Part shown: positions 1 through 33,885 of the stretch, piece after piece
Position numbering within the stretch: position 1 is the first letter of the stretch
Layout of the letters: every line of letters begins with the position of its first letter
DNA from: a virus
DNA: 33,885 nt
Direction: 5' to 3' (one strand)
Virus record (IMG/VR): IMGVR_UViG_3300046516_000864
Span: 1 to 33,885 of that record
Translations under genes and position numbers: made by a program
Notes under the pieces: model-generated
Told to the model about the DNA's origin: nothing
Seen by the model: the letters and a program-made list of their open reading frames with translations, nothing else
Database searches by the model: none

Positions 1-1
1 C

Positions 2-25
2 GAGCTCGAGCAGGCGGTCGCGTGA
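2..25 (+). CDS. C-terminal end of glycosyltransferase (partial)
   Basis: Eight codons encode ELEQAVA and a TGA stop that overlaps the GTG of the next gene (GTGA), the junction type used throughout this genome. When the right edge is joined to the left edge through the shared CGAGCTC, this short tail continues the GT4 glycosyltransferase that is cut at 33885 (ending PALAEL). The frame is right for a join with a 7-base or a 1-base overlap. A join with no overlap would instead fuse the glycosyltransferase in frame to the next gene. That this is a gene end is well supported; which gene it belongs to is inferred. Confidence 0.7.
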   Translation, partial: ELEQAVA

Positions 26-675
26 GCCGCGCGCTCGTCACGTTCGGCGTCAACGGGTTCGAGGAGCTGCTCGAGCTCGCGCTGCCCGCGTTCGCCGACT
101 ACGCCGACCGGCACGGCTACACCCTGATCGCCGACCCGCCCGACTGGCTCACCCGGCCGGCGTCGTGGCACAAGATCCCCGCGCTGCTCAACGCGCTCGA
201 CGAGCACGAGGCGGCGCTCTGGATCGACTGCGACGTCGTGATCGCCGACGGCAGCCGCGACCTCGCCGACGAGATCCCGCCGGAGGCCTGGCAGGCGATC
301 ACCCTCCACCAGACCGGCGAGGGCGACGTCCCCTCCGCCGGCGTCTGGTACTGCCGCCAGCCGATGCAGCCCGTGCTCGAGGCGATCTGGCGGCTCGAAC
401 ATCACCTCCACCATCGCTGGTGGGAGCAGGCCGCGCTGCAGGAGCTGCTCGGGTTCACCCCCGACCGGCTGCCGGTCGTCCAGGAGACCGACACCGAGCT
501 CTACCGGCGGACTCACTGGCTCGACGCCGCCGAGTGGAACGACCTCTACTTCGGGCCGCGCGAGCTCGCCGGCGCCCGCTTCCTCCACGTCGCCCCGGGC
601 AACGCGCTCGGCGTCCGGGCCGGCCTCATGCGCGAGCTAACCGCGCGAGTCCTCGCGCCCACGAAAGGAGCGTAA
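22..675 (+). CDS. GT-A type glycosyltransferase (GT34/galactosyltransferase-like)
   Basis: This 217-residue protein probably transfers a sugar from a nucleotide donor. The support is a segment WIDCDVVI near residues 72-79, which looks like the metal-binding DxD strand of GT-A enzymes, preceded by WHKIPAL and followed by SAGVW, an order seen in GMA12/MNN10-type galactosyltransferases. No signal peptide or membrane segment is visible. It starts with GTG in a GTGA overlap with the preceding glycosyltransferase end and lies just before the tail tube gene. Placement inside the structural operon suggests it modifies a virion protein, but the acceptor cannot be told from sequence. The fold class is fairly safe; family and sugar are not. 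Confidence 0.6.
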   Translation: MSRALVTFGVNGFEELLELALPAFADYADRHGYTLIADPPDWLTRPASWHKIPALLNALDEHEAALWIDCDVVIADGSRDLADEIPPEAWQAITLHQTGEGDVPSAGVWYCRQPMQPVLEAIWRLEHHLHHRWWEQAALQELLGFTPDRLPVVQETDTELYRRTHWLDAAEWNDLYFGPRELAGARFLHVAPGNALGVRAGLMRELTARVLAPTKGA

Positions 676-1101
676 GTGTCCAAGTACCTTCTGACCAACG
701 CGAAGATCATGGTCAACGGCGTCGACCTCTCCCGCTTCGGATTCAGCCTCGACACCCCCGACGCGCGCGACCAGGTCGACGTCTCCGGCTTCAACCCCGC
801 CGGCACCCGCGAGTACCTCCCCGGGCAGCGGACGCAGTCGATCGTCGTCGGGTTCCTGCAGGGGTTCGGGTCGGGCGAGCCGCACCGCGTCCTCGAGCCC
901 CTGTACGAAGGCGGCAGCGTCTTCATGATCAGCGTCCAGGCCGACGCGACCGCGCCGGCGGGCGCCGGCAACCCGACCTTCTCCGGGTCGGCATCCCTCT
1001 ACGACTACGACGGGATCAACGGGCAGCTCAACGCCCGCGGCGAGATCACCGCGACGTTCCTGCCGGCCAGCGGCGCCGGCTTCCAGTGGGGGACCGTCTG
1101 A
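676..1101 (+). CDS. Major tail tube protein (putative)
   Basis: A 141-residue protein likely to form the hexameric rings of the tail tube. It is small, beta-rich and has no membrane segment. It has the tube-protein look of an N-terminal strand pair (LLTNAKIMVNGVDLS) followed by alternating strands and a conserved-looking end (GEITATFLPA). Its position, after the neck genes around the circular junction and before the chaperone and tape measure, is the standard place for the tube gene. The GTG start is chosen because AAAGGAG lies six bases upstream, one of the strongest ribosome sites in the window, as expected for an abundant structural protein. Tube identity rests mainly on context. Confidence 0.6.
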   Translation: MSKYLLTNAKIMVNGVDLSRFGFSLDTPDARDQVDVSGFNPAGTREYLPGQRTQSIVVGFLQGFGSGEPHRVLEPLYEGGSVFMISVQADATAPAGAGNPTFSGSASLYDYDGINGQLNARGEITATFLPASGAGFQWGTV

Positions 1102-1102
1102 C

Positions 1103-1504
1103 GTGCCGGCCGAGGGCGAGGTTCGTGTCCGGGGGATGCGCGAGCTCTCCGCGGCGATCGCCCGCGCCGGCAAGGACTCCCGCCGGGAGCTGCGCGCCGC
1201 GTTCGTCGAGGTCGCCGAGCCGGTCGCCCGGGACGCGCAGAGTCTCGCGCTCGCCAAGATCAGCCGGATGGCCGCGAGCCCGCGCTGGTCGATGATGCGG
1301 GTCGGGGTCACCCGGACGTCGGTCTACGTGGCGCCGAAGAAGCGAGGCGTCACGACCCGCGGGGCCGACCCTCGCCGCCGCCCGAACCTCGCCGACCTGA
1401 TGATGGACAGGGCGATGCAGCCGGCGCTCGAGCAGAACGAGCACGAGATCGAGGCGGCCGTCGAGCACGCGCTCGACCGTGTCGCCGACCACTTCAACCA
1501 CTAG
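1103..1504 (+). CDS. HK97 gp10-like head-tail/tail completion protein
   Basis: A 133-residue protein resembling the HK97 gp10 family of neck or tail-completion proteins. An N-terminal MRELSAAIARAG...RRELRAAF helix is followed by a VAEPVARDAQ segment, a central short-strand region (RVGVTRTSVYVAPKK) and a C-terminal helix with PALEQNEHEIEAAVEHALDRV. In most siphoviruses this gene lies before the tube gene; here it follows it, a small rearrangement. The GTG start one base after the previous stop gives the longest frame; an ATG at 1136 is an alternative. The family call is from pattern and context rather than a diagnostic motif. Confidence 0.5.
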   Translation: MPAEGEVRVRGMRELSAAIARAGKDSRRELRAAFVEVAEPVARDAQSLALAKISRMAASPRWSMMRVGVTRTSVYVAPKKRGVTTRGADPRRRPNLADLMMDRAMQPALEQNEHEIEAAVEHALDRVADHFNH

Positions 1505-1516
1505 GAGGCGCAGCCT

Positions 1517-1990
1517 ATGACCGACATCGACGCGACCCCCGACGGGCCGCCCGACGACGGGTTCGAGTACGGCGGCACCTTCTACCGCTGGCACGTCTCC
1601 GACATGGGCAAAGACCTCATGCTGATCGACCGGTTCAGCGGGCTCCCGATCACCGAGTTCTTCGACGTCGTCGACGACGAGCACGAGCGCACGCGCGGCC
1701 CGATCCTGCTCACCCTGATCGCGACCTCGATCCGCAACGGCCACCCCGACTGGTCGGTCGAGCGGATCGCCCGCCTGGTGCTCGGCCTCTCGCTGAGCGA
1801 CGTCGCCTTCGTCAACGGCGACCTCGAGGAGGACGACACGACGCTCCCTCCTTCCGAGCCGGCGCCGGCGCCGCTGCCGTCGCCGCCTCCGAACGTCGAG
1901 CCCTCGAGCTCTGCACCCAACGGTTCCTCGTCCTCACCGACCCCGACGGCGACCGAGGCCTTCGAGGAGTCCTACGCCGACCGAGCGTGA
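1517..1990 (+). CDS. Tail assembly chaperone (G-like)
   Basis: A 157-residue protein placed directly before the tape measure gene, where siphoviruses encode the chaperone that coats the tape measure during tail assembly. Residues 1-105 look globular (helical DVAFVNGDLEEDD boundary). The last 50 residues are a low-complexity Pro/Ser tail. GGAGG at 1504-1508 sits nine bases before the ATG. The stop overlaps the next ATG. The -1 frame stays open through the low-complexity tail into the next small frame, so a longer chaperone made by a -1 frameshift, as in lambda G/GT, is possible. Role is inferred from position and length. Confidence 0.55.
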   Translation: MTDIDATPDGPPDDGFEYGGTFYRWHVSDMGKDLMLIDRFSGLPITEFFDVVDDEHERTRGPILLTLIATSIRNGHPDWSVERIARLVLGLSLSDVAFVNGDLEEDDTTLPPSEPAPAPLPSPPPNVEPSSSAPNGSSSSPTPTATEAFEESYADRA

Positions 1991-2109
1991 TGTTCCAACC
2001 CTGGCTCGCCCACCACTTCCCCGGCGTCACCCTCGCCCAGCTCGAGGCCGGCGCCTGGACGCTCAGCGGCTACGTCGAGATGGCCGACTACGCGCGGGAG
2101 CACCCGTAG
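1990..2109 (+). CDS. Small tail assembly protein (T-like part or separate 39-aa gene)
   Basis: A 39-residue frame beginning MFQPWLAHHFPGVTL whose ATG overlaps the stop of the preceding chaperone gene (ATGA), and whose TAG is immediately followed by the ATG of the tape measure gene. It could be translated on its own by coupling, or be the end of a frameshifted chaperone, because its frame is -1 relative to the upstream gene and is open well upstream. Aromatic residues and a helical C-terminal half suggest a folded segment. No family was recognised. That the stretch is translated is likely; how is uncertain. Confidence 0.55.
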   Translation: MFQPWLAHHFPGVTLAQLEAGAWTLSGYVEMADYAREHP

Positions 2110-4317
2110 ATGGCACGCAAGCTCGTCGTCGAGATCGTCGGGAACGACCGCGGCCTCGAGCGGACGTTCCGTAACAGCGCGAAGTCCGCGAAGGAGTTCG
2201 ACCGGTCGATCAGCCACTCCCTCCGAGGGGTCGCGTCCGGGTCGGGTGCGCTCAAGGGGCTCGGCCGATCCCTCGCGATGGCCTCCGGCGGGTTCGTCGC
2301 GTTCGCCGGCGTGACCGAGTTCCTCCGCTCGAGCATCGACGCCGCCCGGGAGGCCGGCGTCGCGCAGCGCCAGCTCGCCGCGCAGATGAAGGCGGTCGGC
2401 GAGACGTTCAAGACCAACCAGGGCGCGATCGAGAAGGCCGGCCTCGCGGTCGAGAAATTCGGGTTCACCTCCGAGGACAGCGCCCGGGCCCTCACCGTGC
2501 TCGAGCGCGGCTCCGGGAAGATCACCCGCGCGATCCAGCTCCAAGGGGTCGCGGCGAACCTCGCCCGCGCGAAGAACATCGACCTCGCCTCCGCCGCCGG
2601 CATCCTCGCCAAGGTGTTCGGCGGGCAGGAGACCGCGCTCCGGCGCGCCGTCCCCGGCCTCGACAAGCACGCCCACGGCCTCCAGCTCATCGCCGAGGCC
2701 GAGCGGAGGCTCTCCGGGCAGGCGCGAGCGGCGACGACGCCGGCGGAGAAGTTCTCGGCGACCCTGCACGACACCGAGGTCATCATCGGGAGCGCGCTGC
2801 TCCCGACCCTCGACAAGTACCTCGGCAAGTTCTCCGACTGGCTCGACAAGATGAACCGATCGGGGAAGCTCCAGCGCGACGTCAACGGGATCCTCAAGGA
2901 CGCGAAGGGAATCCTGCAGGGCGTGCTCGACGTCGTGCGGCCGCTCGCCGGCGCGTTCAAGGCGCTCGGCGACGCCGTCGGCGGCACCCGCAACGAGCTC
3001 AAGCTGCTCGTCGGCGTCTTCGCCGCCTTCAAGCTCACCCGCTGGGTGAGCGAGTTCGGCGGGCTCGGGTCGGGCGTCAAGCGGGTCGGGACGGAGGCGG
3101 AGGCCTCGGCCGGGAAGGTCGCCGGGCTCCGCGGTGCGCTCACGAGGCTCGCGGGGATCGGTCTGATCGCGATCCCGATCGAGCTCCTGATCAACAAGGA
3201 CGCGATCGACAAGAGCGTGAGCGGCTGGCTCGACAAGCACGGGCTCCCGGGCGGCACGAACAAGCTGGACCCGCAGCAGGTGATCGGCAACTACGGTGCC
3301 CTCCGGGGCACCTTCGGGACGAGCAAGGCGAACGCGTGGCTCCAGCAGGCGATCGCGACGATCACCGCCCCGGTGACCCAGGGGATCCGCAAGATCGCGC
3401 ACGTCAACTTCGGCCCGACCGCCGCGGCCGCCGCCGCCGCGGCCGCCGCCGCGCCGGCCGGGCCGGGAGGCCTCGGGATCCCGAAGCGCGTCTCGGGGTT
3501 CGCGAACGCGCCGCTGACCGCGCAGCAGCAGCTCCAGCTCGGGCTCGCCGCGCACCCGAACGCCCTCAGCCTGCTCCGGCAGCAGGCCGCGCACGACCGG
3601 GCCGCGCTCGCGTTCGCCGGCAGGCTCCGCGCCGAGAACCGGATCACCAACGCGAAGTACATGCAGGAGGTGCTCGGCTACCAGGGCGACCTCACGAGCA
3701 CCGAGCAGCAGATCGCGAGCCTCCATTCGACCGCGGCCGCCGCCGCCGCGAAGGCGAAGGCGCGCTCGCCCCGGCTGGGGATCCCGACCAGCCTCTCGGG
3801 GTCGTACCGCTCGCCGCTCATCCACGGCGGGTCGTGGCGTTCCCCGTGGCTCCACGGCGGCGTGTCGCTCCTCGACTCCTACACCGAACCGCTCCGGCTC
3901 CAGCTCGAGGCCGCCAAGGCCGGCATCACCCGGAGCCCCCGCGACGACCTCTCCGTGCTCAGGAAGATGAAGCGGGCGGCCGAGCGCGCGCTCAAGTCGG
4001 GCAAGCTCGCCGTCCAGGGGCAGATCGACGCCTACAACGAGATCACGAACCTGAACAACCAGATCGCCGGGATCGCAGACCCGCTCGCCGGGCTCATCCA
4101 GGTCTCCTCGAAGAAGCTCGCCGGGATGCTCTCCCGCGGGACAGGCCTCGGCCTCGCCGGCCGCCGCCGGCTCGAGTACAACCTCGCCGGCGCCGAGATC
4201 CAGCCGATCCACGTCCACGTCCACATGGACTCGCGCGAGGTCGCGACGGCCGTCACCCGGCAGCAGGCACGGAGCAACAACCGGACGAGCCGGCAGACCT
4301 CCGGGTTCCGTGGCTGA
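2110..4317 (+). CDS. Tail tape measure protein
   Basis: At 735 residues this is among the longest proteins in the window and is placed after the chaperone and before distal tail genes. Tape measure proteins set tail length and help DNA delivery. The N-terminal part is helical and Lys/Arg-rich (ARKLVVEIVGNDRGLERTF, SAKSAKEFDRSI), followed by a moderately hydrophobic stretch near residues 55-75, another around 340-355, a poly-alanine run near residues 437-448 and helical repeats towards the end. By the usual rule of about 0.15 nm per residue, a tail of roughly 110 nm would be expected. No lytic transglycosylase or peptidase motif was seen. It starts directly after the preceding stop. Confidence 0.85.
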   Translation: MARKLVVEIVGNDRGLERTFRNSAKSAKEFDRSISHSLRGVASGSGALKGLGRSLAMASGGFVAFAGVTEFLRSSIDAAREAGVAQRQLAAQMKAVGETFKTNQGAIEKAGLAVEKFGFTSEDSARALTVLERGSGKITRAIQLQGVAANLARAKNIDLASAAGILAKVFGGQETALRRAVPGLDKHAHGLQLIAEAERRLSGQARAATTPAEKFSATLHDTEVIIGSALLPTLDKYLGKFSDWLDKMNRSGKLQRDVNGILKDAKGILQGVLDVVRPLAGAFKALGDAVGGTRNELKLLVGVFAAFKLTRWVSEFGGLGSGVKRVGTEAEASAGKVAGLRGALTRLAGIGLIAIPIELLINKDAIDKSVSGWLDKHGLPGGTNKLDPQQVIGNYGALRGTFGTSKANAWLQQAIATITAPVTQGIRKIAHVNFGPTAAAAAAAAAAAPAGPGGLGIPKRVSGFANAPLTAQQQLQLGLAAHPNALSLLRQQAAHDRAALAFAGRLRAENRITNAKYMQEVLGYQGDLTSTEQQIASLHSTAAAAAAKAKARSPRLGIPTSLSGSYRSPLIHGGSWRSPWLHGGVSLLDSYTEPLRLQLEAAKAGITRSPRDDLSVLRKMKRAAERALKSGKLAVQGQIDAYNEITNLNNQIAGIADPLAGLIQVSSKKLAGMLSRGTGLGLAGRRRLEYNLAGAEIQPIHVHVHMDSREVATAVTRQQARSNNRTSRQTSGFRG

Positions 4318-5692
4318 CCCGCTCGGGGTCTCGGTCGCCTTCGACGACCCGCCGCTCCAGTCTGACCCCTTCTGGACGAGGATCGACACGCTCGACGGCT
4401 GCCGCGTCCGCGGCTGGACGATCGACCGTGGCCGCTCCACCGAGTTCGACAAGACCGGCACCGGCACCGCTGTCATCAGGATCGTCGACCGGCAAGGGCT
4501 CTTCGACCCGACCAACCCCTCGAGCCCCTACAACGGCAAGCTCACGCCGGGGAAACAGGCGGCGGTCGCGCTGCAGAACCCGACCGGCGCGCACGCCTGG
4601 TTCACGCTCTTCCGCGGCTTCATCGAGACGTGGACCTACCAGCTCGACCCGACCCGCCAGTACATGGAGCTGGAGCTCCAGCTCGTCGACGGGTTCGCGC
4701 TGCTCGCCCGGGCCCAGCTCCGCGTCGGGATCGACGGGCTCCTGCCGGTGCCGGCCGGCGCGGCCGGGAACGTCGTCTACGGCGAGACCACCGGCACGCT
4801 CAGCGACCGGATCACCGCGATCCTCGACGACGCCGGCTGGCCCGCAGACCTCGCCGTCATCGGCGTCGACGTGTTCAGCGGCAACGTGCAGGTCGGCCCG
4901 AAGGCCTACGGGCCCGGCACGAGCGCGCTCGACGCGCTCTGGGACGCCGCCGACGCCGAGTTCCCCGGCGTCGCCAACCTCTGGGTCTCGAAGGAAGGGC
5001 ACCTCGTCTTCCACGGCCGGCAGGCCCGCTTCCAGCCCGACGTCGCCGAGTACGGGATCAACCAGCGCACCGTCGGCGACCCCTCGGCGACCTCGCACGA
5101 CCCGACCGTTGTCCCCGTCGCCGAGCTCGAGTGGGTGAACGGGCAGGACAACCTCGTAAACGCCGCCTCGGCGACACCGCAGGGCATCGGCCTCGGCTCG
5201 AACTGGCGGCAACTCAACCCGGGCCCGCCGAACAACGACGACGTCGCCGGCCAGTACGTCAAGGACGACACCTCGATCGACGCCTACGGCCTCCGGTCGG
5301 TCACCTACGACCAGCTCCAGACGATCAAGGGGATCGCGACCGGGAACAACTCGATGGTCGAGACGAAGCTCTTCGCCGACTACTACGTCCAGAACTACAA
5401 GACGCCGGCGCCGCGGGTCTCGCGGATGGTCTTCAAGAGCCGGCGCCCCGACGACGTCCTCGGCACCGCGCTCTGGGGACACCTCTGCGCGTGCGAGATC
5501 TCCGACCTCCTGACGCTCAAGACCAGGCACCCGGGCGGCGGCGGCTTCGACACCGACTTCTACGTCGAGGGGCTCCACTACACCGGCAGCCCCGGCAGCC
5601 CCGACGTCCCCGTGATCGTCGAGCTCACGCTCGACGTCTCACCGAGGGCGCACTACACGACCAACCCGTTCCCTGGGGATCATCTCCCCTAG
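4310..5692 (+). CDS. Distal/minor tail protein
   Basis: A 460-residue protein immediately after the tape measure, starting with GTG and overlapping it by eight bases. The N-terminal part contains FFD-type strand patterns (TGTAVIRIVDRQGLFDPTN, LFRGFIETWTYQLD) often seen in actinophage minor tail proteins that form the distal tail ring or hub. The C-terminal half contains a repeated beta pattern ending in VIVELTLDVSPRAHYTTN. It is soluble and lacks a signal peptide. Position and length fit a Dit- or hub-like component at the tail tip, but which one cannot be told. It ends directly against the ATG of the fibre gene. Confidence 0.65.
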   Translation: MADPLGVSVAFDDPPLQSDPFWTRIDTLDGCRVRGWTIDRGRSTEFDKTGTGTAVIRIVDRQGLFDPTNPSSPYNGKLTPGKQAAVALQNPTGAHAWFTLFRGFIETWTYQLDPTRQYMELELQLVDGFALLARAQLRVGIDGLLPVPAGAAGNVVYGETTGTLSDRITAILDDAGWPADLAVIGVDVFSGNVQVGPKAYGPGTSALDALWDAADAEFPGVANLWVSKEGHLVFHGRQARFQPDVAEYGINQRTVGDPSATSHDPTVVPVAELEWVNGQDNLVNAASATPQGIGLGSNWRQLNPGPPNNDDVAGQYVKDDTSIDAYGLRSVTYDQLQTIKGIATGNNSMVETKLFADYYVQNYKTPAPRVSRMVFKSRRPDDVLGTALWGHLCACEISDLLTLKTRHPGGGGFDTDFYVEGLHYTGSPGSPDVPVIVELTLDVSPRAHYTTNPFPGDHLP

Positions 5693-7234
5693 ATGCCCGC
5701 CGCGCCGCATCCCCGCATGCACGGCCTGACCCACGTCCCCGGCGGGCCCGACCCGATCCCCGGGTTCGCCGGCGGCTTCGGCCCCTGGCACTACTTCACC
5801 CCGATCGCCCCCGCCGACACGCCCCCGGACCTGATCGCCGGCGACACCTCGAGCGGCGCCTTCACGAGCCCGTGGGGGAACATTCCCGGCGCGCCGCCGG
5901 CGGGATGGCGGATCGCGCCGGGCGGGATCGAGGTGCAGCTCGGCGGGGTCACCGGCGGCGAGGCCGGCGGCAGCTCGACGATCGGCACGCTTCCCATCGC
6001 GGCGCCGGCGCCGTTCGACGACACGCCTCAGTTCGCCGGGATCGGCGGCAGCGTGCTCGCCCGCGTCGTCGTGAAGACCGACCGGACGATCCTGTACGGC
6101 GGCCCGGTGAGCGGGATGGCCGGCCCGCCAGGCGCAACCGGGCCCACTGGGGCTACTGGGCCGGCTGGGCCGCTCGGGCCGACCGGCTCGACCGGGCCGA
6201 CCGGAGCCGCAGGCCCCACCGGGCCGACCGGGGCGACTGGACCGACGGGAACCACCGGGCCGACCGGCGCCACCGGGACCACGGGTTCCACGGGAGCGAC
6301 CGGCCCCACGGGAGCCACCGGCCCGACCGGTGCTACCGGCCCGACGCTTGTCTCATCCGTGTTCACCCGTGTCGGCGCGGTAGTCGCCGCCACGGGCGAC
6401 TACCTCGCGGCACAGGTCACGAACGCCGCCGACAAGGCCTCCGCCGCCGTCCAGACATTCACCGGGCAGGTGAGCACCCCGAAGCTCGGGGTCGGCATCG
6501 CGCCGGGCACCGTCCCGCTCGACGTCCTCGGCGCGCAGGTCGTGAGCCGCGGCGTCGTCGAGGTGATCGACTCGACTGCGATGGCCGTCGGCGTCGGCGC
6601 CGGCATCACCCTCGGCGGTGTCTACAACAGCGGGGGAGCGGTGACGCCTGGCGTCCAGCTCAAGGCCGCGAAGAACAACGCCACCTCGGCCGACTACTCC
6701 TTCGACCTCGTCTTCCTGGCGTTCCAGAACGGGGCCGGCCTCATGACCGAGCGGATGCGGATCAACGGCGCGACCGGGCTCGTCTCGATGGGCAGTCCCA
6801 ACGTTGCCCGCGCCTACCGTGCCGCCGCCCAGAGCTTCACCGGGACAGCCGGGCCGGGCACCTCGACGAAGATCAACCTCGACACCTCGAGCTTCGACCC
6901 CGGCGGCAACTTCGACGTCGCGACCAACCACCAGTACGTCGTCCCGTCGACCGGCTTCTACCAGGTGAGCGCCAACCTCTTCTTCGCCGTCGGCACGATC
7001 GCCTCGCCTGGCCGGTACGGCATCTCGATCCGGGCGAACGGCACGCAGGTCGCGCTCGGCGACGTCTACAGCGGGGCGGTCAGCGGCGACTTCGTCAGCC
7101 TCATCGCGGCCGACATCGTCCACCTCAACGCCGGCGACACCGTCGAGCTCTGGGTGACGAGCAACCAGACGGTCACGGCGAACCTGACCGTCTCGTCGGC
7201 GAACAACTATCTGTCCGTCGTTCGAGTCCAGTAA
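5693..7234 (+). CDS. Collagen-like tail fibre with C1q-like C-terminus
   Basis: A 513-residue protein with three parts: a Pro/Gly-rich N-terminal attachment region (residues 1-140), about 25 uninterrupted Gly-X-Y triplets of the GPT/GAT type (about 143-219), and a C-terminal beta region. The last 125 residues (from [11 protein letters not shown], through [12 protein letters not shown], to NYLSVVRVQ) resemble the C1q/TNF-like jelly roll, which trimerises. A middle part ([19 protein letters not shown]) resembles fibre head-binding segments. A trimeric receptor-binding fibre is the natural reading. The collagen stretch is certain from sequence; the C1q-like assignment is by pattern only. Confidence 0.75.
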
Positions 7235-7236
7235 CG

Positions 7237-8319
7237 ATGGCGCTCCAGCTCATCGAGGGGTTCGACCACTTCAACTCGACCCTCCTCGCTGGCCTCAAAG
7301 GTTGGACGTGGTACAGCGACGGCATCGGCTCCGGGCAATGGCAGCCCTCGTGGATCACCGGCCGGATCGGCGGGCAGGCGTTCCGAGCGACCGTCAACAA
7401 CAACACCGGCGTCTTCACCACCTACCTCAGGAAGACGCTCCCGGGCACCTACACCTCGGCCACGGTCGGGTTCGCGCTCCGCGTCAACGCGCTCCCGATC
7501 CCCGGCAACCAGGCCTTCGTCTTCGCCGGCTTCACCGCCGGCACGACGCAGGTCTTCGCCGTCCGGGTCGGCTCGAGCGGCGAGGTCGCCGTCTACGGCG
7601 GCACGAGCGGCTTCGTCAGCTCCGCGGTCAACCTGATCCGGGCGAACGTCTGGAACTACCTCGAGGTCAAGGTCACCGTCGCCGGCGCCACCAGCACGGT
7701 CGAGTGCTACCTCAACGGGCTCCCCTGCATCGCGACTTCGACCGTGAACTGCGGCAGCAACCCGCTCGCCGCCGTCGGCCCCTACAGCGTCTCGAACAAC
7801 GCCTGGCTCGGCTCGCCCGGCTTCACCGAGACGCTCGACTACGACGACATCTACGTCACCGACACCACGGGCGGCGTCAACGCCGGCTACCTCGGCGACG
7901 TCCACGTCCAGACCCTCTACCCGGTCGGCGACGGCGCCAACAGCGCCTGGGCGCCCGACGCCGGCACCTCGCACTACCAGCGGGTCTCAGACAACCCACC
8001 CGACGATGACACGAGCTACGTGAGCTCGGGCACGGTCGGCGCGAAGGACTCCTACGCCTTCGGCGACCTGCCCGCCGGCTCCGGCCCGGTCTACGGGCTC
8101 CAGGTCAACCTCTGGGCCCGGAAGGACGACGCGACCGTGCGGCAGCTCAAGCCGCTCGTGCGGATCGCCGGCACCGACTACCTCGGCCCGGCCGCGTTCA
8201 CGCTCGCGACGAGCTACGCCGACCTGGCGCAACTCTACGACGTCTCGCCGGCGAGCTCGGCCGCCTGGTCGCCGGCGGAGGTCAACGCCGCCGAGTTCGG
8301 CGTCGAGGTGTTCTCCTGA
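7237..8319 (+). CDS. Lectin-like (concanavalin/LamG fold) tail protein
   Basis: A 360-residue protein starting two bases after the fibre gene. The first 215 residues look like a jelly-roll carbohydrate-binding domain: EGFDHFN at the start, alternating strands with VNNNTGVFTTYLRK, WNYLEVKVTVAG and an ending ETLDYDDIYVTD, typical of LamG/concanavalin-like minor tail proteins. The remaining 140 residues contain a second beta domain (YPVGDGANSAWAPDAG to NAAEFGVEVFS) that recurs in actinophage tail proteins. It probably contacts host surface glycans together with the fibre. Catalytic residues were not identified, so binding rather than cleavage is preferred. Confidence 0.65.
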   Translation: MALQLIEGFDHFNSTLLAGLKGWTWYSDGIGSGQWQPSWITGRIGGQAFRATVNNNTGVFTTYLRKTLPGTYTSATVGFALRVNALPIPGNQAFVFAGFTAGTTQVFAVRVGSSGEVAVYGGTSGFVSSAVNLIRANVWNYLEVKVTVAGATSTVECYLNGLPCIATSTVNCGSNPLAAVGPYSVSNNAWLGSPGFTETLDYDDIYVTDTTGGVNAGYLGDVHVQTLYPVGDGANSAWAPDAGTSHYQRVSDNPPDDDTSYVSSGTVGAKDSYAFGDLPAGSGPVYGLQVNLWARKDDATVRQLKPLVRIAGTDYLGPAAFTLATSYADLAQLYDVSPASSAAWSPAEVNAAEFGVEVFS

Positions 8320-8483
8320 CCGATCGCCTCACGCAGGAGGCGGTCGAGGCGCTCCGCGCCGCGGCCGCCGCCGCCCGGGTCACGCAACTCGCCGCCGAGG
8401 TGCTGATCCCCGCGCACTGGCCCGGCGTCTGGACGCCGCCTATCCTGATCCCCTACGCGAAGCCCACCATCCGAGCGACCTGA
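8316..8483 (+). CDS. Small tail-associated protein with CTG start (putative)
   Basis: A 55-codon frame runs from CTG at 8316 to TGA at 8483, filling the gap between the lectin-like protein and the acidic peptide. Its CTG overlaps the preceding stop (CTGA), and GAGG lies seven bases before it. The protein (TDRLTQEAVEALRAAAAAARVTQ, split here as two segments TDRLTQEAVEALR and ARVTQLAAEVLI, ending YAKPTIRAT) has an AARVTQ-AAEVL pattern of a kind found in actinophage tail genes. A GTG further in would give only 27 residues and lacks a good ribosome site. Coding is likely; the CTG start is inferred from the overlap pattern. Confidence 0.55.
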   Translation: MTDRLTQEAVEALRAAAAAARVTQLAAEVLIPAHWPGVWTPPILIPYAKPTIRAT

Positions 8484-8493
8484 GGAGGACGCA

Positions 8494-8619
8494 ATGAGCG
8501 AGACGCAGACCGAGCCCGAGACCCCGGAGCCGAACCTCGAGCCCGACCCCGACGCCGGCGACGACGACGGCGACGAGAGCGACGAGCAGGGCGACGAGGA
8601 GGGCGGCACCGAGGAGTGA
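8494..8619 (+). CDS. Small acidic protein of unknown function
   Basis: A 41-residue frame with a good ribosome site (GAGGAGG, five bases before ATG) and a stop overlapping the GTG of the endolysin gene. Nearly half of the residues are Asp or Glu, with Pro and Gly making up most of the rest, so it is expected to be disordered. It could be a linker-type tail component, a DNA-mimic-like inhibitor or merely a coupling peptide for the endolysin; nothing in the sequence decides. The ribosome site and tight overlaps on both sides support translation. Confidence 0.55.
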   Translation: MSETQTEPETPEPNLEPDPDAGDDDGDESDEQGDEEGGTEE

Positions 8620-9551
8620 GCTGGGACGCGCAGCCGCCGAAGGGCGGCCCGATGGTCACCGTCAAGGGGTTCCCCGGGCCGCTCTACCCGCCTGACGCGG
8701 CCGAGCACGGCAAGACCCCCTCACCGGACTCGCCGTTCGCGGTCGCGTGCAAGCGCACCCTCGGCCGGATCGGCGCCGGCCCCTGGGACCCCGCCGGCTA
8801 CGACCAGACCTACTCGGACGCGTTCGCGCACGGCACCGGCACCTGGCAGGACGGCGGCATGGCCGCCGTCCAGGCCTGGGCGAGACTCGACCCGACCGGC
8901 TGGGTCGGCCAGAAGACCTTCAACTTCCTCCGCTCCGTCCGCGTCCCGCAGGGCCGCTCGCACGCCGGCGAGATGGCGATGGACGCCTACAGCGCGCAGC
9001 TCGTCGACCAGGCCTACGACGCCGCGCACCCGCCGCCGCCGAAGTCGACCGTCCGGGAGGCCGCGCTCAAGCGGCTGACCGGGAAGCTCGGCGTCAAGGA
9101 GTCGCCGGCCGGGTCGAACCTCCAGATGTTCGGCGAGTGGTACGGCGAGAACGGCGTCCCCTGGTGCGCCATCTCGGTCACCTGGGCCTACGAGCTCGGC
9201 GCGACCGATGTCGGCAAGGCCTGCCCGAGCTTCCAGACCGTGAAGGAGGCCGGCGCGAACGACCGGCACGACTACGTGCCCTGGCTCGTCAGTGACGCCC
9301 GCAACGGCCGCTACGGGTTCTCGATCACGAGCTCGCCCATTCCGGGCGACCCGGTCTGTTACGACTGGAATCGCAACGGCGACTTCGACCACGTCGGCCT
9401 GTTCGAGGCCTGGACGTCGCCCGGCACCGCCTTCACCGCGATCGAGGGCAACACGAGCGGGTCGAACAACTCGAACGGCGGCGAGGTGATGCGCCGCACC
9501 CGCTCGATCTACGGGCAGGGCACGCTCTTCGTTCGCGTCGCCGAGCCGTGA
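8616..9551 (+). CDS. Endolysin with C-terminal CHAP-type amidase domain
   Basis: A 311-residue cell-wall hydrolase. The C-terminal 150 residues have the CHAP order of catalytic residues: Cys184 in VPWCAISVTWAYE, His259 in DFDHVGLFEAW and an acidic/amide site at EGNTSG (Glu277, Asn279). CHAP enzymes cut peptidoglycan peptides or the amide bond. The N-terminal part (about residues 30-110) contains a repeat (ACKRTLGRIG, WQDGGMAAVQAWARLDPTGWVGQKTFNFLR) resembling a peptidoglycan-binding domain. There is no signal peptide, so export would depend on the holin next door. GTG start in a GTGA overlap. A tail-associated lysin is less likely because the holin follows. Confidence 0.8.
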   Translation: MSWDAQPPKGGPMVTVKGFPGPLYPPDAAEHGKTPSPDSPFAVACKRTLGRIGAGPWDPAGYDQTYSDAFAHGTGTWQDGGMAAVQAWARLDPTGWVGQKTFNFLRSVRVPQGRSHAGEMAMDAYSAQLVDQAYDAAHPPPPKSTVREAALKRLTGKLGVKESPAGSNLQMFGEWYGENGVPWCAISVTWAYELGATDVGKACPSFQTVKEAGANDRHDYVPWLVSDARNGRYGFSITSSPIPGDPVCYDWNRNGDFDHVGLFEAWTSPGTAFTAIEGNTSGSNNSNGGEVMRRTRSIYGQGTLFVRVAEP

Positions 9552-9793
9552 GCGACGGGCCGACCGGGATCATCCCGTCGCTCCCGCCGGTGCCGACTGA
9601 CGAGGAGCGCGTCGTCCTGGTCGCGGTGCTCGCGGCCGGCCTCGCGCTCGCGCTGACCGTGGTCGGCCTCGCCGTGCTCGGCTGGCAGGGCGGCGCGAGC
9701 CGCGACGTCGCGATCACCGGCCTCGCGTCGATCGGGGCCGCGCTCGCCGGTGGGTTCGCCGGCTGGATCGCCCGCGGCCGCCGCCACGACTAA
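9548..9793 (+). CDS. Holin (two-TM small membrane protein)
   Basis: An 81-residue protein with two hydrophobic helices (about residues 22-46 and 56-75), a short polar N-terminus with acidic residues and a basic C-terminal end (ARGRRHD). This is the usual plan of small phage holins, which form membrane holes so that the endolysin reaches the wall. The GTG start overlaps the endolysin stop (GTGA), and this is the last gene of the lysis cassette. A palindrome follows the stop. Identity rests on topology and neighbour rather than on a family motif. Confidence 0.7.
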   Translation: MSDGPTGIIPSLPPVPTDEERVVLVAVLAAGLALALTVVGLAVLGWQGGASRDVAITGLASIGAALAGGFAGWIARGRRHD

Positions 9794-9795
9794 CA

Positions 9796-9812
9796 AGCCG
9801 CCCGGGCGGGCT
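9796..9812. terminator. GC-rich palindrome between convergent genes
   Basis: The stretch contains the perfect palindrome CCGCCCGGGCGG flanked by A-G and G-C-T, lying between the stop of the holin gene and the stop of the minus-strand gene. Convergent gene ends sharing one hairpin fit a bidirectional terminator. There is no T-run on either side, so intrinsic termination would be weak; the site could instead be a transcript-end stabiliser. Confidence 0.35.
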
Positions 9813-10083
9813 AGCTCGGGAATCTCCACGTCCAGGTCCACATCGACCCGTCCGGGCTCGACACCTGCACGACCACCTCGCTCCGGCCGTGAGGAGTTCG
9901 GATCACGCAGGAGAACCGCGAGAACCTGCCGGCGATCCGGTTCCCCCGGCCGGCGCAGTCTGCGGTCACGATCTGCGTCGACGCCGAGGTCGTGCCGATC
10001 TGGACGTGCAGGCCGTCGCGGCGCATCCGGGTGGCAACGGCAGCAGGGGCTACGTAGTAAGGCGCGGCGATCACAAGGCTCAC
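9811..10083 (-). CDS. Lone minus-strand gene, possible small secreted protein (moron candidate)
   Basis: A 90-residue frame on the minus strand, running against all other genes. The GTG start at 10083 is chosen because GAGG lies about eight bases upstream and because codons before it lose the strong G/C third-base bias while those after it, especially the last 60, keep it. The first 16 residues (SLVIAAPYYVAPAAVA) are hydrophobic and may be a signal peptide or an anchor. Two cysteines follow (TADCAG and FSCVIRT), with a strand-rich end SEVVVQVSSPDG. No family was recognised. A gene expressed from the prophage for host benefit would fit, but this is inference. Confidence 0.5.
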   Translation of the reverse strand: MSLVIAAPYYVAPAAVATRMRRDGLHVQIGTTSASTQIVTADCAGRGNRIAGRFSRFSCVIRTPHGRSEVVVQVSSPDGSMWTWTWRFPS

Positions 10084-10321
10084 GGTACGGCGCCTCGAGG
10101 CGCCGCTGCCAGCCCCGAACGGAGTAGATCGCGACGTCGAGTAGTCGCCTCGAACGGAAAAACCTCGCACTTTGCGACAAACCGGTTTGCGCGCACAAAT
10201 GGCGGCCGTCTAGGGTGCGCGGCGCGGCTCGGAGGGATGGGATCCGGGCAGGTCAATCGGGCTCGCCTCCTCGAGCAGAACGGCAATCGGAGGGGATGGC
10301 AATGCCCGGAGACGTGACCAC
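10084..10321. promoter_or_regulatory. Divergent control region with two perfect palindromes
   Basis: This 238-bp gap separates the leftward gene from the rightward early operon. It holds the 18-bp palindrome CGGCGCCTCGAGGCGCCG at 10088-10105, overlapping the ribosome site of the leftward gene, and the 12-bp palindrome CAAACCGGTTTG at 10178-10189. Candidate rightward promoters are TTGCGA (10172-10177) with ACAAAT (10195-10200) at 17-bp spacing, enclosing the 12-bp palindrome, and TTTGCG (10186-10191) with TCTAGG (10209-10214), also 17 bp. The region is AT-richer than its surroundings. Operator and promoter roles are inferred from these patterns; no regulator is assigned. Confidence 0.5.

Positions 10322-10325
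<4 letters not shown>
10302..10325 (+). CDS. Seven-codon leader peptide (putative)
   Basis: ATG at 10302 is preceded by GGAGG with an eight-base gap, which is an excellent ribosome site, and opens a tiny frame encoding MPGDVTT whose TGA overlaps the ATG of the next gene at 10322 (ATGA). The 10322 gene has a poorer ribosome site of its own (GGAG 12 bases away). The mini-frame would therefore feed ribosomes into the operon by the same coupling used by the downstream genes. This is inference from spacing; an in-frame ATG at 10296 exists but is too close to the GGAGGGG. Confidence 0.35.
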
Positions 10326-10588
<263 letters not shown>

Positions 10589-10987
10589 ATGGGCGCCCGG
10601 CCTCCTCTGCGCACGACCTGGCGCATCCGCGCCCTCGACGCGCTTCGCTCTCTCGACGTTGAGCTGACCGTCGACACCTCGGCGCCGGCGGTACTCGAGG
10701 CGATCGAGGACGCGGCCGCGCAGAACGGGATCACGCTCGAGCGCGTCGCCGGCGCCGACCCCCGCTTCGCCGAGCCGGTCGGCGAGAACGAGATCGCCGG
10801 GCTCGCGGTCGCGTTCAAGGCGCTCGTCCACCGGGCCGGCGGGCGCGTCGAGATCACCGAGGCCGAGCTCCTCCAGGCCCGCACCCTGCTCGCGCGCGTC
10901 GACGCCGACCCGGAGATCATGGTCGTCGAGCTCGTCGACGGCACCCCGCCCGACACGCCGCGCTTCGCCGCCGAGGACGTCGCATGA
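10589..10987 (+). CDS. Unknown early protein
   Basis: A 132-residue soluble protein beginning directly after the previous stop and ending in an ATGA overlap with the next gene. It has a basic N-terminus (ARPPLRTTWRIRAL), a helix-strand pattern in the middle (VLEAIEDAAAQNGITLERV) and an acidic end. The segment EITEAELLQARTLLARVDADPEIMV looks like a small helical domain with strand. No catalytic or metal-binding motif was seen and no family was recognised. Coding is supported by codon bias and tight neighbours. Confidence 0.65.
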   Translation: MGARPPLRTTWRIRALDALRSLDVELTVDTSAPAVLEAIEDAAAQNGITLERVAGADPRFAEPVGENEIAGLAVAFKALVHRAGGRVEITEAELLQARTLLARVDADPEIMVVELVDGTPPDTPRFAAEDVA

Positions 10988-11424
10988 GCGGCGACGAGCG
11001 GAAGCTGCAGCAGGCCGCGCGCGAGCTCTACGACCAGGCCGAGGGGAACCCGCGTCGGCTGGCGATGCTCGCCGCGCAGTTCCAGGCGGCGATCGAGCGG
11101 CGGCCGGTCGGGCTGCTGACGGTCGTCGGTGGCGTCTCGCACCGCACCGGTGAGCCGTTCGTGCGGATCGAGTGGGGCGAGCAGCGAGGCCAGGTCGACG
11201 TCGACACCGCCCGCGACTTCGCCCGCAACGTCCAGGAGGCCTGCACGAACGGCGTCGCCGACGCCGCCCTGCTCGCCTGGGCCCGCGACGAGCTCAAGCT
11301 CGACCTCGACGGGGCCGCGCATCTGATCGACGGCTTGCGCCGCTACCGCACCGACCGCTGGGGACAGCCCGACCTCGAGCTCGAGCTCGAGACGGAGCCG
11401 CCGGCCGAGGAGGAGGAGCGATGA
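10984..11424 (+). CDS. Unknown early protein
   Basis: A 146-residue protein coupled to both neighbours by ATGA overlaps. An N-terminal helical segment (KLQQAARELYDQAEGNPRRLAM) is followed by a short strand pair (GLLTVVGGVSHRTGEPFVRIEWG), a helical stretch (VDTARDFARNVQEACTNGVADAALLAWARDELKLD) and a strongly acidic tail (ELELETEPPAEEEE). The shape suggests a small nucleic-acid or protein adaptor, but nothing is diagnostic. The single Cys is not part of a metal site. Function unknown. Confidence 0.65.
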   Translation: MSGDERKLQQAARELYDQAEGNPRRLAMLAAQFQAAIERRPVGLLTVVGGVSHRTGEPFVRIEWGEQRGQVDVDTARDFARNVQEACTNGVADAALLAWARDELKLDLDGAAHLIDGLRRYRTDRWGQPDLELELETEPPAEEEER

Positions 11425-11981
11425 CCGCGTTCGATCCATCGCCGGCGCGCCGAGGCCTCGACCTGCTCCTGCAGCGCCACCCGCAGCTCGACCTCGTCTC
11501 GGCGCGCATCCCCGGCCGCGACCCCCACGACCCGATGACCCCGTGGGTGAGCTCGTCGTGGCTGCTCGTCGGGCTCGGCCAGCCGTCCGAGGGCGACGCC
11601 GAGGCCTACGCGATCTGGTCGTTCGCGATCTGGCGCTCGACCGGCGCCGTCTTCGCGATCGGCCCGGACGGCGCCGTCGGCGACGAGCCACTCCTCGAGC
11701 TGCAGGACGCCCCGTCGTTCACCTGCCCGGTCTGCGGCCGCACGAGCTGGAACCCGATCGACGCCCGCGAGCGCTACTGCGGCGCCTGCCACGGCTTCAC
11801 CGAGACCCCGCCCGCCGGCTTCGCCTGGGTGCTGTTCGTCGGCGGCCCGCTCGACCGCACCGGCCAACTCGTCCGGCTCGCGATGCTCGAACCCGGATGC
11901 GTCTACGACCGCGCCATTGACGGCGCGGAGGGCCGGTACGTCTACGACGGCGAGTCGTTCCACGCGGTCGGCGGCCCGTGA
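11421..11981 (+). CDS. Unknown protein with zinc ribbon
   Basis: A 186-residue protein with a four-cysteine site, Cys102-x2-Cys105 and Cys120-x2-Cys123 (CPVC and CGAC), spaced as in zinc ribbons. The first 100 residues are rich in Trp and strands (WVSSSWLLVGLG, AYAIWSFAIWRSTGAVFAIG), and the last 50 contain a strand pattern ending VYDGESFHAVGG. Zinc ribbons in phage early genes commonly bind nucleic acid or mediate protein contacts. The ATG is in an ATGA overlap with the upstream gene and the stop in a GTGA overlap with the next. Family not recognised. Confidence 0.65.
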   Translation: MTAFDPSPARRGLDLLLQRHPQLDLVSARIPGRDPHDPMTPWVSSSWLLVGLGQPSEGDAEAYAIWSFAIWRSTGAVFAIGPDGAVGDEPLLELQDAPSFTCPVCGRTSWNPIDARERYCGACHGFTETPPAGFAWVLFVGGPLDRTGQLVRLAMLEPGCVYDRAIDGAEGRYVYDGESFHAVGGP

Positions 11982-12511
11982 GCATCGAGCACAACCTCGA
12001 CGCGCTCTCCCGGCTCCGCACCGAGCCCGGCTGGGCCGGCGCCTTCACCCACGAGCAGGCGCCAGGCGCGATCGCCAACGGCAGCCGCGTCGTCAAGATC
12101 CTCGACGAGCCCTCCGACGCGCACCGGGTCGGCGCGACCGCGACCGTGCTCGGCTCGATCGGCCCGATCCCCGACGTGGTCGAGCTCGGCCCGTTCGCGA
12201 GCGCGCCCGCCGGCAGCTACCTCTACTTCGTCGCCTGGGACGACCGGCCGAACGTCGCGGTCGCGATCGGCGGCCACCGGGTCGTCAGCTACGTCGAGTG
12301 GCTGCATGCGCTGCTCGTCCACGACCCGCGCCTGCGCGAGACGTCGGCCTCGGTCGTCGAAGCGATGCTCGTCGAGCTCGCCACGCTCGACGACGATGCC
12401 GAGCTCCCCGACTGGCTCGACGAGGTCGACGAGGCGCGCGGCCTGACCGTTCTCGAGCTGCGCGACCGGCTCCGCTCGAGCCTCGCCGAGATCTCGGAGA
12501 GCGACCGGTGA
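11978..12511 (+). CDS. Unknown protein
   Basis: A 177-residue protein starting with GTG in a GTGA overlap. It contains a strand-rich middle (NGSRVVKILDEPSDAHRVG, GATATVLGSIG, GSYLYFVAWDDRPNVAVAI) reminiscent of a small beta-barrel such as the fold used by some phage ligand-binding modules, then an acidic helical end (ATLDDDAELPDWLDEVDE). The barrel impression comes only from the pattern of short hydrophobic strands. The gene precedes the excisionase-like gene and shares its operon. No family or function can be assigned. Confidence 0.65.
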   Translation: MSIEHNLDALSRLRTEPGWAGAFTHEQAPGAIANGSRVVKILDEPSDAHRVGATATVLGSIGPIPDVVELGPFASAPAGSYLYFVAWDDRPNVAVAIGGHRVVSYVEWLHALLVHDPRLRETSASVVEAMLVELATLDDDAELPDWLDEVDEARGLTVLELRDRLRSSLAEISESDR

Positions 12512-12726
12512 CCTTCGACGAGCTCGAGCTGCTGACGATGGCCGAGGTCGCGAAGCTCTGGCACGTCAGCCAACGCACCGTCCGCCGCCGCGTCGCCGCC
12601 GGCGAGCTCCCGGTCGTCCGCCTCGGCCGCAACACCGTCCGCATCCGCGCCGAGGTCGCCGCCCGCGTCGCCAGGGGCGACCACGCTAATGTGGTCGTCC
12701 CACTACCAGGAAGGAGCCTCCGGTGA
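12508..12726 (+). CDS. xis: Excisionase-like HTH protein
   Basis: A 72-residue protein with a MerR/excisionase-type winged helix: LLTMAEVAKLWHVSQRTVRRRVAAGELPVVRLGRNTVRI, given here as MAEVAKLWHVSQRTVRR followed by GELPVVRLGRNTVRI. This is the classic pattern of helix, turn, recognition helix and a short wing ending in a strand. It directly precedes the integrase and overlaps it by GTGA, so its most likely role is directionality control of excision, though it may also regulate transcription. GTG start at 12508 in a GTGA overlap; an ATG at 12538 is possible. The HTH call is safe; excisionase is context inference. Confidence 0.7.
   Translation: MTFDELELLTMAEVAKLWHVSQRTVRRRVAAGELPVVRLGRNTVRIRAEVAARVARGDHANVVVPLPGRSLR
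12667..12692 (+). promoter_or_regulatory. Inverted repeat and -10-like element before integrase
   Basis: Inside the 3' end of the excisionase-like gene lies GTCGCC-AGG-GGCGAC (12667-12681), a perfect 6-bp inverted repeat, followed at 12687-12692 by TAATGT, which resembles a -10 box. No good -35 is visible. The pair could give the integrase its own regulated start, separate from the early operon. Weak evidence from pattern only. Confidence 0.25.
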
Positions 12727-13916
12727 CCATCACCACCGCGAAGCTACTGCCCGGCGTCGACCAGCACGGCGCCGGCTACAGAGTCCGCCTCTCATTCGAC
12801 GGCCGCCCGCACATCGAGCTCGGCTTCCAGACCCCCGACCAGGCGAACGCCCGGGTGCTCGAGCTGCGCGACCTCCGCCGCCGAGGCCTCCCGCCGACCG
12901 CCGCGCCGGCGCAGCTCACCCTCGCCGAGGCCACCGACGCGTTCCTCGCCCGCAAGCGCGTCAGCGGCCGCGGCCGCACCCTCCGCCACCGCGGCCTCGA
13001 GCACTGGCAGCGCGCCACCCAGCCGTGGCGCACCGGCGAGCACGCCGCCACGCCGCTCCCGATGCTCCGCCGAGACCGGCTCGAGCGCACCGTGCTCGAG
13101 CGCGCCGCCGCCGCACCGACCTCCGCCCGGAACGAGCTACAGGCGCTCAAGGCGATCCTTCGCTACACGGCCGACCCCTCGGTCGACCCGGCGATCCTGA
13201 CGATCGAGCCGATCGCGGTCACCCCGCGGCGCCGGCGCGCGCTCACCGTCGACGAGCTCGAGCTGCTCGCCGGCTGCGCCCCCGACTACGCTCGCCGGAT
13301 GCTGCTCCTGAACGGCACCGCCGGCTTCAGGATCGGCGAGCTCTTCACCCTCACCGACGACCGGCTCGACCTCCACCCGGCCAGCGTCGAGGCGCCGGCG
13401 CACGGGTCGGTGCTCGTCACCGCCGAGCTCGCGAAGGAACGCCTCGACAAGCGGGTCGCACTCGACGCGCAGGAGGTCGCGCTCGTCCGCGAGCAGCTGA
13501 TGGCCCGCGCCCCCGGCACCCGGCTCGTGTTCCCAACCCGCACCGGGCGCCCCTGGCGGTACGGGCAGTTCCACAAGCTGGTCTGGGCGAAGGCGACCGA
13601 GCGGGCCGCCGCGGTCTGGCGCGACGAGCACCGCCTCGACGACGACGCGCCGACCCCGTTCTGCGACCTGACCCCGCACGACCTGCGCGCGACCGCCGCG
13701 ACGCTGATGCGCGAGGTCGGGTTTTCACGTGAGGAGGCCGCCGACCGGCTCGGCCACGTCGACTCCGGCGAGCTCCTCGAGCGGGTCTACGACCAGGGCG
13801 ACCGGGGCGCCAGGGCGCAGCGCGCGATCGCCGCGAGGGTCCCGCAGGGGCTCAGGGCGGCGCTCAGCGCGCCGGCCGAGCTCGAGCTCGCCGAGACGAT
13901 GTTGGGGCCGGAGTAG
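12723..13916 (+). CDS. int: Tyrosine recombinase integrase
   Basis: A 397-residue site-specific recombinase. The catalytic set is visible: Arg203 in GFRIGELFTL, a Lys at 238 or 243 (AELAKERLDKR), His319-x2-Arg322 in LTPHDLRATAATL, His345 in RLGHVDSGE and the nucleophile Tyr356 in ERVYDQG. The N-terminal 65 residues (YRVRLSFDGRPHIELGF) look like an arm-binding domain and residues 65-160 like the SAM-like core-binding domain. Length is typical of phage integrases. A non-coding region with a tRNA-like core lies one gene downstream and is the likely attP. GTG start in a GTGA overlap with the excisionase-like gene. Confidence 0.95.
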   Translation: MTITTAKLLPGVDQHGAGYRVRLSFDGRPHIELGFQTPDQANARVLELRDLRRRGLPPTAAPAQLTLAEATDAFLARKRVSGRGRTLRHRGLEHWQRATQPWRTGEHAATPLPMLRRDRLERTVLERAAAAPTSARNELQALKAILRYTADPSVDPAILTIEPIAVTPRRRRALTVDELELLAGCAPDYARRMLLLNGTAGFRIGELFTLTDDRLDLHPASVEAPAHGSVLVTAELAKERLDKRVALDAQEVALVREQLMARAPGTRLVFPTRTGRPWRYGQFHKLVWAKATERAAAVWRDEHRLDDDAPTPFCDLTPHDLRATAATLMREVGFSREEAADRLGHVDSGELLERVYDQGDRGARAQRAIAARVPQGLRAALSAPAELELAETMLGPE

Positions 13917-14221
13917 TGGCCGGGCCCGACCACGCCGAGGCGGCCGCGGCGATGCGTGATGGCTCGTCGCGCGCCGGCCTCGGCACTGACCGCTGCGATG
14001 CCAGGATCCGGCCGTTCCCGAACGACACCGAGATCGCGTGCGAGCAGACCGGCGATCACGACCGCCACTCGGGCACCCTGCGCGAGTACGCCTCCGCGGG
14101 CTCCGTGACCGTCGTCGAGTGGCTCGACGGCGATCGCCGCAGCTACCGCGGCGACTACCCGGGCCCGTGCTCGGTCGCCCTCTGCTCGCTCCCGAGCGGC
14201 CACCGCGGGAGCCACGCATGA
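13916..14221 (+). CDS. Cys/His-rich unknown protein
   Basis: A 101-residue protein between integrase and attP, starting with a GTG that overlaps the integrase TAG by one base. It has Cys27, Cys42, His48, His51, Cys85, Cys90, His96 and His100, spaced so that one or two zinc sites are plausible (ACEQTGDHDRHSG and CSLPSGHRGSH). Similar short Cys/His proteins are common in actinophages without known function. Its place next to int and attP would allow a role in recombination control, but that is only positional inference. Confidence 0.6.
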   Translation: MAGPDHAEAAAAMRDGSSRAGLGTDRCDARIRPFPNDTEIACEQTGDHDRHSGTLREYASAGSVTVVEWLDGDRRSYRGDYPGPCSVALCSLPSGHRGSHA

Positions 14222-14224
14222 GCG

Positions 14225-14244
14225 TTTTGTCCAATCTCTGTCCA
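14225..14244 (+). repeat. Arm-type direct repeat, left copy
   Basis: Begins TTTTGTCCA and ends CTGTCCA, with TGTCCA boxes at 14228 and 14239, eleven bases apart and so on nearly the same helix face. It matches the copy at 14459-14478 except in the four central bases. Probable integrase arm-binding site; inferred from placement around the attP core. Confidence 0.65.
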
Positions 14245-14458
14245 GCGGCGCCGAGGCCTCCGGCCGGATCCCGCATGGATACAGGGATTGCGGCGATGGG
14301 CGGTACTGGGCTCGAACCAGCACCGCCCATTCGTGACAGGGACGGCCAGCAGCGGCCACGGTCGGCCAGAAACCCGCGCTGTGCGGCGCTTTACGCCCCG
14401 CTGAGCCGGCCACGGGCGGACAGCGGCGGCCAGCCGCGGACACCCCGGGTGGGGCCGG

Positions 14459-14478
14459 TTTTGTCCAGAACCTGTCCA
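14459..14478 (+). repeat. Arm-type direct repeat, right copy
   Basis: Second copy of the repeat at 14225-14244, in the same orientation, with TGTCCA boxes at 14462 and 14473. It lies about 130 bp to the other side of the tRNA-like core. Probable integrase arm-binding site. Confidence 0.65.
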
Positions 14479-14495
14479 ATCGCGAGGCGCGCGAC

Positions 14496-14684
14496 GTGAG
14501 CCGCGCCGATCGCCGCCGCTCGAAGCATCGGCGCCCCGGGCTCGGCCGCGACGAGGAGTTCTTCCTCCGCATGCAGCCGCACCTCGCCGATGCGCGCGAC
14601 GCGCAACACGCCGGCGAGACCTCGCCGCGAGGCGAGTTGCAGAAGCTCGTCCCTCGGACGATCGACGACACCGAGAGGCGATGA
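14496..14684 (+). CDS. Small basic unknown protein
   Basis: A 62-residue protein beginning with GTG just after the attP region and ending in an ATGA overlap. The N-terminus is very basic (SRADRRRSKHRRPGLGRDEEF) and could bind nucleic acid; the rest is polar, with a central helical part (FFLRMQPHLADARDAQHAG). It starts the operon downstream of attP, and no clear promoter was found before it. If the phage integrates at attP, this gene and those after it would be separated from int in the prophage. Confidence 0.5.
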   Translation: MSRADRRRSKHRRPGLGRDEEFFLRMQPHLADARDAQHAGETSPRGELQKLVPRTIDDTERR

Positions 14685-14893
14685 GCGCGCTCGACCTCAC
14701 CGAGCTCGCCGGCCGGATCGACCGGCACGAGGAGACCCTCTACGAGCTGAAGCGCCAGGTCGCCGCGACCCGCGAGCAGACCTCCATGCTGCGCAGCTCG
14801 GGCGTGGTCGCGCTCGAGCTCGAGCGGGCGCTGACCTCGCTGACCACCGCCGAACGGCAACTCGGCCGGGCCCGACGGGAGGCCGAGCGGTGA
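14681..14893 (+). CDS. Small coiled-coil protein
   Basis: A 70-residue protein that is helical throughout with heptad-like leucines and charged residues (LAGRIDRHEETLYELKRQ, LELERALTSLTTAERQL). It lacks Cys and membrane segments. ATG in an ATGA overlap upstream and a GTGA overlap downstream. It could be an oligomerising adaptor for one of its neighbours. Function unknown; coding is well supported by overlaps and composition. Confidence 0.6.
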   Translation: MSALDLTELAGRIDRHEETLYELKRQVAATREQTSMLRSSGVVALELERALTSLTTAERQLGRARREAER

Positions 14894-15063
14894 CGTCGAT
14901 CGAGATCCTGCTGATCACGCTCGTGAGCGAGCTGCGCGAGATCACCGACGAGGTCGACGGGCTCGAGCCCTGGCCGGCCGACTCCCCCGAGGCGCGCCTG
15001 ATCGCCGGCGTCCGGGCGGCGATCGCCGCCTGGGACAACCACGACCAGGAGGGGCAGCAATGA
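14890..15063 (+). CDS. Small unknown protein
   Basis: A 57-residue frame starting with GTG in a GTGA overlap and ending in an ATGA overlap. It begins with a moderately hydrophobic helix (SIEILLITLVSELREI), continues with an acidic linker (EVDGLEPWPADSPEARL) and a second helix (IAGVRAAIAAWDNHD). The first helix is amphipathic rather than a clear membrane anchor. No family was recognised. The start was chosen for the four-base overlap; an extended upstream reading would lie inside the previous gene. Confidence 0.55.
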   Translation: MTSIEILLITLVSELREITDEVDGLEPWPADSPEARLIAGVRAAIAAWDNHDQEGQQ

Positions 15064-15353
15064 GACTCGTTCCGCAGACCTCGATCGACGAGCGCACGAT
15101 CGAGGACGGCGACCTCGAGGCGGCGCTGGAGAAGCGTGAGCGCGCGAAGGCCACCGCGGCCAAGGCGCGCAAGGTCTACACCGAGGCCGACGAGGACGCG
15201 AAGGCGCGCATCACCCGGCTCGAGGTCGGCGCCGGCCCGGTGCGCGTCGGCCGGTTCGTGATCGCGTCGCGCACGGTCGAGCCGCGGCTCGTGTCGTTCG
15301 AGACCGGCCCGTCGACGCGGATCACGATCGCGCTCGCGAAGGAGGACGAGTGA
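15060..15353 (+). CDS. Unknown phage protein
   Basis: A 97-residue protein with an N-terminal helical, charged region (DLEAALEKRERAKATAAKARKVYTEAD) and a C-terminal strand-rich half (VRVGRFVIASRTVEPRLVSFETG, STRITIALAKED). This helix-plus-sheet plan resembles small actinophage early proteins that lack assigned functions. ATG in an ATGA overlap; the stop overlaps the next GTG. No active-site or metal motif was seen. Confidence 0.6.
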   Translation: MRLVPQTSIDERTIEDGDLEAALEKRERAKATAAKARKVYTEADEDAKARITRLEVGAGPVRVGRFVIASRTVEPRLVSFETGPSTRITIALAKEDE

Positions 15354-16054
15354 ACCTGGAGACCGTCGAGATCTCGCTCGCCGGCGCCCGCGCGGCCGCC
15401 GCCGACTACCAGCGTGCCGCCCGGGAGCTGCCGGAGGGCTCCGAGCAGCGGCGCGAGTTCGAGGAGATCGCCCGCGCCTACCGGCTCGCGAGCCGCGACG
15501 GCCTCCAGCTGATCGCGCTCCACCCGACGCTCGCCGCCGGCGGGACGATGCAGCGCGACGTCGTCTTCGGCCACGGCCAGAGCTGGGAGCGGCGCGAGCG
15601 GTACGTGCTGCCGCGGCTCGCGGTCTGCCGCGCCTCGGCCGCCTACGTCTACACGCGCGGCATCGAGGACGACGGCGGCCTCGAGCTCGTCGACTCGCTC
15701 AACCGCCGCCCCACCTATCGCGCCGGCCTGGTCGAGGTCGAGGCCGGCACGTTCGAGCCGCCACCCGCCGGGTTCGTGGGCGGCAGCCGGCTCGTCGGCT
15801 CCTACTACTCCTCGGCGTGGGCGGCGATGGTGCCGATCGTGCCGCCGAAGCACCGGCCGCGGCGCGGGTCGCTGCTCGACCGCTACCTCGTGCTCTGGGA
15901 GGTCGACGAGTGGCGCTGGACGTCGATGCGGCCGCCGGCGCCGCGCGACCCGGCGCTGCTGCAGCACCTCGCCGGCGACCTCTACGCCGTGCTCGCGACC
16001 TGGGACCTGAGCGAGCTCGAGCGGCTCGTGCTCTCCGGGCGGCGCCCGCGATGA
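15350..16054 (+). CDS. Unknown protein
   Basis: A 234-residue protein, the largest of this small-gene run. The first 70 residues are helical and alanine-rich (AGARAAAADYQRAARELPEG). The remainder is mixed, with several Trp and Tyr (ASAAYVYTRGIEDDGG, VGSYYSSAWAAMVPIVPP, YLVLWEVDEWRW). The IVPPKHRPRRG-to-LWEVDEW stretch has the look of a compact domain but was not matched to a family. GTG start in a GTGA overlap; the stop overlaps the next ATG. Function unknown. Confidence 0.6.
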   Translation: MNLETVEISLAGARAAAADYQRAARELPEGSEQRREFEEIARAYRLASRDGLQLIALHPTLAAGGTMQRDVVFGHGQSWERRERYVLPRLAVCRASAAYVYTRGIEDDGGLELVDSLNRRPTYRAGLVEVEAGTFEPPPAGFVGGSRLVGSYYSSAWAAMVPIVPPKHRPRRGSLLDRYLVLWEVDEWRWTSMRPPAPRDPALLQHLAGDLYAVLATWDLSELERLVLSGRRPR

Positions 16055-16260
16055 CGCTCGACGAGCGGCTCGCCTTGCGCGCCCGCACCCGCCGGGCCCG
16101 GGCCGGCTGGCTCCGGCTCGAGGAGGAGGCCGTCGAGCTCGGCGACGAGGAGCTCGACTCCAGGGTCGCGATCGCCAGGCTGGCGATCCTCGACGTCGCC
16201 GACCGGCTCGAGCAGCTCTGCGGACTACATGACCTCGGCCTCGACGAGGTCGTCGCATGA
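16051..16260 (+). CDS. Small helical protein
   Basis: A 69-residue protein with overlaps of ATGA on both sides. It is almost entirely helical with an Arg-rich first half (LALRARTRRARAGWLRLEEE) and an acidic second half (ELDSRVAIARLAILDVADRLEQL). Leucine spacing suggests a coiled coil or helical hairpin. One Cys, no membrane segment. It is followed by a small membrane protein, with which it could be associated. Function unknown. Confidence 0.6.
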   Translation: MTLDERLALRARTRRARAGWLRLEEEAVELGDEELDSRVAIARLAILDVADRLEQLCGLHDLGLDEVVA

Positions 16261-16460
16261 GCACGGTTGTGCTGGCGATCGTGTTGCTGATCGCCGCGAT
16301 TCTGCTCGCGCTCGTCTGGGCGACCGGACGGCATGAGCGGAACCAGGCCGCGGCCGACCGGCGCCGCCGTACGGCCCAACGGGAGGAGGCCCTGAGGGAT
16401 CGTATCGAGCGGCGCCGTCGGCTTCGGTCAGGGCCCGGTGATGAGGGCCGAGAGACATGA
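16257..16460 (+). CDS. Small membrane protein, single N-terminal TM
   Basis: A 67-residue protein with a hydrophobic helix at residues 3-22 (TVVLAIVLLIAAILLALVW) followed by a highly basic, helical cytoplasmic-type tail (HERNQAAADRRRRTAQ, IERRRRLRSG). It resembles a type-I anchored membrane peptide; by the positive-inside rule the tail would be cytoplasmic. It may be a spanin-like, superinfection-exclusion or membrane-targeting factor, but it lies far from the lysis genes. ATGA overlaps at both ends support translation. Confidence 0.6.
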   Translation: MSTVVLAIVLLIAAILLALVWATGRHERNQAAADRRRRTAQREEALRDRIERRRRLRSGPGDEGRET

Positions 16461-16759
16461 TCATGGCGTGGCTAGGCAGGGCGGGGCGGGGCTCGGCGCG
16501 GCTAGGCACGGCGAGGCGAGGCGAGACCGGGCTGGGCCGGGCACGGCTCCCCTCCTCGAGGTTCGGCACGACACGGTTCGGCGCGGCATCGTCGGCCTCG
16601 ACGACGACGAGCATGCCGGATGACGACCGGGACGCGCTCCGCGAGCTCCTCCTCGGCGACGACGGCGAGCCTGTCCGGTGGCCGTGGCCGGACCGGCCGC
16701 CGACCCGCACGGCCGCAAGCTCATGGAAGCGCTCGGCGTCGTCGGGATGCCAGCGGTGA
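16457..16759 (+). CDS. Unknown protein with pentapeptide-periodic N-terminus
   Basis: A 100-residue frame starting ATG in an ATGA overlap and ending in a TGA that overlaps the next GTG. Residues 4-45 follow a 5-bp DNA periodicity and read as pentapeptides of the form x-Gly-x-x-x (LGRAG, RGSAR, LGTAR, RGETG, LGRAR, LPSSR, FGTTR, FGAAS). The last 48 residues, from MPDDDRDALRELLLGDD at 16613, look like an ordinary acidic helical protein and could be an independent small gene. The coupling at both ends argues for translation of the whole, but the repeat half is low complexity and its role is unknown. Confidence 0.45.
   Translation: MIMAWLGRAGRGSARLGTARRGETGLGRARLPSSRFGTTRFGAASSASTTTSMPDDDRDALRELLLGDDGEPVRWPWPDRPPTRTAASSWKRSASSGCQR
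16465..16589 (+). repeat. GGCNN pentanucleotide-phased tract
   Basis: Twenty-five consecutive 5-bp units keep phase over 125 bp. Nineteen begin with exactly GGC, and four more differ in one of those three bases (GAC at 16525 and 16570, GGT at 16560 and 16575). The fourth and fifth bases vary freely. This is not a plain tandem repeat, since only the phase is conserved. The G-rich strand is the coding strand. Confidence 0.9.
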
Positions 16760-17634
16760 GGATCACGGCTGCCAGCGAGCTCACGGCGTCGCGGGACTGC
16801 GTGTCGCCGCTCTGCACCGAGGAGGCGCTGCCCGGGGCGGACCGCTGCCGGCGGCACGCGTCGATCGGGGAGGTCAGGGCGGCGAACGGCAAGCCCGGCG
16901 ACCCGGTCGGGCTCGCGGCGCTCGAGCGGATGGACGCCGGGAAGCCGCAGACACCCGAGCCGAAGGAGCCCGTGTCGAGCGAGAGCCCCGACGGGCGCCG
17001 CACCAAGTACCTCGACGCCTTCCGCCGATACCAGCGCGAGAACGGCCGCTGGCCGCTTCCCGTCGACGCGAAGACGACCGGATACCTCCCGAGCGGCGAC
17101 GTCGTCGCCAAGCACGCCGGCGGATGGGCGTCGCTCTGGGCGGAGCTCGGCGCCGGGCCCGTGCCGACGGGCCAGGCCGCGGCGAAGTACCGCCGCACGC
17201 CGAGCTCGGGGCGCGCAGCCGGGGGCAGCGCGAAGACGCAGGCCGTCTCACCGGCCGCCGCGGTGCTTCTTGCGACGCCGCAACCGTCGTCTCCCGCCCC
17301 TCTCGACGACGCCGCGCTATCGGCGCTCGTCGAGGCGCGCCCCGACGACACAACCGTGGGGCCGGGCGCCGGTGGGGCGGAGGGATCGGTCGGCCAGTCT
17401 GCCGACGGCGCTTCTCTGGCCGCAATCGGTGAACCGGGGCAGGAGGTTGGACTGACAGCGCCCGTCCCCGCGACCATGCTCGGGTTCTCGCTCGCGCTGA
17501 CCGGCGACTTCGCCCGCGACGCCGACCGGGTTCGCGCCGAGGCCGAGCTGCTGCGCCGCCAGGCCGACGCGCTCGAGGTGATCGCCACCGGGATCGACCA
17601 GCTCGCCGACACCCTCGGGACGGGGTCGCCGTGA
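16756..17634 (+). CDS. Protein with homing-endonuclease-associated repeat and Cys-His motif
   Basis: A 292-residue protein. The N-terminus has Cys15, Cys20, Cys31 and His34 (RDCVSPLCTEEALPGADRC-RRH), a likely zinc site. Residues 84-132 (KYLDAFRRYQRENGRWPLP to HAGGWASLWAELG) fit the homing-endonuclease-associated DNA-binding repeat, in which a GRWPL-like turn is followed by a helix and a GGW...W.ELG end. The rest is a low-complexity linker and a C-terminal coiled coil (ADRVRAEAELLRRQADAL). No HNH or GIY-YIG nuclease part is seen, so a DNA-binding regulator is more likely than a homing enzyme. GTG at 16756 was chosen for the GTGA overlap; a GTG at 16678 is also open. Confidence 0.6.
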   Translation: MRITAASELTASRDCVSPLCTEEALPGADRCRRHASIGEVRAANGKPGDPVGLAALERMDAGKPQTPEPKEPVSSESPDGRRTKYLDAFRRYQRENGRWPLPVDAKTTGYLPSGDVVAKHAGGWASLWAELGAGPVPTGQAAAKYRRTPSSGRAAGGSAKTQAVSPAAAVLLATPQPSSPAPLDDAALSALVEARPDDTTVGPGAGGAEGSVGQSADGASLAAIGEPGQEVGLTAPVPATMLGFSLALTGDFARDADRVRAEAELLRRQADALEVIATGIDQLADTLGTGSP

Positions 17635-17750
17635 CCGGCCGGCTGCCGGCCTACCTCCTCGTGCTCGTGCTCGCGCTGGTCGCGGCGCTCGCGATCGTCT
17701 CCGTCGCCGGCCAGCCCGGCCCGACCTGCACCCCCGCGAGGATCCGGTGA
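17631..17750 (+). CDS. Small membrane protein, single TM
   Basis: A 39-residue frame in GTGA overlaps on both sides. It has a strong hydrophobic helix (AYLLVLVLALVAALAIVSVAG, shown as LLVLVLALVAALAIV) followed by a short tail with one Cys (PTCTPARIR). The hydrophobicity and the double coupling make chance unlikely. It could be a small regulator at the membrane or a lipoprotein-like peptide, but no lipobox is evident. Function unknown. Confidence 0.55.
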   Translation: MTGRLPAYLLVLVLALVAALAIVSVAGQPGPTCTPARIR

Positions 17751-17989
17751 GCTACTGCCGCTCCTGCCGCGCCGAGATCCTCTGGGTCGGCACCGAGCGC
17801 GGGAAAGCGATGCCGCTCGACCGGGGGCCCTACCAGGGCGACGACCCGCGCGGCCTGTTCGTGATCCGCACCGACAGCGGCAAGCCGCTCGCGATCGCCG
17901 CCACCCCCGACGCCTTCCCCGACGAGCCGGTCTACACCTCGCACTTCTCGACGTGCCCAGACCGCGACAAGTGGAGGCGACCGCGATGA
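17747..17989 (+). CDS. Small zinc-binding protein
   Basis: An 80-residue protein with Cys4-x2-Cys7 at the N-terminus and His66-x3-Cys70 near the end (SYCRSC and SHFSTC), separated by a strand-rich centre (EILWVGTERGKAMPLD, GLFVIRTDSGKPLAI). Short actinophage proteins with this C-x2-C ... H-x3-C layout and a K-A-M-P-L-D turn are common but unassigned. A zinc-stabilised fold is likely. GTG start in a GTGA overlap; the stop overlaps the next ATG. Confidence 0.65.
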   Translation: MSYCRSCRAEILWVGTERGKAMPLDRGPYQGDDPRGLFVIRTDSGKPLAIAATPDAFPDEPVYTSHFSTCPDRDKWRRPR

Positions 17990-18195
17990 GCGACGAGCCG
18001 AGCATCGACACCGTCGAGGGCAAGCGGTGGATTCTCGCCGCGCGCTGCGCGCAGACGCGCCTCCTGATCGAGCTGCTCCTGCCCGACACGGGCGAGCTCG
18101 TCGAGCGCGACCTGCTCGTCCAGGTCGGCGAGGCCTGCGACCGGCTGCTCGATCACGCGCACGAACACGACTGGTCGAACGAGGAGGGCGAATGA
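17986..18195 (+). CDS. Small unknown protein
   Basis: A 69-residue acidic protein, helical over most of its length (RWILAARCAQTRLLIELLLP, LVQVGEACDRLLDHAHEHDW). Both ends are ATGA overlaps, which decides the start at 17986 over an upstream in-frame ATG at 17953. Two Cys and two His do not form an obvious zinc site. It precedes the PD-(D/E)XK nuclease and may assist it. Function unknown. Confidence 0.6.
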   Translation: MSDEPSIDTVEGKRWILAARCAQTRLLIELLLPDTGELVERDLLVQVGEACDRLLDHAHEHDWSNEEGE

Positions 18196-19019
18196 CAGCG
18201 AAGCCGAAGCCGCGCACCCGGTCGGTCAACCGGGGCCGCGGCCACTCCTACGAGCTCGACGGCGAGAAGATCCAAGGGGTCACGACCGTCCTCAACGCCG
18301 GCGTCCCGAAGAACGCCCTCACCAACTGGGCGGCGCGGGTCGCCGGCGAGTACGCCGTCGACCACTGGGCGGAGCTCGCCGAGCTCTCGGTCTCGGAGCG
18401 GCTCGAGCAGATCCGCACCGCCCCCGACCGCGCCCGCAACGAGGCCGGCGACCGCGGCACCCAGGTCCACGACCTCGTGCGCCGCTACCTCGCCGGCGAG
18501 GAGATCGTCGCCCCCGACGACCTCGCCGGCCACTTCGACGCCGGCGTCCTCTTCGAGCAGGAATGGCACCCCGCCGAGGTCGCGGTCGAGTTCGCCGTGT
18601 TCGCCCGCGCCAACGACTGGGGCCGACCAAGGGCCTACGGCGGCCGCTCCGACCTCCTCGCCCGGCTCGCCGACGGCCACCTCTGGCTGCTCGACTGGAA
18701 GACCGCGCTCAAGGGCGTGTTCCCCGACAACGCCCTCCAGCTCGCCGCCTACCGCAACGCTGACTTCTACATCGTCGACGGCCAGGTCGACGAGCACGGC
18801 CAGTACGTCGAGCACCCGATGCCTGCCGTGGATCGGTGCGGGATCGTCTGGCTCCGCGGCGACGGAACCTACGAGCTCGTCCCCCTCGAGGCCGACGAGC
18901 GCGCCTACGCGATCTTCCTGGCCGCGCAGGAGGTCGCCGCGTTCACCAAGAGCGAGCGGGACGACTGGATCTACTCGGCGCTGCGCCCACCGGTGCTCGA
19001 GCAGGAGGCGGCCGCGTGA
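18192..19019 (+). CDS. PD-(D/E)XK exonuclease (RecB/Cas4-like)
   Basis: A 275-residue nuclease-like protein. The core motif is clear: GGRSDLLARL with Asp154, LLDWKTA with Asp168-x-Lys170, and the following QLAAYRNA (Gln183-x3-Tyr187), the QxxxY motif of RecB-family enzymes. A candidate upstream His is in RGTQVHDLV (His93) and a Glu in VAVEFAV (Glu133). Such enzymes process DNA ends and in phages often work with a RecT-type annealing protein, which is encoded six genes downstream. No Cas4-type cysteine cluster was seen. ATG in an ATGA overlap; the stop overlaps the next GTG. Confidence 0.75.
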   Translation: MTAKPKPRTRSVNRGRGHSYELDGEKIQGVTTVLNAGVPKNALTNWAARVAGEYAVDHWAELAELSVSERLEQIRTAPDRARNEAGDRGTQVHDLVRRYLAGEEIVAPDDLAGHFDAGVLFEQEWHPAEVAVEFAVFARANDWGRPRAYGGRSDLLARLADGHLWLLDWKTALKGVFPDNALQLAAYRNADFYIVDGQVDEHGQYVEHPMPAVDRCGIVWLRGDGTYELVPLEADERAYAIFLAAQEVAAFTKSERDDWIYSALRPPVLEQEAAA

Positions 19020-19165
19020 CGAGCGAGAGCCTGCGGCAGCTCGGCGACGAGCTCCGGTTCCTCGCCGCGACGCTCGAGCAGGTCGCCGCGGTCACCGGCT
19101 GGATGCTCGCGGCGCTCCTGCTCGCCGCCGCCCACTACCTCCTCACCGGCGGGATCGCGCGATGA
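19016..19165 (+). CDS. Small membrane protein, single TM
   Basis: A 49-residue frame with a charged helical N-terminus (SESLRQLGDELRFLAATLEQV) and a hydrophobic helix (TGWMLAALLLAAAHYLLTGG). It is coupled by GTGA upstream and ATGA downstream. It is the fourth small membrane-type protein in the early region. Role unknown. Confidence 0.55.
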   Translation: MTSESLRQLGDELRFLAATLEQVAAVTGWMLAALLLAAAHYLLTGGIAR

Positions 19166-19605
19166 CCCGCATCGCCGGCACCTACAGCAGCGAGCCGCGC
19201 GCCCGGATCTGGGACGGGCCGATCCCCGGCACCCACGAGCCCGGGTTCGTCGAGCAGCCGATCCTCGAGCGCCCCCGCGACGAGGCCTTCGCCGCCGTCC
19301 GGCGGCTGATCGGCGGCGACCACGTCGAGCTCTACGCGTTCACGATGGGCGACTGCACGATCCTGCTCGGCCGCGAGCCCGCCGGCGCCAACGGCGAGCT
19401 CCGCTGGCACCTGACGATCTCGACGCCGACCAGGCACCCGACCTGGGACGAGATCAAGATCGCGCGGTACCGGCTCCTCGGCCCGGACACCGTCGTCGCG
19501 ATGATCCTCCCGCCCGCGCACCTCTACGTGAACCTGCCGGTGCAAGACCACGTGATGCAGCTCTGGGAGATCGACGACCCGGCCCGGATCTGGGAGTCGC
19601 CGTGA
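19162..19605 (+). CDS. Unknown protein of a phage-common family
   Basis: A 147-residue protein with a conserved-looking block RWHLTISTPTRHPTWDEIK (residues about 80-98), followed by ARYRLLGPDTVVAMILPP and YVNLPVQDHVMQLWEIDDP. This H-L-S-I-S ... P-T-W-D-E-I ... A-R-Y ... L-P-P ... L-W-E-I pattern recurs in many actinophage genomes without assigned function. The start at ATG 19162 is in an ATGA overlap with the upstream gene. Soluble, no metal motif. Family membership is likely, function unknown. Confidence 0.65.
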   Translation: MTRIAGTYSSEPRARIWDGPIPGTHEPGFVEQPILERPRDEAFAAVRRLIGGDHVELYAFTMGDCTILLGREPAGANGELRWHLTISTPTRHPTWDEIKIARYRLLGPDTVVAMILPPAHLYVNLPVQDHVMQLWEIDDPARIWESP

Positions 19606-19916
19606 GCACCGCCGGCTGGCGCGAGGCCGTCGCCGACGCGCTCGACGAGCAGGCCGCCGCGATCACCGCGGCGCTCGCCGAGCTCGACAACGTCCACGAG
19701 ATCCTCCAGGAGCGCGGCCGCGACAAGCTCTCCACGGAGTTGCGCGGGTTCGCCGCAGGCCTCCGCTCCGAAGCGACCGACCTGACCTCCGAGGCGCGCG
19801 CGCTCCGCGCCGGCCCCGCCAAGCGCGACGGGTTCCCGCTCGCGCTCACCACCCGCCACCCGCGGCGCGCGATCGCGGCAGCCGTCGCCGACCCCGAACC
19901 AGAGGAGACACCATGA
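19602..19916 (+). CDS. Coiled-coil unknown protein
   Basis: A 104-residue protein with GTGA upstream and ATGA downstream overlaps. The first 65 residues are helical with alternating alanine, leucine and acidic residues (VADALDEQAAAITAALAELDN, shown as ALDEQAAAITAALAELD). The C-terminus is basic and then acidic (TTRHPRRAIAAAVADPEPEE). It may bind a partner in the RecT region. Function unknown. Confidence 0.55.
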   Translation: MSTAGWREAVADALDEQAAAITAALAELDNVHEILQERGRDKLSTELRGFAAGLRSEATDLTSEARALRAGPAKRDGFPLALTTRHPRRAIAAAVADPEPEETP

Positions 19917-20161
19917 CCACGATCGACGTTCGGCAGGCCACCGACGCGCTCGGCATCGACCCCTTCGACCTCGCCGAGACGCTGCGCAACACCGCCAGCG
20001 ATCGGCTCGCCACCCTCGGCAGCCGCATTCGCCACCGGACCCAGCACGACGGGAGTCCCGGCGTCCGAGAACTGGTCAGCTTCGACGAGTTCGTCGCTCA
20101 GGTGCGGAATCTGCTCGCCGCGGCGATCGCCGCCGACGAAGTCTGGAGGGCGGACGAGTGA
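19913..20161 (+). CDS. Small unknown protein
   Basis: An 82-residue protein beginning TTIDVRQATDALGIDPFDLAE, helical at both ends with a basic central part (LATLGSRIRHRTQHDG) and an acidic end (AADEVWRADE). It precedes RecT and is coupled to it by a GTGA overlap. A RecT accessory or an exonuclease partner would be plausible, but no nuclease motif is seen. Function unknown. Confidence 0.55.
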   Translation: MTTIDVRQATDALGIDPFDLAETLRNTASDRLATLGSRIRHRTQHDGSPGVRELVSFDEFVAQVRNLLAAAIAADEVWRADE

Positions 20162-21369
20162 CGGTCGTCCAGTACGAGGCGCCGCAGCCGCTACCGCCGA
20201 GCCGGCCCGGTGAGGAGCTCGCCGTCGGCCCGACCGGCGACGTCGCGAGGTTGCGCGCCGCAGCCGAGTACGCCGGCTACATCGCCGGCACCGAGTTCGT
20301 CCCGGAGGCGCTGCGCGGGAAGCCCGATGCGATCGCCGCGGCGATGCTCGCCGGCGCCGAGGTCGGCCTGAAGCCGATGGCGTCGCTGCGGATGGTCGCG
20401 GTGATCAAGGGCCGGCCGACGTTGACGGCGGAGGCGCAGCGCGGCCTCGTCGTCGGTGCCGGCCACGAGCTCTGGTTCGAGGAGTCGACCGTGACCCGGG
20501 CGATCGCGGCCGGTCGCCGCCGCGGCGAGGACCGGATCGGCCGGGTCACCTGGACGCTCGACGACGCGAAGCGCGCCGGGATCGCCGGGCAGAACAACTG
20601 GCGCTCCTACCCGGCCGAGATGCTCCGGGCCCGCGCGTCGGCGGCGCTGGCCCGCGCGATGTTCGCGGACGTCACGCTCGGGATCCCGGCCGTCGAGGAG
20701 CTCGAGGGCGAGCCCGACAACGGCACCGCCCCGCTCGCGCCGCCTCCCGATGCTCCGCCGGCGTCGTCGCGGACGCCCCGCCGCCGGCCCGCCGCGGCCC
20801 CGACACCCGCCGCGGCGGGCCCGGCGCCGGCGGAACCTGAGCCGGCGCCGGAGCCCGAGCCGGAGCCCGCCCCGGCGCCGGCGAGGCCTCCCGTCGCGCC
20901 GACACCCCCGCCCGACGAGCAACCCCCGCCCGAGGTGCCGCCGGAGCCGCTCGCGACCGACGCCTACAAGCGCCGGATCTTCGCCTCGATGCGCGACCTC
21001 GGCCTGACCACCGGGCTCGACGAGGACGCCGCCCGCGAGCGGCGCCTCGCCTACGTCTCCAAGGCCGCCGGCCGCACGATCGAGAGCTCGAACGACCTCA
21101 CCATCGGCGAGGCCTCCCGGGTGATCGAGCGGCTCGACGCCGACAAGGCCGCGCGCGAGGCCGACGAGCAGACGTTCGTCGACGAGCTCGCCCGCGAGTT
21201 CGACGCGACCGTCGATACCGGAGGCCCTGAGGGCGCCCAGGACGCGCCGGCCGGGCCGGGCGACGCTCCGCCCGCCCCCGGGCCCGCAGGCCCGGACGAG
21301 CCCACAGGGGCGCCCGGCGCGCCGCAATCGGGCCCTGTCCCCTACAACGAGTTCCCGGAAGGCTTCTGA
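20158..21369 (+). CDS. recT: RecT-like single-strand annealing protein
   Basis: A 403-residue protein. Residues 25-185 fit the RecT annealing core: FVPEALRGKPDAIAAAMLAGAEVGLKP, split here as DAIAAAMLAGAEVGL, then MASLRMVAVIKGRPTL, AEAQRGLVVGAG and WRSYPAEMLRARASA, in the order found in RecT/Bet proteins of actinophages. A long Pro/Ala/Glu-rich linker (about residues 190-275) joins a C-terminal helical domain (YKRRIFASMRDLGLTTGLDED), and the end is acidic and disordered. The C-terminal extension is long for the family. Such proteins anneal resected DNA with help from an exonuclease. GTG start. Confidence 0.75.
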   Translation: MTVVQYEAPQPLPPSRPGEELAVGPTGDVARLRAAAEYAGYIAGTEFVPEALRGKPDAIAAAMLAGAEVGLKPMASLRMVAVIKGRPTLTAEAQRGLVVGAGHELWFEESTVTRAIAAGRRRGEDRIGRVTWTLDDAKRAGIAGQNNWRSYPAEMLRARASAALARAMFADVTLGIPAVEELEGEPDNGTAPLAPPPDAPPASSRTPRRRPAAAPTPAAAGPAPAEPEPAPEPEPEPAPAPARPPVAPTPPPDEQPPPEVPPEPLATDAYKRRIFASMRDLGLTTGLDEDAARERRLAYVSKAAGRTIESSNDLTIGEASRVIERLDADKAAREADEQTFVDELAREFDATVDTGGPEGAQDAPAGPGDAPPAPGPAGPDEPTGAPGAPQSGPVPYNEFPEGF

Positions 21370-21379
21370 GGCGCCGCGC

Positions 21380-23473
21380 GTGCCGCGGGTACAGGGGTTC
21401 GGCGCCGTCGACCTGCTCGGATGGACGCCCGACGCGCTCGACCTCGTCGAGCACCTCCGCGGCTGGACCGAACCCGCGATCGAGCGGCTCGAGCTCGGCT
21501 GGCTCCCCGACCAGCGCCGCGTCCTGATCCCGATCCGCGACGACGCCGGCGTCGAGCTCGGCGAGCTCCGCTACGACCCGACCGGCGAGCGCCAACCGAA
21601 GATGCTCGCCTCGAGCGGCTCGCCGCGGGCGCTGTTCCCGCCGCCGGAGCTCCTCGCCGACGACGAGCTCGGCAAGCACCGCACCGTCTGGCTCGTCGAG
21701 GGCGAACCCGACGCGATCCGGCTCTGGTCGCTCGGCCTCCCCGCCGTCGCCACCCCCGGCGCCGGCAACTGGCGCGACGAATGGGCCGCCCGCTTCACCG
21801 GCCGCCACTGGACCGTGATCGTCTGCTTCGACTGCGACCAGGCCGGCCGCACCGGCGCCACCCGGGCCGCCACCGCGATCGTCCGCGCCGGCGGCGACGC
21901 CCGCCTCCTCGACCTCGACCCGACCCGCGACGACGGCTACGACCTCACCGACTTCGCCCACAACGCCGACACCCCCGAGCTCCGGGCCGGGGCAGCCACC
22001 CTGCTCACCGCGATCGCCGACAGCATCGACCTCCACCAGCCCGAACCCAGCGAGGGCGAACCCGGCGAACCCAGCGTCCGCCCCTGGCGCTCGATCCCCT
22101 GGTCGACGTTCCGCGACCAGGCACCCGAGGAGCACCGCTGGCTGATCGACGGGCTCCTCCCCGCCGGCGTGCTCTGCTTCATCGCCGGCCCACCCAAACG
22201 CGGCAAGACCTGGGTCGGGATCGGCCTCGCGCTCGCGCTCGCGCTCGGCCGCCCCTTCGCCGGCGAGCACCTCGTGCCGACCGCCCGCGACGTCCTCTAC
22301 ATCGCCCTCGAGGGATCCCAGACCGGCCTGCGAACCAGGATCGGCGCGCTCGCCCGCGGCCACCAGGCCGACCCCGACAGCACCGAGCTCGAGCGGCTCC
22401 ACATGCTCTACCGGCCCCGCCCGTTCGACCTCGCCGAGCTCACCACCAGCGACTGGCTTCTGCAGGAAGCGACCGACGTCGACGCCCGCCTCGTCTTCGT
22501 CGACGTGCTCCGCGCCGCCGCCCGCTTCCAGGAGAACGTCGCCGAAGACTTCGCCCGCATCCGCGACCACCTCGACCCGCTCCTCCACGCCGAACGCACC
22601 GTCGTGCTCCTCCACCACTTCGGCAAGCTGAACGACACCCAGAAAGAGCGCAGCCCGGGCGAACGGATGGCCGGCACCGGAGCCATGTACGGCGCCCTCG
22701 ACGTCGGCTTCCTGATCACCCGCAGCGAGGACGGCGCCCGCCGCCTCGGCGTCGTCGTCGAGGCCCGCGACTTCGCCGCACCCGACGCGCTCCAGCTCGC
22801 GATCGCCGGCGAGGGCGGCGGCAAGCACGGCGGATTCCGCTACGCCGACACCGCCACCCTGATCATCGACGAGCCCGACGAGGTCGACTACGTCGCCTCG
22901 GCCGAGACGGAGCTCGAGGACGAGCCCGCAGGTCTCAGCCGCGACGCGCTCGCCGAGCGCATCGGAAGCTGGAAGCTGTTCGAGCCGGCGATCGCCGCCG
23001 ACACCGAACGCCGCGCCGAGCTGGGCGAGCCGCCCCGCATCGTCCGCTGGAAACCCGCCGACGACGCCGACGGCCGCTTCCCCGGCGTCGACGCGCAGGG
23101 CCGTCGGCGCCAGAAAACCTACGCCCCGTATCTCACGTTCGCCCGCTACGAGGACGCCCTGGCGGCGGCCGGGCCGACCCAGCCGAGCATCTTCGGAGAT
23201 GGCATCTTCGGAGATGGTCGGTCCGACCCCGAACTGGCCGGACCGAACATCTCGGGAGATGTTCGGTCCGACCCCGAATTAGCCGGACCGAACATCTCGG
23301 GAGATGCTCGGTCCGGCCCTGGACCGACCGGACCGAACATCTCTGAATCGGGGGACGAGCTCGGTCCGGAGATGCTCGGTCCCCCTACGGGGGGGGACCG
23401 AGTGGACCGAGCATCTCCGGACCGGCTCGATAGCGGCGGCGACCCGACCGAGCCACCAGCGGAGGAACCATGA
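21380..23473 (+). CDS. Fused primase-helicase (Toprim plus RecA-fold ATPase)
   Basis: A 697-residue replication protein. A Toprim-like part has Glu107 in VWLVEGEPDAIRL and Asp151-x-Asp153 in VCFDCDQAG, as in primases. An ATPase part has Walker A GPPKRGKT (270-277), Walker B LVFVD (371-375) and a sensor-like HHFGK (412-416), resembling RepA/DnaB-type phage helicases. Residues 607-675 are a 15-residue repeat rich in Gly, Pro and Asp (GPNISGDVRSDPELA), encoded by 45-bp palindromic repeats. GTG at 21380 is the first start after the previous stop; the ribosome site is weak. The end overlaps rusA by ATGA. Priming and unwinding at the fork is the likely job. Confidence 0.8.
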   Translation: MPRVQGFGAVDLLGWTPDALDLVEHLRGWTEPAIERLELGWLPDQRRVLIPIRDDAGVELGELRYDPTGERQPKMLASSGSPRALFPPPELLADDELGKHRTVWLVEGEPDAIRLWSLGLPAVATPGAGNWRDEWAARFTGRHWTVIVCFDCDQAGRTGATRAATAIVRAGGDARLLDLDPTRDDGYDLTDFAHNADTPELRAGAATLLTAIADSIDLHQPEPSEGEPGEPSVRPWRSIPWSTFRDQAPEEHRWLIDGLLPAGVLCFIAGPPKRGKTWVGIGLALALALGRPFAGEHLVPTARDVLYIALEGSQTGLRTRIGALARGHQADPDSTELERLHMLYRPRPFDLAELTTSDWLLQEATDVDARLVFVDVLRAAARFQENVAEDFARIRDHLDPLLHAERTVVLLHHFGKLNDTQKERSPGERMAGTGAMYGALDVGFLITRSEDGARRLGVVVEARDFAAPDALQLAIAGEGGGKHGGFRYADTATLIIDEPDEVDYVASAETELEDEPAGLSRDALAERIGSWKLFEPAIAADTERRAELGEPPRIVRWKPADDADGRFPGVDAQGRRRQKTYAPYLTFARYEDALAAAGPTQPSIFGDGIFGDGRSDPELAGPNISGDVRSDPELAGPNISGDARSGPGPTGPNISESGDELGPEMLGPPTGGDRVDRASPDRLDSGGDPTEPPAEEP
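23186..23424 (+). repeat. 45-bp palindromic repeat array in replication gene
   Basis: Half-sites of the form GGAGATGnTCGGTCC occur at 23210, 23255 and 23300 (exactly 45 bp apart) and at 23368. The reverse half-site GGACCGAnCATCTC occurs at 23240, 23285, 23330 and 23404. At 23240-23269 two face each other as a perfect 14-bp inverted repeat around GG. A 21-bp perfect inverted repeat joins 23362-23382 with 23404-23424, and an 11-bp hairpin lies at 23375-23402. The array is in frame and translated. Iterons inside a replication gene recall lambda ori; origin use is inference. Confidence 0.8.
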
Positions 23474-23985
23474 CCGGCGAGCCGCTCTCCCGGGTCGAGT
23501 TCACCGTGCTCGGCCTGCCGCAACCGCAGGGCTCGAAGACGGTCATCCAGCAGAAGGGCCGCCGGCCTCGGATGATCGAGGACAACCCACAGACCGGGCC
23601 GTGGCGCTCGACCGTCGTCGCGGCCGCGCACGCCGCGATGACCCATCACGGCGACGAGGGGACGAGCGGCTACCTGCCGCCGCTCGAGGGGCCGCTCCGG
23701 CTCCGGGCCGTGTTCGTGTTCCCGCGCCCGGCCGGTCACTACGGGTCGGGCCGGAACGCCGGCCGGCTGAAGCCGAGCTCGCCGCTCTACGTACGCACGC
23801 GCCCCGACGTCGACAAGCTCCTGCGGGCGGTCGGCGACGCGCTCACCGGGGTCGTGTTCCGCGACGACGCGCAGCTCGTGATCGTGCAGGCGGAGAAGCA
23901 CTACGGGGCGCCGCCGTGCGCGCTGGTGGTGGTCGAGGAGCTCGCGCTCGAGGACGACCGGCCGGGCCCGGAGGCCGAGCCGTGA
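23470..23985 (+). CDS. rusA: RusA-like Holliday junction resolvase
   Basis: A 171-residue nuclease. The RusA signature is present: TRPDVDKLLRAVGDALTGVV (Asp113, Asp115, Lys116, Asp123) and FRDDAQLV (Asp132, Asp133), with an N-terminal strand segment (VEFTVLGLPQPQGSKTV) typical of the family. Catalytic aspartates bind metal and cut four-way junctions. It overlaps the primase-helicase by ATGA. The C-terminal 20 residues are acidic and probably disordered. The next gene starts 126 bp later, leaving a regulatory gap. Confidence 0.9.
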   Translation: MTGEPLSRVEFTVLGLPQPQGSKTVIQQKGRRPRMIEDNPQTGPWRSTVVAAAHAAMTHHGDEGTSGYLPPLEGPLRLRAVFVFPRPAGHYGSGRNAGRLKPSSPLYVRTRPDVDKLLRAVGDALTGVVFRDDAQLVIVQAEKHYGAPPCALVVVEELALEDDRPGPEAEP

Positions 23986-23997
23986 GGGCCGCTCCGG

Positions 23998-24027
23998 TTG
24001 ACGTCTGGCCGCCGGTGCGCCTAGACT
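23998..24027 (+). promoter_or_regulatory. Sigma70-type promoter candidate
   Basis: TTGACG at 23998-24003 and TAGACT at 24022-24027 are 18 bp apart, close to the vegetative consensus and the best match I saw in the window. It lies right after rusA, in the only gap between the replication genes and the HNH/packaging operon, so it may start late transcription. A start near 24034 would put a structured leader in the transcript. Confidence 0.55.
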
Positions 24028-24045
24028 CCGGGCGAGGGAAGCCCC

Positions 24046-24111
24046 GGCCGGGAACCTCTGCAGCGCGCCTCCCTGCGCTGGCTCACGCACCCGGCCGATG
24101 GAAGGTTCCCG
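24046..24111 (+). ncRNA. Bistable leader with mutually exclusive stems (putative cis-regulatory RNA)
   Basis: Two perfect stems compete for the same bases. Stem A pairs CGGGAACCT (24049-24057) with AGGTTCCCG (24103-24111). Stem B pairs GGCCGGG (24046-24052) with CCCGGCC (24090-24096). Inside, CAGCGC (24061-24066) pairs with GCGCTG (24075-24080). The ribosome site GGAAGG (24100-24105) of the 24112 ATG is partly inside stem A but free in stem B. This arrangement would let the fold decide translation. No known riboswitch family was recognised; switching is inference. Confidence 0.4.
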
Positions 24112-24207
24112 ATGGCAGCCGCGCCGAAGCAGCCCGCGAAGCACGTGACCGACCGGCCGCGGTGCTGCCTCACGAGGCGAGTTTTTAATTCGGGCGGGCC
24201 GCCGTGA
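24112..24207 (+). CDS. 31-residue peptide upstream of HNH endonuclease
   Basis: ATG at 24112 follows GGAAGG with a six-base gap and opens a 31-residue frame (MAAAPKQPAKHV..., later RPRCCLTRRVF) whose TGA overlaps the GTG of the HNH gene (GTGA). It is basic, has adjacent cysteines and no recognised family. It may be a regulatory leader peptide passing ribosomes to the HNH gene, or a short structural gene. The good ribosome site and the coupling support translation. An attenuator-like hairpin and T-run lie inside it. Confidence 0.4.
   Translation: MAAAPKQPAKHVTDRPRCCLTRRVFNSGGPP
24167..24187 (+). terminator. Weak hairpin plus T-run (attenuator candidate)
   Basis: GCCT-CACG-AGGC forms a four-base-pair hairpin, with one further wobble pair, followed two bases later by five T residues. 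T-runs are very rare in this GC-rich sequence. The stem is short for an intrinsic terminator and it lies inside a small frame, so attenuation linked to translation of the leader peptide is a possibility rather than a clear call. Confidence 0.3.
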
Positions 24208-24779
24208 CCCCCGCAACTTCGGTCCCCCCCCTGATCGAGAAGCGACCGCGCCTGTTCGGGCCGATCGAGCTGCGGTGCGGCCGATGCCGCCGGATCGACG
24301 ACGAATCCGCGTTCTCGCGTGATGCAACACGCCCCAGCGGCCGCTGCCGGATCTGCAAGCTCTGCGAGGCCGAGCGCGAGCGGCCGGCGCGCACGGTCGA
24401 CGTCCGGCTCTGCGCGACCGGGTGCGGCCGGCCGGCGATCACGACCCGGCACCGCTACTGCGGGCAGTGCCGGCAGGAGGCCTACGCCCGGCAGAGCAAG
24501 CTGGCGCTGCTCCGGGAGCGGGATCGCCGGCGGCCGTCGACGACGGAGCGCGGCTACGGCGCGTCGCACGTGGCGACGCGCCGGCGGCTGGCGCCGATCG
24601 TGGCGACCGGCGAGGTCTGCTGCGCGCGCTGCGGTCAGCGGATCCTCGCCGGCGAGCCGTGGGATCTCGGGCACGTTGACGGCGACCGCACGCGCTACGC
24701 CGGGCCGGAGCATCGCCGGTGCAACCGGGCGACCGCGCTTCACGTGGCGCGGGCGCGGCGCACCTCGAGGTCGTGGTGA
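24204..24779 (+). CDS. HNH endonuclease
   Basis: A 191-residue protein with a C-terminal HNH domain: CCARCGQ (Cys140, Cys143), WDLGHVDGDRT with Asp154 and His157, and PEHRRCNRATA with His170, Cys173 and Asn174. Two N-terminal Cys-x2-Cys clusters (RCGRCRR and ICKLCEA) and a third (CATGCG, CGQC) suggest further zinc sites. HNH enzymes beside terminase genes help cut packaged DNA in HK97-type phages. Here the gene is separated from the small terminase only by the methyltransferase. GTG start in a GTGA overlap. Confidence 0.85.
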   Translation: MTPATSVPPLIEKRPRLFGPIELRCGRCRRIDDESAFSRDATRPSGRCRICKLCEAERERPARTVDVRLCATGCGRPAITTRHRYCGQCRQEAYARQSKLALLRERDRRRPSTTERGYGASHVATRRRLAPIVATGEVCCARCGQRILAGEPWDLGHVDGDRTRYAGPEHRRCNRATALHVARARRTSRSW

Positions 24780-26080
24780 TCGCCGACACGCTCGCCGAGC
24801 TCGTGGTGCCGATCGACTCGGTTAGGGCCTACGGGCGGAACCCGCGGCGCGGCGACGTCGCGGCGATCAGGCGGTCGCTCGAGGTCAACGGGCAGTACCG
24901 GCCGATCGTGGTGAACCGGCGGACGGGCGAGGTGCTCGCGGGGAACCACACGTGGGCGGCGGCGCGGGAGCTCGAGTGGACGGCGATCGCGGCGACGTTC
25001 GTCGACGTCGACGAGCAGGAGGCGGCGCGGATCGTGCTCGCCGACAACAAGACCGCGGAGCTGGGCGGCTACGACGACGCCGAGCTGGCGGCGCTGCTGC
25101 GGTCGCTACCCGACGGGCTCGACGGGACGGCGTGGCAGGATCGCGAGCTCGAGCGGCTGCTCGCTCGGATCGAGCGCGACGGCGTCGACGCCGGCCGCGA
25201 CACCGAGCCGGGCCCGCGGCCGGCGCGGCCGAGGTCGAAGCCGGGCACGCTCTACGCGCTCGGCGCGCACCGGCTGCTCTGCGGCGACGCGACCGACCCG
25301 GTCGCGGCGCTACGGCTCCTCGACGGCGACCAGGCCGAGATGGTCTGGACCGACCCGCCCTACGGCGTCGCCTACCAGGTCTCGCTGACCGACCCCGCCT
25401 ACGCTCGGCGGCGGCGGCAGGACGGCAAGGTCGTGCCCGGCGACGCGCTCGCCGAGGCCGACCACGCGGCGATGCTCGACGCGGCGCTCCGCGCGACGCT
25501 CGAGGTCTGCGCGCCGGGCGCACCGTGGTACGTCACCGCGCCGGCCGGGCCGCGCGAGTTCACGTTCGCGAGCGTGCTGAACGGGCTCGGCGTGCTCCGC
25601 GAGACGCTCGTCTGGGTGAAGGACGCGTTCGTGTTCGGCCGGCAGGACTATCACTGGCAGCACGAGCCGATCCTGTACGGGTGGAAGCCGGGCGCGGCGC
25701 ACTACTGGAACGCAGGCCGGGCCGAGGCGACCGTGCTCGACGGCGAGCTCGAGCTCGGCGACCTCGATAAGCGGCAGCTCGTCGCGCTCGTCCGGCAGCT
25801 CCAGAACGAGCGGCAGACAACGGTCATCCGCGAGGACCGGCCGCGCCGCTCCGACCTTCACCCGACGATGAAGCCGGTCGGGCTCGTCGCCAGGTGCGTG
25901 CTCAACTCGAGCCGGCAGGCCGGGGTCGTCTTCGACCCGTTCGCCGGCAGCGGCACGACGCTGATCGCGTGCGAGAACCTCGGCCGCCGCGGCCGCGCGC
26001 TCGAGCTCGACCCCGGCTACTGCGACGTGATCGTCGACCGCTGGCAGCGGCACACCGGCGAGCAGGCGACCCGGCTATGA
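24776..26080 (+). CDS. ParB-domain DNA methyltransferase
   Basis: A 434-residue fusion. Residues 1-100 are a ParB-like nuclease/partition domain (VPIDSVRAYGRNPRRGD, LEVNGQYRPIVVNRRTGEV, LAGNHTWAAARELEW, VLADNKTAELGGYDD). Residues 150-425 are a DNA methyltransferase with the catalytic TDPPYGVAY (DPPY at 193-196) and the AdoMet-binding DPFAGSGTT (387-395). The motif order, DPPY before the FxGxG motif, indicates an N4-cytosine or N6-adenine enzyme. This architecture is common in actinophages. It may protect phage DNA from host restriction. GTG at 24776 is chosen for the GTGA overlap. Confidence 0.85.
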   Translation: MIADTLAELVVPIDSVRAYGRNPRRGDVAAIRRSLEVNGQYRPIVVNRRTGEVLAGNHTWAAARELEWTAIAATFVDVDEQEAARIVLADNKTAELGGYDDAELAALLRSLPDGLDGTAWQDRELERLLARIERDGVDAGRDTEPGPRPARPRSKPGTLYALGAHRLLCGDATDPVAALRLLDGDQAEMVWTDPPYGVAYQVSLTDPAYARRRRQDGKVVPGDALAEADHAAMLDAALRATLEVCAPGAPWYVTAPAGPREFTFASVLNGLGVLRETLVWVKDAFVFGRQDYHWQHEPILYGWKPGAAHYWNAGRAEATVLDGELELGDLDKRQLVALVRQLQNERQTTVIREDRPRRSDLHPTMKPVGLVARCVLNSSRQAGVVFDPFAGSGTTLIACENLGRRGRALELDPGYCDVIVDRWQRHTGEQATRL

Positions 26081-26520
26081 GGTGCTCGGCGACGACGAGG
26101 GCCGGCGCGCGGTGCCGCAGCTACGCGATCGCCGGCACCGACCGCTGTCGGGCGCACCGGCCGCCCGTGCCGGCGGCCGAGCTCGTCGCGCAGCTCGTCT
26201 CGATGCTCCGCGCCGGGAACTACCTCGAGGTCGCCGCGGTCGCGGCCGGCGTCTCGGTCGCCGAGCTGCTCGAGCACCCGGCGCTCCGCGACGAGATCGA
26301 GGCCGCCCGCGCTGAGGGCGAGGTCAGGGCGATCGCGAGGATCGCGGCCGCGGCGACCGAGAGCTGGCAGGCGGCGGCATGGCTGCTCGAGCGGCAGTAC
26401 CCGGATCGGTGGGGGAGGCCGGCGACCAGGCCGGAGGAGCGGCCGCCGGCGCCGCTGGTGGCGCCCGACGCGCTCGACGAGCTCGCGAGTCGGCGCGACG
26501 AGCGTAGGGCCGGCCGGTGA
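26077..26520 (+). CDS. terS: Terminase small subunit (putative)
   Basis: A 147-residue protein starting in an ATGA overlap, two genes before the large terminase. The N-terminus has Cys3, Cys13, Cys24 and His27 (MRCSATTRAGARC, TDRCRAH). A helical HTH-like middle follows (NYLEVAAVAAGVSVAELLEHP), then a segment typical of small terminases (ATESWQAAAWLLERQYPDRWG) and a basic end. Small subunits bind the packaging site and deliver DNA to the large subunit. The C-x9-C ... C-x2-H addition is a likely zinc site. Assignment by pattern and position. Confidence 0.65.
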   Translation: MRCSATTRAGARCRSYAIAGTDRCRAHRPPVPAAELVAQLVSMLRAGNYLEVAAVAAGVSVAELLEHPALRDEIEAARAEGEVRAIARIAAAATESWQAAAWLLERQYPDRWGRPATRPEERPPAPLVAPDALDELASRRDERRAGR

Positions 26521-26702
26521 GCGTCGTCGATCGTGCCGAGAAGCCGTCGGTCGAGCAGCTCTGCGGCCGGTGCCGCATCTCTCACGTGGGCAGCGCGTTC
26601 GCCGTCGTCTCGCCGCGAGGGGTCGCGCATTACGCGTTCGATGACGGGACGACGCTCTGCGGCAAGGATGCGACCGGCCCGAAGTGGTGGCGGCCGAGGT
26701 GA
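26517..26702 (+). CDS. Small Cys/His protein
   Basis: A 61-residue protein between the two terminase genes, with GTGA overlaps on both sides. Cys16-x2-Cys19, His23, His38 and Cys48 (QLCGRCR, VAHYAFDDGTTLCG) suggest one zinc site. This H-x-A ... T-L-C-G pattern is common in short actinophage proteins. It may act in packaging because of its position, but nothing in the sequence proves it. Confidence 0.6.
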   Translation: MSVVDRAEKPSVEQLCGRCRISHVGSAFAVVSPRGVAHYAFDDGTTLCGKDATGPKWWRPR

Positions 26703-28141
26703 GCGTCCTCGACGCGACCATGCCGCGGATCATGTATGCGCCCGACTACGGCTCGAGCGCCGGCGCCGAGGCGATCGAGTTGGCCGCGATGGCCGGGCTC
26801 GTGCTCGACCCGTGGGAGCAGCTCGTGCTTGAGACGGCGCTGGGCGAGGGCGACGATGGCCGCTGGGCGGCCGCCGAGGTCGGGCTCTGCGTGCCGCGGC
26901 AGAACGGCAAGAACGCGGTGCTCGAGGCACGCGAGCTCGCGGCGCTCTTCCTCCTCCGCGAGCGCCTGGTGATCCACTCGGCGCAGCAGTTCAAGACGGC
27001 GAAGGAGCATTTCCAGCGGCTGCTCGCGCGGATCGAGTCGACGCCCGATTTCGACCGGCGGGTGCGGAAGGTGATCCGTACGCACGGCGAGGAGGGGATC
27101 GAGCTGCGCAACGGGCAGCGGGTCCTCTTCTTCGCGCGGACGAAGGCCGCGGGCCGGGGCTTCTCGGAGGCCGAGCTGATCGTGCTCGACGAGGCGATGT
27201 TCCTCGCCGAGACGTCGATGGGCGCCCTGGTCTTCACGCAGGCGGCGGCGCAGAACCGGCAGCGCTGGTACACCGGCTCGGCCGTCGACGAGCTCGTCCA
27301 CCCCGACGGGGTCGTGTTCGCGCGGGTGCGCGAGCGGGCGCTCGCCGGCAACGACCCGCGGCTCGCCTACTTCGAGTGGTCGGCCGACTGCGACCGGCCC
27401 GAGCTGCTCGAGCCCGACCTCCTCGGCGACGAGGACACCTGGGCGGCGGCGAACCCGGCCCTGGACATTCGGATCAGCCGGGAGGCGGTCCGCGACGAGC
27501 TCCGCTCGCTCGACCGCAGGACGTTCGCGGTCGAGCGGCTCGGCGTCGGTGCGTGGCCGGCGACCGACGCCGGCCGCGAGGAGGTGATCCCGGCGGAGAA
27601 GTGGCTCGCGCTGACCGACGAGGAGGGCGAGATCACCGGCTCGGTCGTGTTCGCGTTCGACGTCTCCCCCGACCGCGGCAGCGCCGCGATCGCGGTCGCC
27701 GGCCGCCGACCGGACGGGCACCTCCAGGTCGAGGTCTCCGAGCACCGCCGCGGCGCCGCCTGGGTCGTCCCCGAGCTCGTCCAGAAGCGGGCCCGCTGGG
27801 ACCCGATCGCGGTGATGGCCGACGCCGCCGGCCCGGCCGGCTCGCTCGTCTTCCGCTGCGAGGAGGCCGGCTTCTCCGTCGACGTCGTGACCGCCGCCGA
27901 CCACGCGAGGGCGTGCGGGCTGCTCGTCGACCTCGTCGACCAGGCCGAGCTCCGACACCTCGGCAGCGGCGAGCTCGCGAGCGCGCTGCGGGGCGCGACC
28001 CAGCGGCCGCTCGGCGACGCCTGGGCCTGGTCGCGGAAGAACTCGACCGTCGACATCACCCCGCTCGTCGCGGCGACGCTCGCGCTCTGGGGCGCGGCGA
28101 CGCTCGGCTGGGATCCGACCGAGAGCCCGGTGATCTTCTGA
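26699..28141 (+). CDS. terL: Terminase large subunit
   Basis: A 480-residue packaging motor and nuclease. The ATPase part has an atypical Walker A VPRQNGKN (65-72), as in the HK97/Terminase_1 group, and Walker B LIVLDEA (160-166) with the catalytic Glu. The nuclease part starts around Asp321 (VFAFDVSPDRG), the first RNase H-type acidic residue. GTG at 26699 is preferred for the GTGA overlap over a GTG at 26684. It overlaps the portal start by CTGA. Identification is secure. Confidence 0.9.
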   Translation: MSVLDATMPRIMYAPDYGSSAGAEAIELAAMAGLVLDPWEQLVLETALGEGDDGRWAAAEVGLCVPRQNGKNAVLEARELAALFLLRERLVIHSAQQFKTAKEHFQRLLARIESTPDFDRRVRKVIRTHGEEGIELRNGQRVLFFARTKAAGRGFSEAELIVLDEAMFLAETSMGALVFTQAAAQNRQRWYTGSAVDELVHPDGVVFARVRERALAGNDPRLAYFEWSADCDRPELLEPDLLGDEDTWAAANPALDIRISREAVRDELRSLDRRTFAVERLGVGAWPATDAGREEVIPAEKWLALTDEEGEITGSVVFAFDVSPDRGSAAIAVAGRRPDGHLQVEVSEHRRGAAWVVPELVQKRARWDPIAVMADAAGPAGSLVFRCEEAGFSVDVVTAADHARACGLLVDLVDQAELRHLGSGELASALRGATQRPLGDAWAWSRKNSTVDITPLVAATLALWGAATLGWDPTESPVIF

Positions 28142-29361
28142 GGCTCTGGCCGTCCCGCAACCGCGAGGTGATGCCGCCGACCGACGGGCCGGACACGCCC
28201 TGGTGGGAGACCGGGAGCTGGCCCTCGATCGTCCCCTACTTCGGCGTCACCTGGTCGCCGCGGCTCGCGGAGCGGATCTGGGTCTCGAACCGGTGCATGC
28301 AGCTCGTCGCGCAGCAGATCGCGTCGATGCCGCTGCGCTACTACGGGTCGCCGGCGAGCAGCGAGCCGGCCTGGGTCGCCAACCCCGACCCCGTCTGGTA
28401 CGGCAACGGGATCGGCGACGCGGTCTTCTCGATGGTCTGGTCGCAGCTCGGGTGGGGCGACACCTTCCTGCTGGTGACCGACCGGTACGCGACCGGCTAC
28501 CCGGCCGCGTTCACCGTGCTCGACCCGGCCGCCGTCAACGTCGACCTCGTCGCCGGCCGGCGGGTCTACCGGACCGCGCAGCTCGAGCTCAACACCGAGG
28601 ACGTGATCCAGGTCAGCCGTGACCCGCGCGGCCGGCTGCGCGGCACGAGCTGCCTGTACGCCTACGCCGACCAGCTCTGGGGCGCGATGGCCGCCGGCGA
28701 GCTCGGCCGGCAGATGGTCTCCAACGGCGGCGTCCCCAACGCGGTGCTCAAGAGCCAGCGGCGGCTGACGGCCGAGCAGGCGGAGGCGATCCAGACGCAG
28801 TGGGTCGCGGCGCGGGCCCGCTCCGGGGTCGGCGCGCCGGCGGTTCTCCCGCCGGAGATCGACTTCCAGCAGCTCAGCTTCAACGCGGCCGACGTCGCGC
28901 TGATCGACCTGCAGGAGTTCGACGCGAAGGCGATCGCGTCGGCGTTCTCGATCCCGGCGATGATGCTCAACCTCGAGCTCCGCGGCTCATTGGTCTACCA
29001 GGCGCCGGAGCAGCTGTTCGAGTTCTGGTGGCGGACCGAGCTGCGACCCTTCGCGACACGGCTGCAGCGCGCTTTGTCGGCGAACATGCTGCCGCGCGGC
29101 TCGTGGGTCGAGTTCGACGCGCGCGCGGTGCTCGCACCCAGCTTCCAAGACCAGGTCACCTCCTGGTCAACCCTTGTGAAGGAGGGGATCGTGACGAAGA
29201 ACGAGATGCGCGCGGCGATTCTGCATCTGCCGGCGCTCGAGGAGGGCGAGGCGATCGCCGACCTGACCGAGCCTCCGACCGCCGCGGCCGCGCCGACGCT
29301 CGAGGCGCTGCCCTCGGCCGAGGTGCAGGAGCTCCGCCCGGCGATGGTCGTGACGGGATGA
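28138..29361 (+). CDS. Portal protein
   Basis: A 407-residue protein directly after the large terminase and before the protease, where the HK97-group portal lies. It contains WVSNRCMQLVAQQIASMPL, TFLLVTDRY and a C-terminal FEFWWRTELRPFATRLQRAL, all typical of this portal family, which forms the 12-mer DNA gate. The start is uncertain: CTG at 28138 forms a CTGA overlap and gives an N-terminus (RLWPSRNREV) like other portals. GTG 28168 and ATG 28171 are alternatives with poorly spaced ribosome sites. The stop overlaps the protease ATG. Confidence 0.85.
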   Translation: MRLWPSRNREVMPPTDGPDTPWWETGSWPSIVPYFGVTWSPRLAERIWVSNRCMQLVAQQIASMPLRYYGSPASSEPAWVANPDPVWYGNGIGDAVFSMVWSQLGWGDTFLLVTDRYATGYPAAFTVLDPAAVNVDLVAGRRVYRTAQLELNTEDVIQVSRDPRGRLRGTSCLYAYADQLWGAMAAGELGRQMVSNGGVPNAVLKSQRRLTAEQAEAIQTQWVAARARSGVGAPAVLPPEIDFQQLSFNAADVALIDLQEFDAKAIASAFSIPAMMLNLELRGSLVYQAPEQLFEFWWRTELRPFATRLQRALSANMLPRGSWVEFDARAVLAPSFQDQVTSWSTLVKEGIVTKNEMRAAILHLPALEEGEAIADLTEPPTAAAAPTLEALPSAEVQELRPAMVVTG

Positions 29362-30506
29362 GCGCGACCGTCACCCCCATCCTGACCGGTACCGGAACGT
29401 TCCGGCGGACCTACCAGGCGCAGATCGTCGAGGGCGACGGCCGCACGCTCGAGGCGCGGGTCGTGCCCTACAACGTCGTCGCGGAGGTCGCCGACCCGCC
29501 CGACTTCCGGCCCTACCGCGAGATGTTCGTCCCTGGGGCGTTCGAGAAGCAGCTCGCCGCACCCGACCGCGTCCGGGTCTGGCTCAACTTCGAGCACCAG
29601 CAGGGGCTCGGCGGGATCGTCGGGCACGGCGTCGAGCTCAGCGAGGAGCCCTCGGCGCTCGCCGGCCGGTTCCGCGTCCACGAGAACGCCGACGGCGACA
29701 AGGCCCTGCAGCTCTACCACGAAGGGCTCCTGACCGGCCTCTCGCTCGAGTTCGCCGCGATGCGCTCCCGCGTCGTGAACGGGGTCACCGAGCGGCTCCG
29801 CGCGCATATCCACGCCGTCAGCCTCTGCCGCTTCCCCGCCTACCAGGGCGCCGCGGTGCTCGCCGCCCGCCAGGGCCTGATGATGGCGGCGGACGAGGAC
29901 ACCGACCCGTGCGCCGAGTGCGGGCACGCCGCCGGCACGCACGTGGCCTGCGGCGTCAACGGCTGCCCCTGCAATGTCTACGTGCCCGACGGGACCGAGT
30001 GCGCGAGCTGCGGCCACCAGATGGCGAGCCACGTCGCCTGCTCGGTCGAGTTCTGCGACTGCGAGGCCTACGTCGAGGCCGACGACGCCGCCGCCGACCA
30101 GGCCGCCGGCGAGCCCGCGGTCGCCGGCCGCGCCGCGCCGCCGATGCCCGAGGGGCTCGAGGAGCGGCTCGCCGCGCTCGGGATCACACCGCTCGGCCGG
30201 ATCGCGAAGACCTCGCAACCCTGGAGCGGCGACCCCGGCCGGTTCACCGACGAGCAGTACCGCGCCTCGACGCTCCACTCCCGCCCCGGCCCGAAGGAGG
30301 CCTGCCTGCTGCCGGTGCTCGAGCCCGACGGCACCCTGAACGTGAACGCGCTCGGGCCGGCCGCCGCCGCGCTCAACGGCGCCCGTGCCGGCCTCCGGGG
30401 GATGAGCCAGACCGACAGGGCGGCCGCCGCCCGCAAGCTCGTCCGGTACTACAACGCCGCCGGGATCGACGTCCCGCCGGCGCTGCGCACGCTCGCGAGC
30501 TCCTGA
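29358..30506 (+). CDS. HK97-type prohead protease with zinc-repeat insert
   Basis: A 382-residue protein. Residues 15-175 are an HK97-type (U35) prohead protease with His80 in WLNFEHQQGLGG and Ser129 in LTGLSLEFAA, the expected catalytic pair. Then comes an insert of two 30-residue tandem repeats: Cys185, Cys188, His190, His195, Cys198, Cys203, Cys205 and, at exactly +30, Cys215, Cys218, His220, His225, Cys228, Cys233, Cys235. A C-terminal helical domain (FTDEQYRASTLHS, ARKLVRYYNAAG) follows, perhaps acting as scaffold. It would cleave capsid proteins during maturation. ATG in an ATGA overlap. Confidence 0.85.
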   Translation: MSATVTPILTGTGTFRRTYQAQIVEGDGRTLEARVVPYNVVAEVADPPDFRPYREMFVPGAFEKQLAAPDRVRVWLNFEHQQGLGGIVGHGVELSEEPSALAGRFRVHENADGDKALQLYHEGLLTGLSLEFAAMRSRVVNGVTERLRAHIHAVSLCRFPAYQGAAVLAARQGLMMAADEDTDPCAECGHAAGTHVACGVNGCPCNVYVPDGTECASCGHQMASHVACSVEFCDCEAYVEADDAAADQAAGEPAVAGRAAPPMPEGLEERLAALGITPLGRIAKTSQPWSGDPGRFTDEQYRASTLHSRPGPKEACLLPVLEPDGTLNVNALGPAAAALNGARAGLRGMSQTDRAAAARKLVRYYNAAGIDVPPALRTLASS

Positions 30507-30678
30507 CCCGGAGGTTGCGCCGTCCTGCCGCTGTGCCTACCATCGGCGGCAGAACGGCGCACCCTGCCGGGCTTGCTGAAGCGGACACCGCGCCACGCAG
30601 GCGTCACCTCCGCCGGGGCTCTGAGGGCAGCCCCCGCCGAGCCCACATATCCCGCATCAGCACCCGAGGAGGATTGAC
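30507..30678 (+). promoter_or_regulatory. Major capsid gene promoter and leader
   Basis: One of the few real gaps in the structural operon. TTGCGC (30515-30520) and TACCAT (30538-30543) at 17-bp spacing could be a promoter. The leader has two hairpins: CGGCAG (30547-30552) with CTGCCG (30564-30569), and GGGGCT (30615-30620) with AGCCCC (30629-30634). The ribosome site GAGGAGG is strong. A separate promoter for the major capsid protein would explain the break in coupling. Promoter is inferred. Confidence 0.4.
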
Positions 30679-31938
30679 GTGTCTGGCATGAGCGCAGTCC
30701 GCATGCGGCTCGAGCGGCTCGCCGACGAGCGCAAGCGCACCCAGGAGAAGATCGCCGACCAGCTCGAGCTCGCCGAGGACGACCAGCGCGACCTCAGCGA
30801 TCCCGAGCAGGCGATCCTCGAGAAGCACCGCGCCCGGATCACCGACCTCGACGAGGAGATCGCCGTGATGACGATCGACCTCGAGCGCGCCGACAAGGCG
30901 CAGGACGTCTCGGCGCTGATCCGCGGCGCGCAGACCGTCGAGCTCGGTGCCGGCAACGGCGAGGGCGCGATCGTCTACCGCACCTTCGCCGCCTACGCCC
31001 GCGACCAGCTGATCAGCCGCTACCCCGAGATCGCGAGCCTCGCCGCCGGCGACCCGTCCCGCGCCGCGGGCATCCGCGAGGAGGCGGTCGCACGGCTGCA
31101 GCGGGTCGTGAACACGACCACCGCCGACGTCGCCGGCCTGCTGCCGCCGCAGTACCTCGCGCAGATCCAGGACATCATCAACAAGTCGCGGCCGGTCGTC
31201 GCGAGCGGCCGGTTCGTGCCGCTGCTGACCGGGAAGCTCACCTACCCGCGCATCACCAACCGGCCGACCGTGCTCAAGCAGGGCGCGGAGAAGACCGAGG
31301 CGGGCGCCGGCTCGATGAGCGTCGTGATGGACACCGTCAACGCCGACACCTACCTCGGCGGCGGCGACCTCTCCTGGCAGACGATCAACTGGGCCACCCC
31401 GGACGCGCTCCAGCTCTGGTTCGACCTTGCCGCGGAGGCCTACGCGAAGCAGACCGAGACCGCGGCCTGCTCGGAGCTCGGCACCGCCGGCGGCGGCACG
31501 ATCGCCGTCCCGCTCGGCACCGCGGGCACCGAGAGCTTCTCCCAGTGGCGCACCGCCGTGCTCTCGGCGCTGAACACGATCTACAACCAGACCGGCGGCC
31601 GCGCGATGTCCGACACCCTCTGGGTCTCGGCCAACCGGTTCTTCCAGCTCGCCGGGCTCGGCACCGACCAGATCCTCCAGGTCTCCGCCGTGGGCAACAT
31701 GGACATCTCCTCGATGACCGGCACCTGGTCGGGGCTCCGGGTGGTCGGCAGCTACGGCTTCACGAATGCGAACGCCGGGGTCGTCGGCGACGCGTCCGCC
31801 TTCCTCGTCTCCGAGAGCCCGAACGCGCCGGTCGAGATGCGCGCGGTCGAGCCGAACATCGGCGGGATGCAGGTCGGCGTGATCGGCGGCTTCAAGTCCA
31901 AGGTGTTCGACCCCAACCGGTTCATCCACATCAGCTAA
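30679..31938 (+). CDS. HK97-fold major capsid protein
   Basis: A 419-residue protein. The first 75 residues are a charged coiled coil (RLERLADERKRTQEKIADQLE, given as RLADERKRTQEKIADQLEL), the delta-type scaffold domain usually removed by the protease. The rest fits the HK97 capsid fold, with segments GRFVPLLTGKLTYPRITNRP, YLGGGDLSWQTINW and WVSANRFFQLAGL typical of actinophage capsids. A strong ribosome site (GAGGAGG) precedes GTG 30679. It follows the protease and precedes the neck genes. It is expected to be the most abundant protein of the virion. Confidence 0.9.
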   Translation: MSGMSAVRMRLERLADERKRTQEKIADQLELAEDDQRDLSDPEQAILEKHRARITDLDEEIAVMTIDLERADKAQDVSALIRGAQTVELGAGNGEGAIVYRTFAAYARDQLISRYPEIASLAAGDPSRAAGIREEAVARLQRVVNTTTADVAGLLPPQYLAQIQDIINKSRPVVASGRFVPLLTGKLTYPRITNRPTVLKQGAEKTEAGAGSMSVVMDTVNADTYLGGGDLSWQTINWATPDALQLWFDLAAEAYAKQTETAACSELGTAGGGTIAVPLGTAGTESFSQWRTAVLSALNTIYNQTGGRAMSDTLWVSANRFFQLAGLGTDQILQVSAVGNMDISSMTGTWSGLRVVGSYGFTNANAGVVGDASAFLVSESPNAPVEMRAVEPNIGGMQVGVIGGFKSKVFDPNRFIHIS

Positions 31939-31958
31939 CGGGCGGCTGAGCGGCGGCC

Positions 31959-32312
31959 GTGTCCTACGCCGAGACCGACGAGCTCTTCCGGGTGCTCAAG
32001 GTTCGCAACCCGACCAGCGACCAGCTCGCGGCCGGGCAGCGGGTGCTGGACGCGGCCGCCGCCGAGATCGACGCCGAGCTCGGCCTCCCGACCCCCTACG
32101 ACCCGGCCGGCACCGTCGGCGGGACGAACCCGGCGCCGGCCTTGGTCGTCGAGGTCAACCTCGAGCGGGCCGTCGAGCACTGGCGGCAGCAGGAGGCGCC
32201 GTTCGGCGTGCTCGGGTTCGACTCGACGATGCCGACCCCGACCGCGACCGACTCCTTCAACCGGCACGCCACCAAGCTCTCGCCGTTGAAGGCGAGCTGG
32301 GGGATCGGATGA
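31959..32312 (+). CDS. Head-tail connector (gp6-like)
   Basis: A 117-residue protein right after the capsid gene. Its helical start (YAETDELFRVLKVRNPTSDQ) and middle (AAGQRVLDAAAAEIDAELG, VNLERAVEHWRQQEAPFG) match the pattern of small adaptor proteins that form the ring below the portal. The GTG start leaves a 20-bp gap to the capsid stop; the ribosome site is moderate (GGCGGCC). The stop overlaps the next ATG. Family assigned by shape and position. Confidence 0.65.
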   Translation: MSYAETDELFRVLKVRNPTSDQLAAGQRVLDAAAAEIDAELGLPTPYDPAGTVGGTNPAPALVVEVNLERAVEHWRQQEAPFGVLGFDSTMPTPTATDSFNRHATKLSPLKASWGIG

Positions 32313-32749
32313 GCTCGCTGACCGAGATCGCCGACGCGCTCGCCACGCAGATCGACGACTACCTCGCCGGGCTCGACTCGAGCTACGGCGAGCTCCAGGT
32401 CGAGCCGCGCCGGATCTTCAACCCGACCCCGCCGGCGATCGACATCTACCCGGCCGACGCGGTCGCGCAGGAGCAGACGAGCTTCGGCTACGCGGGCCGC
32501 GACGCGTTCCTGACGATCCGGGCCCGGGTGACGATGGCCGACGAGGACGCCGGCCAGGACCTCCTGCTCGAGCTCGCCGACACCGGCGCGACCTCGATCA
32601 TGGCGGCGCTCGCGTCCGACAAGACCCTCGGCGGCACCGTCGACGCCCATGCGGTCGAGAGCCAGTCCGGGTTCCGGGTCTACGAGGACGTCCCCGGCAC
32701 CGCCGCCTACCTCGGCTGCGAATGGACGATCCGGGTCGTGCGCTCATGA
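32309..32749 (+). CDS. Tail terminator/neck protein
   Basis: A 146-residue protein with a helical start (SLTEIADALATQIDDYLAGL), a mixed alpha-beta centre (IDIYPADAVAQEQTSFGYAG, FLTIRARVTMADEDAGQDLL) and an end AYLGCEWTIRVVRS. This plan and the position after the adaptor gene are typical of tail terminator or neck proteins of siphoviruses. It starts in an ATGA overlap with the connector and overlaps the glycosyltransferase by ATGA. Confidence 0.65.
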   Translation: MSSLTEIADALATQIDDYLAGLDSSYGELQVEPRRIFNPTPPAIDIYPADAVAQEQTSFGYAGRDAFLTIRARVTMADEDAGQDLLLELADTGATSIMAALASDKTLGGTVDAHAVESQSGFRVYEDVPGTAAYLGCEWTIRVVRS

Positions 32750-33885
32750 GCCGGCTGCTCTGGCTCTCGAACGCCCCCTGGGGCGCGAGCGGCTACGGCG
32801 AGCAGACCGCCCTCTTCGCCCCGCGGCTCCGCGACCAGGGCCACGAGATCTCGATCCTCTGCAACTACGGCCTGCAGGGCCGCGAGACGACCTGGAACGG
32901 GATCACCTGCTACCCGAGCGACGGCCAGTGGGGCAACGTCAACCTGCCGATGTTCGCCGAGGAGCTCGAGATCGACCAGGTGCTCGTCCTCTGCGACGCC
33001 TTCGTGCTCAAGCCCTCCGTCTGGCCGGACGAGCTGACGGCGGCGGTCTGGGCGCCGGTCGACCACTACCCGATCCCGACGCCCGTGCTCGGCGTGCTCC
33101 AGGACACCGCGCTGCGGCCGATCGCGATGAGCCGGTTCGCCGAGCAGCTCATGCGCGAGGCCGAGCTCGACCCGCTCTACGTCCCGCACGGCGTCGACAC
33201 CCAGCGGTTCCGGCCGCAGCCCGAGCTCCGCGACGCCGTCCGCGACGAGCTCGGGATCCCCCGCGACGTCTTCCTGGTCGGGATGGTCGCGGCGAACAAG
33301 GGCAACGCCTCCGTGCCAAGGAAGGGGTTCCCGCAGGCGTTCCTCGCCTTCAGCCGGTTCACCCGAGCCCACGAAGACGCCTGGCTCTACGCGCACACCG
33401 AGGCGCAGCCGTTCATGGGCGGCGGCGGCGGCCTCAACCTCGACGTGCTCGCCGAGACCTGCCAGATCCCGCAGGGCCGGCTCCGGTTCCCGCACGCGAA
33501 GGCCTGGCAGCTCGGGATCCCCGCGCAGGCGGTCGCGTTCATGTACCAGGCCTTCGACGTGCTCCTGATGCCGTCGATGGGCGAGGGGTTCGGGATCCCG
33601 CTGGTCGAGGCGCAGGCCTGCGGCGTCCCGGTGATCGCGAGCGACCACTCCGCGATGACCGAGCTCACCGCGGCCGGCTGGCTCGTCCACGGCGACCCCT
33701 GGTGGGACGAGCTCCAGCAGGCGTTCTTCATCGTCCCGTCGATCGACGGGATCGTCGCGGCGCTCGAGGCGGCCTACGAGGCGCGCGGCGACGAGCGGCT
33801 CCGGGCCGCCGCGGTCGAGCACGCCGCCGGCTACGACGCCGACGTCGTCGCCGACCGCTACTGGCGGCCCGCGCTCGCCGAGCTC
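32746..33885 (+). CDS. GT4-family glycosyltransferase (cut by the window end)
   Basis: At least 380 codons of a glycosyltransferase with a GT-B fold. The N-terminal half starts RLLWLSNAPWGASGYGEQT, a Rossmann-like strand and loop. The C-terminal half carries the donor-site motif MPSMGEGFGIPLVEAQACG with the E-x7-E pair, as in GT4 enzymes. It sits between the neck and tail tube genes. The frame is open at the window end and continues into the short frame at 2-25. It probably glycosylates a virion protein; the substrate is unknown. Confidence 0.85.
   Translation, partial: MSRLLWLSNAPWGASGYGEQTALFAPRLRDQGHEISILCNYGLQGRETTWNGITCYPSDGQWGNVNLPMFAEELEIDQVLVLCDAFVLKPSVWPDELTAAVWAPVDHYPIPTPVLGVLQDTALRPIAMSRFAEQLMREAELDPLYVPHGVDTQRFRPQPELRDAVRDELGIPRDVFLVGMVAANKGNASVPRKGFPQAFLAFSRFTRAHEDAWLYAHTEAQPFMGGGGGLNLDVLAETCQIPQGRLRFPHAKAWQLGIPAQAVAFMYQAFDVLLMPSMGEGFGIPLVEAQACGVPVIASDHSAMTELTAAGWLVHGDPWWDELQQAFFIVPSIDGIVAALEAAYEARGDERLRAAAVEHAAGYDADVVADRYWRPALAEL

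What the first reader, a model, noticed from the sequence alone, without database searches (positions are those of the whole stretch)
23998..24207. Promoter-driven bistable leader controlling a 31-residue peptide and the HNH gene
A near-consensus promoter is followed by two perfect but mutually exclusive stems (9 bp and 7 bp sharing 24049-24052). Only one of them covers the ribosome site of the 24112 ATG, whose frame is coupled to HNH. This is the geometry of a translational RNA switch at the border between replication and packaging genes. It could time the shift to late functions by sensing a ligand, a protein or phage RNA. An alternative is that the inverted repeats are the cos/packaging site recognised by HNH and terminase.
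Basis: partly seen in the sequence, partly recalled or inferred. Interest (0 to 1): 0.7.

Follow-up and report, generated by a model that had tools for sequence, protein, structure and literature searches.

The report
Phage cos site splits packaging-nuclease gene
The supposed RNA switch is really next to the place where this virus's DNA is cut for packaging, and the cut appears to separate the start codon from the rest of the gene for a nuclease that probably helps make that cut.

Summary
The described features exist, but the RNA-switch reading fails. The 9-bp repeat is near chance level (P about 0.06), the leader does not fold unusually (z -0.16), and neither stem survives in three homologous leaders, with no compensatory pattern. 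The promoter is supported: its -10 element and the following start codon recur after RusA in relatives.

The interval runs into a cos site at its 3' edge: T-tract (24182-24186), GTGAC (24204-24208), CCCCGCA (24209-24215), C8 (24224-24231). Thirteen relatives' contigs start exactly at GTC. One (L070) is identical over 1200 nt to a virus in which the same GTC follows GTGACCCCCGCA (L069). Two long contigs carry matching motifs at both ends. Isolates OneDirection, Charlie, Eyre and Butters have similar termini. This virus's own ends were not mapped.

Unexpectedly, the only usable HNH start codon (GTG 24204) lies on the cos. In 10 of 15 comparable loci the HNH frame is open across the cut, with the same 58-codon length in seven. 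Linear virion DNA would carry a headless HNH gene, restored by end-joining. I found no report of this in the library searched.

The parts
23470..23985 (+). RusA-like Holliday junction resolvase, last gene of the right arm before the leader
   Evidence: Pfam RusA E 4.6e-12, phrog_140 E 2.7e-27; 73-79% identical to seven viral relatives
23998..24027 (+). sigma-70-type promoter TTGACG-N18-TAGACT, probable late promoter reading through the joined cos
   Evidence: only hit in the region; TA-ACTC invariant in four aligned leaders downstream of RusA, similar elements in L174, L175, L177
   Evidence: P about 0.063 in shuffles; not kept in relatives
   Evidence: 5/8, 5/8, 3/8 pairs kept in relatives
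24100..24207 (+). ribosome site GGAAGG (24100-24105) and 31-codon ORF 24112-24207; start position conserved, peptide diverged, 3' part is cos DNA
24182..24186 (+). T-tract, conserved element of the right genome end, possible TerS-recognition feature (inferred)
   Evidence: present in the aligned cos sites and at the right ends of contigs G005 and G006
24204..24208 (+). GTGAC: inferred last double-stranded bases of the right genome end; GTG is the HNH start codon
   Evidence: right ends of G005 (GTGAC) and G006 (ATGAC) stop here; HNH frame
24209..24215 (+). CCCCGCA: inferred 3' cohesive overhang (7 nt by comparison)
   Evidence: present in joined loci, absent from both contig ends
24216..24231 (+). 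inferred left genome end: ACTTCGGT then C8 (GTC-N6-C8 in relatives)
   Evidence: 13 contigs start exactly at GTC; L070 against L069; isolates' left ends
24204..24779 (+). HNH endonuclease gene spanning the cos, with a cysteine-rich N-terminal insert before the HNH domain
   Evidence: phrog_1808 E 1.9e-13; no other ATG/GTG/TTG in frame before codon 122
24719..26080 (+). ParB-like/DNA methyltransferase fusion
25894..26520 (+). terminase small subunit
   Evidence: phrog_4102 E 1.2e-18
26684..28141 (+). terminase large subunit
   Evidence: phrog_9 E 1.8e-72

Best explanation
The region is the joined right and left ends of a cos-type phage genome, not an RNA switch. A conserved promoter near the extreme right end reads through the joined cos into HNH, ParB/methyltransferase, terminase and capsid genes. 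The cos runs from the T-tract (24182-24186) to the C-run (24224-24231). By homology the ends lie after GTGAC (24208) and after CCCCGCA (24215), leaving a short 3' overhang. The HNH gene, whose product probably assists terminase in the cut (as HK97 gp74 does), starts at the GTG inside the cos. Packaging therefore separates its promoter and start codon from its body, and end-joining after infection restores them. Shown: contig ends in relatives, the joined sequence, the open reading frame across it. Inferred: the exact cut in this virus, overhang length and polarity, HNH function, and that the split affects expression.
For: 13 of the HNH-relative contigs start exactly at GTC-N-C/T run. L070 starts at GTC and is 100% identical over 1200 nt to L069, where the sequence continues upstream as GTGACCCCCGCA. 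G005 (34,692 bp) and G006 (32,046 bp) start at GTC and end at T-tract..GTGAC/ATGAC. Isolates OneDirection, Charlie, Eyre and Butters have left ends GTC + C/T run and right ends with GAC + overhang. The window has one match to the core with no mismatch at 24204-24230, 0.09 expected. Synteny: RusA - cos - HNH - terS - terL. HNH frame open across the cos in 10 of 15 loci, 58 codons to WDLGH in seven. -10 element conserved in leaders. HK97 gp74 promotes cos cleavage (PMC9410871).
Against: No end of this virus itself was observed. GTC is ACT in the window (also altered in L008, L072, L174). The 7-nt overhang combines left ends and right ends from different viruses; isolates of the wider group imply longer overhangs (11-13 nt). 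In 5 of 15 loci the HNH gene starts after the cut, so the split is not universal. A non-standard start (CTG/ATC) left of the C-run cannot be excluded. The loci are related, so counts are not independent.
Confidence: 0.8

Rival explanations
1. Bistable translational RNA switch: two exclusive stems in the leader hide or expose the ribosome site of ATG 24112 and so time HNH expression.
For: Both stems are perfect, overlap at 24049-24052 and have near-equal forced energies; stem 1 covers part of the ribosome site.
Against: Repeat length near chance (P 0.063); no folding excess (z -0.16); stems not kept in three homologous leaders; no Rfam match; the downstream end of the interval is explained by the cos.
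Confidence: 0.04
2. The HNH gene starts after the cut (non-standard start, or a minimal HNH domain), the in-frame reading across the cos is incidental, and the site is an ordinary cos upstream of an ordinary gene.
For: Five loci with the same core start HNH downstream of the cut; some spanning loci have an ATG/GTG just before RGYG (for example L016 codon 19).
Against: The window, L006 and L106 have no ATG/GTG/TTG between the cos and the HNH domain. Constant 58-codon length and shared basic linker in seven loci. Frame agreement 10/15 has P 0.0085 for frame alone.
Confidence: 0.2
3. The hairpin at 24166-24179 with its T-run is an intrinsic terminator ending the right-arm operon.
For: The pattern scan reports it.
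Against: The T-tract is conserved at this distance from the cos in relatives with different upstream sequence and sits at the physical right ends of two contigs.
Confidence: 0.05

Closest known systems
HK97 cos with HNH protein gp74 and terminase gp1/gp2
   Same: HNH protein linked to cos and terminase; 3' cohesive ends; gp74 stimulates cos cleavage (PMC9410871); an A-tract near the cut is read by TerS (PMC11331095).
   Different: In HK97 the TerS site lies 15-29 bp downstream of the cut, while the T-tract here lies upstream of it. The HNH gene here appears to span the cos; I know of no such layout in HK97 (own knowledge).
Actinophages OneDirection, Charlie, Eyre and Butters
   Same: Related HNH gene next to the cos; left end GTC + C/T run; right end with GAC + overhang.
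   Different: HNH is complete at the right end, before the cos; longer implied overhangs; the CCCCGCA core is not present.
Arthrobacter phage ArV2 (directly sequenced cos)
   Same: RusA and HNH genes in the right arm; 9-nt 3' overhang CCTCCGGCA (PMC4205034).
   Different: Left end lacks GTC + C-run; HNH complete before the cos.

Membership tests
cos-type (cohesive-end) packaging site | Unique physical genome ends at a fixed sequence | tested here: met
   In relatives: 13 contig starts at GTC, two contigs with both ends, and one cut/joined pair. Not observed for this virus.
cos-type (cohesive-end) packaging site | Short complementary single-stranded overhangs | tested here: inconclusive
   CCCCGCA present in joined forms and missing from contig ends, as expected of a trimmed 3' overhang; polarity and length not measured.
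cos-type (cohesive-end) packaging site | Cos close to terminase genes | tested here: met
   terS at 25894 and terL at 26684, downstream of HNH and the methyltransferase
HK97 gp74-like packaging HNH proteins | HNH domain gene beside cos and terminase | tested here: met
   phrog_1808 HNH, position
HK97 gp74-like packaging HNH proteins | Stimulates terminase cleavage at cos | not testable with these tools
   needs biochemistry
Translational RNA switch / riboswitch | Conserved or covarying alternative helices | tested here: not met
   pairs not kept and no compensatory pattern in three leaders
Translational RNA switch / riboswitch | Match to a described RNA family | tested here: not met
   no Rfam match at gathering thresholds

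The most novel reading that the evidence does not exclude
Packaging cuts the phage's own packaging-nuclease gene between start codon and body, making the gene an end-joining-dependent switch: HNH cannot be made from incoming linear DNA, becomes expressible once ends are joined (circle or concatemer), and each packaging cut disables the template that made it. Selection keeps the start codon inside the cos.
Probability: 0.35. Interest if true: 0.65.

Novelty: new variant of a known kind. Interest (0 to 1): 0.5.

Why it matters
It places the genome ends of a group of uncultivated, probably actinobacterial phages from contig ends alone and gives a motif for finding more (T-tract, [AG]TGAC-CCCCGCA-GTC, C/T run). 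If the split HNH gene is real and selected, it is a simple case of packaging acting on its own gene: an ORF broken by cutting and rebuilt by end-joining. It also warns that gene callers will see this gene as truncated at contig ends or assign it a wrong start.

Tried and rejected
RNA switch: rejected on chance, folding and lack of conservation. Terminator: rejected because the T-tract is a conserved genome-end element. tblastn of terS in phage isolates found nothing. DNA search of the leader against phages gave only short weak matches. A second cos elsewhere in the window was looked for; the full motif has one match. ArV2, a phage with a directly sequenced cos, has a different end motif. Literature searches for genes spanning cos found no description, but only open-licence papers are held and Kala et al. 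2014 was not available. The first family alignment (A2) had two rows in the wrong frame and was replaced by A3. The count of structure pairs failed on a length mismatch, so pairs were counted by script. One search failed on wrong coordinates and was not repeated.

Full report
What was claimed and what is there. The promoter, both inverted repeats, the ATG at 24112 and the overlap of its stop codon with the GTG of the HNH frame are all in the sequence; the second stem is 8 bp, not 7. The promoter is the only sigma-70-type hit in 23500-24800. The repeats are not remarkable for such GC-rich DNA: 6.3% of dinucleotide shuffles of 24033-24210 contain a perfect repeat at least as long, and the leader folds no better than shuffled sequence.

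Genes around it. RecT, then RusA (23470-23985), the gap, HNH (phrog_1808), ParB/methyltransferase, terminase small and large subunits, protease and capsid proteins. The window is a whole virus record of 33,885 bases.

Where the evidence led. A search for relatives of the HNH protein returned 80 loci, and 36 of them have HNH within about 140 nt of a contig end. Those ends share a motif: GTC, 5-9 nt, then a run of C or C/T. Thirteen contigs begin exactly at the G of GTC; a rough uniform model expects about 0.01. Internal loci show what lies before the GTC: T4-T7, then 15-25 nt, then [AG]TGACCCCCGCA. One pair is direct: L070 starts at GTC and is identical over 1200 nt to L069, where the same sequence follows ATGTGACCCCCGCA. 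Two contigs, G005 (34,692 bp) and G006 (32,046 bp), start at GTC and finish at T-tract..GTGAC and T-tract..ATGAC. The missing CCCCGCA is what a trimmed 3' overhang would leave; Merrill et al. [quoted passage not shown]

Isolated phages agree in part. Records with related HNH genes have ends of the same kind: OneDirection (..CACTGAC TCGTCGGGGTGA / GTCGATCTCTCTCCCC), Charlie (..CACTGAC CCCGCCGCAATGG / GTCAAACATCCCTCCC), Eyre (..GGCGAC CCCTGCGCTGA / GTCGCCGCCTCCC), Butters (..CACTGAC CCCGCCGCCCTCG / GTCAGGAATCTCTCTC). The spacing in these lines is mine, to show the shared GAC. Isolde, Eileen, Kumotta and ArV2 have other ends, so the motif belongs to part of the group.

The window's cos. The core occurs once without mismatch, at 24204-24230, against 0.09 expected at up to 3 mismatches. 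T-tract 24182-24186, GTGAC 24204-24208, CCCCGCA 24209-24215, C8 24224-24231. GTC is replaced by ACT; the same three bases also vary in L008 (TCC), L072 (ACG) and L174 (ATC).

The leader. Relatives with 73-79% identical RusA often carry a leader downstream of it. TA-ACTC is invariant in the four alignable leaders, and related -10 elements stand in L174, L175 and L177. They are followed by a ribosome site and a small ORF, acidic in most relatives. In L174 the cos follows soon after; in L173, L176 and L177 other sequence lies between. So the promoter and the start position at 24112 are supported by conservation, but the peptide is not conserved. Only three leaders align well enough, so this test has limited power, but it points one way.

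HNH across the cos. The GTG of GTGAC at 24204 is the only ATG/GTG/TTG in the HNH frame before codon 122, which lies inside the HNH domain. Among 15 loci with the core and an HNH gene, the frame is open across the cut in 10; in nine the start is the [AG]TG of the core, and in L040 an ATG directly before the core. Seven have exactly 58 codons from start to WDLGH, with a shared basic linker. For reading frame alone the chance is 0.0085; the loci are related, so this is a guide only. Five loci start HNH downstream; their core always has GTG, while five of the ten spanning loci (L008, L016, L061, L123, L176) have ATG. In virion DNA of the window type the gene would be split: start codon on the right end, body on the left.

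Mechanism. Most likely: infection, annealing and ligation of ends, transcription from 23998 through the joined cos, translation of the short ORF and, by the GTGA overlap, HNH; HNH with terminase then cuts concatemers at this site. HK97 gp74 promotes cos cleavage (PMC9410871), and HK97 TerS reads an A-tract near the cut (PMC11331095); the T-tract here may play a like role from the other side. Cleavage by this HNH, T-tract recognition and any regulatory value of the split gene are inference.

Distribution. In the GTDB species scan a cos-like motif before HNH appeared in a Solirubrobacter MAG (L288) and an Acidimicrobiales MAG (L284), whereas L296, L297 and L302 have a cos-like motif after HNH. 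In nearly all isolate records listed the HNH gene is at or near the right end; exceptions are prophage records and two Mycobacterium records (ridax, dwieneke) that I did not examine. That may be why the split form has not been noticed.

Verdict. Observation partly confirmed; RNA switch not supported; cos alternative supported and made precise. The part of interest is a packaging-nuclease gene whose start codon sits in the cut site. It is a variant of a known kind (cos with adjacent HNH), and the regulatory reading is unproven.

Noticed in passing
window 22894-22969 (-): ARAGORN calls a tRNA-Leu (gag) on the minus strand inside a long plus-strand ORF (21380-23473) that has no Pfam or PHROG match in its 21421-23343 part. 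It may be false or an antisense tRNA gene.
   Followed up: no
window 24204-24540: The window's HNH, like L003 and L010, has a cysteine-rich, zinc-ribbon-like insert of about 90-100 residues between the MTPA start and the HNH domain that the 58-codon relatives lack.
   Followed up: partly
L176 downstream of RusA: After the same promoter and small acidic ORF, L176 carries a collagen-like GPQGPQG repeat gene before its cos; the window lacks this stretch.
   Followed up: no
Arthrobacter phage Kumotta MK977703.1, genes 1 and 75: HNH genes are annotated at both genome ends, one on each side of the cos.
   Followed up: no
relatives L173, L174, L175, L176, L177, L209, L214: A short acidic ORF (PEP..PDP..DDD-rich) recurs shortly after RusA, in most cases right after the conserved promoter, function unknown.
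   Followed up: partly
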